Shown here: in pieces, positions 1-64,000 of the stretch
How the letters are laid out: each line of letters opens with the position of its first letter
Position numbering within the stretch: the stretch's first letter is position 1
NCBI RefSeq assembly: GCF_024199985.1
Contig: NZ_JANARS010000005.1
Span: forward strand, 372,001 to 436,000
Source of the DNA: Nocardioides pinisoli
GTDB taxonomy: Bacteria; Actinomycetota; Actinomycetes; Propionibacteriales; Nocardioidaceae
Direction: 5' to 3'
DNA: 64,000 bases
Program-made: the position numbers and the translations under genes
The notes under the pieces: model-generated
What the model was told of the DNA's origin: nothing
Databases searched by the model: none
Seen by the model: only the letters and a program-made list of their open reading frames with translations

Positions 1-229
1 GGATGGCCTGTCGATCCTGAGGGCTCGCGCCGAAGATCCGCACCGTGCCGGACGTGGCCCGCCGGTGACCTTCGACGACCTCCAGGGTGGAGGTCTTGCC
101 GGCTCCGTTGGTGCCGAGCAGGGCGTAGAGCTCCCCGCGTTGGACCTCGAAGGACAGGTCACGGACAGCGGTGAAGTCGCCGTAGGTGACGGTGAGACCG
201 TCGACGTCGATCACGGGCGAGGCGTTCAT
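1..229 (-). CDS. ABC transporter ATP-binding protein, N-terminal part (cut by window edge)
   Basis: Nucleotide-binding subunit of an ABC transporter. Only the first 76 residues lie in the window. The Walker A loop GTNGAGKTST is at residues 39-48, followed by EGHRRATSGTVRIFG, a pattern common in ATPases of ABC-2 type drug or polysaccharide exporters of actinobacteria. The ATG is preceded by AAGGGATG at Shine-Dalgarno distance, which supports the start. The gene is divergent from the LAL regulator across a 286-nt gap, so that regulator could control it, but this is inference. Substrate and direction of transport cannot be read from this fragment. Confidence 0.9.
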   Translation of the reverse strand, partial: MNASPVIDVDGLTVTYGDFTAVRDLSFEVQRGELYALLGTNGAGKTSTLEVVEGHRRATSGTVRIFGASPQDRQAI

Positions 230-515
230 CCGGTCACATCCCTTCGTCCTCATGAGCACGCAAACACCGTCGTCTGCGCCGCTCCTCGCCCGGGGATCCC
301 CCGATCCCCGAGGCGAGGAGGTCGGCAGGCCGGTCAGCCCCGGTTGCTGCCGTGTCACAAGGCTCGCCCGGAGCGGGTCGAGATCGCGTCGGTGGGAGTC
401 CCGTACATCGCGCTCCACGAGTCGTGGCAGGTGCTGGGTGCTGGGCTGGCAGGTGTTGTTCGCATCGGCAACAATCACCTAGTCCGGTGCCGACCGGGCC
501 AGGGAGGAGTTCTTC

Positions 516-3272
516 GTGGACCTGGTGGGCCGGCGCCCCGAGCGCGAGGCGGTCGAGCGCCTGCTCGACGAGGCGCGGGCCGGGCGAAGTGGGGCGCTCA
601 TGGTGTCCGGCGAAGCCGGTGTCGGAAAGACGGCGATGCTCGAGCACGCTCGCTCGGTGGCTGCCCTGTCGGGGTTCCGCGTGGAGACCTCGGTCGGGCT
701 GCCGTCCGAGACCCAGTTCGCGTTCGGGGCCCTCCACCAGCTGTGCGCGCCGCTGTTGGGACACCTCAGCGCGCTGCCCGGGCCCCAGCAGAGCGCCATC
801 CGTACGGCGTTCGGGCAGGAGGCGGGTGCCGCTCCGGAACGCTTCCTGGTCGGCCTGGCCGTCCTGAACCTCCTGTCCGAGGTCGCGGAGGAGGGGCCGC
901 TGCTGTGCCTGGTGGACGACGCGCACTGGATGGACGAGGCGTCCGCGCAGGTGCTGGCCTTCGTCGCCCGTCGGGTGGCGGCTGAGCGACTGGCGCTGCT
1001 GCTGTGCGTGCGCGACCCCACCGACGACGGGGACCTGCGGCCGTTCATCGGGCTGCCCGAGGTTCGCCTGAGCGGCCTGACCGAGAGTGAGGCGCGGGCG
1101 CTGCTGGCAGCCTCCGTACGCACACCGCTCGACGAGGAAGTGCGCGACCGCGTCGTCGCCGAGGCGCGCGGCAACCCGCTCGCGCTGCTCGAGCTGCCCC
1201 GCAGCGCACCCCCGGCGCGACTGGCCGGCGGCTTCGAGCTGCCCACCGCGCTCAGCGTTCCGCGCCGCATCGAAGACATGTTCCACCAGCGCTCGAGGGA
1301 CCTGCCGTCCGAGACCCAGCTGCTCCTGCTGCTCGCGGCTGCCGACCCGACCGGCGACGGTGCCCTGCTGTGGCGAGCGGCCGAGACTCTCGGGATCGAG
1401 GCCCGCGCAGCCGAGCCCGCCGAAGAGGCAGGGCTGCTGACGATCGACAGCCGCGTCCGCTTTCGCCACCCGCTGGTGCGCTCAGCCGTCTACGGCGCAT
1501 GTTCGGAGCCGGACCGTCGGCGCGCGCACGGCGCGCTGGCCACCGCCACCGATCCCCGGTTCGACCCTGACCGGCACGCGTGGCACCGGTCGCAGGCAGT
1601 GCTCGGCGTCGACGAGGGGGCCGCTGCCGACCTCGAACGCTCGGCCGGACGGGCGCGGACCCGCGGCGGCCTGGCCGCCGCGGCTGCGTTCCTGCAGCGT
1701 GCTGTCGACCTGACCCCGGAACCTGCCGTCCGTGCCCGTCGGGCTCTGGACGCCGCTGAGACCATGCACGAGGCGGGAGCCTCGGAGTCAGCGCTCGACC
1801 TGCTGGCCATCGCCGCGGCCCAGCCGCTGGGCGATCTCGGACGTGCCCGGATCCAGCTCCTCCGGGCCACGATCGCATTTCACCGCACGCACGGCAGCGA
1901 GACGCCGGGCATGCTCCTCGATGCAGCCAGGACTTTTGCCCCGCTGGACGCGTCGCTGTCACGCGAGACCTACCTCGACGCGCTCGACGCAGCCATTGTG
2001 CTGGGCGGCCCCGGTCACCCCCGCGCCGCGCTGAACGTGGCCGAGGCCGCTCGCTCCGCCCCGCCTGCCCCCGGACCACCGACGCCGGCGGACCTGTTGC
2101 TCGACGGGTTGGTGACGACGTTCACCGAAGGATACGAGGCAGGTGCACCCAGCCTGCGCCGGGCAGCACAGGCCCTCGACGACGACCTGTCAACCCCGCA
2201 CGTCGCGGCCGAGCCAGACGGACGCCGTTGGCTGTGGCTCGGCAGCCGGGCCGCCGTAGCGCTGTTCGACGACGACCTGGCCTACCGACTCAACTGTCGA
2301 AACGTCAGGCTCACGCGTGATGCCGGCGCGCTGGCCGCTCTTCCCCTCGCGCTGATCAACCTGTGCACCAACTACCTCCTGGAGGGCGACTTCGCCCGCG
2401 CCGAGGAGCTGGCCGCCGAGGAGGTTGCGATCACGAAGGCGATCGGAGCGAAGCCGATGGCCCTCACGACGCTCACGATCGCTGCCTGGCGGGGGCACCG
2501 CGTCGAGACGATCGCGGGCCGGGACTCGTTCGCAGAGGGTGCCGACGGACTGCGTACCGGTACGGCAGTCAGCTGGGTCGAGTACGCGTCCGCGGTGCTC
2601 AACAACGGTCTCGGCAACTACCGGACGGCGATGGATGCTGCCGTGCTGGCGTGCGAGAACGACGAGCTGCCGCAGAGCAACTGCGCACTGCCGGAACTGG
2701 TCGAGGCGGCCACCCGGGCCAGCCGGCCGGCGGTTGCAGCGGCCGCGCTCGACGAGCTCGACTCGCGGGCGCGCGCCAGCGGGACCGCCTGGGCACGCGG
2801 GCTCGCGGCGCGCTCGAAGGCGCTCACCAGCACCGGGCCCGCTGCGGAGGATCACTACCGCGCAGCCATCGAGCTGCTCGGTGCCTGCCGCATCGCCACC
2901 CACCTCGCCCGCACCCACCTCGTCTACGGCGAGTGGCTGCGTCGCGAGGGCCGCCGCCAGGACGCCCGCGAGCAGCTCCGCACCGCCCACGAGATGCTGT
3001 CCGAGATGGGCGCAGGAGCGTTCGCCGACCGCGCCGCCCGCGAGCTGCGCGCCACCGGCGAGCAACCGCGCAAGCGATCCGCGCAACCCACCGACGCACT
3101 CACCCCGCACGAGCTGCAGATCGCCCGCCTCGTGGCCGCCGGGGCCACCTCGCGAGAGGTGGCCGCGCAGCTGTTCCTCAGCCCCCGCACGATCGAGGCC
3201 CACCTGCGCAACATCTTCCGCAAGCTCGGCATCACGTCGCGTCGCCAGCTGCGGGACCTACAGCTCGCGTGA
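516..3272 (+). CDS. LuxR-family (LAL type) ATPase transcriptional regulator
   Basis: Large ATP-binding regulator of the LAL family (MalT-like). It begins with an AAA/STAND ATPase domain: Walker A GEAGVGKT at residues 32-39 and Walker B LLCLVDDAHWMD ending at residue 140. A long helical, TPR-like middle follows. A LuxR/GerE helix-turn-helix closes the protein at about residues 860-918 (LTPHELQIARLVAAG, then SREVAAQLFLSPRTIEAHL). The length of 918 residues is normal for the family. The GTG start is chosen because AGGGAGGAG lies just upstream. Members sense small ligands and activate nearby catabolic, export or antibiotic genes. The divergent ABC transporter is the obvious candidate target. The ligand is unknown. 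Confidence 0.93.
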   Translation: MDLVGRRPEREAVERLLDEARAGRSGALMVSGEAGVGKTAMLEHARSVAALSGFRVETSVGLPSETQFAFGALHQLCAPLLGHLSALPGPQQSAIRTAFGQEAGAAPERFLVGLAVLNLLSEVAEEGPLLCLVDDAHWMDEASAQVLAFVARRVAAERLALLLCVRDPTDDGDLRPFIGLPEVRLSGLTESEARALLAASVRTPLDEEVRDRVVAEARGNPLALLELPRSAPPARLAGGFELPTALSVPRRIEDMFHQRSRDLPSETQLLLLLAAADPTGDGALLWRAAETLGIEARAAEPAEEAGLLTIDSRVRFRHPLVRSAVYGACSEPDRRRAHGALATATDPRFDPDRHAWHRSQAVLGVDEGAAADLERSAGRARTRGGLAAAAAFLQRAVDLTPEPAVRARRALDAAETMHEAGASESALDLLAIAAAQPLGDLGRARIQLLRATIAFHRTHGSETPGMLLDAARTFAPLDASLSRETYLDALDAAIVLGGPGHPRAALNVAEAARSAPPAPGPPTPADLLLDGLVTTFTEGYEAGAPSLRRAAQALDDDLSTPHVAAEPDGRRWLWLGSRAAVALFDDDLAYRLNCRNVRLTRDAGALAALPLALINLCTNYLLEGDFARAEELAAEEVAITKAIGAKPMALTTLTIAAWRGHRVETIAGRDSFAEGADGLRTGTAVSWVEYASAVLNNGLGNYRTAMDAAVLACENDELPQSNCALPELVEAATRASRPAVAAAALDELDSRARASGTAWARGLAARSKALTSTGPAAEDHYRAAIELLGACRIATHLARTHLVYGEWLRREGRRQDAREQLRTAHEMLSEMGAGAFADRAARELRATGEQPRKRSAQPTDALTPHELQIARLVAAGATSREVAAQLFLSPRTIEAHLRNIFRKLGITSRRQLRDLQLA

Positions 3273-3367
3273 CCGCCGTCGGCGCGAAGCACCGACACCT
3301 ACCCCACCCCGATCCGTCGGCACTCAGGGACTTTCACCGACGCGAAGACGCCGCTCGTCGCACCAGC

Positions 3368-3691
3368 ATGTCTTCCATGTCGACCGACGTGATCGTGACC
3401 ATCAACCCAGAACGGCGACGCTACGAGGCGTTCGTCGACGACACGACGCTGGCCGGGTACGTCGAGTACCAGGAGACCAGCGAGCTCGTCGTCCTGACCC
3501 ACACCGAGGTCGACCCGGCGTACGAGGGCCGGCGCGTCGGCAGCACGCTCGCGCGCGCGGCGCTCGACGACATCCGCGACCGTGGGCTGAGGACGCTGGT
3601 GGTCTGCCCCTTCATCATCGGGTGGCTGCGCAAGCACCCCGACTACCAGGACCTGCTCTTCAACGCGCCCGCGTCCACGGTGAGCGACTAG
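3368..3691 (+). CDS. GNAT-family N-acetyltransferase, YjdJ-like
   Basis: Small protein of 107 residues with the compact YjdJ/GNAT fold. It has a curved sheet (YEAFVDDTTLAGYVEYQE), the strand LVVLTHTEV, and the acetyl-CoA pyrophosphate loop YEGRRVGSTLARAALDD. It ends in LVVCPFIIGWLRKHPDYQDLL, the signature of the minimal GNAT type that acts on unknown small substrates or proteins. Two in-frame ATGs lie nine bases apart (the second gives MSTDV) and neither has a clear ribosome site. It sits eight bases before the flavodoxin-like gene and is probably cotranscribed with it. The substrate is unknown. Confidence 0.85.
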   Translation: MSSMSTDVIVTINPERRRYEAFVDDTTLAGYVEYQETSELVVLTHTEVDPAYEGRRVGSTLARAALDDIRDRGLRTLVVCPFIIGWLRKHPDYQDLLFNAPASTVSD

Positions 3692-3699
3692 GGGCCGGC

Positions 3700-4437
3700 A
3701 TGACGGAGTCATCAGTGGACGCCCCAGTCGCAGGGCCTCGCTTCGACGATCTGAGTGCCGTCTTCGTCAACGCGACCCTCAAGCGCTCGCCAGAGCCCAG
3801 CAACACCGACGGGCTGATCCGTGTCAGCACTCGGATCATGGAGGAGCGCGGGGTCGAGGTCGAGGTCATCCGCGCGGTCGACCACGAGATCGCGACCGGC
3901 GTGTGGCCGGACATGACCGAGCACGGCGCGGACGTCGACGAGTGGCCGGCGTTGCTCGAGAAGGTGCTGGCAGCAGACATCCTCGTCCTCGCGGGGCCGA
4001 TCTGGCTGGGAGACAACAGCTCGGTGATGAAGCGGGTCATCGAGCGGCTCTACGGCTGCTCGGGGGTGCTCAACGACGCCGGCCAGTACGCCTACTACGG
4101 CCGCGTCGGCGGCTGCCTGATCACCGGCAACGAGGACGGCATCAAGCACTGCGCGATGAACGTGCTCTACAGCCTGCAGCACCTCGGCTTCACCGTCCCG
4201 CCGCAGGCCGACGCGGGCTGGATCGGGACGGTCGGCCCCGGGCCGTCGTACCTCGACCCCGGGTCGGGCGGCCCGGAGAACGACTTCACCAACCGCAACA
4301 CCACCTTCATGACCTACAACCTGATGCACCTCGCGGCGATGCTGCGCGACGCAGGCGGCGTGCCGGCGTACGGCAACAGGCGCAGCGAGTGGGACGCCGG
4401 CTGCGCGCCGGACCAGGCCAACCCCGAGCACCGGTAG
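3700..4437 (+). CDS. Flavodoxin/NADPH-dependent FMN reductase-family oxidoreductase
   Basis: Protein of 245 residues with the flavodoxin-like fold. It has a first strand AVFVNATLKRSPEPSNTDGL, in which SPEPSNT forms the FMN phosphate-binding loop, then ADILVLAGPIWLGDNSSVMKRVIER, the motif that contacts the isoalloxazine ring in NAD(P)H-dependent FMN reductases. The family reduces quinones, azo dyes or FMN with NAD(P)H as cytosolic enzymes. The start follows the upstream acetyltransferase stop by eight bases, and the next gene begins 25 bases after this stop. An operon is therefore likely. The specific substrate is not evident. Confidence 0.88.
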   Translation: MTESSVDAPVAGPRFDDLSAVFVNATLKRSPEPSNTDGLIRVSTRIMEERGVEVEVIRAVDHEIATGVWPDMTEHGADVDEWPALLEKVLAADILVLAGPIWLGDNSSVMKRVIERLYGCSGVLNDAGQYAYYGRVGGCLITGNEDGIKHCAMNVLYSLQHLGFTVPPQADAGWIGTVGPGPSYLDPGSGGPENDFTNRNTTFMTYNLMHLAAMLRDAGGVPAYGNRRSEWDAGCAPDQANPEHR

Positions 4438-4462
4438 GACTCCCTGCCGGGAAGGAGAACAC

Positions 4463-5452
4463 GTGACAACAAGCCACATCGGCTCACGACGGGCGTGGCC
4501 GCGGCTGCGGGTCGACGACTGGACCGAGACCCGCGACACCGTGCACATGTGGACCCAGATCGTCGGCAAGATCCGGCTCTCGCAGTCCCCGCTGCTCAAC
4601 CACTGGTGGCAGGTCACCCTGTACGTCACCCCGCGCGGCCTGACCACCGGCACGATCCCCCACCGCGGCGGTTCCTTCGACCTCGAGCTCGACTTCGTCG
4701 AGCACCACCTCCGGGTGCGTACCAGCGCGGGCGAACAGCGGTTCGTCGGCCTGTCGTCACGGCCCGTCGCCGACTTCTACTCCGAGACCATGAGCGCGCT
4801 CGACGACCTCGGCATCGACGTGGTCATCGACGTCCGGCCCAACGAGGTGGACCCCGCCGTCCCGTTCCCCCAGGACCGTGTGCACGCCACCTACGACCCG
4901 GAAGCGGCGCAGCTGTTCTGGCGCCAGCTCGTGCACGCCGACCGGGTGATGGGCGAGTTCCGCTCCCACTTCGTCGGCAAGGTCAGCCCCGTCCACTTCT
5001 TCTGGGGCGCCATGGACCTCGCGTGCACCCGCTTCTCCGGCCGCGAGGCCCCGGAGCACCCAGGCGGGGCTCCCAACTGCGGCGACTGGGTGATGGTGGA
5101 GGGCTACTCCCGCGAGCTGAGCAGCGCGGGGTTCTGGCCCGGCGGCGGCGAGGAGGGCGCCTTCTACGCCTACGCCTATCCCGAGCCCGAGGGCTTCGCC
5201 GACTACCCCGTCGGCCCGGACGCGGCCTACTACAGCGTCGAGAACCGCCAGTTCCTGCTGCCGTACGAGGCGGTGGCCGAGGCCGAGGATCCCGACCGGG
5301 CGCTGACGGAGTTCCTCCACACCACCTACCGGGCCGCCGCCGACCTCGGCGGCTGGGACCGGAAGAGCCTCGAGGACGACCCGCACCGGTGGCCGCAGCA
5401 CCGAGCCCCGAGGAGACCGCTGCACGTGGACGGGGGCGAGAACCAGACGTGA
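4463..5452 (+). CDS. DUF5996 family protein
   Basis: Cytosolic protein of 329 residues that I recognise as DUF5996. Visible family features are the opening LRVDDWTETRDTVHMWTQIVGKIRL, the SPLLNHWWQVTLYVTPRGLTT block near residues 41-61, VSPVHFFWGAMDLACTRFSGR in the middle, and a C-terminal GEEGAFYAYAYPEPEG segment. No enzyme motif is apparent to me and no function is established for the family to my knowledge. The GTG start has a good GAAGGAG site ten bases upstream. Its stop overlaps the start of the next gene in a GTGA, so the two are translationally coupled. Confidence 0.88.
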   Translation: MTTSHIGSRRAWPRLRVDDWTETRDTVHMWTQIVGKIRLSQSPLLNHWWQVTLYVTPRGLTTGTIPHRGGSFDLELDFVEHHLRVRTSAGEQRFVGLSSRPVADFYSETMSALDDLGIDVVIDVRPNEVDPAVPFPQDRVHATYDPEAAQLFWRQLVHADRVMGEFRSHFVGKVSPVHFFWGAMDLACTRFSGREAPEHPGGAPNCGDWVMVEGYSRELSSAGFWPGGGEEGAFYAYAYPEPEGFADYPVGPDAAYYSVENRQFLLPYEAVAEAEDPDRALTEFLHTTYRAAADLGGWDRKSLEDDPHRWPQHRAPRRPLHVDGGENQT

Positions 5453-6084
5453 GCGGGCAGACGCAGCGACGCGCCGTCGCCACCGGCGCCGGGACCACCC
5501 GGGGCCTGGGGCCCACGACAAGCATCGCTCTCGCGCTCGCCCTGGGTGTCGCCGTGGGTGTGCTCACCTCACTGCTGCAGAAACCCCTCGACTATCCGTG
5601 GCTGGCGCTGGTCAACGCCGCAAGCCCGTGGCTCACGACAGCCTTCGTCGCAGGAGCGCTCCAGTCGCGGCTCCCGACCGCGGCGCTGGTGGGGATGGCG
5701 GCGACGCTGCTGCAGGTCGCCGGCTACTACGTCACCGCAGACCTGCGCGGCTTCGGCGTCTCGACGGCCTACGTCGTGGTGTGGTCGCTGTGCGCGGTGC
5801 TGGGTGGCCCCGTCTTCGGTGCTGCGGGCCACGCCTGGCGGCGCGCGATCCCGGTCGGCGCGGGAGCGGCCCTCCTGGTCGCGGCGTACGCGAGTGAGGC
5901 CGTGGTCGCCTACCACTTCCGGCTGGGCTACTCGTCCACAGCGTGGTTGTTCGGCGCCCTGGCCCTCGGTCTCGCCGTGGGCCTCGGTCGGCACCGATCC
6001 CAGTATCCCGCCCTCGCACGCTGGCTGATCCCCACCTTCATCGCCGGGGTGGCCGGTCATGCGGTCCTGGGACTGGTGCTCTAG
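5449..6084 (+). CDS. DUF6518 family integral membrane protein
   Basis: Predicted inner-membrane protein of 211 residues with about six hydrophobic helices (for example ALALALGVAVGVLTSLL, AALVGMAATLLQVAGYYV and AAYVVVWSLCAVLGG-like stretches). I assign it to DUF6518 by the pattern of small-residue helices and the central GYYVTADLRGFG loop. It has no enzymatic motif and may act as a small transporter or membrane chaperone, which is speculation. The start is the GTG of a GTGA overlap with the DUF5996 gene, implying coupled translation and a shared role. Confidence 0.78.
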   Translation: MSGQTQRRAVATGAGTTRGLGPTTSIALALALGVAVGVLTSLLQKPLDYPWLALVNAASPWLTTAFVAGALQSRLPTAALVGMAATLLQVAGYYVTADLRGFGVSTAYVVVWSLCAVLGGPVFGAAGHAWRRAIPVGAGAALLVAAYASEAVVAYHFRLGYSSTAWLFGALALGLAVGLGRHRSQYPALARWLIPTFIAGVAGHAVLGLVL

Positions 6085-6129
6085 CACCTGCTCCATCCTC
6101 TCGATCGCCCACAAGAGATCGGAACACTG

Positions 6130-6822
6130 ATGACGACCTTCGGCATCATCGGATCAGGCCAAGCCGGCAGCGCGCTGGCGCGCGCCTCGATCGCGGCCGG
6201 CTACGACGTCGTGATCGCCAACTCCCGCGGACCTCAGACCTTGCGGGGACTCGTCAGCGAGCTGGGCCCGCGTGCACGGGCCGCGGACGCCGCGGAAGCG
6301 GCCGCGGCAGCCGACTTCGCCATCCTCGCGTTCCCCTACACCCCGAACAGTCGGCTACCGGTCGAACAGCTCGCCGGCAAGGTGGTGATCGACAACAACA
6401 ACTACATGGTGTGGCGCGACGGGAACCTCCCTGACGTCGATGCAGGACTCAGGACGATCCACGAGCTGCGGCAGGAGCAGATCCCTGCGTCGAAGGTCGT
6501 CAAGGCGTTCACCCATGTCCAGTTCCACGCGCGCTCGCCCATGCGGGTCGCGAGCGATGCGATACCTGCCGTGCTCCGCCTCGCCCGACCGGCGGGGGAT
6601 CCTGACCGCAAGGCGCTGGTCGTGTCGAGTGACCACCCGGACGCCGTCGAGCTCGTGACCAGGTTCTACGACGACCTGGGTTTCGACACCGTGGACAACA
6701 GCCCCCTCAGCGAATCGTGGCGCAGCGCGCCCGGAACACCGATGTGGCGCCACCACGTCGACGGACAGAGCCGAGAAGAGCTCATCCGCAACCTGCAACG
6801 GGCGGAGCGTTCCCTCAGCTGA
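6130..6822 (+). CDS. NADP/F420-dependent reductase-like protein (Rossmann fold)
   Basis: Protein of 230 residues resembling the F420H2:NADP oxidoreductase (Fno/NpdG) superfamily. It begins with a dinucleotide-binding motif, GIIGSGQAGSALARASIAAG, at residues 5-24, followed by VVIANSRGPQTL, which in this family binds the NADP phosphate. The middle FAILAFPYTP and the VVIDNNNYMVWRDG block match the usual pattern. F420 reductases are common in actinobacteria, but many homologues with this architecture have other or unknown partners. The gene lies 45 bases after the DUF6518 gene and is followed by a hairpin, so it probably ends this transcription unit. Confidence 0.82.
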   Translation: MTTFGIIGSGQAGSALARASIAAGYDVVIANSRGPQTLRGLVSELGPRARAADAAEAAAAADFAILAFPYTPNSRLPVEQLAGKVVIDNNNYMVWRDGNLPDVDAGLRTIHELRQEQIPASKVVKAFTHVQFHARSPMRVASDAIPAVLRLARPAGDPDRKALVVSSDHPDAVELVTRFYDDLGFDTVDNSPLSESWRSAPGTPMWRHHVDGQSREELIRNLQRAERSLS

Positions 6823-6836
6823 GCCTCGCCCATCAC

Positions 6837-6860
6837 GGCGAGCGGCTCTGCCCGCTCGCC
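6837..6860 (+). terminator. Hairpin after the F420-reductase-like gene
   Basis: A perfect 9-bp GC-rich stem (GGCGAGCGG/CCGCTCGCC) with a six-base loop lies 14 bases after the stop codon. There is no T tract, as is common for actinobacterial terminators. Confidence 0.55.
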
Positions 6861-6963
6861 CTGCGCTCCGAGACGACCGGGACCGTCCGCCCGTAGCCAG
6901 CGTCCATAGGTGCGGCTTACCCTCGGAGCTCCTCCCCTCGCTCGAGAATCGTTGGTGACCGAC

Positions 6964-9900
6964 ATGCCCGCATCGACACACTCTGCAGGTCGCGGATTCG
7001 CGAAGGCGGCTGGTGCGGCCGTGCCGCTGGCCCTGGTGGCCAGCCTGGTTGCTGTCGCCCCTTCGGCTGCAGCCGTTGCGCCGGACTCCGCGGTGTTCAT
7101 CAACGAGCTGCACTACGACAATGCCGGCGCCGATGTCGGTGAGTTCATCGAGGTCGCCGGCCCGGCAGGCACGGACCTCGCGGGCTGGACGATCGTTCCC
7201 TACAACGGCAGCAACGGAACGACGTACACCCCGCAGGGCGCCCTGACCGGCACCCTGAGCGATGAGACAGGATCGGGCTTCGGCTTCCTGTCGGTGCCCC
7301 TGGTCCTGCAGAACGGCGCGCCCGACGGTGTCGCACTGGTGGACGCCGGCGGCGCCGTCGTGCAGTTCCTGTCCTACGAGGGAACGATGACCGCCGTGGG
7401 AGGGCCTGCCGACGGCCTGACGAGCACGGACATCGGGGTCATCGAGAACGGCGCCGGTCCCGTCGGTGAGTCGCTGCAGCTCACCGGCACCGGTGACACG
7501 TACGCCGACTTCACCTGGGCGCCGTCTGCCGCCCAGACGCCCGGTGACGTGAACAACGACCAGGTCTTCGTCGCGTCCGGGGACCCCCGGCCGCCGACGA
7601 TGAGCTGCGAGCCCGACGTCGAGACGACCGCCGGTGACGGAGCCACGTCACCAGTGTCGGCCACCGACACCGACAGCGGCATCGACGACCTCGTCATCAC
7701 CTCGGACCCCGTGCCCGGGATCACGCTCCAGGGATCGACCGCCCCCACCGGACAGGGAGAGCCCGCGACCGCGACCCTCACGGTCGCGGGTTCGACCGAG
7801 GTGGGCACCTACCAGGTGGAGATCACGGCCACCTCGGACGACGGGGCCCAGGCCGTCTGCACGGTGACCGTGACCGTCACTGCGCCGCTGGAGACGACCC
7901 TCGTCTCGGCCGTCCAGGGCTCGGGATCCGCGTCACCGCTCGCCGGGCAGACGGTCCAGGTCGAGGCGGTCGTCACCTCGCTCATCACCAGCAACGACGT
8001 CCTCACCGGCTTCTACGTCCAGGAGGAGGACGCCGACGCGGACGCCGACCCCGCGACGTCCGAGGGCATCTACGTGTTCTGCGGCTCGACCTGCCCGACG
8101 GGCCTCGCCGCAGGCGACCTGGTGGAGGTGGTCGGCACCGTCGCCGAGTTCTTCGACAACACCCAGATCGACGTCACCACCGGGGACGTCGACGTGCTGG
8201 CCTCCGACCTGCCCCTTCCGAGCGCCGCCGTCGTGACGCTGCCGGCGAGCTCCGCCACGACGGCCCCCGCGACCTTCGAGCCGGTCGAGGGCATGATCAC
8301 GACCATCTCCACCACCCTCGCGGTGAGCGAGTACTTCGAGCTCGCGCGGTTCGGCGAGGTCGTCCTCACGGCCGGCGAGCGCGAGTTCCAGTACACCCAG
8401 ACCGACACGCCCACCGTCGAGGGCTACCAGGCGTTCCTCGACGATCTGGCGACGCGCCGCATCATCCTGGACGACGACAGCAACGACCAGAACGACGCGA
8501 CCAGTGGCCCGCTGGACAACGAGCCCTACTACTACCCGACGCCGGGACTCAGCACGGGCAGCTACTTCCGCGGCGGTGACACGATCACCGACCTGACCGG
8601 TGTCATGGAGTACTCCTTCGGAGCCTGGAAGCTGCGCCCCGTCCCCGGCGTCGACTACACGTTCGAGGCGGCCAACCCCCGCCCCGCCACGCCCGACGAC
8701 GTCGGCGGCCGGCTGCAGGTGGCGAGCTTCAACGTGCTGAACTACTTCGCGACGATTGACACCACGTCGTCGAACAACAGCGGTCCGTGCGGACCGAGCG
8801 GGACGGACGACTGCCGCGGCGCCGACTCCGAGCGGGAGCGGCAGCGCCAGCTCACCAAGATCGTGGCTGCGCTGGAGGCGATCGACGCCGACGTCTTCGG
8901 GCTGATCGAGATCCAGAACGACGCAGGTCTGGCCACCGAGCAGATCGTCGACGCGCTCAACGCCGCCACGGCGCCCGGCACGTACGACTCCATCGACACG
9001 GGCTTCATCGGCACCGACGCGATCAAGCAGGCCTTCCTGTACAAGACGGCGACCGTGGCACCGGTCGGAGCCTTCGACCTCCTCACCGAGGACGACGACC
9101 CCCGCTTCGACGACGATCGCAACCGGCCGGCCCTGATCCAGACCTTCGACGAGGTGTCGACGGGTGAGCGGTTCACTGTCGCGGTGAACCACCTCAAGAG
9201 CAAGGGTTCCGGCTGCGGGGCCGGCGACGACTCGCCCGCTGACGGGTCCGGCAACTGCGACCTCACCCGCACCCGCGCGGCTGCGGCACTCGCCGACCAC
9301 TTGGCGAGCGACCCGACGGGGAGCGGTGACCCCGACTTCCTGGTCATCGGCGACCTGAACTCCTACTCCATGGAGCGGCCGATCACCACGCTCGAGACGG
9401 CGGGCTACATCGACCTGCTCGAGCGCTTCGAAGGCCTGGAGTCCTACGGGTACGTCTTCGACGGTCTCCTCGGCCACCTCGACCACGCACTGGCCACCGA
9501 GTCCCTCGCAGCCCAGGTGACGGGCGCGGGCGGCTGGAAGATCAACGCCGACGAAGTGCCGTTGTTCGACTACAACGACGACGTCCGCGACGCAGGCGAG
9601 GCAGCCTTCGAGCGCGAGTCGTCGGCTCTGCCGCTCTACGAGCCCACCGCGTACCGATCCAGCGACCACGACCCGGTCGTCGTCGGCCTGGACCTCAACA
9701 CTGCCCCGGTCGCCGACGCCGGCGGTCCGTACACGGTGAAGCCGGGTGCTCGCATCCTGCTCGATGCCTCGGGCTCCTACGACCTCGAGGGTGACGACCT
9801 CACCTACGCGTGGGACCTCGATGGCGACGGCGAGTTCGACGACGCCACGGGCCCGACGGCGACCTTCCGGGCAAACCGGCCGCCGGGCGGCTACCCCGTC

Positions 9901-9984
9901 GCGGTGCAGGTCAGCGACGGCAGCGAGTCGACGATCGACGAGACCGTCGTCAACGTCGTGCCCCGCGGCCAGCAGTCCGACTGA
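6964..9984 (+). CDS. Secreted ExeM/NucH-family extracellular endonuclease with LTD and PKD domains
   Basis: Large exported nuclease, 1006 residues from the chosen ATG. A Sec signal peptide (AAGAAVPLALVASLVAVAPSAA) is followed by a lamin-tail domain (VFINELHYDNAGADVGEFIEV), a linker with cysteines, an OB-fold region (VQGSGSASPLAGQTVQVEAVV), and an endonuclease/exonuclease/phosphatase domain starting at QVASFNVLNYF. Catalytic-type residues are seen in ADVFGLIEIQND, FTVAVNHLKSKG, LVIGDLNSYS and SSDHDPVVV. A PKD-like module (YTVKPGARILLDASGSYDLEGD) ends the protein. The family degrades extracellular DNA for nutrients or biofilm turnover. GTG codons further upstream (first at 6910) are in frame, but the signal peptide fits the ATG better. 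There is no LPXTG anchor, so release is likely. Confidence 0.93.
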   Translation: MPASTHSAGRGFAKAAGAAVPLALVASLVAVAPSAAAVAPDSAVFINELHYDNAGADVGEFIEVAGPAGTDLAGWTIVPYNGSNGTTYTPQGALTGTLSDETGSGFGFLSVPLVLQNGAPDGVALVDAGGAVVQFLSYEGTMTAVGGPADGLTSTDIGVIENGAGPVGESLQLTGTGDTYADFTWAPSAAQTPGDVNNDQVFVASGDPRPPTMSCEPDVETTAGDGATSPVSATDTDSGIDDLVITSDPVPGITLQGSTAPTGQGEPATATLTVAGSTEVGTYQVEITATSDDGAQAVCTVTVTVTAPLETTLVSAVQGSGSASPLAGQTVQVEAVVTSLITSNDVLTGFYVQEEDADADADPATSEGIYVFCGSTCPTGLAAGDLVEVVGTVAEFFDNTQIDVTTGDVDVLASDLPLPSAAVVTLPASSATTAPATFEPVEGMITTISTTLAVSEYFELARFGEVVLTAGEREFQYTQTDTPTVEGYQAFLDDLATRRIILDDDSNDQNDATSGPLDNEPYYYPTPGLSTGSYFRGGDTITDLTGVMEYSFGAWKLRPVPGVDYTFEAANPRPATPDDVGGRLQVASFNVLNYFATIDTTSSNNSGPCGPSGTDDCRGADSERERQRQLTKIVAALEAIDADVFGLIEIQNDAGLATEQIVDALNAATAPGTYDSIDTGFIGTDAIKQAFLYKTATVAPVGAFDLLTEDDDPRFDDDRNRPALIQTFDEVSTGERFTVAVNHLKSKGSGCGAGDDSPADGSGNCDLTRTRAAAALADHLASDPTGSGDPDFLVIGDLNSYSMERPITTLETAGYIDLLERFEGLESYGYVFDGLLGHLDHALATESLAAQVTGAGGWKINADEVPLFDYNDDVRDAGEAAFERESSALPLYEPTAYRSSDHDPVVVGLDLNTAPVADAGGPYTVKPGARILLDASGSYDLEGDDLTYAWDLDGDGEFDDATGPTATFRANRPPGGYPVAVQVSDGSESTIDETVVNVVPRGQQSD

Positions 9985-9994
9985 GCTCCGCGAC

Positions 9995-10657
9995 TCACGC
10001 GCCGGGCCGGGCGCCCCGCCACCGACTCGCTACGACCGCGATGACCCAGATGACGAACAGAGCGGACGTCATGAACACAAGTGCGGTCAGGCCGACCAGG
10101 ACGGCAGCTGGATAGCTGGCGCTCGCGAGCCAGCGAGGGAGCAGGCCGGGCGTCCGTGCCGCGATCGCGATGAACATCGCGGCGGGCAGCATCGCGCCCA
10201 GGCCGAACGCGACCCAGCCGAACTGGGCGAGGACGGACTGGCCGGACTCGAACCCGGGATCGTCGACCAGCGCGCCGAAGGTCATGCTGAGCGGCACGGT
10301 GGCCCAAGCGAGGGCTGCGACGATCATGCCGATCGCCGCGGTGGCTCCGGTGACCAGGAGCGGGACGCGGAAGGTCCCCGCTGCGCTCGACAGTGCGTAC
10401 GCGAACCAGACGAACGACAGGCCCGCAAGCAGGAGAAGGACTGCTCCTGCGACGTACACCGCCCTGTTGCCGGCGTCGGCATAGATCGAGACGAACTGGC
10501 TGTCGGGGTCTGCGAACGACCCGGCGACGTCTCCGTTCAGGATGGCCGCGGCGACGAAGACGACGAGGAACACAAGTCCGGGACGTGAGACGTCGAGCAT
10601 GGTCGTCGAACGCGAGTCCTGCTGCTCGTTCGAGGAGCGTGGGTTTGTGCGGCTCAC
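9995..10657 (-). CDS. Hypothetical six-helix membrane protein
   Basis: Integral membrane protein of 220 residues with about six hydrophobic segments, including PGLVFLVVFVAAAILNGDVAG, AVYVAGAVLLLLAGLSFVWFAYAL, LLVTGATAAIGMIVAALAWATV and a C-terminal AVLVGLTALVFMTSALFVIWVIAVVAS. The layout resembles the loose DUF4386-type group, but I do not claim that family. The first 25 residues are polar, and an internal ATG (MLDVSRPG) could be the true start; no clear ribosome site favours either. It converges on the nuclease gene with only ten bases between stops. Confidence 0.7.
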   Translation of the reverse strand: MSRTNPRSSNEQQDSRSTTMLDVSRPGLVFLVVFVAAAILNGDVAGSFADPDSQFVSIYADAGNRAVYVAGAVLLLLAGLSFVWFAYALSSAAGTFRVPLLVTGATAAIGMIVAALAWATVPLSMTFGALVDDPGFESGQSVLAQFGWVAFGLGAMLPAAMFIAIAARTPGLLPRWLASASYPAAVLVGLTALVFMTSALFVIWVIAVVASRWRGARPGA

Positions 10658-10735
10658 GATCGCCCCGCGCAGTCCCCAGCACCGTCACCGGTCGGACCAG
10701 CGGGCAGCACGACGGCGTCGAACACACGACCGAGG

Positions 10736-11150
10736 CTAGGTGGCCAGCACCCGCCCGTCCACGACCTGCTGCCCAGGAACCGTCAGACGTCCAGGCGGAA
10801 CGGGGACCCGGGGGTCTGCGGACCGCTGGACGGCCGGACGTCGTCGCGCGCTCGCCAGCGCGAGGAAAGCCGAGGATGCCGCCGGGATCGCCTTGGCTGG
10901 GTCCGCCTCCAGGCCGTCGTGGGCGGCGGCGGCTTCAGAGTGCAGCCACGAGTCAGAGGCCAGCTCGAACGCCTCGTCCGGGTCGACCGACAGAGCTCCG
11001 ATTCGCTCAGCGACATGACGTCAGGTGACTCCGCTCGCCGAGGCCTGCCCCAGAGGATCGGGTCGCCGCTGCCGCCGATGTGGTCCAGGAGCAGCGCAAT
11101 CGTGCGATCGGTAGCAGCGGCCCCCTCGGCGCGAAGGACATCAACCGGCT
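10736..11150 (-). pseudogene. Decayed minus-strand coding region of unknown family
   Basis: No intact gene fits here, yet the minus strand carries protein-like composition in two adjoining frames. Directly after the GntR stop one frame reads EPVDVLRAEGAAATDRTIA then LLLDHIGGSGDPILWGRPRR and runs to about MSLSES. From there a second frame reads RIGALSVDPDEAFELASDSW and continues with HSEAAAAHDGLEADPAKAIP to a TAG at the left end. Joining them needs one frameshift near 11000. The biased composition (acidic, alanine-rich helices) argues for former coding use. I do not recognise the family. A sequencing frameshift in a real gene is the alternative. Confidence 0.4.
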
Positions 11151-11525
11151 CTACGAGGGGAGTTGGCGGCTGAGGGCGACGATGATCTCCTCATCCGTGA
11201 AGCCCAAGCCCCGGGCTCGGGCCACGAAGTCCGCCGCCATGCCACGGAGCAGTTGGCGCCGATCCGTGGCACGAGCTCGTCCGGCCGCAGCGACGCGGGT
11301 GCCACCGCCGCGACGGGAGGTCAGCAGCCCCTCCAGTTCGAGCTCACGGTAGGTGCGCGCGACCGTACCGACGGCCACTCCCAGGTCTCCGGCGAGCTGG
11401 CGCAGCGGGGGGAGCCGGTCGCCGGGGCCGAGCTGACCCGCCGTGATCAGGTCGGCGAGCTGGCGCCGCAGTTGCTCGTACGGCGGGGTCGGGTCGTCGG
11501 GGTCGAGGGTCAGGACGAGGCTCAC
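11151..11525 (-). CDS. GntR-family transcriptional regulator, YtrA subfamily
   Basis: Short repressor of 124 residues. The winged HTH spans about residues 10-75: PPYEQLRRQLADLITAG, then GDRLPPLRQLAGDLGVAVGT and ARTYRELELEGLLTSRRGGG. Only a short helical tail follows (MAADFVARARGLGFTDEEII), which is typical of the YtrA subfamily, whose members usually repress the adjacent membrane or ABC transporter genes. The GTG start overlaps the stop of the upstream membrane-protein gene in a GTGA, so both form one operon, with the regulator last. Repeated TTGACACAAAG sites in front of the operon are the likely autoregulatory operators. The inducer is unknown. Confidence 0.9.
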   Translation of the reverse strand: MSLVLTLDPDDPTPPYEQLRRQLADLITAGQLGPGDRLPPLRQLAGDLGVAVGTVARTYRELELEGLLTSRRGGGTRVAAAGRARATDRRQLLRGMAADFVARARGLGFTDEEIIVALSRQLPS

Positions 11526-12400
11526 CGCGTCCCCGCTGGGTGTGTGGGGAGGGCGGCAGGGAGCGCTCCGGGGGTGACGATCCGGCCGAGGCACCAGCCG
11601 AGCAGCAGCAAAGCTGCTGGCATGCTCGCCACGAGCACCCAACCGGCCGGGTCCATCCAGGCGCGTTGACAGTCCATCCTGAGCAGTGCCGTCCCGGCGA
11701 AGAACGCGATGCCCACGTGGCTGGCAGCCACGGCTGCGCCTGCCGCGGCGAGGATCCGTGTCGCGGACAGATGGCGCAGTTCGTCGTCCCCCATGTCGTC
11801 CGGCGCAGAACCGCGCGGCCTGCGTACGACAGCCATCAACGCCGCAGCGGTGGCCAGTCCGATGGCCAGGAGCAGGAGTGTGAGTGGGACGGAGTAGAAG
11901 CTGCCCGGGTAGGGACCGGCTGCGCTGCCGGTGTTGCCGCACCGGGCGGCGATCTGCCGTCCGGTGCGTCCGAGGTCATCCGTGGAGGCGGATGCCGTGG
12001 TCAGTGCCAGGGTGGCAAGGTGGAGCGCTGTGATCCCCCCGACCGCGGTGGTGAGTGCCCGCGGCAAGTAGTCGGCCACCTGCCGGGGAGCAAGCGAAGC
12101 AGTCCGGGGACCGGTCGGCCGTCTCGGTCGCACCACGGTCTCCGCGAGGCCCACCCCGGCGACCACGAAGAGACCGAGGACCGCGGGGACCAGCATCGTC
12201 CCCCGGCCGAGGTCAAGGCTGCCGTGGACCAGCCATGCGACCACGCCGCCCACGCCAAGGGCGGCAACCCACATCAGGCGAACCCACCTCCACTCACGGC
12301 GCGGGTCGACGCGTCCGCCGGTGAATGTCCGGCCAGCAAACGCGATGACCATCAAGAGCAGCGGCCCACCGACGAGGACGAGCAGGACGGACAACGACAT
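11522..12400 (-). CDS. Hypothetical multi-pass membrane protein (GntR operon)
   Basis: Predicted membrane protein of 292 residues with about seven helices, for example SVLLVLVGGPLLLMVIAFAG at the N-terminus, VLGLFVVAGVGLAE, PLTLLLLAIGLATAAALMAVV and a C-terminal VLVASMPAALLLLGWCLGRIV. I see no catalytic motif. The ATG is chosen because AGGGGTG lies at ribosome-site distance; longer in-frame extensions run through the operator region and are unlikely. It is the first gene of a two-gene operon with a YtrA-type GntR repressor, so its amount is probably controlled in response to membrane stress or a ligand. That role is inference. Confidence 0.75.
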   Translation of the reverse strand: MSLSVLLVLVGGPLLLMVIAFAGRTFTGGRVDPRREWRWVRLMWVAALGVGGVVAWLVHGSLDLGRGTMLVPAVLGLFVVAGVGLAETVVRPRRPTGPRTASLAPRQVADYLPRALTTAVGGITALHLATLALTTASASTDDLGRTGRQIAARCGNTGSAAGPYPGSFYSVPLTLLLLAIGLATAAALMAVVRRPRGSAPDDMGDDELRHLSATRILAAAGAAVAASHVGIAFFAGTALLRMDCQRAWMDPAGWVLVASMPAALLLLGWCLGRIVTPGALPAALPTHPAGTR

Positions 12401-12415
12401 GGGCACCCCTGGTGA

Positions 12416-12486
12416 CTTTGTGTCAAATGATTGTGACAAGTAGAGCGTGAGTCGCCGCATCCTTTGTGTCAAGCATTCGACACAAA
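12416..12486 (-). promoter_or_regulatory. Promoter and putative GntR operators of the membrane protein-GntR operon
   Basis: Read on the minus strand, the 11-mer TTGACACAAAG occurs twice, 46 bases apart. The distal copy contains a TTGACA -35 element with CACGCT as a weak -10 after 17 bases. It is half of the inverted repeat TTTGTGTC-N8-GACACAAA (12463-12470 and 12479-12486). The proximal copy lies just before the ribosome site. A site over the -35 plus one in the leader fits repression by the operon's own GntR protein. Confidence 0.6.
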
Positions 12487-12890
12487 CGAAGGCCGCCCGC
12501 ACCCCCACCGGTTCGGGACCAGTGAGCCGCCTGCCGGCGTGCTGACTGCTGATGAGCAAGCGGGCGCGTGGAGATCGCCCCGCGGGTCACAGAACTGCAA
12601 CTACCGGACTTCTCAGGCTGCGCGTGGTGAATCCCTCAACAGTCCCTCAGGGGCGCTTGGTGTAGTCCTCTCCGGCGGTGGTCCGACGGAACCCCCGAAA
12701 ACGTCGGGCCACCGTCCACCCACTGAGCTGGGCCCGCCGCGCCACGCCCGAGTCCATGCTCCGGCGCGTCGTCCTTTCGCCGCCCAGGAGCAACGATCGG
12801 GGACCCCTGCCCATACGGCGCATGACTTGCGCCTCTACCGCCGGTTCGGCAGCCCGAATCAGACTAGGAGTGGATCGCTAGGAGGTAGAC
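12487..12890. other. Gene-free stretch before a small membrane-protein gene
   Basis: I see no convincing gene here. Open frames exist on the plus strand but have no recognisable domain and irregular composition. The right end carries the ribosome site of the next gene (CTAGGAGGTAGAC). Confidence 0.5.
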
Positions 12891-13160
12891 ATGACATCAC
12901 CGATGCAAGACCAGTCCCCGGTCCGGTCGCCTCGTGAGGGCTGGGCCTCACGGATCCTCGTTCGCGAGATGTGGGCCACCTTGGGGATCGTCGCCATGTG
13001 GGTCGCCGTGCTGTTCGTCGGCGTTTATGGAGGCCAGGCGACCTTCCACAGTGTCGACTCGAGTGTCACCACCATTCCCTCGAGCGTCTTTGTCGCCCTG
13101 TTCGCCGCTATCGGCACCGGGTCCATCGCCAAGCGCGTGTTCGGACCCAAGCCGGAGTAG
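12891..13160 (+). CDS. Small hypothetical membrane protein
   Basis: Protein of 89 residues with two probable transmembrane helices, ATLGIVAMWVAVLFVGVYGG near residues 29-48 and SSVFVALFAAIGTGSIAKRV near residues 64-83. They are separated by a short polar loop (QATFHSVDSSVTTIP) and the protein ends in a basic FGPKPE tail. The start is strongly supported by AGGAGG seven bases before the ATG. It has no family I recognise. It sits alone between a gene-free stretch and mobile-element debris, so it may be part of the accessory region. Confidence 0.72.
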   Translation: MTSPMQDQSPVRSPREGWASRILVREMWATLGIVAMWVAVLFVGVYGGQATFHSVDSSVTTIPSSVFVALFAAIGTGSIAKRVFGPKPE

Positions 13161-13211
13161 CGACCGAAGCAGGTCGTTCGGCAGGCACGTGACGTCTGAG
13201 GTCGGGCCCAG

Positions 13212-13647
13212 GCGGTCAAGGAGCGGTGCGTGCGGCAGGTGCTGGAGCATCTGCCGGAGTACCCGTCGCTGACCGCGGCCGCTGAGTCCGTCGCACGTCG
13301 CGAGGGTCTAGGGAAGGAGACGGTGCGCCGCTTGGTCGTGCAGGCCCAGGTCGACGTTGGACAGCGCCAGGGTGCGACGACGAGGAGCTGGCCGAGATGA
13401 AGGATCTGAAGGCCAAGGTCCGCCGGCTCGAGGAGGACAACGAGATCATGCGCAGGACCGAATGCGTCCACACCACGGGTTCCACGCCAGCCCCTACCGG
13501 ACCATCGGCGATGTCGAGTACGCCACTGCCGGCTGGGTCGACTGGTACAACAACCGGCGACTGCACGGCACCCTTGGGATGATGACCCTGGTCGAGTTCC
13601 AGCAGGCCCACTACGCGGCCCTCAACCGAGAGCCGCAACCCGTGTAG
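13212..13647 (+). pseudogene. IS3-family transposase remnant (OrfA and OrfB fragments)
   Basis: Degenerate IS3-type insertion sequence. One frame gives an OrfA-like N-terminal part (AVKERCVRQVLEHLPEYPSL, then GKETVRRLVVQAQVDVGQRQ). A shift near 13380 leads to the OrfA leucine-zipper end ELAEMKDLKAKVRRLEEDNE. This is followed at once, in a third frame, by the extreme C-terminus of OrfB: YRTIGDVEYATAGWVDWYNN, RRLHGTLGMM and HYAALNREPQPV with its stop. Most of the DDE integrase domain is missing, so a large internal deletion joins OrfA to the OrfB tail. Not functional. No clear terminal inverted repeats remain. Confidence 0.85.
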
Positions 13648-13723
13648 GAGCGGCAGAAGACCCGCGGCGGTTCAGGTTGCCCCCGACAAGCGGCGGTTTG
13701 CGGCAACGCCCAGGGCCACGCCC

Positions 13724-13938
13724 ATGAGGGGTGGATCGCCGCACCAGAACACCATCGGCTACCGGTGGCGCACCATCCTCCAGCGGGCCGGGGTGGCGGG
13801 CGTCCGATATCACGACCTGCGCCACTTCTATGCCTCCGGGCTGATCGCCTCGGGCTTTGACGTGGTCGCCGTCCAGCGCGCCTAGTGGACGAAGTCGTTC
13901 GTTCTGGTGAGGGCACAGTGAGGGCAGAACAGGCCTGA
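13724..13938 (+). pseudogene. Tyrosine recombinase (phage-type integrase) C-terminal remnant
   Basis: The reading frame starting at an internal ATG gives NTIGYRWRTILQRAGV and then YHDLRHFYASGLIASGFDVV. This contains the HxLR box with catalytic His and Arg of tyrosine recombinases, but the frame ends at a TAG after VQRA. A neighbouring frame continues with LVDEVVRSGEGTVRAEQA and a stop, which resembles the usual C-terminal tail of actinobacterial integrases. The segment with LGH and the catalytic Tyr is missing between the two. The relic is therefore truncated at the front, deleted inside and dead. It points to an old integrated element beside ychF. Confidence 0.75.
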
Positions 13939-13981
13939 CGAGCCCCAGAAATCGCCTCTGACCTGAGCAAACAGTGAACCG

Positions 13982-15058
13982 TCAGACGTTGAAGCGGAAC
14001 TCCACCACGTCGCCGTCGGCCATGACGTAGTCCTTGCCCTCCATGCGGACCTTGCCGGCCTCGCGGGCCTTGAGCATGGAGCCGGCGGTCATCAGGTCGT
14101 CGAAGGAGACGACCTCGGCCTTGATGAAGCCCTTCTGGAAGTCGGTGTGGATCACACCGGCGGCCTCGGGTGCGGTGGCGCCCTTCTTGATCGTCCAGGC
14201 CCGCGTCTCCTTGGGGCCGGCGGTCAGGTAGGTCTGCAGGCCGAGGGTGTCGAAGCCGACGCGCGCGAGCTGGTCGAGACCCGACTCGGTGATGCCCATC
14301 TCGGCAAGCATCTCGTGCGCCATCTCGTCGTCGTCCATCTCGGCGAGGTCGGCCTCGAACTTGGCGTCGAGGAAGATCGCCTCGGCGGGCGCGATGAGGC
14401 CGCGCATCCGGTCCTTCAGCGCCTCGTCGGCGAGCTCGTCGGCGTCGCAGTTGAAGACGTAGATGAAGGGCTTGGCCGTCAGCAGCGACAGCTCGCGCAG
14501 CAGGGTGCGGTCGATGTCGGTGGCGATGATCGGGGTGCCGGACTCCAGCGCCTCCTTGGCCGCCTTCGCGGCCTCGAGGTTGGCGACGAGGTCCTTGACC
14601 TTGCGCGACTCCTTCTCCAGCCGGGCGATCGCCTTCTCGACGGTCTCGAGGTCGGCGAAGATCAGCTCGGTCTGGATGGTGGAGATGTCGTTGGCGGGGT
14701 TGACCTCGCCGTCGACATGGGTGACGTCCTCGTCGCGGAAGACGCGGGTGACCTGGCAGATCGCGGCCGACTCGCGGATGTGGGCGAGGAACTTGTTGCC
14801 CAGGCCCTCACCCTGCGAGGCGCCGCGCACGATGCCGGCGATGTCGACGAACTCCACCGTGGCCGGCAGCACCTTGGCCGACTCGAAGACCTCGGCCAGC
14901 CGGGGCAGCCGCTCGTCGGGGACGCCCACGACGCCGACGTTGGGCTCGATGGTGGCGAACGGGTAGTTCGCCGCGAGGACGTCGTTCTTGGTCAGTGCGT
15001 TGAAGAGCGTCGACTTGCCCGCGTTGGGGAGACCGACGATGCCGATGGTGAGAGCCAC
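13982..15058 (-). CDS. ychF: Redox-regulated ribosome-binding ATPase YchF
   Basis: Universally conserved P-loop NTPase of the Obg/OLA1 group that binds ribosomes and prefers ATP. The 358-residue length is normal. The G1 loop GLPNAGKST is at residues 9-17, followed by NYPFATIEPNVGVVGVPD, the EFVDIAGIVRGAS switch region, the YVFNCDADE segment in the G4 position, and the C-terminal TGS domain (AWTIKKGATAPEAAGVIHTD, then GKDYVMADGDVVEFRFNV). It acts in the cytosol in stress-related translation control. The GTG start follows a TAGACT hexamer by eight bases with no ribosome site, so the mRNA is probably leaderless. Confidence 0.98.
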   Translation of the reverse strand: MALTIGIVGLPNAGKSTLFNALTKNDVLAANYPFATIEPNVGVVGVPDERLPRLAEVFESAKVLPATVEFVDIAGIVRGASQGEGLGNKFLAHIRESAAICQVTRVFRDEDVTHVDGEVNPANDISTIQTELIFADLETVEKAIARLEKESRKVKDLVANLEAAKAAKEALESGTPIIATDIDRTLLRELSLLTAKPFIYVFNCDADELADEALKDRMRGLIAPAEAIFLDAKFEADLAEMDDDEMAHEMLAEMGITESGLDQLARVGFDTLGLQTYLTAGPKETRAWTIKKGATAPEAAGVIHTDFQKGFIKAEVVSFDDLMTAGSMLKAREAGKVRMEGKDYVMADGDVVEFRFNV

Positions 15059-15066
15059 GGGCGGGG

Positions 15067-15072
15067 AGTCTA
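15067..15072 (-). promoter_or_regulatory. -10 element of ychF (leaderless)
   Basis: TAGACT on the minus strand, eight bases before the GTG start. No Shine-Dalgarno site is present between them. The same hexamer serves ispH. Confidence 0.55.
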
Positions 15073-15117
15073 CGGCCGCGCTCGGCGCGCGGGCGATTCG
15101 CGGCCCGGGGACGGCAG

Positions 15118-15143
15118 AGGGCCCGGCCGACCGGCCGGGCCCT
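15118..15143 (-). terminator. Hairpin after the first metzincin gene
   Basis: A perfect 11-bp stem (AGGGCCCGGCC/GGCCGGGCCCT) with a four-base loop lies 24 bases beyond the stop of the protease gene. It has no T tract. Confidence 0.6.
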
Positions 15144-15167
15144 CCCTCCTGCGCGCCTGGGCGGCCG

Positions 15168-16007
15168 TCAGGAGCCGTAGACCGACCGCACCCCCGCGCG
15201 ATCCGTCCCGGTCATCGACAGGTCGCTGGACGACCCGTTGCACTGCGGGTAGTGCATGATCGACGCCGCGTCGTACGCCGTCAGCGGCCGCCAGTTGTTG
15301 TCCTCGAAGCAGGTGCCGGCCTCGGGCCGGGTGTGCTCGTGGCGGAACCCGAGGGCGTGGCCGAGCTCGTGCGCCATGATGTTGCCCGGCGTCCACGACC
15401 CGCTGTTCATCAGCGAGCCGGCGTTGACCAGCACGTTGCGCTGGCTGTCGGGGCTGCTCGGGAAGAACGCGCGCGCGATGTACTGCGTCGTGTAGGTCGG
15501 CTCCACCGAGAAGAGCACCGCGTTGTTGCTCGTGCGGCAGTTCGCGTCCTGCGACGGCACGTAGGTGAAGTTGACCCCGGACGAGGCGGACTCCCACTGG
15601 TAGGCGCCGTTGGCCATCGCGTTGACGATGTTGGTCTTCTGGCTGCCGAAGTTGTTGGACACGCAGTAGGTCAGGTTGCGAGCGGTGGTCGCCGACCACT
15701 TGTCGTCGCGGCCGTAGACGCGGTTGATGATGAGCTCGCTGGAGGCACCGCCCTCGACCTCGCGCTCGTAGGCGGCGAGCATCTCGTCGTAGTAGCCCTG
15801 CAGCTGCTGGGTGTCGATCACGGTCTCGTCGCCGTTGACGACGTACTGGCCCGCGGTGTCGCGGTAGGTCGTGGACTGGAACTGGCCGAAGGTGGGGACG
15901 GCCCGGTCCCGGGCCGGGGCGGCGGTGGCCACGGGGGCGAGGGAGGAGGCGAGGGCGCCGGCTGCGATGACCGCGGTGGCGGTCTGCAGCAACGTGCGAA
16001 CTGACAT
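15168..16007 (-). CDS. Secreted metzincin (matrixin/M57-like) metalloprotease, copy 1
   Basis: Exported zinc protease of 279 residues. A Sec signal peptide (LLQTATAVIAAGALASSLAPVATAAPA) precedes a prodomain-like region. The catalytic site is HELGHALGFRHEH with the HExxHxxGxxH zinc ligands, and SIMHYPQC is the downstream Met-turn. Four cysteines (YCVSNN, NCRTSN, TCFEDN, PQCNG) could form disulfides outside the cell. The ATG is chosen because AGAAGGAC lies at ribosome-site distance; a further in-frame ATG eight codons upstream lacks one. A close paralogue on the same strand lies about 5 kb away, at 20213-21022. Substrates are unknown. Confidence 0.9.
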   Translation of the reverse strand: MSVRTLLQTATAVIAAGALASSLAPVATAAPARDRAVPTFGQFQSTTYRDTAGQYVVNGDETVIDTQQLQGYYDEMLAAYEREVEGGASSELIINRVYGRDDKWSATTARNLTYCVSNNFGSQKTNIVNAMANGAYQWESASSGVNFTYVPSQDANCRTSNNAVLFSVEPTYTTQYIARAFFPSSPDSQRNVLVNAGSLMNSGSWTPGNIMAHELGHALGFRHEHTRPEAGTCFEDNNWRPLTAYDAASIMHYPQCNGSSSDLSMTGTDRAGVRSVYGS

Positions 16008-16238
16008 GGTCGATGTCCTTCTGGTGGTCACGGTGGGTGGAGCAACGCGTGCTCACCCAAACCGGAGGGGACCACTCGGCGGAAGCCATCCGCTGGGTCA
16101 GGTGTGTGCACTGCACGAACCTGCAGAAGTCGCACGCTCGCCTCTCGACGACACGCGGTTGCACAAGTCTGCTGCGGACCGCGGCTCGGGGCGGCCGGCA
16201 AGGACGGCCCAGCAAGACGACCCTGCAAGACTTCGCCC

Positions 16239-16742
16239 ATGACTGACGTGGGGGGTGTGCCGGTGCTGCGCGCGCCGGCCAACCGGGTCTCGCCGCAGGC
16301 GGTCCCGTTCTGGACCGTGTCGGCCCTGCTGGGCGACGCCGTGCTCGTGGTCGCCGCCGTGCTCGTCTGGCTCCTGGTCCCGGGCCTCCCGGGCTGGGCC
16401 GGCCTCGTGGTGCTCCTGGTCGCGGTGGCGGCGGTGGCACACGTCGTGCTCATGCCCCGGATCCGCTACCGGGTCCACCGGTGGGAGGTCACCGACACGG
16501 CCGTCCACACCCGCGAGGGGTGGATCGGCCGGCAGACCCGCATCGCCCCCATCAGCCGCGTGCAGACGGTCGACTCCCGGCAGGGTGCGCTGATGCGGCT
16601 GTTCGGCCTGGCTTCGATCACCGTCACCACCGCGTCGGCCGCCGGGCCGATCACCGTCGACTGCCTCGACGCCGACACCGCACGGCGCGTGGTCGCGCAG
16701 CTCACCGCCATCACCGCGGCCACCGAGGACGACGCGACGTGA
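16239..16742 (+). CDS. PH domain-containing membrane protein (bPH2, YdbS-like)
   Basis: Protein of 167 residues with two transmembrane helices (LLGDAVLVVAAVLVWLLVPG, then WAGLVVLLVAVAAVAHVVL) followed by a bacterial PH-like domain, bPH2, opening with RYRVHRWEVTDTAVHTREGW and continuing RIAPISRVQTVDSRQGALMR. It pairs with the next gene, which holds further bPH2 domains; in Bacillus the similar YdbS-YdbT pair sits in the membrane and affects bacteriocin sensitivity. An AAGACT hexamer six bases before the ATG suggests a leaderless start. The stop overlaps the next start in a GTGA. Molecular role unknown. Confidence 0.85.
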   Translation: MTDVGGVPVLRAPANRVSPQAVPFWTVSALLGDAVLVVAAVLVWLLVPGLPGWAGLVVLLVAVAAVAHVVLMPRIRYRVHRWEVTDTAVHTREGWIGRQTRIAPISRVQTVDSRQGALMRLFGLASITVTTASAAGPITVDCLDADTARRVVAQLTAITAATEDDAT

Positions 16743-18310
16743 TCCCCGAGCCCGGCGAGGGCTACGTCCGGCTCAGCCCGCGCAAGCTGCTGCTCGACCC
16801 CGTGAAGGCCGTCGGGCAGATGGTCGTGCCCGTGGCGATCGCGCTGATCGGGATCAGCCGCAGCGACACGAAGTTCTGGCCGATCATCCTCCCGCTCGCC
16901 GTCTTCGGGCCGCTCGTCCTCGGCGCGCTGCCGTGGCTGACGACCCACTACCGCCTCACCGCCACGCAGATCCAGGTCCGCAGCGGCGTCCTCAACAAGA
17001 CCACCTCGACGGCGCCCCTCGACCGCGTGCGCAGCGTGGACCTCGAGGCGTCCCTGCTCCACCGCGTCCTCGGCCTGCAGAAGGTGCAGATCGGCACCGG
17101 GGTCGACGACGACCGCATCACCCTCGACGCCCTCGCCGCGCCCGACGCCCAGGCGCTGCGTACGACGCTGCTGACGCGCCGCGCGGTCGCCGACCAGCAG
17201 GCCGCGACCCCACCCGTCGACCAGCCCGCCGACCAGCCCGCCGACCAATCCCTCGGCCTGTTGCCCGACCAGCAGTCCCGGCCCGTGGCTCCTCCCCCGC
17301 CGGCACCGCCCGCGCCGGCGGTCGCGCTGGCACGGATCGACTGGTCGTGGCTGCGCTTCGCGCCCTTCAGCCTGGGCCGGCTCGTGCTGCTCGTCGGCGG
17401 GCTCGGCGTGCTGTCGCAGTTCGCCGACGAGCTGCCGATCTGGAACGAGGAGACTGCCACCTCGGCGTGGGAGTGGCTGACCCAGTTCGCCGTCGTCGCG
17501 ATCGTCCTGGTGCTCGCGGTCGGCGCGCTGACCCTGTGGCTGGTCGTGTCGGTCGCCGGCTACGTCCTGCAGTGGTGGGACTTCCGCCTGGTGCGGGAGC
17601 ACGGCTCGCTGCACCTCACGTCCGGGCTCGTGACCACCCGCTCGATCACGGTCGAGGAGGCGAAGGTCCGCGGGGTCGAGCTGACCGAGCCGGTGCTGAT
17701 GCGGCTCGTCGGCGGCGCGGAGCTGTCCACGCTGGCCACCGGCGTGGAGAACGGCGTCACGCAGGTCCTGCCGCCGTGCCCGCGCGAGGTGGCCGTCGCG
17801 GTCGGCGAGGCCGTGCTCGACCGTCCCGGACCGCTGACCGGACGGCTCGTCGCGCACGGTCCGAAGGCGCACCGGCGCGCCTGGTTCCGCCAGCTCCGCA
17901 ACGCGCTCGACGTCATCGTGCTGCTGGCCCTCGGCTGGTGGTGGTTCGACCTCACGTGGTGGTGGCTGGCCGCGATCGGAGCCACGCTGCTCGCCCTCGC
18001 GGCTGCGGCCGGCGAGGCGTCCTACCGCCACCTCGGGCACGCCCTCGCCGGGGACCACCTCGTCGTCGGCGGCGGGACCTTCGCCCGGATCCGCACGGTG
18101 CTCGAGACCGACGGCATCATCGGCTGGGTGGTCTCGCAGTCGTGGTGGCAGCGCCGCATCGGGCTCGCCGACCTGACGGCCACGACGGCCGCGGGCACGG
18201 AGCGGGTGCTGGTGCGCGACGTACGCCTCGACGTGGCGGTCGCGCTCGCCGACCGGGCCACGCCGGGGCTGCTGACCGACTTCGTCGAGCCCGACCGGGT
18301 GCCGGCCTAG
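16739..18310 (+). CDS. PH domain-containing membrane protein (multiple bPH2, YdbT-like)
   Basis: Partner of the preceding bPH2 protein, 523 residues. It has N-terminal helices (VGQMVVPVAIALIGISRSD), a first bPH2 domain (HYRLTATQIQVRSGVLNKTT), and a linker rich in Ala, Asp, Pro and Gln with the repeat DQPADQPADQ near residues 160-170. More helices and a second bPH2 domain follow (LVREHGSLHLTSGLVTTRSI), then a third helix pair and a last PH-like segment. Family proteins are inner-membrane and of unclear biochemical function. Translation is coupled to the first gene. The TAG stop shares the palindrome CTAG with the stop of the convergent acyl-CoA dehydrogenase. Confidence 0.85.
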   Translation: MIPEPGEGYVRLSPRKLLLDPVKAVGQMVVPVAIALIGISRSDTKFWPIILPLAVFGPLVLGALPWLTTHYRLTATQIQVRSGVLNKTTSTAPLDRVRSVDLEASLLHRVLGLQKVQIGTGVDDDRITLDALAAPDAQALRTTLLTRRAVADQQAATPPVDQPADQPADQSLGLLPDQQSRPVAPPPPAPPAPAVALARIDWSWLRFAPFSLGRLVLLVGGLGVLSQFADELPIWNEETATSAWEWLTQFAVVAIVLVLAVGALTLWLVVSVAGYVLQWWDFRLVREHGSLHLTSGLVTTRSITVEEAKVRGVELTEPVLMRLVGGAELSTLATGVENGVTQVLPPCPREVAVAVGEAVLDRPGPLTGRLVAHGPKAHRRAWFRQLRNALDVIVLLALGWWWFDLTWWWLAAIGATLLALAAAAGEASYRHLGHALAGDHLVVGGGTFARIRTVLETDGIIGWVVSQSWWQRRIGLADLTATTAAGTERVLVRDVRLDVAVALADRATPGLLTDFVEPDRVPA

Positions 18311-20103
18311 AACCAGGCGTCGCGCATCTCGAGCGTGGTGGTGTCCCCCGAGGCGAGCAGGTCGAGCATCGGGCCCACCTTGGGAAGCTCCCAGCGGAAG
18401 AAGTAGCGCGCCGCGGCCCGCTTGCCGTCGTAGAAGTCGCCCGTCCTCTCTCCCACCGCGACGAGCTGCTCGAGCCACATCCACGCGACCACGACGTGGC
18501 CGGCGGCCTCGAGGTAGACCGTGGCGTTGGCCATCGTCCGCTCGGGGTCGCCCAGCCCGGCCAGCGCGAGGGTGACCTCACCGAGCCGGTCGACCGCGGC
18601 CTGCAGGGCGTCGGCGTGGGCGGCCGGCTCCTCACCGAGGTCGCGGGCCCGGCCGACGGTGTCGGCGATCCGGGCGGCCAGCGCCATGAGCGCGGCACCG
18701 CCACCGCCCAGGACCTTGCGGCCGAGGAGGTCGAGCGCCTGGATGCCGTGGGTGCCCTCGTGGATCGGGTTGAGCCGCTGGTCGCGCCAGTGCGCCTCGA
18801 CGTCGTAGTCACGGGTGTAGCCCGACCCGCCGAGCACCTGGATGGCCAGGCTGTTGCTCTCCTGGCCCCACTGCGAGGGCCACGACTTCGCGATCGGCGT
18901 CAGCAGGTCGAGCAGCCGGCCGGTCTCGGTGCGCTCCTCCTCGTCGCGCGCGGTCGCCTGCAGGTCGAGCAGCCGCGAGCAGTAGAGGTTGAGCGCGAGC
19001 GCTCCCTCGACGTAGGACTTCTGCGCCAGCAGCATGCGACGCACGTCGGCGTGCTCGATGATCGGCACCTGCGGGGCGGTCGGGTCGGGAGCCGTCAGCC
19101 GACGGCCCTGCGGGCGGGAGCGGGCGTACTCCAGCGACTTGAGGTAGGCGGTGTAGGCCGTGGTCGTCGCGGACATCCCGACCCCGAGGCGCGCCGCGTT
19201 CATCATGTGGAACATGTAGGAGAGCCCCTTGCCGGGCTCCCCCACGAGGTAGCCGACCGCACCGGGGGCGCCTCCGGGCGTGTGGGCGCCCCCGCCGAAG
19301 ACGGGCGCGGTGTTGACCGTTCCGCGGTTGCCGAGCTTGTGGTTGATGCCGGCGAGGGCGACGTCGTTGCGCTCGCCGATCGAGCCGTCCTCGCCGACGA
19401 GGTGCTTGGGGACGACGAAGAGCGAGATGCCGCGGGTGCCCGGCGCAGCGTCGGGGAGCTTGGCCAGCACCAGGTGGACGATGTTGTCGCCCATCTCGTG
19501 GTCGCCGCCAGAGATCCACATCTTGCTGCCGAAGATCCGGAACGTGCCGTCGTCGGCGGGGACCGCGCGCGTGACCACGTCGCCGAGGCTCGAGCCGGCC
19601 TGGGGCTCCGACAACGTCATCGTGCCGAAGAAGCGACCCTCCAGCATCGGGGTCACGTAGCGCTCGACCTGATTGGGCGTCCCGTGGGCGAGCAGCAGGC
19701 TGGCGTTGGCCATGGTGAGGAAGGAGTACGCCGCGGTGCCGATGTTGGCCGCGGTGAACCACGCCATGCACGCCGACGCCACGACGTTCGGCAGCTGGTG
19801 GCCGCCGACCTCCGCGTCGAGGGTGAGGCCCAGCAGGTCTGCCTCGGCGAACTTCGTGAGCGCGGCCTCGATCTCCGGGATCAGCCGCACCTTCTCGCCG
19901 TCGAACACCGGCTCCTCGGTGTCGCTCTTGCGGTAGTGGGGCGCGAAGTGCTCGGTGGCGAGCTGCTCGCACAACGCCAGCAGGGCGTCGTACGTCGCTC
20001 GGTCGTGCTCGGCGAACCGCGGCCGCTCGGCCAGCTGCTCCACGTCGAGCCACTCGAAGAGCAGGAATTGCAGGTCGCGCGCGGAGAGGATCGTGGAGGT
20101 CAC
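18307..20103 (-). CDS. Acyl-CoA dehydrogenase
   Basis: Flavoprotein of 598 residues, the long form of the family with an extra C-terminal domain. It has an N-terminal acyl-CoA dehydrogenase N-extension (LSARDLQFLLFEWLDVEQLA), the FAD/substrate motif FGTMTLSEPQAGSSLGDVVT, the central KMWISGGDHEMGDNIVHLVL strand, and the catalytic-base region HEGTHGIQALDLLGRKVL near residue 455, where Glu abstracts the alpha proton. It catalyses the first step of fatty acid beta-oxidation or a related degradation, passing electrons to ETF. The start, a GTG, lies at the right end with little upstream signal. Chain-length preference is not evident. It is cytosolic. Confidence 0.94.
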   Translation of the reverse strand: MTSTILSARDLQFLLFEWLDVEQLAERPRFAEHDRATYDALLALCEQLATEHFAPHYRKSDTEEPVFDGEKVRLIPEIEAALTKFAEADLLGLTLDAEVGGHQLPNVVASACMAWFTAANIGTAAYSFLTMANASLLLAHGTPNQVERYVTPMLEGRFFGTMTLSEPQAGSSLGDVVTRAVPADDGTFRIFGSKMWISGGDHEMGDNIVHLVLAKLPDAAPGTRGISLFVVPKHLVGEDGSIGERNDVALAGINHKLGNRGTVNTAPVFGGGAHTPGGAPGAVGYLVGEPGKGLSYMFHMMNAARLGVGMSATTTAYTAYLKSLEYARSRPQGRRLTAPDPTAPQVPIIEHADVRRMLLAQKSYVEGALALNLYCSRLLDLQATARDEEERTETGRLLDLLTPIAKSWPSQWGQESNSLAIQVLGGSGYTRDYDVEAHWRDQRLNPIHEGTHGIQALDLLGRKVLGGGGAALMALAARIADTVGRARDLGEEPAAHADALQAAVDRLGEVTLALAGLGDPERTMANATVYLEAAGHVVVAWMWLEQLVAVGERTGDFYDGKRAAARYFFRWELPKVGPMLDLLASGDTTTLEMRDAWF

Positions 20104-20158
20104 GCTCCGACGCTACCCGCAGGTAGCCAGTCCCGCGCAACGGTCCGGACGGGCCGAA

Positions 20159-20187
20159 CGCCCCCTCCGCTCGGGACGGAAGGGGCG
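20159..20187 (-). terminator. Hairpin after the second metzincin gene
   Basis: An 11-bp stem with one mismatch (CGCCCCCTCCG/CGGAAGGGGCG) and a seven-base loop lies 26 bases past the protease stop. Confidence 0.5.
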
Positions 20188-20212
20188 CTCGGGGCTACGT
20201 GACGAACGTGCG

Positions 20213-21022
20213 TCAGGGGTAGGCGATGGCCGCACCCTGACGGTCGGTCGCCGTCATGCTGAGGTTGCTCGACGTGCCGTTGCACTGCGGGTAGTGCATG
20301 ATCGACGAGGAGTCGTAGGGCGTCAACGGGACCCAGTTGTTGTCCTCGAAGCACGTGCCGGCCTCGGGCCGGGTGTGCTCGTGGCGGAAGCCCAGCGTGT
20401 GGCCGAGCTCGTGGCCCATGATGTTGGCCGGGGTCCAGGAGCCCGAGGTCCAGATCGAGTCGTCGACCAGCACGTTGCGCGAGCGCTTGGGGGTGCTGGG
20501 GAAGAACGCGCGGGCGATGTACTGCGTGGTCTGCACCGGCTCGACCGAGAAGAGGACCGACTTGTTGCGCGTGGTGCAGGAAGCGTCCTGCGACGGGACG
20601 TGGACGTAGTTGATCCGCGGCGCGGCCTCCTCCCAGAGGGAAGCACCGGCGGCCATCGCGTTGACGACGTCGGTGTAGCGCGACCCGAACTTGGTGCTCA
20701 CGCAGTAGGTCAGGTTGCCGACCTGCGCCGTGGACCACTTGTCCTGGACGCCCCCGACGGTGTTGACGACGAGGCCCTCCTCCATGGCCTCCTCCGAGCC
20801 GTGGACCATCCGGTCGTAGTAGGCCTTGAGGTCGCCGGTGGTGCTGACCGGCTCGTCGCCGTTGACGATGTACTGCTGGTCGGTGTCCTTGTAGGACGAG
20901 GACTGGAACTCCTGGAAGGACGGGATCTCCGAGTCCGTCATGGCCATGGCCGGTGAGGCGAGGGCCGCGCCGAGGAGTGCGGCGGAGCTGAGGGCGATCG
21001 CCCCGAGTCGACTGCGCTGCAT
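20213..21022 (-). CDS. Secreted metzincin (matrixin/M57-like) metalloprotease, copy 2
   Basis: Paralogue of the protease at 15168-16007, 269 residues. A signal peptide (IALSSAALLGAALASPAMA) is followed by the same prodomain pattern (PSFQEFQSSSYKDTDQQYIV), then HELGHTLGFRHEHTR with the HExxHxxGxxH zinc ligands and the Met-turn SIMHYPQC. The four cysteine positions match copy 1, as do long identical stretches around EAGTCFEDNNW and TTQYIARAFFPS. Divergence is greatest in the signal peptide and the first 100 residues. The ATG was preferred over an upstream one because GAGAGAAG lies before it. A duplication followed by divergence is likely. Confidence 0.9.
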   Translation of the reverse strand: MQRSRLGAIALSSAALLGAALASPAMAMTDSEIPSFQEFQSSSYKDTDQQYIVNGDEPVSTTGDLKAYYDRMVHGSEEAMEEGLVVNTVGGVQDKWSTAQVGNLTYCVSTKFGSRYTDVVNAMAAGASLWEEAAPRINYVHVPSQDASCTTRNKSVLFSVEPVQTTQYIARAFFPSTPKRSRNVLVDDSIWTSGSWTPANIMGHELGHTLGFRHEHTRPEAGTCFEDNNWVPLTPYDSSSIMHYPQCNGTSSNLSMTATDRQGAAIAYP

Positions 21023-21258
21023 GCTGGTTCTTCTCTCGTGATGGGGGATGGGGCACACGCCATCTCGGAGTTCTCAGCAGCGCCGGACGTGACCAGAAGA
21101 GTGATGGGGTCAGCGTCCGACAGGGTGGAGCAGGAGCTTGCACTAGTTCCCGAGACAGGTGCGTGCCGACGAACTTCCCCCACGGGGCCCCGATCTGTAA
21201 AGGGTTTGCGGTGCAAAGACTTCCTCGCCCCACGGCGTTCGGCGCGAACCGCCTTCCT

Positions 21259-21264
21259 TAGGGT
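21259..21264 (+). promoter_or_regulatory. -10 element of xthA (leaderless)
   Basis: TAGGGT six bases before the GTG start, with no ribosome site in between. Confidence 0.55.
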
Positions 21265-21270
21265 GGACGC

Positions 21271-22050
21271 GTGCGCATCGCGACCTGGAACGTCAACTCC
21301 CTCCGCTCCCGCATCGATCGCGTCGAGGCGTTCGTGCAGCGCCACGACATCGACGTGCTCGCCCTGCAGGAGACCAAGGCGCGCGAGGACCAGCTGCCGC
21401 TGATGGGTCTGCAGGCGCTCGGCTACGACATCGCGGTGGCCGGGCTGAACCAGTGGAACGGCGTCGCACTGCTCTCGCGCGTGGGCCTCGAGGACGTCGA
21501 GGTGGGCTTCACCGACATGCCGGGGTGGGGCGACCCCGTGGCGGCCGAGTCGCGCGCGATCGGGGCGACCTGCGGCGGGGTGCGCATCTGGTCGCTCTAC
21601 GTCCCCAACGGCCGCAAGCCCGACGACCCGCACTACGTCTACAAGCTCGACTGGCTGGCGCGGCTGCGCACGACCGCGAGCGGCTGGCTCGACGGCCAGA
21701 CCGCCCTGGTCGGCGACTGGAACATCTGCCCCACCGACGACGACGTCTTCGACGTCAAGCAGTTCGCGAAGTCGACGCACGTGACGCCGCCCGAGCGGGC
21801 CGCCTTCCAGGGGTTCCTCGACGACGGCTACGCCGAGGTGACCCGCGCCCACGACCCCGGCTACACCTATTGGGACTACTACCGCCAGCGCTTCGAGCGC
21901 GACCGCGGCCTCAAGATCGACTTCGTCCTCGCCTCCCCCGCCCTCGCCTCGCGGGTCAGCGGCGCCTTCGTCGACCGCGACGAGCGCGACCCGGCGCAGG
22001 GCACGGGCTCGCCGTCGGACCACGCCCCGGTCGTCGTCGACCTGCACTGA
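21271..22050 (+). CDS. xthA: Exodeoxyribonuclease III / AP endonuclease
   Basis: DNA repair enzyme of 259 residues in the EEP superfamily that cleaves at abasic sites and removes 3'-blocking groups. The catalytic signature is complete: RIATWNVNSLRSR with Asn at residue 7, LALQETKARED with Glu near 34, IWSLYVPNG, GDWNICPTDDDVFD with the Asp-Asn pair, and SPSDHAPVVVDL with the terminal Asp-His. The length is standard. The GTG start is six bases from a TAGGGT hexamer, so the message is probably leaderless. The convergent MFS gene ends only three bases away. Confidence 0.96.
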   Translation: MRIATWNVNSLRSRIDRVEAFVQRHDIDVLALQETKAREDQLPLMGLQALGYDIAVAGLNQWNGVALLSRVGLEDVEVGFTDMPGWGDPVAAESRAIGATCGGVRIWSLYVPNGRKPDDPHYVYKLDWLARLRTTASGWLDGQTALVGDWNICPTDDDVFDVKQFAKSTHVTPPERAAFQGFLDDGYAEVTRAHDPGYTYWDYYRQRFERDRGLKIDFVLASPALASRVSGAFVDRDERDPAQGTGSPSDHAPVVVDLH

Positions 22051-22053
22051 GCC

Positions 22054-23370
22054 TCACACCACCCCGGCCCTCGTCCGCTGGACCGCGGGCTGCGGCGTGC
22101 GCGCGATGGCGTACGACATCAGCGCGGCGACGGCGCAGAGCCCGGCCGCGGCGTAGAACGCGGGGTCGTAACCGCCGGTGACGTCGCGGACCACGCCGGC
22201 ACCGGTCGCCGCGACGGCCGCGCCCACCTGGTGGCTGGCGAAGACCCAGCCGAAGACGATCGGGCCGGCCGCCGCGCCGAACCACTCCCGGCACAGGGCG
22301 ACCGTCGGCGGGACCGTCGCCACCCAGTCGAGGCCGTAGACGATGATGAAGACCCACATGCTGGGCGCGACGTGCGGCGCCATGAGCGCGGGCAGGGTCA
22401 TCAGGCCGACGCCGCGCAGGACGTAGTAGCCGACCAGCAGCAGCCGCGGGTCGACCTTGTCGGTGAGCCAGCCCGAGGCGATCGTGCCGACGACGTCGAA
22501 GATGCCGACGACCGCGAGCAGGGAGGCGGCCGTGGTGGCCGGCATGCCGTGGTCGTGCGCCGCCGGGACGAAGTGGGTCGCGATGAGCCCGTTGGTCGTC
22601 ATCCCGCAGATCGCGAAGCCTCCGCCGAGGAGCCAGAAGGTGCGGCTCCGCATGGCGTCGCGCAGCACGCCGAGGGCCCGGCCCGCGCTCGACCCGACCT
22701 GCTGGTGCGGCGGCGGGCCGGGGTCGGCGTCGGTCGCGCCGTAGGCCCGCAGCCCGAGGTCGATCGGGTGGTTGCGCAGCAGGAGCAGGACGAGCGGTAC
22801 GACGGCCAGCGCGGCCGCGGCGGCCAGGAGGGCCGCCGTACGCCAGCCGTGGTGGGTCGCCAGCCACGCCACCACGGGCAGGAAGACGAGCTGGCCGGTG
22901 GCGTTGCCGGCGGTGAGGATGCCGCTGACGAGCCCGCGCCGGGCCACGAACCACCGGCTGGTGATCGTCGCGACGAAGGCCATCGACATCGAGCCCGTGC
23001 CGATGCCCACGAGCAGGCCCCAGCAGACGACCAGCTGCCACGGCTCGGTCATGAAGACGGTCAGCCCGCTGCCCACCGCGACCATCACCAGCGCGAACGT
23101 GACGACCGGCCGGACGCCGAAGCGGTCCATCAGCGCCGCCGCGAACGGTGAGATCAGGCCGAACAGCATGAGGTTGAGCGACACCGCCGAGCCGATCAGG
23201 CCGTGCGACCAGCCGAACTCGTCGTGCAGCGGCTCGATCAACACGCCCGGCACCGACCTGAAGGCCGCCGCGCCGACGAGCGTCACGAACGCCACGGCGG
23301 CGACGACCCAGGCCCAGTGCAGGCCCTGCGGTCGCTGGAGGGCCGGCTCGGAGGGGGTGGTCGTGGTCAC
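22054..23370 (-). CDS. MFS transporter (monocarboxylate/OxlT-like)
   Basis: Twelve-helix major facilitator of 438 residues. The opening HWAWVVAAVAFVTLVGAAAF and FRSVPGVLIEPLHDEFGWSH resemble the monocarboxylate/oxalate-formate antiporter branch. LMDRFGVRPVV is the loop 2-3 motif A, SRWFVARRGLVSGILTAGNA lies in helix 5, and WLTDKVDPRLLL is the second motif A. The start GTG is taken because GGGAGA lies eight bases upstream; longer extensions would overlap the divergent regulator's start. It is divergent from the GlxA-type regulator, which probably controls it. The substrate is unknown. Confidence 0.87.
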   Translation of the reverse strand: MTTTTPSEPALQRPQGLHWAWVVAAVAFVTLVGAAAFRSVPGVLIEPLHDEFGWSHGLIGSAVSLNLMLFGLISPFAAALMDRFGVRPVVTFALVMVAVGSGLTVFMTEPWQLVVCWGLLVGIGTGSMSMAFVATITSRWFVARRGLVSGILTAGNATGQLVFLPVVAWLATHHGWRTAALLAAAAALAVVPLVLLLLRNHPIDLGLRAYGATDADPGPPPHQQVGSSAGRALGVLRDAMRSRTFWLLGGGFAICGMTTNGLIATHFVPAAHDHGMPATTAASLLAVVGIFDVVGTIASGWLTDKVDPRLLLVGYYVLRGVGLMTLPALMAPHVAPSMWVFIIVYGLDWVATVPPTVALCREWFGAAAGPIVFGWVFASHQVGAAVAATGAGVVRDVTGGYDPAFYAAAGLCAVAALMSYAIARTPQPAVQRTRAGVV

Positions 23371-23441
23371 CGCGCCAGTCTCCCGGCGACCGCACCCGGT
23401 CCACGAGTGGCCGGAACGCCAACATGTGCAAGAATTCGGCC

Positions 23442-24434
23442 ATGGCCTCTCCCGCACCGCACCGTGTGGTCGTGCTCGCGGTCGCGCCCGTCATCGGCTA
23501 CGACCTCACCATCCCGCCCCAGGTGCTGGGCGAGGCCCACGACGCCGCCGGCGACCCGCTCTACGAGGTCGCGGTGGTGACGCTGGACGGGCGACCCGTG
23601 CAGGCGACCGGCGGCTACGCCATCGCGCCGGCGGCCGGCGTGGACGCCCTCGCCCGGGCGCAGACGGTGGTCGTGCCCGGCACCCAGGTCCGCGGACCGC
23701 GACAGGACGGGACGATCGACGACGACCTCCGCGCCGCTCTCGCCTCCGTGCCCGCTGACGCCCGCTGGGTCTCGATCTGCACCGGGGCGTTCGTGCTCGC
23801 GGCGGCCGGGATCCTCGACGGGCACCGTGCGACGACGCACTGGAAGTACGCCGACGACTTCCGCCGCCTCTACCCCGCCATCGCCGTCGACGAGGACGTG
23901 CTGTTCACCGACGACGGCCGGGTGCTGACGTCGGCGGGCTTGAGTGCCGGCATCGACCTCTGCCTCCACCTCGTGCGCAGCGACCACGGCACCGCGGTCG
24001 CCAACGCGGTCGCCCGCCACATGGTGGTCCCGCCCTGGCGCGACGGGGGGCAGGCGCAGTTCATCGAGCGCCACGTCCCGCGTCGCGTCGACGAGGCCAC
24101 CAGCGACGTACGTGCCTGGGCGCAGGCGCACCTCGACCAGCCCCTCGACGTCGCGACCCTCGCCCGGCAGGCCTCGATGAGCGTGCGCACCTTCACCCGG
24201 CGCTTCCGCGAGGAGACCGGCCAGTCCCCCGGCGCCTGGGTCACCCAGCAACGGGTCCGGCACGCCCAGCACCTCCTCGAGGAGACCGACCTGACCGTCG
24301 ACGACGTCGCGGCTCGAGCCGGGATCGGCACCGCCGCCTCGTTGCGCCAGCACCTGCGTGCCTCCCTCGGAGTGTCGCCCTCGGCCTACCGGCGCACGTT
24401 CCGCGGCGCGCCCGTCGCGGCCGCCGACGGCTGA
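23442..24434 (+). CDS. GlxA-family AraC-type transcriptional regulator with DJ-1/PfpI domain
   Basis: Regulator of 330 residues. The N-terminal half is a DJ-1/PfpI fold: VVVLAVAPVIGYDLTIPPQV, VVVPGTQVRGP, the nucleophile-elbow-like WVSICTGAFVLAAAGILDGH, and RATTHWKYADDFRRLYP. The C-terminal half holds two AraC helix-turn-helix motifs (DVATLARQASMSVRTFTRRF, then VDDVAARAGIGTAASLRQHL). GlxA-type proteins usually control metabolism of amino-compounds or adjacent transporters. The elbow Cys is kept, but members normally have no protease activity. An ATG six codons upstream is equally possible as the start. The MFS gene is divergently placed 71 bases away. Confidence 0.92.
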   Translation: MASPAPHRVVVLAVAPVIGYDLTIPPQVLGEAHDAAGDPLYEVAVVTLDGRPVQATGGYAIAPAAGVDALARAQTVVVPGTQVRGPRQDGTIDDDLRAALASVPADARWVSICTGAFVLAAAGILDGHRATTHWKYADDFRRLYPAIAVDEDVLFTDDGRVLTSAGLSAGIDLCLHLVRSDHGTAVANAVARHMVVPPWRDGGQAQFIERHVPRRVDEATSDVRAWAQAHLDQPLDVATLARQASMSVRTFTRRFREETGQSPGAWVTQQRVRHAQHLLEETDLTVDDVAARAGIGTAASLRQHLRASLGVSPSAYRRTFRGAPVAAADG

Positions 24435-24480
24435 GGTGCGGACGGCGTCCCTGTCGGCGCCGTCTGGTCTGATGGTTCGC

Positions 24481-25455
24481 ATGCCTGATCCCGGGGGACC
24501 ACAGACAGCCACGCCGCAGCCCGACCGCGGCAGCCAAGACCGACGATGGGGCGACGCGCTGGCGCTGCCCCTGGGGCTGGGCACCAACACCTTCGGCCGC
24601 ACGACCGATGCCGCTGGGTCGCACGCCGTCCTCGACCGGTTCGCGGCCGCCGGCGGCACCCTGGTCGACACGGCCGACACCTACTCCGACGGTGCGGCCG
24701 AGACGATCCTCGGCGAGTGGTTGCGCGACAGAGGCAATCGCGACCGGATGGTCGTCGTGTCCAAGGTGGGCAACCATGCGCGCTTCGACGGACTCGCGGC
24801 TCCCGTGGTGACGGCCGCGGTCGACGAGTCGTTGCGCCGGCTCGGCACCGACCACCTCGACCTCTGCTTCGCCCACTACCAGGACGTCGAGACGCCCGTC
24901 GAGGAGAGCGCGGTCGCGTTCGACGCGCTGGTCCGGGCCGGCAAGGTCCGTGCCTACGGCCTGTCCAACTTCGACGCCGACACCGTGGCCCGGTGGCTCC
25001 GGGCGGCCGAGGAGGGCGGGCTCGCGGCGCCGGTCGCGCTGCAGCCCCACTACAGCCTGGTGCACCGGGAGCCGTACGAGTCCGCGCTGGCGCCGCTCGC
25101 AGCTGCATCCGACCTCGCGGTCCTGCCCTACCGGGCCCTCGGCGGCGGCTTCCTGTCCGGGAAGTACCGCACCCGCGCCGACACCGAGGGACGGGCCCGC
25201 GGCGCCGGGGTGACGCCCCTCCTCACGCCGGCCGGCCTCGCCCTTCTCGACGCCGTCGAGGCGGTGGCGCGGGACCACGAGGTCGCTCCGGCGAGCGTCG
25301 CGCTGGCCTGGCTGCGGGTGCGGCCCCACGTCGTCGCGCCGCTGGCCTCGGCCACCGACGCCACCCAGCTCGACGAGGTGGTCGCCTCGAGCACGGTCGA
25401 GCTCGGCCCCGACGAGCTCCACCGCCTGGACGAGGCGTCCGCGCTCCTGGGCTGA
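24481..25455 (+). CDS. Aldo/keto reductase
   Basis: NADPH-dependent oxidoreductase of 324 residues with the TIM-barrel AKR fold. The catalytic tetrad is visible: Asp-Tyr in LVDTADTYSDGAAETILG, Lys in MVVVSKVGNH, and His in LDLCFAHYQDVETPVEE. Further signs are VRAYGLSNFDADTV and the C-terminal nucleotide-binding loop APLASATDATQLDEVVASS. It reduces aldehydes, ketones or sugars in the cytosol; the substrate is not determined. An ATG three codons upstream is an alternative start. It follows the GlxA regulator by 46 bases on the same strand. Confidence 0.92.
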   Translation: MPDPGGPQTATPQPDRGSQDRRWGDALALPLGLGTNTFGRTTDAAGSHAVLDRFAAAGGTLVDTADTYSDGAAETILGEWLRDRGNRDRMVVVSKVGNHARFDGLAAPVVTAAVDESLRRLGTDHLDLCFAHYQDVETPVEESAVAFDALVRAGKVRAYGLSNFDADTVARWLRAAEEGGLAAPVALQPHYSLVHREPYESALAPLAAASDLAVLPYRALGGGFLSGKYRTRADTEGRARGAGVTPLLTPAGLALLDAVEAVARDHEVAPASVALAWLRVRPHVVAPLASATDATQLDEVVASSTVELGPDELHRLDEASALLG

Positions 25456-25519
25456 CCAGGCTCCGCGTCGACGGGCACGGATCCGAGGCGATGTCGGTGG
25501 TCGCCCCCATGCTGGGCAC

Positions 25520-26683
25520 ATGGACACCTTCCCCCTCGTGCTGACCCTGGCGGCCGTGCTCGCCGTCGGGCTCGGCCTCGGTGCCGTGATCGGCGTGCTG
25601 TGGGCACGCAGCCGCCCGGCCGACGACCCGGCGATCGCCGCGCTCCAGCAGCGCGTCGCCGACCACGCCGTCGTCCGCGACGGCCTCGAGCGGCTGCAGG
25701 ACCAGCTGAGCGACCTGGCCCACGACCGCACCGCCTGGCAGGCGCAGCTCCACCAACAGGTGACCGACGTACGCCACTCCACCGACGTGCTGCGGCACGA
25801 GACCCACACCCTCGCGACCGCGCTGCGCAAGCCGCAGGTCCGCGGGCAGTGGGGCGAGCTGCACCTGCGTCGGACCGTCGAGCTGGCCGGGCTCGTCGAC
25901 CACTGCGACTTCGCCGAGCAGACGCGCCTCGACGACGGACGGCTGCGCCCCGACCTCGTCGTCACCCTCGCCGGCGGGCGCACCATCGCGGTCGACGCCA
26001 AGGCGCCCCTCGCCGCCTTCCTCGACCTCACCGGGGCCGACGACGCCGCCGAGCACGAGCGGGCGCTCACCCGGCTGGGCGAGCACGTGCGCAAGCACGT
26101 CAGCGACCTCGGGTCGCGGCGCTACTGGGAGGCGCTGTCCGGGACGCCGGAGTTCGTCGTGCTGTTCCTCCCCGGCGAGGCGATCCTCCAGGCCGCGCTG
26201 CAGGCCGTGCCCGACCTCGTCGAGCAGGCCGCGACCCGCAACGTCGTCCTGGCCACCCCGTCGACGCTCATCGCGCTGCTGCGCACGGTCGCCCAGGGGT
26301 GGCAGCACGAGGTGCTCAACGCCCAGGCGCAGGAGGTGCAGCGGCTCGGCCAGGAGCTCCACGCCCGGCTGGGCTCGATGGCCGGGCACCTCGACAAGGT
26401 CGGCCGCTCCCTCAACGCGAGCGTCGTCGCCTACAACCAGGCGATGGGATCGCTCGAGGGGCGGGTGCTGGTGTCCGCTCGCCGCTTCGCCGAGCTCGGC
26501 GTCACCAACGACCGCCTCGAGGGCCCCCGCCAGGTCGAGACCGTGGCCCGCTCGGCGGCCGCCCCCGAGCTCGAGGTCCTCGACGACGTCCCGGGCGCCA
26601 CGGGCGACCCGACGCTCGACGAGCTCCTCGACGAGCACCCCGGCACGGGGCCGGTCACGGCGCGCCGCGCCCAGGGCGCCTGA
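25520..26683 (+). CDS. rmuC: DNA recombination protein RmuC
   Basis: Protein of 387 residues with one N-terminal membrane helix (LTLAAVLAVGLGLGAVIGVLWA), a coiled-coil stretch of about 80 residues (ALQQRVADHAVVRDGLERLQ), and the RmuC domain containing RGQWGELHLRRTVELAGLVD, LAGGRTIAVDAKAPLAAFLD and FLPGEAILQAALQAVPDLVE. The Asp-Lys pair in VDAKAP matches the restriction-endonuclease-like core. RmuC limits DNA inversion at short inverted repeats and is a predicted nuclease. The conserved C-terminus (YNQAMGSLEGRVLVSARRFA) is intact. Confidence 0.95.
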   Translation: MDTFPLVLTLAAVLAVGLGLGAVIGVLWARSRPADDPAIAALQQRVADHAVVRDGLERLQDQLSDLAHDRTAWQAQLHQQVTDVRHSTDVLRHETHTLATALRKPQVRGQWGELHLRRTVELAGLVDHCDFAEQTRLDDGRLRPDLVVTLAGGRTIAVDAKAPLAAFLDLTGADDAAEHERALTRLGEHVRKHVSDLGSRRYWEALSGTPEFVVLFLPGEAILQAALQAVPDLVEQAATRNVVLATPSTLIALLRTVAQGWQHEVLNAQAQEVQRLGQELHARLGSMAGHLDKVGRSLNASVVAYNQAMGSLEGRVLVSARRFAELGVTNDRLEGPRQVETVARSAAAPELEVLDDVPGATGDPTLDELLDEHPGTGPVTARRAQGA

Positions 26684-26692
26684 GATCGGTCC

Positions 26693-26698
26693 TAGGTT
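26693..26698 (+). promoter_or_regulatory. -10 element of the DUF6542 gene (leaderless)
   Basis: TAGGTT seven bases before the GTG, which fixes the start there instead of at the in-frame TTG nine bases earlier. Confidence 0.5.
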
Positions 26699-26705
26699 GA
26701 GCCTC

Positions 26706-27146
26706 GTGACACGGACCGGTGCGTTCGGGCAGGCCGGGCAGGAGCCGGGCCGCCAGGTCGTGCTGCTGGGAGTGGCCCTCACCCTCACGGCCGTCGCGGT
26801 CGACGTGCTGCTCGTCGGCAGCCTCACGCTGTTCTTCGACCTCTGCTTCATGGCGCTCTGCCTGGGTCTGGCGGCGCTCGTGCGACGGCAGGACTTCTAC
26901 CTGGTCGCGCTGCTGCCGCCGGTCCTGATGGTGGCGGTGTTCGCCTTCGTCTCCCTCGTGGCCCGTGACGCGATCGCCGACCCCCGCGACAGCGTCCTAC
27001 AGGCCGTCGTCTCCGGCGTCGCCACCCACGGCATCGCCCTGTTCGTCGGCTACGCCCTGTGCCTGGGCTGGCTCGCCTGGCGCCTGCACCGCAAGGGCGA
27101 CCTGGTCTCCGAGCTCGAGCACGAGCTGGGCCAGCCTGCCCGCTGA
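26706..27146 (+). CDS. DUF6542 family membrane protein
   Basis: Membrane protein of 146 residues with four helices: VVLLGVALTLTAVAVDVLLV, LFFDLCFMALCLGLAALV, LVALLPPVLMVAVFAFVSLV and IALFVGYALCLGWLAWRLH. The RRQDFYLVALLPPVLM block between helices 2 and 3 is what marks DUF6542 of actinobacteria. No function is known. The GTG start is preceded by TAGGTT at seven bases, consistent with a leaderless message. It is on the same strand as rmuC but has its own promoter. Confidence 0.8.
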   Translation: MTRTGAFGQAGQEPGRQVVLLGVALTLTAVAVDVLLVGSLTLFFDLCFMALCLGLAALVRRQDFYLVALLPPVLMVAVFAFVSLVARDAIADPRDSVLQAVVSGVATHGIALFVGYALCLGWLAWRLHRKGDLVSELEHELGQPAR

Positions 27147-27167
27147 CCCGGTCCGGTCCACCTCGCT

Positions 27168-27209
27168 GCAACCTGTTGCTGGGCCCGGCACGTATCCACA
27201 CTGACAGTG
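27168..27209 (+). promoter_or_regulatory. Probable ECF promoter of the SigE-family sigma operon
   Basis: GCAACC (27168-27173) and CGTAT (27191-27195) are spaced 17 bases apart, like an ECF sigma promoter (AACC/CGT type). They are followed by CACTGACAGTG (27199-27209), a perfect palindrome around one base. Autoregulation by the downstream sigma factor is likely but untested. Confidence 0.5.
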
Positions 27210-27225
27210 GAGGCCGGGAGGTGAC

Positions 27226-27774
27226 ATGGCACGACGGGACGACACCGAGTTCGCTGCCTTCGCCGCGGCGTGCGCTCCCGGCCTGCGCCGGACGGCGTAC
27301 CTCATGTGCGGCGACTGGGACCGGGCCGCCGACGTCGTCCAGGAGGCCTTCATCCGCGTGTACCTGGCGTGGCCGCGCCTCGACCCGGAGCGGGATGTCC
27401 GCGCCTATGCCCGCCGTACGGCGGTGCGGGTCGCCATCGACCAGAGCCGCAAGGGCTCCTCCCGGGAGGTTCCCACCCTCCGTCTCGGCGAGCGCCCCGC
27501 CACCGACCCCACCGACGGGGTGGCCGACCGCGCGCTGCTCATGGCCGCGCTCGCCGACCTGCCCCCGCGGCAGCGGGCCTGCGTGGTGCTGCGCTACTAC
27601 GAGGACCTCAGTGTGGAGACGGTGGCCGAGGTGCTCGGCTGTCGCACGGGCACGGTGAAGAGCCAGACGGCACGAGGGCTGGCCGCCCTGCGGGTGGCCT
27701 ACGCCCGGCACGGGGGCGAGCTGGCCGACCCCGAACCGGCCGCTCGCACCCACGCCGAGGGGGTCATGCCGTGA
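27226..27774 (+). CDS. SigE-family ECF RNA polymerase sigma factor
   Basis: Sigma-70 family factor of 182 residues. Region 2 (YLMCGDWDRAADVVQEAFIR, WPRLDPERDVRAYARRTAVR) binds core polymerase and the -10 box. Region 4 (LADLPPRQRACVVLRYYEDL, VETVAEVLGCRTGTVKSQTA) binds the -35 box. The start is supported by GGGAGGTGAC just before the ATG. The length and the R-Q-R-A-C-V-V-L-R-Y-Y pattern are typical of the SigE family of actinobacteria. Its stop overlaps the start of the next gene in a GTGA, and that membrane protein is probably its regulator or target. Confidence 0.94.
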   Translation: MARRDDTEFAAFAAACAPGLRRTAYLMCGDWDRAADVVQEAFIRVYLAWPRLDPERDVRAYARRTAVRVAIDQSRKGSSREVPTLRLGERPATDPTDGVADRALLMAALADLPPRQRACVVLRYYEDLSVETVAEVLGCRTGTVKSQTARGLAALRVAYARHGGELADPEPAARTHAEGVMP

Positions 27775-29030
27775 GCGCCGACCTGCGGACTGCCCTGCGA
27801 GACGCCTTGGCCGACGAGCCCGCCTTCAGCGTGGACGCGGCCGCGATCGCGGATGCCGGCGGTCGCCGCGCACGTCGGCGTACCGGGTTGGCGGTCGCGG
27901 CGGCCGCGCTGTCGACCACGGCAGTGCTCGCGGCTGTCGCCGTGCTCTCCCGCCCCGCCGACCCGGACCCCGCTCCCGCGCCCACCGAGGTCGTCCACCT
28001 CGGCCTCGACAGCGCGGACGAGGCACGCCTCGACGTCATTGCCTCCACTCGCACCACGTGGAGGGACGACGGCAGCGACGAGTTCTTCCGGCACGACCGC
28101 CTCGAGGGCCTGACCGCCGACGGGCTGGTCCTTCGCAACCGTCGGACCGGTCCCAGCGTCGGCGCGCTCCTGGGGTTGCTGGACCCACGCACCGGGACGA
28201 CGGACTGGCTGCCCGACCCGCCCGCCAACCTCTACGGCATGCAGCCGCTGGCCCTCGACGTCGACCGCTTGGTGCTCGGCGTCGGGCAGGGCAACGGTCA
28301 CTCCGTGCTGGTCTTCGATCGCGCCGCACGTCAGTGGCGCCGTGAGGTGGTGGAGGTCCCCTACGGGCTCGAGGTGCACGTGCCACCCCGCCTCGAGCTG
28401 CACGAGGACCGGGTATACGTCGGCAGCATCATGGAAGGCAACCCCGGTCCGATGCGCTGGTGGTCGGCGCCCGTGCCGGACGGCGGCCCGGCCGACCCGG
28501 AGCCCGACCTGGAAGGCGCCGCCGCCACGTGGGGTTCCGGCATGCGGCTGACCGCCCACCCGGACGGACGGGTGGTCCTCACGCGCGCCGAGGGGTCGAC
28601 CGTCGTGGCAGAGGACCTTCCTGCCGGCTGCGAGCGACCCACGGACTTCCCGGACGCGGCGCCCGACGTCGTCCTGGCCGGCGATGTCCCCGTCGTGACC
28701 TTCCCCTGCGAGGGGAGCCAGGTCACGATGGTCTACCGCCCGGGCGAGGTGCCCGTGGCCATCCGCGGGGTCTCAGCCCTCGCTGGCGACGACGGGCACG
28801 TGGTGCTTGCAACTGCCCGCACGTTCTTGGGTGCGCTGATGATCGAGCCGGGCACCCCGGCACGCACCTACCTCCTCGACCTCGATGACCTCAGCCTGGG
28901 CCGCGTCGGCATGGGGCCGCACGAGGTCGACGTCGCCCTCGCTGCGGGAATGCTGCTGTGGAACGAACCCGGCCCGGGCGACAGCAAGGACGCCTACGAC
29001 GTCGTCTGGAAGGTCGCGAGGCTGGACTGA
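27771..29030 (+). CDS. Membrane-anchored protein coupled to ECF sigma factor (candidate anti-sigma/sensor)
   Basis: Protein of 419 residues cotranslated with the sigma factor. The first 40 residues are soluble and helical (LRTALRDALADEPAFSVDAA), then GLAVAAAALSTTAVLAAVAV is a single membrane span. The remaining 350 residues should lie outside and show repeated strands (GLVLRNRRTGPSVGALLGLL, TTDWLPDPPANLYGMQPLAL, TFPCEGSQVTMVYRPGEVPV), suggestive of a beta-propeller. No zinc-binding HxxxCxxC anti-sigma motif is present. The layout and coupling suggest an anti-sigma factor with an external sensor, but the role is inference. Confidence 0.75.
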   Translation: MSADLRTALRDALADEPAFSVDAAAIADAGGRRARRRTGLAVAAAALSTTAVLAAVAVLSRPADPDPAPAPTEVVHLGLDSADEARLDVIASTRTTWRDDGSDEFFRHDRLEGLTADGLVLRNRRTGPSVGALLGLLDPRTGTTDWLPDPPANLYGMQPLALDVDRLVLGVGQGNGHSVLVFDRAARQWRREVVEVPYGLEVHVPPRLELHEDRVYVGSIMEGNPGPMRWWSAPVPDGGPADPEPDLEGAAATWGSGMRLTAHPDGRVVLTRAEGSTVVAEDLPAGCERPTDFPDAAPDVVLAGDVPVVTFPCEGSQVTMVYRPGEVPVAIRGVSALAGDDGHVVLATARTFLGALMIEPGTPARTYLLDLDDLSLGRVGMGPHEVDVALAAGMLLWNEPGPGDSKDAYDVVWKVARLD

Positions 29031-29037
29031 CCGGTGG

Positions 29038-29661
29038 TCAGGCCTCGAAGCGCGACGGGTCGCCCGCCCCGCGGCGTACGACGACGGGCTCGGTGTCGGA
29101 CCAGTCGATCACCGTCGTGGGCTCGGCGGTCACCTCACCCGACTCGACCACGATGTCGACGACGTGGTCCAGGTCCTCCTTGATCTCCCAGCCCATCGTC
29201 CGCGCCTCGGTCTCACCGGGGAGGATGAGGGTGCTGGTGAGGATGGGCTCGCCGAGCTCCTCGAGCAGGGCGCAGACCAGCGTGTGGTCGGGGATGCGGA
29301 CGCCGACAGTGCGCTTCTTCGGGTGCATCAGCCGTTTGGGCACCTCGCCCGTCGCGGGGAGGATGAAGGTGTAGGGACCGGGGGTCGCGGCCTTGATCGC
29401 CCGGAACGCGCTGTTGTCGACGTGGACGAACTGCCCGAGCTGGGAGAAGTCCTTGCACATCAGGGTGAAGTGGTGACGGTCGTCGAGGTCGCGGATCTTC
29501 AGGATCCGGTCGCGCCCGTCGCGGTTGCCGAGCCGGGCCCCGAGGGCGTAGCCGGAGTCGGTCGGATAGGCGATGAGCTGGTCGGCGCGCAGGGCCTCGA
29601 CGACCTGGGTGACGAGTCGCGGCTGCGGGTTGTCGGGGTGGATGTCGAGGTAGCGCGCCAT
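29038..29661 (-). CDS. Threonylcarbamoyladenylate synthase-like protein (Sua5/YciO/YrdC family)
   Basis: Protein of 207 residues with the YrdC fold. The KxR-like opening (AYPTDSGYALGARLGNRDGR), DRHHFTLMCKDFSQLGQFVH, TPGPYTFILPATGEVPKRL and RTVGVRIPDHTLVCALLEEL match the YciO branch more than TsaC proper. The family binds dsRNA/tRNA and ATP; true TsaC/Sua5 makes threonylcarbamoyl-AMP for the tRNA t6A modification, while YciO proteins show weak or no such activity. The start lies 11 bases after the ispH stop, so both probably share a transcript. Confidence 0.88.
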   Translation of the reverse strand: MARYLDIHPDNPQPRLVTQVVEALRADQLIAYPTDSGYALGARLGNRDGRDRILKIRDLDDRHHFTLMCKDFSQLGQFVHVDNSAFRAIKAATPGPYTFILPATGEVPKRLMHPKKRTVGVRIPDHTLVCALLEELGEPILTSTLILPGETEARTMGWEIKEDLDHVVDIVVESGEVTAEPTTVIDWSDTEPVVVRRGAGDPSRFEA

Positions 29662-29672
29662 CGTGGTGCCCG

Positions 29673-30671
29673 TCAGGCCTTCTGCGCCGCGCGGAGGTCG
29701 CGTCGCAGCTCGGGCGGCAGCGCGAAGATCAGCGACTCCTCGGCTGAGTGCACGGCGCGCGCGTCGGGGAAGCCGCGCTCGGAGAGGAAGGAGAGCACGC
29801 CCTCGACGAGGTCCTCGGGCACCGAGGCGCCGGAGGTGACGGACACGGTCTCGACACCGTCGAGCCAGGCCTCGTCGATCTCCGTGTGGTCGTCGACGAG
29901 GTAGGACGCCTTGGCGCCGGCCTCGAGGGCCACCTCGACGAGCCGCACCGAGTTGGAGGAGTTGCGGGAGCCGACGACGATCACCAGGTCGGCGGCCGCG
30001 GAGATCTCCTTGATCGCGAGCTGGCGGTTCTGCGTGGCGTAGCAGATGTCGTCGCTCGGCGGGTCGAGCAGCAGCGGGAACTTCTCCCGGATCGCCGCGA
30101 CCGTCTCGAGGGTCTCGTCGACGCTCAGCGTCGTCTGGGAGAGCCAAGCCACCTTGGCGGGGTCGCGGACCTCGATGCCGGCGACGTCCGCGGGGCTCTC
30201 GACGAGCTGGATGTGCTCGGGCGCCTCACCCGCCGTGCCCTCGACCTCCTCGTGCCCGGCGTGCCCGATGAGCAGGATGTCGTAGTCGTCGGAGGCGAAC
30301 CGCCGGGCCTCGTGGTGGACCTTCGTCACCAGCGGGCAGGTGGCGTCGATCGTCTTCAGGCCGCGCTCGGCCGCCTGCGCGTGGACGGCCGGCGAGACGC
30401 CGTGGGCGGAGAAGACCACGGTCCGTCCCTCGGGGACCTCGTCGAGCTCCTCGACGAAGATCGCGCCGCGCGACTCGAGGTTGGCCACGACGTGCTTGTT
30501 GTGCACGATCTGTTTGCGGACGTAGACGGGCGCTCCGTAGAGGTCGAGCGCCTTCTCGACCGTGATCACGGCCCGGTCCACGCCGGCGCAGTAGCCGCGG
30601 GGGGCGGCGAGCAGCACGTTCTTCGCGGTCTCGGGGTCGAGGACGGGAGGAAGGCCGAGGTCGGTGCTCAT
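29673..30671 (-). CDS. ispH: 4-hydroxy-3-methylbut-2-enyl diphosphate reductase
   Basis: Final enzyme of the MEP isoprenoid pathway, converting HMBPP to IPP and DMAPP with a [4Fe-4S] cluster. It has 332 residues. The three cluster cysteines are in [31 protein letters not shown] and [14 protein letters not shown]. The substrate-binding IVHNKHVV and [13 protein letters not shown], and the [14 protein letters not shown] block near the end, are also complete. The ATG is chosen because TAGACT lies seven bases upstream with no ribosome site, fitting a leaderless message. It is divergent from xseA. Confidence 0.97.
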
Positions 30672-30718
30672 GGGGGCGAGTCTACGGGCGTGTCCGCGGC
30701 CTCCCCTATCCTCGCCGC
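30672..30718. promoter_or_regulatory. Divergent leaderless promoters of ispH and xseA
   Basis: The 47-base gap holds two -10 hexamers: TAGACT on the minus strand (30679-30684), seven bases before ispH, and TATCCT on the plus strand (30707-30712), six bases before xseA. Both messages should be leaderless. Confidence 0.55.
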
Positions 30719-31972
30719 GTGCCCTCACTCCGCGACGCCACGGCTGAGTCGCCGGCCCCGGTCCGGGCCGTCGCCAACGCCGTCGCGCAGTGGATCGACA
30801 AGCTGGGCGGCGTCTGGGTCGAGGGCCAGATCGCCCAGGTCAACCGGCGCCCGGGCATGCAGACCGTGTTCATGACGCTGCGCGACACCGTGGCCGACAT
30901 CTCGGTCACGCTGACCTGTCCCCGGTCGCTCGTCGACTCGATGAACCCGCCCCTCGTCGAGGGCGCCAGCGTCGTCGTGCACGCGCGGCCCAGCTTCTAC
31001 GCCAACCGGGGGTCGTTCTCCCTGGCCGCGCGCGAGATCCGGATGGTCGGCATCGGCGAGCTGCTCGCCCGCCTCGAGCGGCGCCGGCAGCTCCTCGCCG
31101 CCGAGGGGCTCTTCGCCGCCGAGCTCAAGCGCGACCTGCCGTTCCTCCCCGCCCGGGTCGGCCTGGTGACCGCTCCCAACAGCGCCGCCGAGCGGGACGT
31201 CCGCGAAAATGCGCTGCGACGCTGGCCGGCTGTGCAGTTCGAGGTCGCCTACGCCGCCATGCAGGGCACGCGCTCCGCCGCCGAGGTGATGGAGGCGCTC
31301 GACCGGCTCGAGCGCCACGCCGAGGTCGACGTGGTCGTGGTCGCACGCGGCGGCGGCTCGATCGAGGACCTGCTGCCGTTCTCCGACGAGGCGCTGATCC
31401 GGGCCGTGCACCGGATGCGTACGCCCGTGGTGTCCGCGATCGGCCACGAGCCCGACCAGCCGCTGCTCGACCTCGTCGCCGACGTCCGGGCCTCGACCCC
31501 CACCGACGCCGCCAAGCTGGTCGTCCCCGACATGGCCGAGGAGGTCCAGGGCGTCACGTGGGCGCGCGACCGGCTGCGCCAGGTGGTCACGCAGCGCATC
31601 GCGCGCGAGCAGGAGTGGCTGGCCCAGGTGCGCTCACGCCCGGCCATGGCCGACCCGCGCAACCTGCTCACCGCCCGCTCCGACGAGGTCGACGACCTGC
31701 TCGCCCGCGCCCGACGCACCCTCTCCCACCGCCTCGACCGGGCGAGCGACGACATCGGCCACCAGCGCGCGCGGGCCCAGGCCCTCTCGCCGCTCGCCAC
31801 CCTGCAGCGGGGCTACGCCGTGCTCCAGGACGCCGACGGCCACGTCGTCACGTCCGTCGCGCAGGCCGCGGTCGGCGCCGCGGTCTCCGTCCGAATCGCC
31901 GACGGACGCATCCACGCCACGACAGACCGCATCGAAGCAGCCACCCTGGTCGAGGAGGACCCCGATGAGTGA
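30719..31972 (+). CDS. xseA: Exodeoxyribonuclease VII large subunit
   Basis: Large subunit of ExoVII, 417 residues, which degrades single-stranded DNA from both ends in repair. The N-terminal OB-fold ([20 protein letters not shown]) is followed by [20 protein letters not shown] and the catalytic domain with [40 protein letters not shown] and [20 protein letters not shown], then a long coiled coil. The GTG start has a TATCCT hexamer six bases upstream. The stop overlaps the start of xseB by eight bases. Confidence 0.97.
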
Positions 31973-32174
31973 CGCCACCCCCGAGCAGCCGAGCTATGAA
32001 GAGGCTCGCGAGGAGCTCATCGAGGTGGTCCGCACCCTCGAGGCCGGCGGGACGACCCTCGAGGAGTCACTCGCGCTCTGGGAGCGCGGCGAGGCGCTCG
32101 CCAAGATCTGCCAGCAGTGGCTCGACGGCGCCCGCAAGCGCCTCGACGAGGCCATCGGCACCGACGACGACTGA
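31965..32174 (+). CDS. xseB: Exodeoxyribonuclease VII small subunit
   Basis: Small subunit of ExoVII, 69 residues. It has the typical pattern [40 protein letters not shown] and a C-terminal helix ending in acidic residues (EAIGTDDD). Several small subunits wrap the coiled coil of XseA. It is translationally coupled to xseA through an eight-base overlap. The tandem palindromic repeat follows about 24 bases after the stop. Confidence 0.96.
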
Positions 32175-32197
32175 TTGTCTGGCTCGGACCTAGGCGG

Positions 32198-32333
32198 AGC
32201 GGTGCGCCACGCGGGTTCCGCCGCTTGAGAACCCGCCTCGGCCACCGCTCGTACGCCGACACGCCGCGGCGCGCCGACCAGCGGTGCGCCACGCGGGTTC
32301 CGCCGCTTGAGAACCCGCCTCGGCCACCGCTCG
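32198..32333. repeat. Two perfect tandem copies of a 54-nt palindromic repeat
   Basis: Copies lie at 32198-32251 and 32280-32333 (period 82, spacer 28) and are identical. Each folds as nested arms: AGCGGTG with CACCGCT outside, GCGGGTTC with GAACCCGC inside, and a ten-base loop CGCCGCTTGA. They sit between the convergent xseB and DUF4245 genes, like a REP/BIME-type element, and could also end transcription in both directions. Confidence 0.85.
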
Positions 32334-32352
32334 ACGGTGCGGACCGGACGTC

Positions 32353-32895
32353 TCAGCGGGTGAGCAGGCCGAGGTAGACCTCGATGTCCTCGGCCGGGGC
32401 GGAGCCGTAGACCAGGAGCGCCTCGTCACCGAGCTCGGTGGAGTAGCCGACGTCGCCGCCCTCGTCGGACCAGGTCTGCCAGGTGTCGGCGATGTCGGAG
32501 TCGACCGTGACGTCGTCACCGGCGACGGCCTCCTCGTCGACGTAGAGCTCGACGAGGTCGGAGACCGAGGTGTCCTGCTGCCGGATGCCGACGAAGCGGC
32601 CCTCGTCGGTGAGCACGCCGAGGCTCCAGCGCGGGTCGTCGCCCGCGGCCAGCTCGGTGCTGGTGGCGGTCCACCCCGCCGGCAGCTCGCGCGGGTGGAC
32701 GACGGCGAGGTCCGCCTGCTGCGCCAGCTCGACGCGCGCCTGCCAGTCCACCGCCTCCGGCTCGGTCTCCACGTCGGTGCGCCAGAGCCCGCGCCACGCC
32801 ACGAAGGCCAGCACGGCGACGACCGTGACGATGAGGGCTCCGGTCATCCCGCTGAACGAGCGCGTGTAACGGCTCGGCTGTCCCTGCCCACTCAC
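32353..32895 (-). CDS. DUF4245 family membrane-anchored protein
   Basis: Protein of 180 residues with one N-terminal membrane helix (GALIVTVVAVLAFVAWRGL) and an extracytoplasmic domain. The DUF4245 signs are VDWQARVELAQQADLAVVHP, ELPAGWTATSTEL, RWSLGVLTDEGRFVGIRQQD and the C-terminal LGDEALLVYGSAP block. Function unknown; the family is confined to actinobacteria as far as I know, and often lies near xseAB and glpX as here. The GTG start has GGGAGGAT at ribosome-site distance. Confidence 0.87.
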   Translation of the reverse strand: MSGQGQPSRYTRSFSGMTGALIVTVVAVLAFVAWRGLWRTDVETEPEAVDWQARVELAQQADLAVVHPRELPAGWTATSTELAAGDDPRWSLGVLTDEGRFVGIRQQDTSVSDLVELYVDEEAVAGDDVTVDSDIADTWQTWSDEGGDVGYSTELGDEALLVYGSAPAEDIEVYLGLLTR

Positions 32896-32989
32896 GGGAC
32901 CATCCTCCCAGTCGGCCCCTGAGCACCCCGCGGCCGGGTACGGCAACCGCATGCGCGGTGGAAGCGCGATGAATCAGCCGCACGTGCGG

Positions 32990-32995
32990 CATACT
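32990..32995 (+). promoter_or_regulatory. -10 element of the molybdate operon (leaderless)
   Basis: CATACT six bases before a GTG that starts the HTH-TOBE gene. This favours that GTG over upstream in-frame ATGs at 32951 and 32969. Confidence 0.5.
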
Positions 32996-33001
32996 CCACG
33001 G

Positions 33002-33409
33002 GTGGTCACCTACCGAGTCGCGGAGGCAGCCGAGATCCTGGCGGTCAGCGACGACACCGTACGCCGCTGGGTGGACGCCGGCCGCCTGCCCTCGCGCCGC
33101 GACGGTGGCCGCACGACGGTGGACGGTCGCGACCTGGCCGAGCTCGCCGAGCACCTCGCGGAGTCGGGCGAGCTCGCGGAGCGCGACCGCACCCGCGCGG
33201 GCACCGTGAGCGCGCGCAACCGGATGAGCGGGATCGTCACGCGGGTCAAGCGCGACCCGGTGATGGCGCAGGTCGAGATGATCTGCGGCCCCTACCGGGT
33301 GGTGTCGCTGATGAGCACCGACGCCGCCGACGAGCTCGGCCTCGAGCCCGGCGTGCGCGCGATCGCCAGCGTGAAGTCGACCAACGTCGTCGTGGAGGTG
33401 CCCCAGTGA
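33002..33409 (+). CDS. HTH-TOBE molybdate-binding regulator
   Basis: Protein of 135 residues. An excisionase/MerR-like helix-turn-helix (TYRVAEAAEILAVSDDTVRR, WVDAGRLPSRRDGG) is joined to one TOBE (Mop) domain (SARNRMSGIVTRVKRD, GPYRVVSLMSTDAADELGLE), which binds molybdate. Such single-TOBE proteins sit in front of modABC and probably sense intracellular molybdate. The GTG start is inferred from the CATACT hexamer; longer forms start at ATGs up to 17 codons upstream. The stop overlaps modA in a GTGA, so it is the first gene of a four-gene coupled operon. Confidence 0.88.
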   Translation: MVTYRVAEAAEILAVSDDTVRRWVDAGRLPSRRDGGRTTVDGRDLAELAEHLAESGELAERDRTRAGTVSARNRMSGIVTRVKRDPVMAQVEMICGPYRVVSLMSTDAADELGLEPGVRAIASVKSTNVVVEVPQ

Positions 33410-34164
33410 GAGGCGCAGTGAGCGGCTCACGGGTGAGGCGGCTGGCCGTCCTGGCCCTGCTGCTCCCCCTCACCGCCTGTGGGGACGGGGCCGCAGGCGG
33501 CGACGACGAGCTGACCGTCCTGGCCGCCGCGTCGCTCACCGACGTCTTCGAGGAGCTCGCCACACCGTTCGAGGAGGAGCACGACGTCGACGTCGTCCTC
33601 TCCTTCGGCTCGAGCACCGACCTCGCCGAGCAGGTCGCCGACGGCGCCCCCGGCGACGTGCTGGCCACCGCCGACGAGGCGTCGATGCAGCTGGCCGAGG
33701 ACGCCGGCGTGACCGGCGAGGTCGAGACCTTCGCGACCAACGTCCTCACGATCGTCGTACCACCGGGCAACCCGGCCGGCGTCGAGTCGCTCGACGACCT
33801 GGGCGACGCCACGTGGGTGCGCTGCGCCGACGAGGTGCCGTGCGGCAAGGTCGCCACCGCGGTGCTCGACGCCGCCGGCGTCAGGGCGGAGCCGGTGAGC
33901 CTCGAGGAGGACGTCCGCGCCACCCTCGACAAGGTGGTCTCGGGCGAGGTCGACGCCGGCCTGGTCTACGCGACCGACGCGGTCGCGGCGGCCGACGACG
34001 TCGACGCCGTGGAGATCCCCGGCGCGGAGGCCGCCCCCACCTCCTACCTCGCCGCGACGCTGGAGCAGTCCGGGGACCCCGAGCTCGCCGCCGCGTGGGT
34101 CGCGTGGGTCACCTCGGACGAGGGGCAGGCGATCCTCGACGATGCCGGGTTCGGCAGCCCGTGA
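33406..34164 (+). CDS. modA: Molybdate ABC transporter substrate-binding lipoprotein
   Basis: Periplasmic-type binding protein of 252 residues with a lipoprotein signal (RLAVLALLLPLTACGDG). The ModA fold is shown by ELTVLAAASLTDVFEELATP, VVLSFGSSTDLAEQVADGAP and GDVLATADEASMQLAEDAGV, whose Ser residues bind the oxyanion, and by FATNVLTIVVPPGNPAGVES. It captures molybdate outside and hands it to ModBC. It is coupled on both sides by GTGA overlaps. Confidence 0.95.
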   Translation: MRGAVSGSRVRRLAVLALLLPLTACGDGAAGGDDELTVLAAASLTDVFEELATPFEEEHDVDVVLSFGSSTDLAEQVADGAPGDVLATADEASMQLAEDAGVTGEVETFATNVLTIVVPPGNPAGVESLDDLGDATWVRCADEVPCGKVATAVLDAAGVRAEPVSLEEDVRATLDKVVSGEVDAGLVYATDAVAAADDVDAVEIPGAEAAPTSYLAATLEQSGDPELAAAWVAWVTSDEGQAILDDAGFGSP

Positions 34165-34948
34165 GGGACCGCCTCGGCCGGCCGCCGGCGCTCCTCGTCG
34201 TGCCCGCCGCCGTCGCCACGCTCCTCCTCGTCGTCCCGCTCGTGGCGATGGTCGCGAGCACCGACTGGCAGGCGCTGCCGGGTCACCTGACCTCGCAGAC
34301 CGCGGTCGACGCCCTGCGCATCTCGCTGCTCACCTCGACCGTCGCCATCGCGATCTGCCTGCTCCTCGGGCTCCCCCTCGCCTGGCTGCTCGCGCGGGTC
34401 CACTTCCGCGGACGCGGTGCCGTGCGCGCGCTGGTCACGGTGCCGCTGGTGCTGCCGCCGGTCGTCGCCGGCGTCGCGCTGCGCAGCGCCTTCGGACGCA
34501 CCGGCGTCATCGGCGAGCCCCTGCTCGAGCTGACCGGCTTCGCCTTCCCCTTCACGACCTACGGCGTCGTGCTCGCGCACGTCTTCGTCTCGATGCCGTT
34601 CGTGGTGATCTCCATCGAGGGCGCGTTCCGCTCGGCCGACCCCAGGTTCGACGAGGCGGCCGCGACCCTCGGCGCGACGAGGTGGACGACCTTCCGCCGC
34701 GTCACGGTGCCGCTGGCCCTGCCCGGCGTGGTCGCCGGGACCGTCCTCGGGTGGGCCCGCTCGTTCGGCGAGTTCGGCGCCACCATCACCTTCAACGGCA
34801 ACTACCCCGGCACCACCCAGACGATGCCGACGCTGATCTACGTCACCCGGCAGTCCGACCAGGACGCCGCCCTCTCGCTGAGCCTGGTGATGCTGCTGGT
34901 CTCGATCGGCGTCCTCGTCGCGCTGCGCGACCGCTGGCTGGGTACGCC

Positions 34949-34952
<4 letters not shown>
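34161..34952 (+). CDS. modB: Molybdate ABC transporter permease
   Basis: Inner-membrane permease of 263 residues with about six helices. The ModB features are the VPLVLPPVVAGVALRSAFGR segment and the cytosolic EAA loop FDEAAATLGATRWTTFRRVT, which docks with ModC, then LPLALPGVVAG-like text and SFGEFGATITFNGNYPGTTQ. The GTG start overlaps the modA stop, and its own stop overlaps modC in an ATGA. Confidence 0.94.
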
Positions 34953-35929
<977 letters not shown>

Positions 35930-35939
35930 CATGCGCGAC

Positions 35940-36956
35940 ATGAGCCCCACCTCGTCCCAGCTCGCCCCGCAGCCCGAACGCAACCTCGCCCTCGAGCTGG
36001 TCCGCGTCACCGAGGCGGCCGCGATGGCGGCCGGGCGCTGGGTCGGTCGCGGCGACAAGAACGACGCCGACGGCGTCGCGGTCGAGGCGATGCGCTACAT
36101 GATCTCCACCGTCGAGATGCGCGGCACCGTGGTGATCGGCGAGGGCGAGAAGGACAACGCCCCGATGCTCTTCAACGGCGAGCAGGTCGGCGACGGCACC
36201 GGACCCGAGTGCGACGTGGCCGTCGACCCGATCGACGGCACGACGCTGACCGCCAAGGGCATGAGCAACGCGATCTCGGTGCTGGCGGTCTCGCCGCGCG
36301 GCTCGATGTACGACCCCAGCGCGGTCTTCTACATGGACAAGCTCGCCACCGGGCCCGAGGCCGCCGACGTGGTCGACATCCGGCTGCCGGTCAAGGAGAA
36401 CATCGCCCGCGTCGCCAAGGCCAAGGGCATCTCCATCCACGACGTCACCGTCGTGCTGCTGGACCGGCCGCGCCACGCGCAGCTCGTCGAGAGCATCCGC
36501 GAGACCGGGGCTCGCATCAAGTACATCACCGACGGCGACGTGGCCGGAGCGATCATGGCGGCCCGCCCGGACACCGGCGTCGACCTGATGCTCGGCATCG
36601 GCGGCACCCCCGAGGGGATCATCGCCGCGTGCGCGATGAAGTGCATCGGCGGCAAGATCCAGGGCCAGCTCTGGCCGCAGGACGACGACGAGCGCCAGCG
36701 CGCCCTCGACGCCGGCCACGACCTCGACCGCGACGTCGTGCTCGGCACCGACGACCTGGTCACCGGCGACGACGCCTTCTTCGTGGCCACCGGCATCACC
36801 GACGGCGAGCTCATGCGCGGCGTGCGCTACCGCGGCGACGGCGTCACCACCCACTCGCTGGTGATGCGCTCGCGCAGCGGCACGATCCGCTCGATCACCG
36901 CCGAGCACCAGCTCGCCAAGCTACGCAATCTCTCCACGATCGACTTCGACAACTGA
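35940..36956 (+). CDS. glpX: Class II fructose-1,6-bisphosphatase
   Basis: Gluconeogenic enzyme of 338 residues hydrolysing fructose 1,6-bisphosphate in the cytosol. GlpX motifs: [40 protein letters not shown] with metal-binding Glu residues, [20 protein letters not shown], and [16 protein letters not shown]. The second ATG is taken as start because TAACAT lies seven bases before it; an ATG three codons upstream overlaps that hexamer. The last 36 bases overlap the convergent hydrolase gene. Confidence 0.96.
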
Positions 36957-37754
36957 CGCTGCCACCGCCGGCCGCAGCGCGGTCGACACCGCGCTGATCA
37001 CGACCGGGTCGAACGCCATCCCCACGTGGGACGAGCGCACCTCCACCGGCCGCGCGACCGGGTCGATGCACGCACGCCAGTCGACGATGCCGTCGCGCCG
37101 GGAGAAGATCGCGGTGAAGTCGACGCCCTCCGGCAGCGCCGCGCGCGCCTGGTCGAAGCTCTCCTGGGCACAGTGCCCGGCCACGCAGTCCTCCGCCATC
37201 AGCCCGCGCATCCCGGCCCGGTTGAGCCGCACGAGCAGGTCGACGCTGCGCGCCAGCGACACGTGGTGCGCGCCCGGCGCCAGCATCGGGCTGCCCAACG
37301 TCACGATGCCCGCGACGAGGTCGGGGCGCCGGGCCGCGACTCCCCTGGCCAGCATGCCGCCGAGGCTGTGGCCGACGATCCGCACGTGCGAGCCACGCCG
37401 CTGCGCGATCTCCTCGAGCCGCTCCTCGAGCTGCGCGGCTGCCGACAGCGTGCACCCGACGTTGGCGCGGATGTCCGCGCGATAGGTGCGGAAGCCCTGG
37501 TCGCGCAGCCTCCGGCTCATCGGCGCGAGCGAGGAGTCGCCGGCGAGGAAGCCCGGGACCAGCAGCACCGGCTCGCCCGTCCGCGGCGGGCGCGAGCCCA
37601 GCGGCGTACGACGTCTCGCACTCCGCGAGCCGAGGGCGGCGACGGCGTAGCGACCCGCCTCCGTGATGACGGAGCTCTCGCGCAGCACCGCCACCACGGA
37701 AGGCTGTGAAAAGCCTTCCGGGGTGAGGAAAGCGGCCACTGTGCGCTGTGTCAC
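36921..37754 (-). CDS. Alpha/beta hydrolase (lipase-like)
   Basis: Serine hydrolase of 277 residues. The strand [20 protein letters not shown] provides the oxyanion side, [20 protein letters not shown] contains the GxSxG nucleophile Ser, and [20 protein letters not shown] is the usual Asp region, with His in [12 protein letters not shown]. It resembles esterase/lipase-type hydrolases that act on lipids or esters. The GTG start follows TAGGTT by eight bases, suggesting a leaderless message. Its 3' end overlaps glpX by 36 bases on the opposite strand, so the two transcripts could interfere. Confidence 0.86.
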
Positions 37755-37762
37755 AGTTCTCG

Positions 37763-37768
37763 AACCTA
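37763..37768 (-). promoter_or_regulatory. -10 element of the lipase-like hydrolase (leaderless)
   Basis: TAGGTT on the minus strand, eight bases before the GTG start. Confidence 0.45.
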
Positions 37769-37845
37769 GCCCAGAACCCGCTCCGGAAGGGGGATGCGGG
37801 GCACCATGCGTTTTTTTGGGGACGCGCGTCGTGTTCACTGGCTCC

Positions 37846-38778
37846 ATGTCCGCCCCGCACCCCGACAGCGACCAGCCGCCTGTCGCCTCCGACGAGCTCC
37901 GCGCTCCGATCGGCAACGAGGTCGAGCTCTGCTACCAGACCTTCGGCGATCCCGACGACGAGCCGCTGCTCCTGGTGATGGGGCTGAGCGGACCGATGAC
38001 GTGGTGGGACCAGGCGTTCTGCGAGCAGCTCGCGTCCGCCGGCTTCCACGTCGTGCGCTACGACAACCGCGACACCGGGAAGTCGTCGCGCATCGCGGCC
38101 CCGGCCCGCCCCGACCAGCTGGTCAAGGCCTTCGCGACGGGCCGTGCCAGCGTGCCCTACACGATGTCGGACCTGGCCCACGACGCCGTCGCGCTGCTCG
38201 ACCACCTCGCCCTCGAGGCGGCCCACCTCGTGGGCGTGTCGATGGGCGGGATGATCGCGCAGACCGTGGCCGTCGAGCACCCGGGCCGGGTGCGGTCGCT
38301 GACGAGCATCAGCTCCACGACGGGCAAGCGGACGGTCGGCTGGCAGCACCCCTCCCTCCTCCCCCGGCTCATCGCTCCGCGCAAGGCCGGGCGCGACGCC
38401 TACGTCGAGACCAGCCTCGCCATGTGGTCGCTGATCGGCTCCGCGGCCTACCCGTCGGACCCCGACACCCTCCGCACCCGCGCGGAGGCGACCTTCGACC
38501 GCGGCGTGAGCGCCAGCGGCGCGGTACGCCAGATGCTGGCCATCCTGACGCAGGACGACCGCACGCCGCGGCTGCGCAGCCTCCGCGTGCCGGCCCTCGT
38601 CATCCACGGCACGGCCGACAAGATGGTCCACGTCAGCGGCGGTCGCTCGACGGCGGCGGCCATCCCCGGCGCCGAGCTGGTGACCATCGACGGCATGGGC
38701 CACGACCTGCCGCCCGAGCTCTTCGACACCTTCGTCGAGGCCATCCGCCGCACCGCCGACCGGGCCACGGAGCGTTAG
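37846..38778 (+). CDS. Alpha/beta fold hydrolase
   Basis: Hydrolase of 310 residues. EPLLLVMGLSGPMTWWDQAF holds the oxyanion segment, FHVVRYDNRDTGKSS is the second strand, AHLVGVSMGGMIAQTVAVEH carries the nucleophile elbow GVSMGG, LVIHGTADKMVHVSGGRSTA the Asp, and IDGMGHDLPPELFDTFVEAI the His. The family includes esterases and lactonases; the substrate is unknown. TTCACT six bases before the ATG could be a -10 element. A run of seven T residues lies in the gap to the divergent hydrolase. Confidence 0.88.
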   Translation: MSAPHPDSDQPPVASDELRAPIGNEVELCYQTFGDPDDEPLLLVMGLSGPMTWWDQAFCEQLASAGFHVVRYDNRDTGKSSRIAAPARPDQLVKAFATGRASVPYTMSDLAHDAVALLDHLALEAAHLVGVSMGGMIAQTVAVEHPGRVRSLTSISSTTGKRTVGWQHPSLLPRLIAPRKAGRDAYVETSLAMWSLIGSAAYPSDPDTLRTRAEATFDRGVSASGAVRQMLAILTQDDRTPRLRSLRVPALVIHGTADKMVHVSGGRSTAAAIPGAELVTIDGMGHDLPPELFDTFVEAIRRTADRATER

Positions 38779-38783
38779 CGGGG

Positions 38784-39896
38784 TCAGCCCTCCAGACGGT
38801 GGGCGCCCTGCGCCGGCCGGGCCGTGAAGAGGTCGGGCTCGGCGAAGCCGGCGTCGGCGAAGGCACGTCGTACGGCGTCGCTCGCCGCGTCGACGGACCG
38901 CGCAGGCACCAGCCCGATCACGCAGCCGCCGAAGCCACCGCCGGTCATCCGGGCCCCGAGCGCGCCGGCCTCCAGCAGCGCGTCGACGGCGGTGTCGACC
39001 TCCGGCACGGTGATGCGGAAGTCGTCACGCATCGACCGGTGCGACGCGGTGAGCAGAGGCCCGATGTCGGCGAGCCGGCCGTCGTCGAGGAGCCGCACGA
39101 CCGACAGCACCCGGTCGTCCTCGGTGACGACGTGGCGGACGTAGCGGCGCAGCTCCTCGTCATCGAGGCGGTCGAGCGCCGCGTCGAGGTCGTCGGCGGT
39201 CACGTCGCGCAGGGCGTCGACACCCAGCCGGCGCGCCGCCTCCTCGCAGCCGCTGCGCCGGGCGCCGTACTCGCCGTCGGAGTGGCGGTGGGGTGCGCGC
39301 GTGTCGGCGACCAGCACCGCCAGGTCGGTGCCGGCCAGGTCGAGCGGCACCGACCTGGTCGCGTGGCTGCGCATGTCGCAGAAGAGGGCGTGCCCCGCCT
39401 CACCGCGCAGGCTGACCAGCTGGTCCATCCCGCCGGTCGGCGCACCCACGGCGTCGTTCTCGACGTCGCGGGTCAGCGCGAAGAGGGCGTCGTCGTCGAG
39501 GCCGAGACCGAGGTGGTCGTCGACGGCCCGCGCGACCGAGCACACCAGCGCCGCCGACGACGACAGCCCGGCACCGGAGGGCACGTCGGAGTCGACCTCG
39601 ATCTCCAATGGAGGGACGTCGACGCCGCGGTCGGTGAGCAGCCACAGCGCGCCCAGCACGTAGCGCGACCACTCGGGGACGTCCGCGCGGTCGGCGTCGG
39701 CCAGGCCCGAGCGTCGTACGACGACCGGCTCGGGCTGCTGCGCCGAGCGGACCGTCCAGCCGTCGGCATCGTCCGAGGCCGTCGACACCGACGCCGTGCA
39801 CCCGACCTCGAGGGCGAAGGGGAGGACGAAGCCGTCGTTGTAGTCGGTGTGCTCACCGACCAGGTTGATCCGCCCCGGGGCGCGCCAGATCGTCAT
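38784..39896 (-). CDS. galK: Galactokinase
   Basis: GHMP kinase of 370 residues that phosphorylates galactose at C1, first step of the Leloir pathway. The family signature APGRINLVGEHTDYNDGFVL is at the N-terminus. The ATP-binding motif VPSGAGLSSSAALVCSVARA lies in the middle, with GGMDQLVSLRGEAGHALFCD for the catalytic Asp, and MTGGGFGGCVIGLVP is the third GHMP motif. The ATG has GGGG at ribosome-site distance. No galT or galE is next to it; the rest of the pathway must be elsewhere. It is divergent from the first sugar ABC operon. Confidence 0.95.
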   Translation of the reverse strand: MTIWRAPGRINLVGEHTDYNDGFVLPFALEVGCTASVSTASDDADGWTVRSAQQPEPVVVRRSGLADADRADVPEWSRYVLGALWLLTDRGVDVPPLEIEVDSDVPSGAGLSSSAALVCSVARAVDDHLGLGLDDDALFALTRDVENDAVGAPTGGMDQLVSLRGEAGHALFCDMRSHATRSVPLDLAGTDLAVLVADTRAPHRHSDGEYGARRSGCEEAARRLGVDALRDVTADDLDAALDRLDDEELRRYVRHVVTEDDRVLSVVRLLDDGRLADIGPLLTASHRSMRDDFRITVPEVDTAVDALLEAGALGARMTGGGFGGCVIGLVPARSVDAASDAVRRAFADAGFAEPDLFTARPAQGAHRLEG

Positions 39897-40010
39897 CGAA
39901 CCCCTACTCGTCAACCTGTGGGCGGGATACCCGTTGGAATGGGATGAATGTTGCCAAATGGTGTCAGGGACCACTAGACCAGAGGCCCGAACTAAACGAG
40001 GAGGGCGCGG

Positions 40011-41303
40011 ATGTCCCGAGCACCGTCGATCCGGCAACGAGGCCGGCCCAGGGGGAGACGGAGGGCGGCACCGCTCGCAGCTCTCGCTCTCGCGAGCGGT
40101 CTCCTGTCCGCCTGCGGAGGCGACAGCGGTCCCCCCGAGCTCACCTGGTACATCAACCCCGACAGCGGCGGGCAGGACGCCGTCGCCGAGAAGTGCTCCA
40201 CCGACGACTACACCATCTCCACCCAGGTGCTCCCCCAGGACGCGGGCCAGCAACGCATCCAGCTCGCGCGCCGCCTCGCGGCGGGCGACACCGAGATCGA
40301 CCTGATGTCGATCGACCCGCCCTTCACCGCCGAGTTCGCCGAGGCCGGCTACCTGGCCGACATCCCCGACGACCTCCAGCAGAAGTTCAGCGAGCAGGCC
40401 TTCGAGAGCGCGGCCGCCGCTGCGACGTGGAAGGACGAGCTCGTCGTCGCGCCCTTCTGGTCGAACACCCAGGTGCTGTGGTACCGCAAGTCCTTCGTCG
40501 ACCAGACGGACCTCGACATGTCGCAGCCCGTCACGTGGCAGCAGATCATCGAGGCGGCCGAGGCCAACGGCGGCAAGATCGGCGTCCAGGCCAACAAGTA
40601 CGAGGGCTACAGCGTGTGGATCAACGCCCTCGTCACCGGCGCCGGCGGCCAGATCGCGGAGGAGACCGAGAAGGGTGTCGACGCCAAGATCACCATCGAC
40701 TCCGAAGCGGGCCGAGCGGCCGCCGAGGTGATCCAGACGCTGGCGGAGTCGGAAGCCGCACCGGCCAACATCTCCGTCTCCAACGAGGGCACCGCCGGCA
40801 CCACGTTCGGCAGCGACGACGGCGCCTTCCTCGTCAACTGGACCTACATCTGGGGCAACTACGGCGACGACCGGCTCGGGGACGACATCGGCTACGCCCG
40901 CTACCCGCGTACGGTCGAGGGTGAGGAGTCGCGTCCGCCGTACGGCGGCATCGGCATCGGTGTCAGCTCGTCCTCCAAGCACCAGGACATCGCGATGCAG
41001 GCGCTGGAGTGCCTCACCAGCCCGGAGAGCCAGGCGATCAACGCCGAGATCACCGGGAACATGCCCAGCAGCCCGGCCGGCTACGACCAGCCCGCCGTGC
41101 AGGAGCTGTTCCCCGCCGAACTGCTGGCCTTGTTCCAGGAGAGCCTCGAGGCGGCCGCTCCCCGGACGCCGACGCCCTACTGGAGCGACATCTCCGGAGC
41201 CATCCAGGCCACGTGGCACCCGCCGTCGACGGTGGACCAGGAGACTCCGAAGGAGTCCGCGCAGTACATCGAGGACGTGCTCCAAGGAAGGAGCCTGTTG
41301 TGA
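40011..41303 (+). CDS. Sugar ABC transporter substrate-binding lipoprotein (trehalose/maltose type)
   Basis: Extracellular binding protein of 430 residues with a twin-Arg-rich lipoprotein signal ending in the lipobox LLSAC. The mature part shows LTWYINPDSGGQDAVAEKCS, then GDTEIDLMSIDPPFTAEFAE and a C-terminal helix-rich half (APYWSDISGAIQATW-like), as in family 1 binding proteins such as ThuE/LpqY for trehalose, maltose or sucrose. GAGGAGGGC precedes the ATG. It is the first gene of a four-gene import operon, and its stop overlaps the first permease in a GTGA. The real sugar is unknown. Confidence 0.88.
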   Translation: MSRAPSIRQRGRPRGRRRAAPLAALALASGLLSACGGDSGPPELTWYINPDSGGQDAVAEKCSTDDYTISTQVLPQDAGQQRIQLARRLAAGDTEIDLMSIDPPFTAEFAEAGYLADIPDDLQQKFSEQAFESAAAAATWKDELVVAPFWSNTQVLWYRKSFVDQTDLDMSQPVTWQQIIEAAEANGGKIGVQANKYEGYSVWINALVTGAGGQIAEETEKGVDAKITIDSEAGRAAAEVIQTLAESEAAPANISVSNEGTAGTTFGSDDGAFLVNWTYIWGNYGDDRLGDDIGYARYPRTVEGEESRPPYGGIGIGVSSSSKHQDIAMQALECLTSPESQAINAEITGNMPSSPAGYDQPAVQELFPAELLALFQESLEAAAPRTPTPYWSDISGAIQATWHPPSTVDQETPKESAQYIEDVLQGRSLL

Positions 41304-42238
41304 GCAGCACTCTCGCGAGACCCCCGGCCGACGTCCGGGAGAAGCCCCAGGTGAGCGACCGTTCCCGCGCCGAGAACCGGCTGGGCCAGAAGCTCGTCGC
41401 TCCTGCGGTGATCCTCATGCTCCTGGTCACGGCCTGGCCCATGCTCCAGGCGCTCTACCTGTCGCTGTTCCGCTACCGCCTGACCGCGCCCGACGACCGC
41501 GAGCTCATCGGCATCGACAACTACGTGACGGTGCTGACGGACAGCCTGTTCTGGCAGGACATGTGGAACACCGTCCTGATCATGGTGCTCACCGTGGCCG
41601 TCGAGCTGGTCATCGGCTTCGCCTTCGCGATGGTGATGCACCGCGTGATCTTCGCCCGGGGCGCGATCCGCACGTCGATCCTCATCCCCTACGGCATCAT
41701 CACGGTGGTGTCTGCCTTCGCCTGGCAGTTCGCCTTCAGCCTCAACAACGGCTTCGTCAACGGCTGGCTGCCGTTCGTCGACGAGAACTTCAACTGGTTC
41801 GGCGGCCACTGGTCGGCGATGTTCGCGATCATGGTCTCGGAGATCTGGAAGACCACGCCCTTCATGGCGCTGCTGCTCCTGGCCGGACTCGCGCAGGTGT
41901 CCGAGGACATGCTCGAGGCCGCGAAGGTCGACGGCGCGACCTGGTGGCAGCGGTTGTGGAAGGTGATCCTTCCCAACATGCGAGCGGCCATCATGGTCGC
42001 GGTGCTCTTCCGGGCGCTCGACGCCTATCGCATCTTCGACAACATCTTCGTGATGACCCGAGGCGCGCAAGAGACCGAGTCCGTGTCGTTCCTGACCTAC
42101 CGACAGGTCATCGAGCAGGTCCAGCTGGGACTGGGGTCGGCACTGTCCGTGATCCTCTTCCTCAGCGTCCTGGTCCTGGCGTGGTTGATCATCAAGTTGT
42201 TCCGGGTCGACCTGGCCCAGGCGAGGGGTGAGGGCTGA
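41300..42238 (+). CDS. Sugar ABC transporter permease (ThuF/MalF type)
   Basis: Permease of 312 residues with six helices after a soluble N-terminus. FAWQFAFSLNNGFVNGWLPF and the EAA loop EDMLEAAKVDGATWWQRLWK are typical of MalF/ThuF. The GTG start overlaps the binding-protein stop and has AAGGAAGGAG upstream. Its stop shares one base with the next ATG (TGATG). Confidence 0.9.
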   Translation: MSSTLARPPADVREKPQVSDRSRAENRLGQKLVAPAVILMLLVTAWPMLQALYLSLFRYRLTAPDDRELIGIDNYVTVLTDSLFWQDMWNTVLIMVLTVAVELVIGFAFAMVMHRVIFARGAIRTSILIPYGIITVVSAFAWQFAFSLNNGFVNGWLPFVDENFNWFGGHWSAMFAIMVSEIWKTTPFMALLLLAGLAQVSEDMLEAAKVDGATWWQRLWKVILPNMRAAIMVAVLFRALDAYRIFDNIFVMTRGAQETESVSFLTYRQVIEQVQLGLGSALSVILFLSVLVLAWLIIKLFRVDLAQARGEG

Positions 42239-43068
42239 TGAAGAACAAGACCACCATCGGCACGTGGATCGGCTTCGTCGCGATCCTGGTGTGGTGCCTG
42301 CTCCCGGTCGTCTGGATCATCTCGCTGTCGTTCAAGTCGGTCGAGGAGACCGCCGCAGGCAGCGCCCAGTTCCTGCCCAAGGACCCGACCCTCGACAACT
42401 ACCGCGACATCCTGTCGAACGGCGACTTCCTCGCCGCCCTGCGCAACTCCTTCGGGATCGCCGTCATCGCGACCTTCCTGGCTGTGGTGTTCGCGACCCT
42501 CGCGGCGTACGCCATCGCGCGGCTCGAGTTCAAGGGCAAGCGACTGGTCCTGTCGCTGGCCCTGGCCATCGCGATGTTCCCGGTCGTCTCGCTGGTCGGG
42601 CCGCTGTTCGACATGTGGCGGACCTTCGGCCTCTTCAACACGTGGCCGGGCCTCATCATCCCCTACATGTCCTTCACGCTGCCGTTGGCGATCTGGACCC
42701 TCTCGGCCTTCTTCCGCGAGATTCCGTGGGAGCTGGAGCAGGCGGCCCAGGTGGATGGCGCGACATCGTGGCAGGCCTTCCGGAAGGTGATCGTCCCGCT
42801 CGCGGCGCCCGGCGTCTTCACGGCGGCGATCCTGACCTTCTTCTTCGCGTGGAACGAGTTCGTGCTCGCGATCTCGTTGACCTCCACGACGGCCTCGCGG
42901 ACGGTGCCGGCCCAGCTGTCGTACTTCGTGGGTCCCGATCCGTTCAACCCACCGTACGGCCAGCTCGCGACCGCTTCGGTCGTAGTCACCGTGCCGATCA
43001 TCATCATTGTCCTGCTGTTCCAGCGCAAGATCGTCGCCGGCCTCACCTCCGGCGCAGTGAAGGGGTGA
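42238..43068 (+). CDS. Sugar ABC transporter permease (ThuG/MalG type)
   Basis: Second permease of 276 residues. Six helices, with the EAA loop PWELEQAAQVDGATSWQAFR docking to the ATPase, and the C-terminal RKIVAGLTSGAVKG ending found in nearly all MalG-type proteins. It forms the heterodimeric channel with the preceding permease. Start and upstream stop share the sequence TGATG, so translation is coupled. The ATPase follows after seven bases. Confidence 0.9.
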   Translation: MKNKTTIGTWIGFVAILVWCLLPVVWIISLSFKSVEETAAGSAQFLPKDPTLDNYRDILSNGDFLAALRNSFGIAVIATFLAVVFATLAAYAIARLEFKGKRLVLSLALAIAMFPVVSLVGPLFDMWRTFGLFNTWPGLIIPYMSFTLPLAIWTLSAFFREIPWELEQAAQVDGATSWQAFRKVIVPLAAPGVFTAAILTFFFAWNEFVLAISLTSTTASRTVPAQLSYFVGPDPFNPPYGQLATASVVVTVPIIIIVLLFQRKIVAGLTSGAVKG

Positions 43069-43075
43069 TCAGCTC

Positions 43076-44341
43076 ATGGCTGGCATCGAGATGAAGAACA
43101 TCGTCAAGCAGTACGGCGACGGCTTCCCCGCCGTCAACGACGTGAGCATCGACGTGGAGGACGGCGAGTTCCTGATCCTCGTCGGGCCCTCGGGCTGCGG
43201 GAAGTCCACGCTCCTGCGGATGATCGTCGGGCTGGAGGACATCACCGACGGCGACATGATCATCGGCGGGAAGAAGGTCAACGACCTCGCGCCGCGTGAT
43301 CGCAACCTGTCGATGGTCTTCCAGAACTACGCGCTCTACCCGCACCTGACGGTCTACGAGAACATCGCCTTCCCGCTGCGGCTGGCCGGCAAGTCGGACT
43401 CGGAGATCGACGAGAAGGTGCGCGAGGCGTCGAAGACCCTCGAGCTGGACGAGCACCTCGACCGCAAGCCCGGCAACCTGTCCGGTGGCCAGCGCCAGCG
43501 CGTCGCGATGGGCCGCGCGATCGTCCGCGACGCGGAGGCCTTCCTCTTCGACGAGCCGCTGTCCAACCTCGACGCCAAGCTCCGCGGGCAGATGCGCACC
43601 GAGATCTCCCGGTTGCAGAAGCGCCTGGGCATCACCACCGTCTACGTCACCCACGACCAGACCGAGGCGATGACGCTGGGCGACCGGGTGGCGGTGCTGA
43701 AGAGGGGCGTGCTCCAGCAGCACGCCACACCGCGTGAGCTCTACGAGAACCCCGCCAACCTGTTCGTGGCCGGCTTCATCGGCTCGCCGCCGATGAACTT
43801 CCTGCCCGCCAAGGTCGACGGGAACCGGGTCGAGCTCCCCTTCGGGACCGTGACCATCCCCGAGGCACGAGCGGCGAAGGCGCAGGGCAGGGACCTGCTG
43901 ATCGCCGGCATCCGCCCGGAGCACTTCGAGGACGCCAGTGTCGTCGACAGCGACAAGGTCACCGACGAGGCGACCTTCACGGCCACCGTCGACGTGGTGG
44001 AGTGGCTCGGCAACGAGGCCTACGCCTACATCCCGTTCGAGGCGCCCGACGAGGTGCGCGAGCAGCTCACCCAGCTCGAGAAGGACCTCGACGGCGAGTC
44101 GCTGCGCACGCAGCTGGTGGTCTCGCTCGACGGGGCCAGCCGGATCAGCGAGGGCGACGAGGCCACCATCTGGGTCGACGCCCGCAAGATCCACCTCTTC
44201 GACCCGAGCACGGGCGACAACCTCACCATCGACCCCGACAACGCGGGCATCATCCCCGGCGGCAACACCATGGCGAAGGCCGAGGAGGTCGGCGAGCAGC
44301 AGGACGGGGTCAAGCCGAGCGCCGGTTCGTCGCCGAGCTGA
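43076..44341 (+). CDS. MsiK/UgpC-type ABC ATP-binding protein of the first sugar importer
   Basis: ATPase of 421 residues. Walker A GPSGCGKSTLLRMIVGLED, the signature NLSGGQRQRVAMGRAIVRDA, Walker B FLFDEPLSNLDAKLRGQMRT and the switch His in VTHDQTEAMTLGDRVAVLKR. C-terminal TOBE domains follow (LLIAGIRPEHFEDASVV). The last 40 residues are an extra hydrophilic tail (GGNTMAKAEEVGEQQDG) not usual for the family. As the last gene of the operon it powers the preceding permeases. Shared MsiK-type ATPases can also serve other importers. Confidence 0.92.
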   Translation: MAGIEMKNIVKQYGDGFPAVNDVSIDVEDGEFLILVGPSGCGKSTLLRMIVGLEDITDGDMIIGGKKVNDLAPRDRNLSMVFQNYALYPHLTVYENIAFPLRLAGKSDSEIDEKVREASKTLELDEHLDRKPGNLSGGQRQRVAMGRAIVRDAEAFLFDEPLSNLDAKLRGQMRTEISRLQKRLGITTVYVTHDQTEAMTLGDRVAVLKRGVLQQHATPRELYENPANLFVAGFIGSPPMNFLPAKVDGNRVELPFGTVTIPEARAAKAQGRDLLIAGIRPEHFEDASVVDSDKVTDEATFTATVDVVEWLGNEAYAYIPFEAPDEVREQLTQLEKDLDGESLRTQLVVSLDGASRISEGDEATIWVDARKIHLFDPSTGDNLTIDPDNAGIIPGGNTMAKAEEVGEQQDGVKPSAGSSPS

Positions 44342-44376
44342 CCCCCGGACGTCCGACCCCGCTGGTCGGTGCGGAA

Positions 44377-44409
44377 CCGAGGCCCCGGGAGCTGCTCTCG
44401 GGGCCTCGG
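44377..44409. terminator. Bidirectional hairpin between sugar operon and amylosucrase-like gene
   Basis: Perfect 11-bp stem CCGAGGCCCCG/CGGGGCCTCGG with an 11-base loop between two convergent genes. Confidence 0.65.
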
Positions 44410-44432
44410 CCGTACTGGTGGGGGTAGTCGCC

Positions 44433-46322
44433 TCAGGTGGGCGACGGGGCGGCGTGCAGCCACACCGAGGCGTACGGCTCCAGCCGGACCGCGCCGTCGT
44501 GCAGCCCCGGGGCGCGACCCGTCAGGGCGTCCACCAGGCCCCCCTCCAGGCCGCCGGGGTGCAGGCCGAGCCAGAGCAGGACGTCGGCGGACACCCACGC
44601 CTCCCGGTCCGTGACGTTGGCGGCGGCGAGGAGCGGGCCGTCCGGGTGCCGCCGGACCACGAGCAGCACGCCGGGGTCGCGGGGGTCCCACACCTCGGTG
44701 GGCGAGGCCGCGTGCAGGTGCGGCAGCGAGCGTCGTACGTCGACCAGGTGCCGCAGGCCGGAGGCGATGCCGTGCGGATCCGGGTCGGCCTCCACGTCGG
44801 CCCACGGCATCCGTGGCCGGTGCACCCACCGGTTGTCCGCGGCGTGGTCGGGGTCGTCGGCCCAGCCGCGGTCGTTGAGGAGTCCGACCTCGTCGCCCAT
44901 CCAGATCACTGGCAGCCCGCCGAAGGACAGGACGACCGCGTGCGCGAGCAGGATCCGTGCCACGGCGTGGGGGTCGCCCGCCTCCAGCCCGGCGAGGGAG
45001 GCCAGCGAGCCGGAGATCCGCCGGTCACCGGTCTGCTCGTTGTGCTGGAACACCAGCCCCCGCGCCCACGAGCCGGGGAAGGACCCGGAGTACCAGTCGG
45101 ACAGGAAGCGCCGGTGCGCGACGGGGTCGAGGCCGACCGCACGCGCGTCCTCGTCGGAGATGGCCCACCCGATGTCGTCGTGACAGCGCACGTAGGTGAT
45201 CCAGGCCGTGGTCGACGGCGGCTGCGGCAGCTGCTGCAGGGCGTGTGTCGCCAGCCGGGCGTCGCGGGAGGCGAGCATCGACCAGACGTGCACCATCAGG
45301 CCGTTGTGGTAGGCGAGGTCGCTGACCCGCCCGGCGTGCTCGCCGACGCCGAGGTAGGCCGGCAGGTGCTCCGGGCCGACGATCGCCTCGGCCTTGAAGA
45401 GCACGGCCGGTGCGGCGATCCGGGCCACCGTGCGCAGCGCACGGGTGAGGTGGTGGACCTCGGGCTGGTTCTGGCAGTCGGTGCCGAGGCGCTTCCAGAT
45501 GAAGGCGATCGCGTCGAGGCGGAACACCTCGACCCCCAGGTTGGCCAGCGACAGGATGAGGTCGGCGTACTCCCGGAGCACCTCGGGGTTGGACCAGTTG
45601 ACGTCCCACTGGTAGTCGTTGAAGGTCGTCCAGACCCAGCCCGCGAGCTCGTCGTCCCAGGTGAAGCTGCCCGGGGCGAAGTCGGGGAAGACCTCCGGCA
45701 ACGTCGCCTCGTAGGCGTCGGGCACCTCACGGTCGGGGTGCACGTGGAAGTAGGCCCGCTTGCCCGGGTCGCCCGCCCGCGCCGCGACCGCCCACTCGTG
45801 CTCGCGCGCGACGTGGTTGAGCACGAGGTCGACGCACAGGCTGATGCCCTCGCCGCGCAGGGCGGTCGCGAGGTCGCGGAGGTCGTCGACCGTGCCGAGG
45901 TCGGGCCGCACGGAGCGGTAGTCCATGACCGCGTAGCCGCCGTCGTTGGGGGCCGGGCGCGGCGTCAGGAGCGGCATCAGGTGGAGGTAGCCGACCCCCA
46001 GCGCCTGCAGGTGGGCGACCCGCTCCCCCACGCCGCGCAGGGTGCCGGCGAAGCGGTCGGCGTAGGCGGCGTAGCCCACCATCGACGGCCGCTGGAACCA
46101 GTCGGGCTCGCGCAGCCTCCGCGCGTCCAGCGCCCGCAGGTCGGCCGGACGGGCGGCGTGCGCCGCTCGGGCGACCTCGACCAGGGCTCGGGTGACCTCG
46201 GGCGCGGCGTCGGGGCCGTAGACGTGCGCCAGCGTGTTGCGGAGGTCGGGCTCGAGGGCGGCCAGCCGCTCCTCGAAACCGGTGTCGGACCCCGGGGACG
46301 GCTCCGTCTCGATGCGGCTCAC
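44433..46322 (-). CDS. Amylosucrase-like GH13 (subfamily 4) glucosyltransferase
   Basis: Cytosolic alpha-amylase-family enzyme of 629 residues. The helical N-terminal domain and [20 protein letters not shown] opening match amylosucrases. The barrel carries [17 protein letters not shown], the nucleophile in [17 protein letters not shown], the acid/base Glu in [16 protein letters not shown], and the transition-state Asp in [16 protein letters not shown]. Amylosucrase uses sucrose to extend alpha-1,4-glucans and releases fructose; related sucrose hydrolases cleave it. It is divergent from the GH32 gene, supporting a sucrose role. The GTG start is six bases from CATACT, so probably leaderless. 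Exact product specificity is open. Confidence 0.85.
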
Positions 46323-46363
46323 GCGCCCAGTATGGCGAAGCCGGGGGGTCCTACGCTGGTCCG
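46323..46363. promoter_or_regulatory. Divergent leaderless promoters of the GH13 and GH32 genes
   Basis: Within 41 bases lie CATACT on the minus strand (46329-46334), six bases before the GH13 start, and TACGCT on the plus strand (46352-46357), six bases before the GH32 start. The two -10 boxes leave little room for separate operators, so coregulation is likely. Confidence 0.5.
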
Positions 46364-47758
46364 GTGACCCACGACCCGTCCCTGCGCCCGCGCGACCACT
46401 TCACGCCTCGCCGGGGCTGGATGAACGACCCCAACGGGCTGGTCGTGCACGACGGCGAGCACCACCTGTTCTTCCAGCACCTGCCCGACTCCCTCGTCCA
46501 CGGACCCATGTCCTGGGGACACGCGGTGAGCACGGACCTGCTCGACTGGACCGAGCTCCCGATCGCCCTCGCCGCCACCGACACCGAGCACGTGTGGTCG
46601 GGCAGCGTGGTGCACGACGCCCGCAACACCTCGGGCCTCGGCGTCGACGGCGTCGGGCCGCTCGTCGCGCTGTGGACCGCCCACGAGCCTGTCAGCGGCG
46701 CCCAGCGGCAGTCGCTGTCGTGGAGCGTCGACCGCGGCCGCACCTGGACGTCGTACGCCGCCAACCCGGTGCTCGACATCGGCTCCACCGCCTTCCGCGA
46801 CCCCAAGGTGCTCCGCGACGGCGACGGCTGGCTGATGGTGCTCGTGCTGTCCGACGAGCGCACGGTCGAGACCTACCGCTCGGCCGACCTGCTGCACTGG
46901 GAGCACGCGTCGTCGTTCGGTCCTGCGGGCTCGGTCGAGGGGATCTGGGAGTGCCCCGACCTGCTCCGCGTGCCGGTCGAGGATCGCGACGAGACGGCCG
47001 TGGTGCTGCTCGTCAGCGTCCAGGAGGGGGCACCGGCCGGCGGGTCGGGCATGCAGTACTTCGTCGGTCAGCTGGACGGACCCCACTTCCGCCCCACCCA
47101 GGACGCCCGGTGGGTCGACCACGGCGCCGACTTCTACGCCGCGGTGTCCTACTCCGACGCACCCGAGCCGCTGGTGCAGGGCTGGATGAGCAACTGGCGC
47201 TACGCCGACCTGGTCCCCGCCGCGACCCACCGCGGCTCGATGACGCTGGCCCGTCACCTCGCCCTCCGCCCGCGCGACGGGGAGCTGGTGCTCGTGCAGC
47301 GACCGGTCGTGCGCGACTCGCCGGTCGTGCACGAGGTCCGCGACGTGCCGGTGCAGGGCATCCTGGTGCTGCCGGTGCGGGCACGCACGTGCCGGGTCGT
47401 CGTCGACATCGATCCGGGTGACGCCCGTCGGGTCGGTGTCCACGTGCGTGCCGGGGACGGGCACCGGACGACGGTGTGGCTCGAGCCGGCGTCGAGCACG
47501 GTGGGGCTGGACCGTCGTACGTCCGGCGAGACCGGCTTCCACGACGGCTTCGCCGCCGAGCACACCGCGCCACTGACGGTCGGCGACCACGCGGTCCGGC
47601 TCGAGGTCGTGGTGGACGAGTCGTCGGTGGAGGTGTTCGCCGGCGACGGCGAGGTCGTGCTCACCGACCTGGTGTTCCCCGGCCCCGGTGACGACGGCCT
47701 GGCCGTCTTCGCGGAGGGCGGCACGGCCCTGGTGCAGCACCTCGTCGTGCAGGCCTGA
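46364..47758 (+). CDS. Glycoside hydrolase family 32 beta-fructosidase (sucrase/levanase type)
   Basis: Beta-fructofuranosidase of 464 residues. The GH32 triad is complete: WMNDPNGLV near residue 20 with the nucleophile Asp, [15 protein letters not shown] with the stabilising Asp, and [12 protein letters not shown] with the acid/base Glu. A C-terminal beta-sandwich follows ([19 protein letters not shown]), as in all GH32. It cleaves terminal fructose from sucrose, sucrose 6-phosphate or fructans. No signal peptide is seen, so it acts inside the cell after uptake. The GTG start follows TACGCT by six bases. Confidence 0.93.
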
Positions 47759-47790
47759 GCCCCCGGGAGCAGGGCTCCCGGGGGCTCAGG
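47754..47790. terminator. Perfect 17-bp hairpin including the GH32 stop codon
   Basis: Arms CCTGAGCCCCCGGGAGC and GCTCCCGGGGGCTCAGG pair perfectly over 17 bp with a three-base loop. The left arm contains the TGA stop of the GH32 gene. The convergent ATPase gene ends 20 bases further on, so it can act both ways. Confidence 0.75.
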
Positions 47791-47810
47791 CGTGGGTCAC
47801 TCGGCTCGCG

Positions 47811-48896
<1,086 letters not shown>

Positions 48897-48910
48897 TGTC
48901 TGCTCCTTCA

Positions 48911-48973
48911 CCGGCAGGTACGTGCCGGACGATCCGTAGTGAAGTGACTGGGGTCACAGACCCCGGGGTCACA
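48911..48973 (-). promoter_or_regulatory. Palindrome and direct repeats upstream of the MsiK-type gene
   Basis: CCGGCAGGTACGTGCCGG (48911-48928) is palindromic at 16 of 18 bases. Further upstream GGGGTCACA occurs twice, 15 bases apart (48950-48958, 48965-48973). This gap feeds the ATPase gene; the sites look like regulator binding sites, but no protein is assigned. Confidence 0.4.
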
Positions 48974-49032
48974 GTAGGGCCCGCGGGCGGGGGGAGCAAT
49001 GGCGGGGCCGTCGGGCCGGACCCGGCGCCGGC

Positions 49033-50043
49033 TCACACCGGGCGGACCGAGCCGCCCGGTCGCACGCGCATCGGTACGGAGTCGGTGCCGACGTGGTCGT
49101 CGGGGTCCAGCAACCGGCGTACGGCGAGGGCACCGAGCTCGGTGAAGGGCAGCTCGACCGAGGTCAGCACGGGCCGCAGCCACCCCGCCAGCGCCGACCC
49201 GTCGAACGACACGACGCTGACGTCGTCGGGCACGCGCAGGCCGTGCTCCGCGAGCGCCTGGTAGACGCCCATCGCGAGGCGGTCGTTCATGCAGACCAGG
49301 CCGTCGGCGCGGCCACCGTCCGCGAGCCAGCGGCTCGTGGCCTCGAACCCCTCGGTGACCGACCAGTCGCAGCGCACCAGGCCCGCGACGTCCAGGTCGT
49401 GGGTGGCCAGCTCGGCGCGGATCCCGGCCATCCGGCGCGGGCCCGCCGTCGCCTCCGGCACGGGGTCCTCGCCCACCACCCACACGTCTCGGGCGCCGGC
49501 GGCGAGCAGCGTCGCCACGGCGGCACGCCCCCCGCCCTCGTCGTCGGGCACCACCGACGGGAGCCGCTCGTCGGGGTCCTCGCAGTTGAGCAGGACCGAC
49601 CGCACGCCGCGCAGCCCCTCGGGCAGGTGGACCGTGCGAGCGGTCCGGGTCGCGTAGACCACCCCGTCGACGTCGCGCTCGAGCATCTCCTCGATCAGCA
49701 GCCTCTCGAGCTCGGGGTCGCCCCCGCTCTCCCCCATCACCACGAGGTGGTCGAGCTCGCGCGCAGCGAGGCTCGCCCCGGTCAGCATGCTGCTGCCGTA
49801 CTGCTCCCCGGCGATCTGGTCCGACACGAGTCCCACCGTCGCCGTACGCCGGGTGCGGAGGCTGCGGGCACTGCGGTTGGGCCGGTAGCCGAGGTCGGCG
49901 ACGGCCGCCTGCACCTTGGTCACCGTGGCGGGTGCGATCCGCATCTCGTCGGCCCGCCCGTTGAGGATGTACGAGGCGGTGGTGGCCGAGACCCCCGCCT
50001 CGGCGGCCACGTCCGCGAGCATGACGCGTCGTCGTTTCCTCAC
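49033..50043 (-). CDS. LacI-family transcriptional regulator of the AglEFG-like importer
   Basis: Repressor of 336 residues. The N-terminal HTH and hinge are MLADVAAEAGVSATTASYIL and YRPNRSARSLRTRRT. The ligand domain is periplasmic-binding-like (TATVGLVSDQIAGEQYGSSM, GVRSVLLNCEDPDERLP, DGLVCMNDRLAMGVYQALAE, VSVVSFDGSALAGWLRPVLT). The GTG start has AGAGGGTGAG upstream; an ATG seven codons later is possible. The gene is divergent from the sugar-binding protein gene, and a CG-centred palindrome in the gap is the expected operator. The sugar inducer is unknown, sucrose or another alpha-glucoside being likely. Confidence 0.92.
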   Translation of the reverse strand: MRKRRRVMLADVAAEAGVSATTASYILNGRADEMRIAPATVTKVQAAVADLGYRPNRSARSLRTRRTATVGLVSDQIAGEQYGSSMLTGASLAARELDHLVVMGESGGDPELERLLIEEMLERDVDGVVYATRTARTVHLPEGLRGVRSVLLNCEDPDERLPSVVPDDEGGGRAAVATLLAAGARDVWVVGEDPVPEATAGPRRMAGIRAELATHDLDVAGLVRCDWSVTEGFEATSRWLADGGRADGLVCMNDRLAMGVYQALAEHGLRVPDDVSVVSFDGSALAGWLRPVLTSVELPFTELGALAVRRLLDPDDHVGTDSVPMRVRPGGSVRPV

Positions 50044-50157
50044 TGCTGCTCACCCTCTCTGTTCGGGTCCTCACCGTCGCCGCGGACCGCCCGGTCGCGC
50101 GCCAGAGCATGCCGCAGCCACCGTGTGCCGGTGGCGGGACCGTGTCCGAACCGTTGC

Positions 50158-50206
50158 TTGACACCAGTCCCACCCGGCGCACATGATGCGGCTGATTCGA
50201 TTCAGC
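50158..50206 (+). promoter_or_regulatory. Promoter and LacI operator of the AglEFG-like operon
   Basis: TTGACA (50158-50163) and CATGAT (50182-50187) are spaced 18 bases. Four bases after the -10 lies GCTGATTCGATTCAGC (50191-50206), palindromic at 14 of 16 bases with a central CG. This is the form and position of a LacI-family operator near the start of transcription. Confidence 0.65.
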
Positions 50207-50275
50207 AGTGGTACACGTCACACTACGACACAGCGGCTGAGCGGGACAGACCCCGCCACCCGAGGAGGCACCCTC

Positions 50276-51604
50276 ATGCGACTGACTGCGACACGGCGAC
50301 GGGCTGCGTTGGCCACCACGGCGGCGGCACTGGCCCTCACCACGACCGGCTGCCTCGGCAGCAGCGACGACGGAGGCGGCGGAGGTGAGAGCTCCGGCGG
50401 GGACGACGGCACCGTCGAGATCCTCGCCACGACCGACCCCCTCGTCTTCGACGGCCTGAAGGCCAAGATCGAGCAGGAGGCCGAAGCCGCTGGCATCGAC
50501 GTCACGATGGAGCGCGTCGACAACATCAACCAGCTGATCCTCACCCGCATCCAGGCCGGCGACCCGCCGGACATCGCGGTCATCCCGCAGCCCGGCGTCA
50601 TCAAGCAGATCGTCGACCGCGGGGAGGGCGTCGAGCTGACCGACGACATCGTCCCCGCCGACTCGATCGCCGACATGACGCCCGGCACCCTGGAGGCCGG
50701 CCAGATCGACGGCACCCAGTACGGCCTGATGATCAGCATGAACGTCAAGAGCCTCGTCTTCTACAACAAGCAGGCCTGGGAGAAGGCGGGCTACGAGGCC
50801 CCGGAGACCCTCGACGACCTCGCCGCGCTCACCCAGCAGATCAAGAGCGACGGCGGCACCCCGTGGTGCTTCGGCATCGAGTCGGGCACGGCCACGGGCT
50901 GGCCGGCGACCGACTGGTTCGAGGACCTGATCATGCGTTACGGCGGTGCCGACGTCTACAACCAGTGGGTCACCAACGAGGTGAAGTTCGACTCCGACGT
51001 GGTCCGCCAGGCCGCCGACTTCCTCGAGACCAACGTGCTCGACGACGACAACGTGCCCGGTGGACGCGACTCGATCGCCAGCGTGGCGTTCGGCGACGCC
51101 GAGGACACCATGTGGGACGACGACCCGGGCTGCTGGATGCTCAAGCAGGGCAACTTCATCGTCTCCGCCGACTTCATGCCGCAGGAGGTCGTCGACAACG
51201 TCGACGAGCGGATCGGCGTCTTCGGCTTCCCGCCGGCCGAGTCCGGCGGCGAGAACCCGGTCATGGGTGGCGGCGACCTCGCGACGCTGCTCCAGGACAA
51301 CGAGGACTCCCGCGCGATGATGGAGATCCTGGCCGACGTCGACCTCGGCACCGAGGCGGCACCCGAGAGCTCCTTCATCTCGCCGCACACCGAGTTCGAC
51401 ACCTCGCTCTACCCGAGCGACCTGACCCGTCAGATCGCCGACGTGGCCTACCAGGCCGACCCCTTCCTGTTCGACGGCTCCGACCTGATGCCCGGCGAGG
51501 TCGGTGCCGGCAGCTTCTGGAAGGAGATGACGGCGTGGATCAGCGAGCAGCAGGACCTCGACACCACGCTGAAGAACATCGACGACAGCTGGCCCTCCAG
51601 CTGA
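50276..51604 (+). CDS. AglE-like alpha-glucoside ABC transporter substrate-binding lipoprotein
   Basis: Sugar-binding lipoprotein of 442 residues. The signal ends in the lipobox LTTTGC, followed by a Gly/Ser/Asp-rich linker. Binding-protein features include EILATTDPLVFDGLKAKIEQ, NQLILTRIQAGDPPDIAVIP and GTQYGLMISMNVKSLVFYNK. It resembles AglE of the rhizobial alpha-glucoside system, which takes sucrose, maltose and trehalose. CGAGGAGGC precedes the ATG; an in-frame upstream start would overlap the operator. It is first of three importer genes and is separated from the permeases by a hairpin. Confidence 0.9.
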   Translation: MRLTATRRRAALATTAAALALTTTGCLGSSDDGGGGGESSGGDDGTVEILATTDPLVFDGLKAKIEQEAEAAGIDVTMERVDNINQLILTRIQAGDPPDIAVIPQPGVIKQIVDRGEGVELTDDIVPADSIADMTPGTLEAGQIDGTQYGLMISMNVKSLVFYNKQAWEKAGYEAPETLDDLAALTQQIKSDGGTPWCFGIESGTATGWPATDWFEDLIMRYGGADVYNQWVTNEVKFDSDVVRQAADFLETNVLDDDNVPGGRDSIASVAFGDAEDTMWDDDPGCWMLKQGNFIVSADFMPQEVVDNVDERIGVFGFPPAESGGENPVMGGGDLATLLQDNEDSRAMMEILADVDLGTEAAPESSFISPHTEFDTSLYPSDLTRQIADVAYQADPFLFDGSDLMPGEVGAGSFWKEMTAWISEQQDLDTTLKNIDDSWPSS

Positions 51605-51616
51605 GCGACGCTCGCA

Positions 51617-51655
51617 GGGACGGGGGCTGCCGCGCCACGCGGCCGTCCCCGTCCC
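51617..51655 (+). terminator. Intra-operon hairpin between binding protein and permease genes
   Basis: GGGACGGGG and CCCCGTCCC form a 9-bp stem with a 21-base loop that itself has pairing potential (CCGCG/CGCGG). It can act as attenuator or 3' stabiliser, giving more binding protein than permease. Confidence 0.5.
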
Positions 51656-51701
51656 GGCACCCGTCCACCACCCGTCACGTGCCCCCCGAGGAGCGAGACA
51701 C

Positions 51702-52685
51702 ATGGTCCTGAAGATCCTCAACACCCTGATCACCGTCGGCGTGGGTGTCGCCGCCGCGGTCGTCCTCTACTGGCTGCTCAACAAGATCGCGGAGCTGCTG
51801 CCCGGGCCGTGGGAGGACCGGGTCAAGCCCTACCTCTACATCCTCCCCGCCTACGCAGCCCTCGTCTTCTACCTCGTCTACCCCGCCGTCCAGACCGTCG
51901 TCTTCAGCTTCGCCAACGCCCAGAGCACCGCGTGGGTCGGCTGGGACAACTACACCAAGCTCCTGCAGAGCAGCAGCTTCCAGGACACCCTGTTCAACAC
52001 GTTGCTCTGGATGATCGTCGTGCCGGTCGTCGTGGTGGCGCTGGGGCTGGCCATGGCCGTCCTCGCCGACCGCCTCAACCCGACCTGGGAGAAGACCTCC
52101 AAGACGATCATCTTCCTGCCGATGGCGATCAGCGCCGTCGGAGCCGGCGTGGTGTGGGGCCTGGTCTACAACTACCGTCCGGAGGGACGCGAGCAGATCG
52201 GCCTGCAGAACGCCATCATCACCGCGCTCGGCTTCGACCCGGTGGCATGGCTGCAGATCAGCGAGTTCCACGTCAACAGCTTCTTCCTGATGATCATGCT
52301 GATGTGGGCCCAGGTCGGCTTCTCGATGGTGCTGCTGTCCGCGGCGGTCAAGGGCGTCCCCGACGACACCCTCGAGGCCGCGCGCATCGACGGGGCCAAC
52401 GAGCGGGCGATCTTCTTCCAGGTGGTCGTGCCGCAGATCTGGGGGACGGTGCTGACCGTCTACGTCACGACGCTCATCGGCGTGATGAAGATCTTCGACA
52501 TCGTCTACGTGATGACCAACGGCGGCTTCAACACCAACGTCGTCGGCAACGAGTTCTTCAACCAGCTCTTCAGCAACTTCAACAACGGCGCCGCCGCGGC
52601 GATCGTCGTGATGCTGATGCTGGCGACGGTCCCGATCATGTTCTACCAGGTGCGCAACTTCCGTCGTGAGGAGTCAATGGCATGA
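51702..52685 (+). CDS. AglF-like sugar ABC transporter permease
   Basis: Permease of 327 residues. The extended N-terminus with an additional helix and the block YWLLNKIAELLPGPWEDRVK before the first core helix is characteristic of AglF-type permeases. The EAA loop is DDTLEAARIDGANERAIFFQ. Later KIFDIVYVMTNGGFNTNVVG matches AglF. GAGGAGCGAG lies upstream of the ATG. Its stop overlaps the next start in an ATGA. Substrates by similarity would be alpha-glucosides. Confidence 0.9.
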   Translation: MVLKILNTLITVGVGVAAAVVLYWLLNKIAELLPGPWEDRVKPYLYILPAYAALVFYLVYPAVQTVVFSFANAQSTAWVGWDNYTKLLQSSSFQDTLFNTLLWMIVVPVVVVALGLAMAVLADRLNPTWEKTSKTIIFLPMAISAVGAGVVWGLVYNYRPEGREQIGLQNAIITALGFDPVAWLQISEFHVNSFFLMIMLMWAQVGFSMVLLSAAVKGVPDDTLEAARIDGANERAIFFQVVVPQIWGTVLTVYVTTLIGVMKIFDIVYVMTNGGFNTNVVGNEFFNQLFSNFNNGAAAAIVVMLMLATVPIMFYQVRNFRREESMA

Positions 52686-53602
52686 CCTCGACACAGACCA
52701 CGATGGCGGCGGCCACGCCGACCGAGAAGACGCGCCGCCGGTCCTCCCGGGAGGGACAGCCGCAGAAGGCGGGATGGTTCGCCCGGATCGTCGTCTTCAT
52801 CCTGTGCTTCCTGTGGATCGTGCCGGTCGTCGGGCTCTTCCTGACGTCCTTCCGGCCGCGCGACGACGCCAACGAGACCGGTTGGTGGACGATGTTCTGG
52901 ACCCCGTCGGCGTGGAGCCGCCTGAGTCTCGACAACTACGTCACGGCCTGGAACGACGCCGACCTCGGCCGGGCGTTCGTCAACAGCCTGGCGATCGCGC
53001 TGCCCGCGACGTTCATCCCGGTGCTCGTCGCGGCGTTCGCTGCCTACGCGTTCGCCTTCATGGAGTTCCCCGGCCGCAACTTCCTGTTCCTGGCCGTCGT
53101 CAGCCTCCTGGTCGTGCCCAACTACATCGCGTTCGTGCCGATCCTGCGCATCTACAGCGACCTGGAGATCGCCGGGACGTTCCCGGCGGTGTGGCTGGCG
53201 CACATCGGCTTCGGCATGTCGCTGGCGATCTACATCCTGCGCAACTACATGGCGACGTTGCCGAGGAGCCTGATCGAGTCGGCCAAGATCGACGGTGCGA
53301 GCCACTTCCAGACGTTCTTCCGGCTGGTGCTGCCCATGTCCGTGCCGGCGCTGGCGGCGTTCGCCATCTTCCAGTTCCTCTGGGTCTGGAACGACCTGCT
53401 GGTCGCGCTCATCTTCGTCGGACCGGGCGAGAACGCGCCGATCACCGTGGCGCTGCGCAACAACCTGATGGGGCAGGCCGGCGCGGGCCAGAACCTCGTC
53501 ACGGCCGGCGGGTTCCTCTCCATGATCCTGCCGATCGCGGTCTTCCTGGTGATGCAGCGCTACTTCGTCCGCGGCCTCACCGCGGGCGCGGTCAAGGGCT
53601 GA
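52682..53602 (+). CDS. AglG-like carbohydrate ABC transporter permease
   Basis: Second permease of 306 residues. Core helices follow a basic N-terminal tail; TSFRPRDDANETGWWTMFWT after helix 1 is the AglG-type external loop, RSLIESAKIDGASHFQTFFR is the EAA loop, and the end RYFVRGLTAGAVKG is the usual MalG-type tail. It pairs with the preceding permease, with coupled start. No ATPase gene follows, so the MsiK-type ATPase at 47811-48896 is the likely motor. Confidence 0.91.
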   Translation: MTSTQTTMAAATPTEKTRRRSSREGQPQKAGWFARIVVFILCFLWIVPVVGLFLTSFRPRDDANETGWWTMFWTPSAWSRLSLDNYVTAWNDADLGRAFVNSLAIALPATFIPVLVAAFAAYAFAFMEFPGRNFLFLAVVSLLVVPNYIAFVPILRIYSDLEIAGTFPAVWLAHIGFGMSLAIYILRNYMATLPRSLIESAKIDGASHFQTFFRLVLPMSVPALAAFAIFQFLWVWNDLLVALIFVGPGENAPITVALRNNLMGQAGAGQNLVTAGGFLSMILPIAVFLVMQRYFVRGLTAGAVKG

Positions 53603-53608
53603 GCAGCA

Positions 53609-53647
53609 CCCCGGGTCGCCCGGCGCCGGTCGCCGGGCGACCCGGGG
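53609..53647. terminator. Perfect 17-bp hairpin between importer operon and DUF1707 gene
   Basis: CCCCGGGTCGCCCGGCG and CGCCGGGCGACCCGGGG pair perfectly with a five-base loop, seven bases after the permease stop and before the convergent gene's end. It serves as bidirectional terminator. Confidence 0.75.
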
Positions 53648-53660
53648 CGCCTCGCGCCCG

Positions 53661-54308
53661 TCAGTAGGTGCCGAGGTACTTCTTCGGTGTGCCCGGCGCC
53701 GGCTGGCGCTGCACCGTGACCGACCCCATGAGGGCTACCCCGCGGATGCGCAGGACGGGTGAGCCCGGACCGACCTGCGCCGGCACCTTGTCCTTGGCCT
53801 GGGTGAACTCGCCCATGATCGGGGTGCCGTCCATGACGACGTGCATGTCGGCCGGCACGATCACCTTGACCTCGCCCATGATCGCGCTGGCGTTGACCAG
53901 GGTCTCGTGGGCCGAGAGCTGCGCCTGGCGGAGGTCGATGAGCACCCCGCCCATCATCGCGAAGGCACTGTGGTGCTCGGGCACCGACCAGACGCCCTGG
54001 CGCTTGCACTCGCTCATGATGGCCACCGACGAGTTGTGCCCGACGGCCGGCACCGCCGACGGCGTACGACGCACGGGCGAGCCGGCGGGCGGCGCCACGG
54101 GACCGGTCGCCTGCAGGTCGAGCGTGATCGGCACGAGCTCGCCGTAGGTCTTGGCCTGCCAGGTCAGCTCGAGCCGCTCCTCGAGCTCGTCGAGGTCGAT
54201 GCGGCCCTCCCCCGCGGCGTCGCGCAGGACGTCGGCGACGCGCTGGCGGTCGGCGTCGGAGATGCGCATCTGCGACGGGTCGTGCGGGCGGTTCTCGATC
54301 TCCCCCAT
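53661..54308 (-). CDS. DUF1707 and LiaF/DUF2154-like domain protein
   Basis: Protein of 215 residues. The DUF1707 (SHOCT-like) domain is MRISDADRQRVADVLRDAAG, IDLDELEERLELTWQAKTYG. The rest resembles cell wall-active antibiotic response (LiaF-like) domains, with the repeated IMG-type turns VNASAIMGEVKVIVP, MDGTPIMGEFTQAKDK and GVALMGSVTVQRQP. No transmembrane helix is seen. The role is likely in envelope stress, by analogy with LiaF. TAGGCT six bases before the ATG suggests a leaderless message. Confidence 0.88.
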   Translation of the reverse strand: MGEIENRPHDPSQMRISDADRQRVADVLRDAAGEGRIDLDELEERLELTWQAKTYGELVPITLDLQATGPVAPPAGSPVRRTPSAVPAVGHNSSVAIMSECKRQGVWSVPEHHSAFAMMGGVLIDLRQAQLSAHETLVNASAIMGEVKVIVPADMHVVMDGTPIMGEFTQAKDKVPAQVGPGSPVLRIRGVALMGSVTVQRQPAPGTPKKYLGTY

Positions 54309-54314
54309 GGCGAC

Positions 54315-54320
54315 AGCCTA
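54315..54320 (-). promoter_or_regulatory. -10 element of the DUF1707 gene (leaderless)
   Basis: TAGGCT on the minus strand, six bases before the ATG. Confidence 0.5.
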
Positions 54321-54479
54321 GCGAGCAGCGGGAGTCGCGACCCGTGACGGCCGTCAGGGTCCGGGCACCTGCCGTTCTGTGGTCACCCTGTCGTCGAAAT
54401 GCGTGGACACGACCCCTCGGGAGTCGGATTCTGGGAAGAGGACGTCTCGGGCACTGCACCAGTGGCTGCCGGAGGTGAC

Positions 54480-57410
54480 ATGGGCGCGCTACCCAGCCCG
54501 GACCTGCCACCGGGCGCGCACCACGACCTGGTCCGTGGCCTGCACGACCTGCACCACCGGGCCGGCTGGCCCAGCCTCCGCACGCTCGCCCGGCTGACCG
54601 GCGTCTCCCACACCACGGTCTCGAAGGCCTTCTCGAGCGGTGCCCTGCCACCGTGGGGGACCGTCGAGCTGCTGGTGGAGGCGCTGGGCGGGCGCCGGTC
54701 GGAGTTCCACGCGCTGTGGCTGGCGGCGTCGTCGACGGACGAGGCTCCCGCCCCGTCGCCGGAGATCGCGGGTCGTCGCACCGAGCTCGCGGTGGTGCGC
54801 GACCACCTCGCCGGCAGGGGCGGCCTCCTGGTGGTGACCGGGGAGGCCGGCATCGGCAAGTCCACGCTCGTGCACGCGGCCGCGGCCCGGACGGACACCC
54901 ACGTGGCCGTCGGGCGGTGCCTGCCGTTCTCCACCGACGTGCCGCTGATGCCCGTCGTGGAGCTGCTCCGGTCGATCCACGACCCGGACGGGGGCCGGTG
55001 GGTCGACCTCGCGCTGTCCGGGTGCCCGGGCTATGCGCGCGGGGCGCTCGCCCGGCTGCTGCCGGAGCTGGGTCGCGACGCGCCCTCCACCGACGACGTC
55101 GACTTCGCCCAGCAGCACCTCTACGCCGCCGTCGCGGCCGTGCTCGCCGGGCTCGCGGCGTCACGCCCGCTCGCGCTGGTGGTCGAGGACCTGCACGTGT
55201 CGGACGACACCACCCTCGACCTGCTGGAGTACGTCCTCTCGCGCGACCGCGACGTGCCCGTCACGGTGACGTGGCGACTGGACGACCCCACGGTCCCGCG
55301 GCGGCGCAGCGACTGGCTCGGTCGCGTGCAGGCGCTGCCGGGGGTCCGGACCGTCGACCTCGGCCCGCTCACCCTGGAGGAGACGCACGACCAGCTCCGG
55401 CTGGCCGGGTGGCCCGACGTCACGCCGGACCGGGCCCGACGCATCCACGCGCGGTCCCGGGGGCACCCGCTCTTCACCGCGCAGCTGGCGGTCCAGGGGG
55501 ACGACCCGACGCTCCCGCCGCTGCTCGCCGACCTCCTCGACCGGCGCCTCGGCGACCTCACCCCCGAGCAGGACCGGGTGACCACCGCTCTGGGGGTCGC
55601 CGACCGGCCGCTCGACGTCGAGCTGCTCGCGCGCGCGACCGGTCTCGACGAGGACACCGTGCTCGTCGCGCTCCGGCAGCTCGCGGGACGACACCTCGTG
55701 AGCGTGGGCGCGACCGACATGGTCAGGCTGGCGCACCCGCTCCTCGCCGACGCCGCCCGTCGCCGGCTGCTCCCCGGCGAGGTACGACGGCTGCACCGCA
55801 CCTTCGCCCGGCTGCTCGGGCACGGTGGAGCCGACGCGGCCGTGGTCGCGGAGCACTGGCGGCTGTCGGGTGACACCTCGGAGGAGGCCCGGTGGCGAGC
55901 CGCCGCCGCCCGTCAGGCGCGCCGCCGCACCGACCCACGCTCCGAGGCCGAGCACTGGCTGCGGGTCCTCGAGCTGGGTCGCCAGCACGTCGTCGCGCCC
56001 GAGGGCGTCGTCACGGCCTGGCTGTGCGCCTTCGACGCCCTCCAGCTCTCGGGCCGGCTCGAGGCCTGCGCGGCCCTGGTCGACCACGAGCAGCCCGACG
56101 TCGACGCGCTCCCCGACGAGCAGGCGGCCAGGGTGCTGCGTCGCGCGGCGCAGGTCGCCTGGCTGGTGGGCGACGACCCGGAGGCCGCCGTCGCGCTGGC
56201 CGGCCGCGCGCTCGACCTCCTGGCGGGCCACCCCGTCAGCGCCGGCCTCGTGCACCTCCTCGACCAGCGGGCCAACGCCCTCATGGGCCTCGCCCGCTAC
56301 GACGAGGCCACGCAGGACCTGCAGGCCGCGCTCGACGCGTGCGCGGAGCTCGACGACGGCGCCCTCTACCTCCAGACCGCCGCGACCCTGGGCTGGCACG
56401 TGGGCCACCTCGGCGACCTCGCCGCAGCGCTCGACCTGTTCCGCCGGGCGCGGAGCCGCGTGCGCGGCACGGCCGGACCGTGGCGGGAGGCCTACCTGGC
56501 GATGATGCACACCGACGTGCTGCTGCAGCACCACCGCCCACCACAGGAGGTCGAGGAGGCCGCCCGGCGGGCGCTCGACCTCGGGCGCGAGTGGCAGCTC
56601 GACTTCCACCTCCTCACCATGGTCAAGGCCAACGTCGTCGAGGCCTACCTCGATGCCGGCCGGACCAGTGACGCAGCCGCCCGCATGGCCGAGGTGCCTC
56701 GCTCGCAGAGCTATGACGACTGGCCGGGGCAGTGGGCCTCGGCGCGCCTCGCCATCGTCCAGGGTCGTCCCGAAGACGCGCGCCGGACGATGCACGGGCT
56801 GGTGAAGCTCGGCGGCAGCACCCGCAACCGGCTCAACCGGGCGGTGTGGGAGGCGATGGCACTGCTGTGGCAGGAGGAGCCGGAGCAGGCGTGGGCGGTC
56901 CTGCACGACCCCCTCGAGGCGTTCCTCGACTCACGCGGGATCGTCGACTACTGGCTCGCCTACCTGGTGCTCGCCAGGGCCGTGGCCGACATGTGCACGC
57001 GTCCCGGACGCAGGACGAGGGACCCGACGGCACCGCGGGCGCTCGCGGCGCTGGAGGACCTGCGTCGACGGGCCCGGCTCGACCCGCTGGATCCCCGGCG
57101 GTCATCGGCGGGGGTGGCAGCCGGCGCGACGTGGGACGTCGAGCTCGTCCGTGCCCGCGGCACCGACACGGTGGACCAGTGGTCGCGCGCCGCGACGGCC
57201 TGGGGTCACCTCGGCCGACCGCACTCGGCGGCCTACTGCCGGTGGCGTGCGGCCCAGGTCGCGCTCCGCGAGGGACAGGGCGTCGTCGCCGAGCGGCTGC
57301 TGCGACGTGCCGCGGCCGACGCCCGCGAGCACGTCCCGCTGTCCCGCGTCATCACCGAGACGTCCGCCGGGCAGACGGCACGACGTCGCTCGACGGGCGG
57401 GACCGGTTGA
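54480..57410 (+). CDS. STAND-type ATPase regulator with N-terminal HTH, no LuxR domain
   Basis: Protein of 976 residues. The N-terminus is an Xre-like helix-turn-helix (LRTLARLTGVSHTTVSKAFS, residues 33-52). An AAA/STAND ATPase follows with Walker A GEAGIGKST at residues 121-129 and Walker B ALVVEDLHVSDDTTLDLLEY. The remaining 500 residues are Ala/Leu/Arg-rich helices resembling TPR repeats. Unlike the LAL regulator at the other end of the window there is no LuxR HTH at the C-terminus, which instead ends in a basic tail. GGAGGTGAC directly before the ATG fixes the start, though the frame extends 27 codons upstream. The signal sensed is unknown. Confidence 0.88.
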   Translation: MGALPSPDLPPGAHHDLVRGLHDLHHRAGWPSLRTLARLTGVSHTTVSKAFSSGALPPWGTVELLVEALGGRRSEFHALWLAASSTDEAPAPSPEIAGRRTELAVVRDHLAGRGGLLVVTGEAGIGKSTLVHAAAARTDTHVAVGRCLPFSTDVPLMPVVELLRSIHDPDGGRWVDLALSGCPGYARGALARLLPELGRDAPSTDDVDFAQQHLYAAVAAVLAGLAASRPLALVVEDLHVSDDTTLDLLEYVLSRDRDVPVTVTWRLDDPTVPRRRSDWLGRVQALPGVRTVDLGPLTLEETHDQLRLAGWPDVTPDRARRIHARSRGHPLFTAQLAVQGDDPTLPPLLADLLDRRLGDLTPEQDRVTTALGVADRPLDVELLARATGLDEDTVLVALRQLAGRHLVSVGATDMVRLAHPLLADAARRRLLPGEVRRLHRTFARLLGHGGADAAVVAEHWRLSGDTSEEARWRAAAARQARRRTDPRSEAEHWLRVLELGRQHVVAPEGVVTAWLCAFDALQLSGRLEACAALVDHEQPDVDALPDEQAARVLRRAAQVAWLVGDDPEAAVALAGRALDLLAGHPVSAGLVHLLDQRANALMGLARYDEATQDLQAALDACAELDDGALYLQTAATLGWHVGHLGDLAAALDLFRRARSRVRGTAGPWREAYLAMMHTDVLLQHHRPPQEVEEAARRALDLGREWQLDFHLLTMVKANVVEAYLDAGRTSDAAARMAEVPRSQSYDDWPGQWASARLAIVQGRPEDARRTMHGLVKLGGSTRNRLNRAVWEAMALLWQEEPEQAWAVLHDPLEAFLDSRGIVDYWLAYLVLARAVADMCTRPGRRTRDPTAPRALAALEDLRRRARLDPLDPRRSSAGVAAGATWDVELVRARGTDTVDQWSRAATAWGHLGRPHSAAYCRWRAAQVALREGQGVVAERLLRRAAADAREHVPLSRVITETSAGQTARRRSTGGTG

Positions 57411-57647
57411 CCGCTCCCGAGCCGGGTGCCGGCCGTACTCGTCCCTGAAGTCGAGGCGGTTGCCCGAGGTGTAGTCCGGCACGGGGACGCTTCTCCTCTC
57501 GACCACCTCGTCGCGGCTGGTGTCCGTGACCGGCATGTCGACGTAGGGGGTGCACGCTGCAAGGCCCGCCCAGATGACAGCCGCCGCGGCCAGGGTGGTC
57601 ACCCAGCGGCGGACCGCGTGCGCGTCGGTGCCCGTGTCGGCGCCCAT
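57102..57647 (-). CDS. Putative small lipoprotein, 3' half antisense to the STAND regulator
   Basis: The first 75 residues look like a real lipoprotein: TTLAAAAVIWAGLAACTP with lipobox LAAC, then YVDMPVTDTSRDEVVERRSV and VPDYTSGNRLDFRDEYGRHP. GGAGGG lies eight bases before the ATG. The frame then stays open for about 100 codons of low-complexity text overlapping the last 309 bases of the regulator gene on the other strand. The true protein may be shorter, ending after an undetected frameshift. A spurious extension is the main alternative. Confidence 0.45.
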   Translation of the reverse strand: MGADTGTDAHAVRRWVTTLAAAAVIWAGLAACTPYVDMPVTDTSRDEVVERRSVPVPDYTSGNRLDFRDEYGRHPARERSTGPARRATSCRLPGGRLGDDAGQRDVLAGVGRGTSQQPLGDDALSLAERDLGRTPPAVGRRVRSAEVTPGRRGARPLVHRVGAAGTDELDVPRRAGCHPRR

Positions 57648-57708
57648 GGCCGTGTCCCTCCGTGGTGCCGGGCCCGGCTGGACCGGCAGTCCCTCCACAG
57701 TGGAACCG

Positions 57709-57760
57709 CCACGGCCGTGGTTGACACGGGTTGACGAAGGCTGACACCGCACTCGTCAAC
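57709..57760. promoter_or_regulatory. Palindrome and phased TTGAC repeats upstream of the lipoprotein
   Basis: CCACGGCCGTGG (57709-57720) is a perfect palindrome. Directly after it TTGAC, TTGAC and CTGAC begin at 57721, 57731 and 57741, exactly ten bases apart, and a reverse copy GTCAA is at 57755-57759. Helical phasing suggests cooperative binding of a regulator. Confidence 0.45.
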
Positions 57761-57785
57761 GGTCTGGACCGTCACGCCGAGCGGG

Positions 57786-59483
57786 TCATCGCCTCCGCGG
57801 TGCCGCGACGTGCTGGTAGTCCTTCGACGACTCCCAGTAGCCGCCCCACTCCCAGCCGATCCGGGCGAACGCCGTGACCGGGAGGTCGCCCGCGCGGATC
57901 ACGCCGAGCCGGTCCGGTGCCGAGCGGTCCCGGCGGACCCCGGCGTAGGCCCGCCCCGCCGGCGGATCGATGCTCCCGGGGCGGACGTAGGGGTTCTGCA
58001 CCGGGTTGATGTCGATCGCCTCCCCGTAGGCGTGCTGCGACCAGCTCGTCTGCCCCGCGACGCGCCGGCAGTTGAAGCCGGAGGTGTTGTTGGCCGCCAT
58101 GGAGAGGTCGTCGTCGGCGCGGTAGTCGTCGACGAGCCGCATCCGCGCGATCGGGAAGCCCGCGTCGTAGAGGCGACCGAAGACCTCGGTCACGTCGTCG
58201 GCCCACCGCCGGTGGACGACCATCTCGCCGGTGCGGGCGCGGCCGTCGAAGTCGCGGTGCGTCATCCGGAGGTGGCGCAGCTCGCGCAGCGGCACCGGGC
58301 ACCCGGGCCGGTGGCTGCGGCGCATCCGGTCGGCGAGGTCGGCGTCGACGCGGCTGACCGTCGAGGCGTACGCCGGGTCGTCGGCCTGGGCCTGCCCCCG
58401 CTCGCCCGCCAGCCCCGTGCAGCGCCGCCGGTCGCGCCAGTCGGCGACGGCGCGGGCCCGGGAGGCTCCGGCGAGCGGCACCGGCCGGCCGTCGTCGGGC
58501 GAGATGCGCGCGGGAGTCCACGACTTCCCCACCGCTCCCCCGCTGTCGAGGGTGACGGAGAGGACGCCGGACGCGGCCTGCCGGTCGTGGTACCAGACGA
58601 AGTTGCCCAGCCCGTAGCCCACCACCGCGTCACCCACCCAGCCCGTGCCACCGAGGACGTGCGAGTGGCTGCCCACGACGACGTCCGCACCCGCGTCGGC
58701 GAGGTCGCGCGCGAGCAGCCGCTGCGACTGCGTCGGGCAGGACTGGTACTCCCGTCCCCAGTGCAGGTAGACCACGGCGAGCTGGTCGCGCGCCGACGCC
58801 GCCTCGACGGCGGCGACCAGCGCGTCGGCGTTGCTGCCGCGCGCCGAGGCCGTCCCGAGACGGCCGGGGCGCGCGGTCCACACGTCGCTGGAGCCCTCGC
58901 GCTGGACCATGTCGGCCGCGAGGAAGGCGACCTCGAGCTCGCCGACCTCGACCACGTGGGGGGCGTACGCCGCCTCGCCCCGGCCGGCGCCGACCATCGC
59001 GACTCCGCGCTCCCGTCCGGCGGCCAGCGTGTCCTGCAGGCCGGTCGCGCCGTAGTCGCCCGCGTGGTTGTTGGCCACGCTCACCACGTCGACACCGGCG
59101 TCGGCGAGCACGTCCAGGGCAGCAGGGCGGGTGCGGAACCAGTAGCGGTCACCCGCGTTCTCCAGCTCCTTGGGGTCGCGCCGCCCCCGCTGCGTCACCG
59201 GCGTCTCCAGGTTGACCATGGCCACGTCAGCGGCGCGCAGCGTCCGGGCGATGCTCCCCAGCCCACCCGGGCGTTCGAGCAGCCGGTCGGCCACCCCCTC
59301 GAAGTGCACGTCGCCGCCGAGGGCGATGGTCACCTGACCACTCCGCTTCGGCGACGTCGTGGTCGTGCTGCCGGTCGCGGCGCCGGGTGGCGGGGGCTCC
59401 TCAGCGGGCGACGGCGACGTGCAGCCGGACGCGACGAGCACGCACGCGACGACTCCGGCCAGGTGTCGTGCCCGTCCCTCCAT
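57786..59483 (-). CDS. CapA-family/M15 peptidase fusion lipoprotein
   Basis: Exported lipoprotein of 565 residues with lipobox VASGC at residue 21. The first domain is CapA-like (metallophosphatase fold): VTIALGGDVHFEGVADRLLE, MVNLETPVTQ, VSVANNHAGDYGATGLQDTL, LAVVYLHWGREYQSCPT and ADVVVGSHSHVLGG. The second, from about residue 410, is an M15-type peptidase with SWSQHAYGEAIDINPVQNPY (zinc ligands His and Asp) and WGGYWESSKDYQHVA with the third His. CapA proteins act in polyglutamate or capsule attachment, M15 enzymes cleave D-Ala containing peptides. The fusion suggests a cell-wall attachment or remodelling enzyme. CAGACT six bases before the ATG fits a leaderless start. Confidence 0.88.
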   Translation of the reverse strand: MEGRARHLAGVVACVLVASGCTSPSPAEEPPPPGAATGSTTTTSPKRSGQVTIALGGDVHFEGVADRLLERPGGLGSIARTLRAADVAMVNLETPVTQRGRRDPKELENAGDRYWFRTRPAALDVLADAGVDVVSVANNHAGDYGATGLQDTLAAGRERGVAMVGAGRGEAAYAPHVVEVGELEVAFLAADMVQREGSSDVWTARPGRLGTASARGSNADALVAAVEAASARDQLAVVYLHWGREYQSCPTQSQRLLARDLADAGADVVVGSHSHVLGGTGWVGDAVVGYGLGNFVWYHDRQAASGVLSVTLDSGGAVGKSWTPARISPDDGRPVPLAGASRARAVADWRDRRRCTGLAGERGQAQADDPAYASTVSRVDADLADRMRRSHRPGCPVPLRELRHLRMTHRDFDGRARTGEMVVHRRWADDVTEVFGRLYDAGFPIARMRLVDDYRADDDLSMAANNTSGFNCRRVAGQTSWSQHAYGEAIDINPVQNPYVRPGSIDPPAGRAYAGVRRDRSAPDRLGVIRAGDLPVTAFARIGWEWGGYWESSKDYQHVAAPRRR

Positions 59484-59522
59484 CCCCCGAGTCTGCCGGG
59501 GCCACCCCAACGGGTGGCGGCG

Positions 59523-60335
59523 TCACGAGGTGAGCAGCCGCTCGAGGACGAGCGCGACCCCGTCGTCCTCGTTGGAGGCGGTGACCTCGTCGGCGACGTC
59601 GAGTGCCTCGGGCACCGCGTTGGCCACCGCCACGCCTAGCCCAGCCCACGCGAGCAGCTCCACGTCGTTGGGGGCGTCGCCGAAGGCGACCACCTCCTCG
59701 CGGTCGATGCCCAGCCGTTCGCACAGGCGCGCGACGCCCCAGGCCTTGCTGACGCTGGCGGCCATCACCTCGAGGAACGGTGCGCCCGAGTGGGTCAGCG
59801 CGACGTCGTCGTGCCCGAGCGCGCGGGCGGCCGCGAGCAGCTCGGGCACGCCGAGCTCGGGGTGCCGCACGATCAGCTTGAGGCTCGGCTCGGCGAGCAC
59901 CTCCGCGAGGTCGTGGCCCGACATGGTCGACACGTCGCGCTTGTGGTCCTCGTAGGTCGCCAGGGCGGCGTAGCCCTCCTGCGCGACGAAGCCCTCGCCG
60001 CCGTCCCGGACGCTGACGTGCAGCAGGCCCGGGATGCGCTCGGCCAGCGCCGCGACCAGCCGCTGCTGCGCCTCCACGGCGACCGGCTCCTCGAAGATCC
60101 GCTCGCCGGTGGTCAGGTGGATGCCCAGCGAGCCGTTGGAGCACACCGCCCACCCGTCGAACCCGGCCGCCTCGGCGAGCGGGCGGACCCCCAGAGGCTG
60201 CCGCGCGGTGACCGGCACGACGTGCACCCCCGCGGCGCGGGCGGCGTCGAGCGCGGCGCGGGTGCGCGGGCTCACGCTGCGGTCCCCGCGCAGCAGGGTG
60301 CCGTCGAGGTCGGTCGCCACCAGTCGGAGTCGCAT
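59523..60335 (-). CDS. HAD-superfamily hydrolase (Cof type)
   Basis: Phosphatase of 270 residues. Motif I is LRLVATDLDGTLLRGDRSVS with the nucleophile Asp, motif II/III pieces include VVPVTARQPLGVRPLAEAAG, and motif IV is EEVVAFGDAPNDVELLAWAG. The Cof-type cap (IIB) lies between. Such enzymes dephosphorylate sugar phosphates, FMN or pyridoxal phosphate. The ATG is seven bases from TAGCGT, so the message is probably leaderless. Confidence 0.92.
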   Translation of the reverse strand: MRLRLVATDLDGTLLRGDRSVSPRTRAALDAARAAGVHVVPVTARQPLGVRPLAEAAGFDGWAVCSNGSLGIHLTTGERIFEEPVAVEAQQRLVAALAERIPGLLHVSVRDGGEGFVAQEGYAALATYEDHKRDVSTMSGHDLAEVLAEPSLKLIVRHPELGVPELLAAARALGHDDVALTHSGAPFLEVMAASVSKAWGVARLCERLGIDREEVVAFGDAPNDVELLAWAGLGVAVANAVPEALDVADEVTASNEDDGVALVLERLLTS

Positions 60336-60342
60336 GCGGAAG

Positions 60343-60348
60343 ACGCTA
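60343..60348 (-). promoter_or_regulatory. -10 element of the HAD hydrolase gene (leaderless)
   Basis: TAGCGT on the minus strand, seven bases before the ATG. Confidence 0.5.
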
Positions 60349-60356
60349 TGCGCCCG

Positions 60357-61424
60357 TCAGGCCGCCGCAGCGGCCAGGTGCCGCGACACCGCGAGCGCGG
60401 CCTGACGACCGGCGCGCGAGGCACCGACGGTGCTCGCCGACGGGCCGTAGCCCACCAGCTGCACGCGCGGGTCGCGCACCGTCGTGGTCGCGCCCTGCAC
60501 GTTGCCGGGCACGGGGACGAGGGCGATGCCGCCCTCCGGCGACCTGAGGCCGAGGGGCGCGAGGTGGTCGACGGCGGGGCGGAAGCCGGTGGCCCAGAGG
60601 ATCACGTCGACCGGCTCGAAGCGCCCATCAGCCCACCGCACCCCGTCGGGCTCGATCCGCTCGAACATCGGCAGCCGCCGGTCGTAGACGCCGAGCCGGG
60701 CCGCCTCCTGCTCCTGCGGACGCAGCGCCAGGCCCGTCACGCTGACGACGCTCGCCGGCGGCAGCCCACGTCGTACGCGCTCCTCGACGGCGGTGACCGC
60801 GGCGAGGCCGGCAGCGGAGTCGAAGTCGGCGTCGCGCCACACCGGTGGGCGGCGGGTGACCCACATCGTGTCGGCGACGGGCCCGAGCTCGCCGAGGAGC
60901 TGGACCGCGGAGGCGCCGCCGCCGACCACGAGCACGCGCCTGCCCCGGAAGTGGTCGGCGCCCGGGTAGCCGGCGGTGTGCAGCTGCTCGCCCGCGAAGG
61001 TGCCGATGCCCGGGTAGTGCGGCACGAACGGACGCGTCCAGGTGCCCGTGGCGTTGACCAGGGTCCGGGTGCGCCAGACGCGGTCGCCGGCGCGCACGAC
61101 GAGGAGGTCGCCCTCGCTGTCGACGCGGTCCACGTTCACCGGGCGCACCACGGGGAGGTGGTGCCACCGCTCGTAGCCGTCGAAGTAGTCCGGCACCACG
61201 AGGTTGGCCGCCCGGCCGCTGCCGTCGGGGGCGGTCGACGCCGGCAGGTCGGCGACCCCGTGCACGTCGTCCATGCTCAGCGACGGCCACCGGTGCTGCC
61301 AGGCCCCGCCGGGCCCCGGGTTGGCGTCGAGCACGAGGTGGTCGATGCCCCGCTGGCGCAGGAAGTAGGACGCCGCGAGCCCGGCCTGGCCGGCGCCGAT
61401 GACGACGGAGTCGAGGACGTGCAT
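60357..61424 (-). CDS. FAD-dependent monooxygenase-like oxidoreductase (CzcO/FMO type)
   Basis: Flavoprotein of 355 residues. The FAD motif is SVVIGAGQAGLAASYFLRQR, the NADPH motif RRVLVVGGGASAVQLLGELG, with LVNATGTWTRPFVPHYPG between and VDVILWATGFRPAVDHLAPL near the end, as in flavin-containing monooxygenases and CzcO-like proteins. It probably oxidises small molecules or reduces disulfides; the substrate is unknown. It follows the HAD gene on the same strand with 21 bases between, but as upstream gene it may lead a two-gene unit. Confidence 0.88.
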   Translation of the reverse strand: MHVLDSVVIGAGQAGLAASYFLRQRGIDHLVLDANPGPGGAWQHRWPSLSMDDVHGVADLPASTAPDGSGRAANLVVPDYFDGYERWHHLPVVRPVNVDRVDSEGDLLVVRAGDRVWRTRTLVNATGTWTRPFVPHYPGIGTFAGEQLHTAGYPGADHFRGRRVLVVGGGASAVQLLGELGPVADTMWVTRRPPVWRDADFDSAAGLAAVTAVEERVRRGLPPASVVSVTGLALRPQEQEAARLGVYDRRLPMFERIEPDGVRWADGRFEPVDVILWATGFRPAVDHLAPLGLRSPEGGIALVPVPGNVQGATTTVRDPRVQLVGYGPSASTVGASRAGRQAALAVSRHLAAAAA

Positions 61425-61487
61425 GCCGTCCCAACGCCGACCCGCTCGGCTCTATGCCCGTGACCGGCCACGTGGCAGCCTCGGGGC

Positions 61488-62249
61488 ATGGACATCGCGA
61501 CGCGCGCCACGACCCTCCTCGACCTCCACCACACCGGCTCCACGCTAGTCCTGCCCAACGTCTGGGACGCCTGGTCCGCGAAAGTCGTCGCCGGCGCCGG
61601 CTTCGGCGCGCTCAGCATCGGCAGCCACCCGCTGGCCGACTCCCGTGGCCAGGGCGACAACGAGCACATGACGCTCGACGACGCCCTCGACGGCGTACGC
61701 CGCATCTGCTCGGCCGTGCCCGAGGCCCCGGTCACCGCCGACATGGAGGCCGGCTACGGCGCCGCGCCGGCCGAGCTGGTCGAGCGGCTGCTCGAGGCCG
61801 GCGCCGTCGGCCTCAACATCGAGGACACCGTTCACTCCGAGGGCGGGCGGATGCGGTCGGTGGCCGAGCACGCCGACTACATCGGCGCGATCCGCCAGGC
61901 CGCCGACGCGGCCGGCGTCGACCTGGTGGTCAACGCACGCACCGACGTCTTCCTCAAGAAGGACCGGTTCGAGGACCCGGTCGGCGAGGCGATCACCCGG
62001 CTGCAGGCGTGCGAGGAGGCGGGCGCGCGCTGCGTCTACCCCGTCGGCGTGCCCGACGCGGCGGCGCTGCAGGCCCTGCTCGACGCCCTCTCCGGGCCGG
62101 TCAACGTCATCGCCAACCCGCGCACCGGCAGCGCCGCCGGGTCGCTGGAGGACCTGCAGGCGATGGGCGTGCACCGGGTGACCTTCGGCCCCAAGCTCAT
62201 GCAGGAGCTCGCGCCCGAGCTCGCGGCACTGGTCGAGCCCTGGAGGTGA
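61488..62249 (+). CDS. Isocitrate lyase/PEP mutase-family protein
   Basis: Protein of 253 residues with the ICL/PEPM barrel. VLPNVWDAWSAKVVAGAGFG opens it, VTADMEAGYGAAPAELVERL supplies the Mg-binding Asp, AVGLNIEDTVHSEGGRMRSV follows, and VDLVVNARTDVFLKKDRF is the conserved NARTD strand. The typical catalytic Cys loop of isocitrate lyase (KKCGH) is absent. It therefore belongs to the broad group of carboxy-phosphonate or oxaloacetate-related lyases with unknown substrates. It is divergent from the FMO-like gene. Confidence 0.9.
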   Translation: MDIATRATTLLDLHHTGSTLVLPNVWDAWSAKVVAGAGFGALSIGSHPLADSRGQGDNEHMTLDDALDGVRRICSAVPEAPVTADMEAGYGAAPAELVERLLEAGAVGLNIEDTVHSEGGRMRSVAEHADYIGAIRQAADAAGVDLVVNARTDVFLKKDRFEDPVGEAITRLQACEEAGARCVYPVGVPDAAALQALLDALSGPVNVIANPRTGSAAGSLEDLQAMGVHRVTFGPKLMQELAPELAALVEPWR

Positions 62250-62274
62250 CGTCCGGGCGGGCGCCGACCCGGCG

Positions 62275-62280
62275 TAGCAT
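62275..62280 (+). promoter_or_regulatory. -10 element of the fumarase gene (leaderless)
   Basis: TAGCAT eight bases before the GTG start, with no ribosome site. Confidence 0.5.
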
Positions 62281-62288
62281 CACGGGCC

Positions 62289-64000
<1,712 letters not shown>

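Follow-up and report, generated by a model that had tools for sequence, protein, structure and literature searches.

A REP-like family of near-palindromic 52-bp elements next to gene 3′ ends in Nocardioides, with inner stems that differ between species

The DNA analysed here (from here on: the window) is a stretch of 64,000 nt from Nocardioides pinisoli. Within it, the gap between two convergent genes, xseB and a gene for a DUF4245 protein, contains two copies of a palindromic element. The features of this region are:

30719..31972, + strand: large subunit of exonuclease VII (xseA, PF02601), located upstream of xseB
31965..32174, + strand: small subunit of exonuclease VII (xseB, PF02609), flanking the pair on the left
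32198..32249: element copy 1, near-palindrome of 52 nt with 17 of 21 arm positions paired and an inner arm of class IV, GCGGG; 69.0 bits
32250..32279: linker between the copies, 30 nt, CGTACGCCGACACGC...
32280..32331: element copy 2, 52-nt near-palindrome identical to copy 1, 65.9 bits
32353..32895, − strand: DUF4245 gene (PF14030), right flank, convergent with xseB

An earlier note on this DNA had described a tandem of identical, perfectly palindromic 54-nt copies with a period of 82 between convergent genes. The two 54-nt copies were reproduced at 32198-32251 and 32280-32333 with 100% identity and a spacing of 82, and so was the convergent orientation of xseB on the plus and the DUF4245 gene on the minus strand. 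The palindrome, however, is imperfect, as 17 of the 21 arm positions pair and positions 8, 9, 11 and 13 are mismatched. What is perfect is the identity between the two copies, and the natural unit is 52 nt long rather than 54. This unit consists of arms of 21 nt around a loop of 10 nt, with nearly invariant outer arms AGCGGTG/CACCGCT. The inner inverted pair GCGGGTTC/GAACCCGC occurs twice in the 64 kb window, both times here, and in 0 of 100 shuffles. The predicted fold amounts to −40 to −46 kcal/mol per copy, and folding was stronger than in shuffles for five sequences (z −3.0 to −4.3).

Rfam contained no family matching the window element or five further loci, and blastn gave no match to the window element among plasmids and phages. 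A 16-nt inverted repeat, 94% complementary, connects the xseB coding region (32027-32042) with the end of copy 2 (32330-32345). Elsewhere in the window, an msiK RNA (RF01747, 58.3 bits) is located at 48897-48955 on the minus strand. In four other species of the genus (G091, G012, G121 and G019; loci L098, L107, L081 and L103) the xseB/DUF4245 gap is filled by another, GGTCGAGGAGGGACGAAGTCCCGTCACGAGACC-like hairpin.

The pair belongs to a large family. A similarity search of the N. pinisoli genome yielded 22 matches, the window's own among them. A covariance model built from 25 aligned copies (row L032:1498-1553 left out) gave at least 150 strand-wise matches at about 75 places. A matrix scan of 36 stretches, i.e. 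the window plus 35 around earlier matches, identified 83 copies spread over 40 loci, which is a lower bound for this genome; when the window and seven loci were reversed, the scan gave 0 copies. Exact 52-mers were detected in 54 of 215 Nocardioides genomes, although the reversed pattern gives 0-2 and some of these 54 are single chance matches; the N. pinisoli genome has 37 such copies and the maximum in another genome is 41. The earlier note had asked for a count throughout the genome and in relatives, and had stated that a lack of further copies in the genome would leave the pair as a local duplicated terminator. The identity of the window's two copies would fit such a terminator without relatives, but the copy numbers in this genome and in the genus make this explanation practically untenable.

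Copy-rich genomes are mostly those nearest by their DUF4245 protein, G174 with 8 copies being an exception. Model R1 found matches in 19 of 59 sampled genomes. When a stricter pattern was applied to 294 genomes of the taxonomic family, 33 were positive, namely 32 among the 168 Nocardioides genomes and 1 among the remaining 126. In GTDB genomes, at least 106 matches were obtained; among the 80 loci listed, 78 belong to Nocardioides and 2 to Paracoccus / Mucilaginibacter. Relatives of the element occur almost only in Nocardioides. Related palindromes, partly nested, exist in G303, a member of another genus of the same family (L360, L364-L367), with an inner arm around CGTCC and a GCGGTGAGT-like frame; three of these five (L364, L365, L367) sit between convergent genes. 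Moreover, a miniature element, AGCGGTGGCTGACCCACCGCT, consisting of the outer arms alone, lies beside full copies in N. pinisoli (L013 ~1458-1480, C14:279.4 kb). Among the matches listed from the openly accessible literature, none names a comparable repeat in Nocardioides, and a text search of PMC2817692 gave no match.

Shape and placement were surveyed at 201 loci, of which 36 came from the N. pinisoli genome, 59 from genus searches and 106 from the GTDB scan. These loci contained 388 copies, compared to 5 in reversed sequence; removal of duplicates left 368 copies in 184 clusters. The length is exactly 52 nt in 352 of the 368 copies, or in 350 of 360 once those classed as 'inside' are left out. 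The clusters occupy 99 convergent and 70 tandem gaps and no divergent one, while 7 were undetermined and 8 'inside', the latter being taken as chance matches after their sequences had been judged by eye. Divergent gaps thus account for 0 of 169 clusters versus 13 of the 58 gaps in the window, which comprise 12 convergent, 33 tandem and 13 divergent ones. Within the N. pinisoli genome all 40 loci are intergenic according to our own gene caller (22 convergent, 18 tandem, 0 divergent). The median distance from stop codon to element is 23 nt.

The distances between neighboring copies are likewise restricted. Spacing groups were found at 61.0 (18), 71.65 (37) and 82.57 bp (76) among 138 values, each distinct spacing being counted once per locus. 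Over periods of 6-20 bp, 10.8 bp fitted best (177 of the 184 spacings, R 0.85). Spacing follows the subfamily, with 83 in 48 of 51 I/III pairs and 72 in 15 of 22 II/IV pairs, so that the quantisation could stem from few founder units. The 82-83 spacing is kept in several orthologous arrays, and a linker motif akin to CGTACGCCGACACGC is, as judged by eye, common to many arrays spaced by 82/83. Arrays in the N. pinisoli genome consist of 1-8 copies. The longest array found there, C1:359541, is composed of four 151-bp pairs, with the first hairpin the same in three, and is flanked by what we take, from the reading of ORFs only, to be TctC-like and copper-ATPase-like genes. A link of the arrays to a special gene was discarded, as these neighbors gave no candidate enzyme.

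We asked if the copies behave like DNA or like RNA. The arms covary: across 339 distinct copies, 788 two-sided changes were counted between them, against a shuffle mean of 430 and maximum of 471. For 25 copies of the N. pinisoli genome the result was mixed, with shuffles as high in 284 of 500 cases for paired cells, in 16 of 500 for the score and in 1 of 500 for pairs changed on both sides. An RNA helix is expected to favor G.U over A.C, as seen in nine tRNA-like predictions used as a positive control (G.U 13, A.C 0). On the sense strand of the 129 copies in tandem gaps, there were 130 G.U and 132 A.C pairs, with a cluster bootstrap 95% interval of −33 to +30 for the difference. For copies in convergent gaps, where the choice of strand is arbitrary, the counts were 189 G.U and 246 A.C (cluster sign-flip p 0.035), an imbalance indicating that copies are not independent. 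In 44 further 3′ inverted repeats, used as a matched control, mismatches were so few (G.U 9, A.C 4, p 0.27) that the comparison was underpowered. The equal numbers in tandem gaps, which are indirect evidence, are unlike an RNA helix. Because the cluster check revealed the wobble counts to be noisy, we marked down the reading as double-stranded sites and raised that as RNA hairpins.

As RNA hairpins, the copies would serve as two-way transcription terminators or mRNA 3′-end stabilisers at convergent and tandem gene ends. This would match their location beside 3′ ends only and close to stop codons, the strong folds and the presence of a differing hairpin in the same xseB gap of the four other species mentioned above. 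Clusters of hairpins, some without poly-U, have been proposed as terminators in the available part of PMC8355165. Nevertheless, we consider this explanation improbable. A sense-strand G.U excess is absent in tandem gaps, and the T-run of an intrinsic terminator is lacking next to the stems at either copy on either strand. Neither the exact 52-nt length nor the quantised spacing is needed for termination, the outer arms are nearly invariant, and 5 of 19 resolved relatives have merely a gap of 8-22 nt at the xseB slot.

For 28 loci, the flanking sequences were looked up in the genomes of four close relatives, and the gaps were read among the matches listed. At least one copy was present in 14 of 20 resolved slots in G202, 16 of 24 in G017, 16 of 20 in G030 and 16 of 21 in G071. 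The inner arms of these copies differ between the species. In N. pinisoli, 50 of 53 copies have a class III or IV inner arm, while class I prevails in G017 (24/25), G030 (26/27) and G071 (19/27) and class II in G202 (28/40). At base pair 16/37, N. pinisoli has G.C in 50 of 53 copies and the four relatives have A.T in 111 of 119 (24/25, 25/27, 22/27 and 40/40). The switch at this base pair is clean in 51 of 59 slot comparisons, and the contrast holds in both subfamilies. The counts of classes, base pairs and switches cover copies of exactly 52 nt at slots other than that of crgA. Among named species, six with 4-19 copies have A.T at 16/37 throughout, whereas G.C is found in 9 of 10 copies in Soil774 and in 5 of 10 in zhouii. 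Neither the G.C state nor the class III arm is exclusive to the N. pinisoli genome, as these two and G012 show.

Loops tell a different story from inner arms. When class IV copies of N. pinisoli were compared with class II copies elsewhere, loops in the same slot were more alike than permuted ones (0.645 vs 0.485, p 0.0002, 10 slot-species pairs), but the inner arms displayed no same-slot likeness (p 0.90). Since loop ancestry was kept while the inner arm changed, the II-to-IV difference arose in place. For class III vs class I, the loops (0.485 vs 0.421 permuted, p 0.0017, 28 slot-species pairs) come with a small same-slot excess in the inner arm as well (0.174 vs 0.158, p 0.03), and the in-place signal is modest. 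The comparison of class III with class II loops of G202 was borderline (p 0.06, 7 pairs). There was no loop ancestry between class IV and class I slots (p 0.26) and no same-slot ancestry of middle arms between N. pinisoli and G030 or G017 (p 0.53 and 0.16), so some slots may have been refilled. Change in place is exemplified by slots C1:685305 and C13:249745, whose loops and middle arms match or nearly so and whose inner arms are different. An exception is the copy next to crgA (CrgA, PF06781), with inner arm and loop the same in the four species read. Next to this copy in N. pinisoli (L067 ~2340-2470, C1:136.3 kb) there is a cluster of DnaA-box-like words, and related words occur in the same gap of three relatives.

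The earlier note had compared the pair to REP/BIME elements, an interpretation that is partly supported. The copies indeed constitute an interspersed family beside gene 3′ ends, often in tandem or alternating arrays, and correspond to REP/BIME in the broad sense, being short, numerous, extragenic palindromes in composite, regularly spaced arrays. The fixed length, quantised spacing, shared slots and species-wide rewriting of the inner stem go beyond what had been foreseen. REP/BIME elements are described in the available part of PMC3733652 as palindromic, intergenic, near gene 3′ ends, favoring convergent and unidirectional gaps, and arranged in arrays; the element shares these features. It differs from tagged REPs in its 21-nt arms, 10-nt loop and spacings near 61, 72 and 83 bp, and in having no tag, as the GTAG and CGTC tags of the REP superfamilies were found at 0 and 3 of 718 element ends. 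A RAYT gene, for which the earlier note had recommended a search, did not turn up: none of the 30 genomes searched for PF01797, 16 of which have element matches, was positive, compared with 5 of 14 control genomes. The same source (PMC3733652), in its available part, states that CGTC REP families too lack a dedicated transposase and that REP-like families without terminal motifs are known in the actinobacterium M. tuberculosis and others; the element likewise has no tag.

The closest resemblance is to REPINs of Pseudomonas and others, for which the available text of PMC3116915 reports inverted conserved ends, a variable middle with compensatory changes and preferred spacings. The element is extragenic and dispersed, has preferred spacings as well and is an inverted doublet with a variable, compensating middle. 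Differences from REPINs are the lack of a Y1/RAYT gene in 30 genomes, the location beside 3′ ends only, a slot ancestry that is partly retained in the loops but not in the inner stem, which varies with the species, and the absence of a wobble bias in tandem gaps. We conclude that the family is REP-like and most like REPINs, but without two of their defining features that were looked for, the tags and a RAYT. With regard to behavior, the dialects of the Neisseriaceae DNA uptake sequence come nearest, a short genome-wide code that differs between related species and for which a match of the ComP receptor is expected, according to the available part of PMC3630211. The element differs from it by having at least 83 copies rather than thousands, by being paired within a 52-bp palindrome beside gene ends and by having no known receptor. 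In addition, solitary sites as in uptake sequences were sought and rejected: all 52 of 52 whole-genome matches to the class IV half-site (≤1 mismatch) lie inside elements.

The family is a clade-specific, REP/REPIN-like set of near-palindromes of 52 bp next to gene 3′ ends, either single or in arrays of quantised spacing, whose slots are often shared between species. For its cause, a selfish REPIN/MITE-like element must be weighed, in which single-stranded hairpins or 135-bp double units would be moved by a putative transposase other than Y1/RAYT; the dialects would then arise as the master copies of each lineage spread and displaced older copies in favored slots. The copies are interspersed and clade-specific, their architecture is REPIN-like (in the available part of PMC3116915), and the arrays may alternate as in C1:359541. 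Some orthologous slots are empty, with gaps of 4 nt in G071 (C1:55946) and 6 nt in G202 (C13:286726), and the lack of loop ancestry between class IV and class I slots also fits. A 2-nt repeat at the array ends exceeds the permuted number (62 vs 48 of 175, p 0.002), but may just mirror the palindromic CG ends. Longer target duplications among the 175 arrays were at or below the permuted level for k = 3 (4), k = 4 (1) and k = 6 (0), with 3 vs 1.1 for k = 5 (p 0.09) and 1 vs 0.03 for k = 8 (p 0.03). The search for PF01797 in 30 genomes, which addressed the RAYT family alone, was negative. The sharing of slots seems to be more common than random insertion would produce, and wholesale replacement would erase the slot ancestry of loops that is seen alongside changed inner arms for IV vs II and weakly for III vs I. 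We regard a selfish origin as a serious but unlikely explanation. Alternatively, the paired changes may have come about through ectopic conversion of a single arm, which then served as template for the other.

We favor the reading that the copies are double-stranded sites for a putative symmetric, sequence-specific DNA-binding protein, with a rough probability of 0.45. A co-evolving reader would produce a pattern such as that seen, in which a few base pairs changed in a paired manner throughout the genome, within a fixed frame and partly in place. Such a reader would bind each copy as a dimer or higher symmetric assembly. The outer arms together with TTC/GAA would form the fixed frame and the inner base pairs 14-18 with 35-39 the species dialect. 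Upon a shift in the reader's specificity, this dialect would have been rewritten at almost every copy, in part at least in situ. With arrays phased at ~10.8 bp, the protein molecules would line up on the same side of the double helix where transcription units end, and the likeliest job would be architectural or at transcription boundaries, as a roadblock or supercoil sink. More tentatively still, the dialects may represent a chromosome-wide DNA-protein code, in which the predicted reader differs in its preference at 16/37 and neighboring positions, and paired mutations brought almost every site of two subfamilies into line with it.

The usual explanations of REPs, RAYT transposases or an RNA function, both fit poorly here, since orthologous sites have often been retained, together with their frame and spacing, and the inner code is species-wide. 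The five-base-pair inner code differs genome-wide between species for which the listed single gene-end flanks are 86-100% identical. If our reading is correct, this would be a dialect switch as in uptake sequences, but within a fixed, phased architectural site. The element family is a possible marker for a Nocardioides clade, and its two ready-made dialects open the question of what reads such repeats to direct binding assays.
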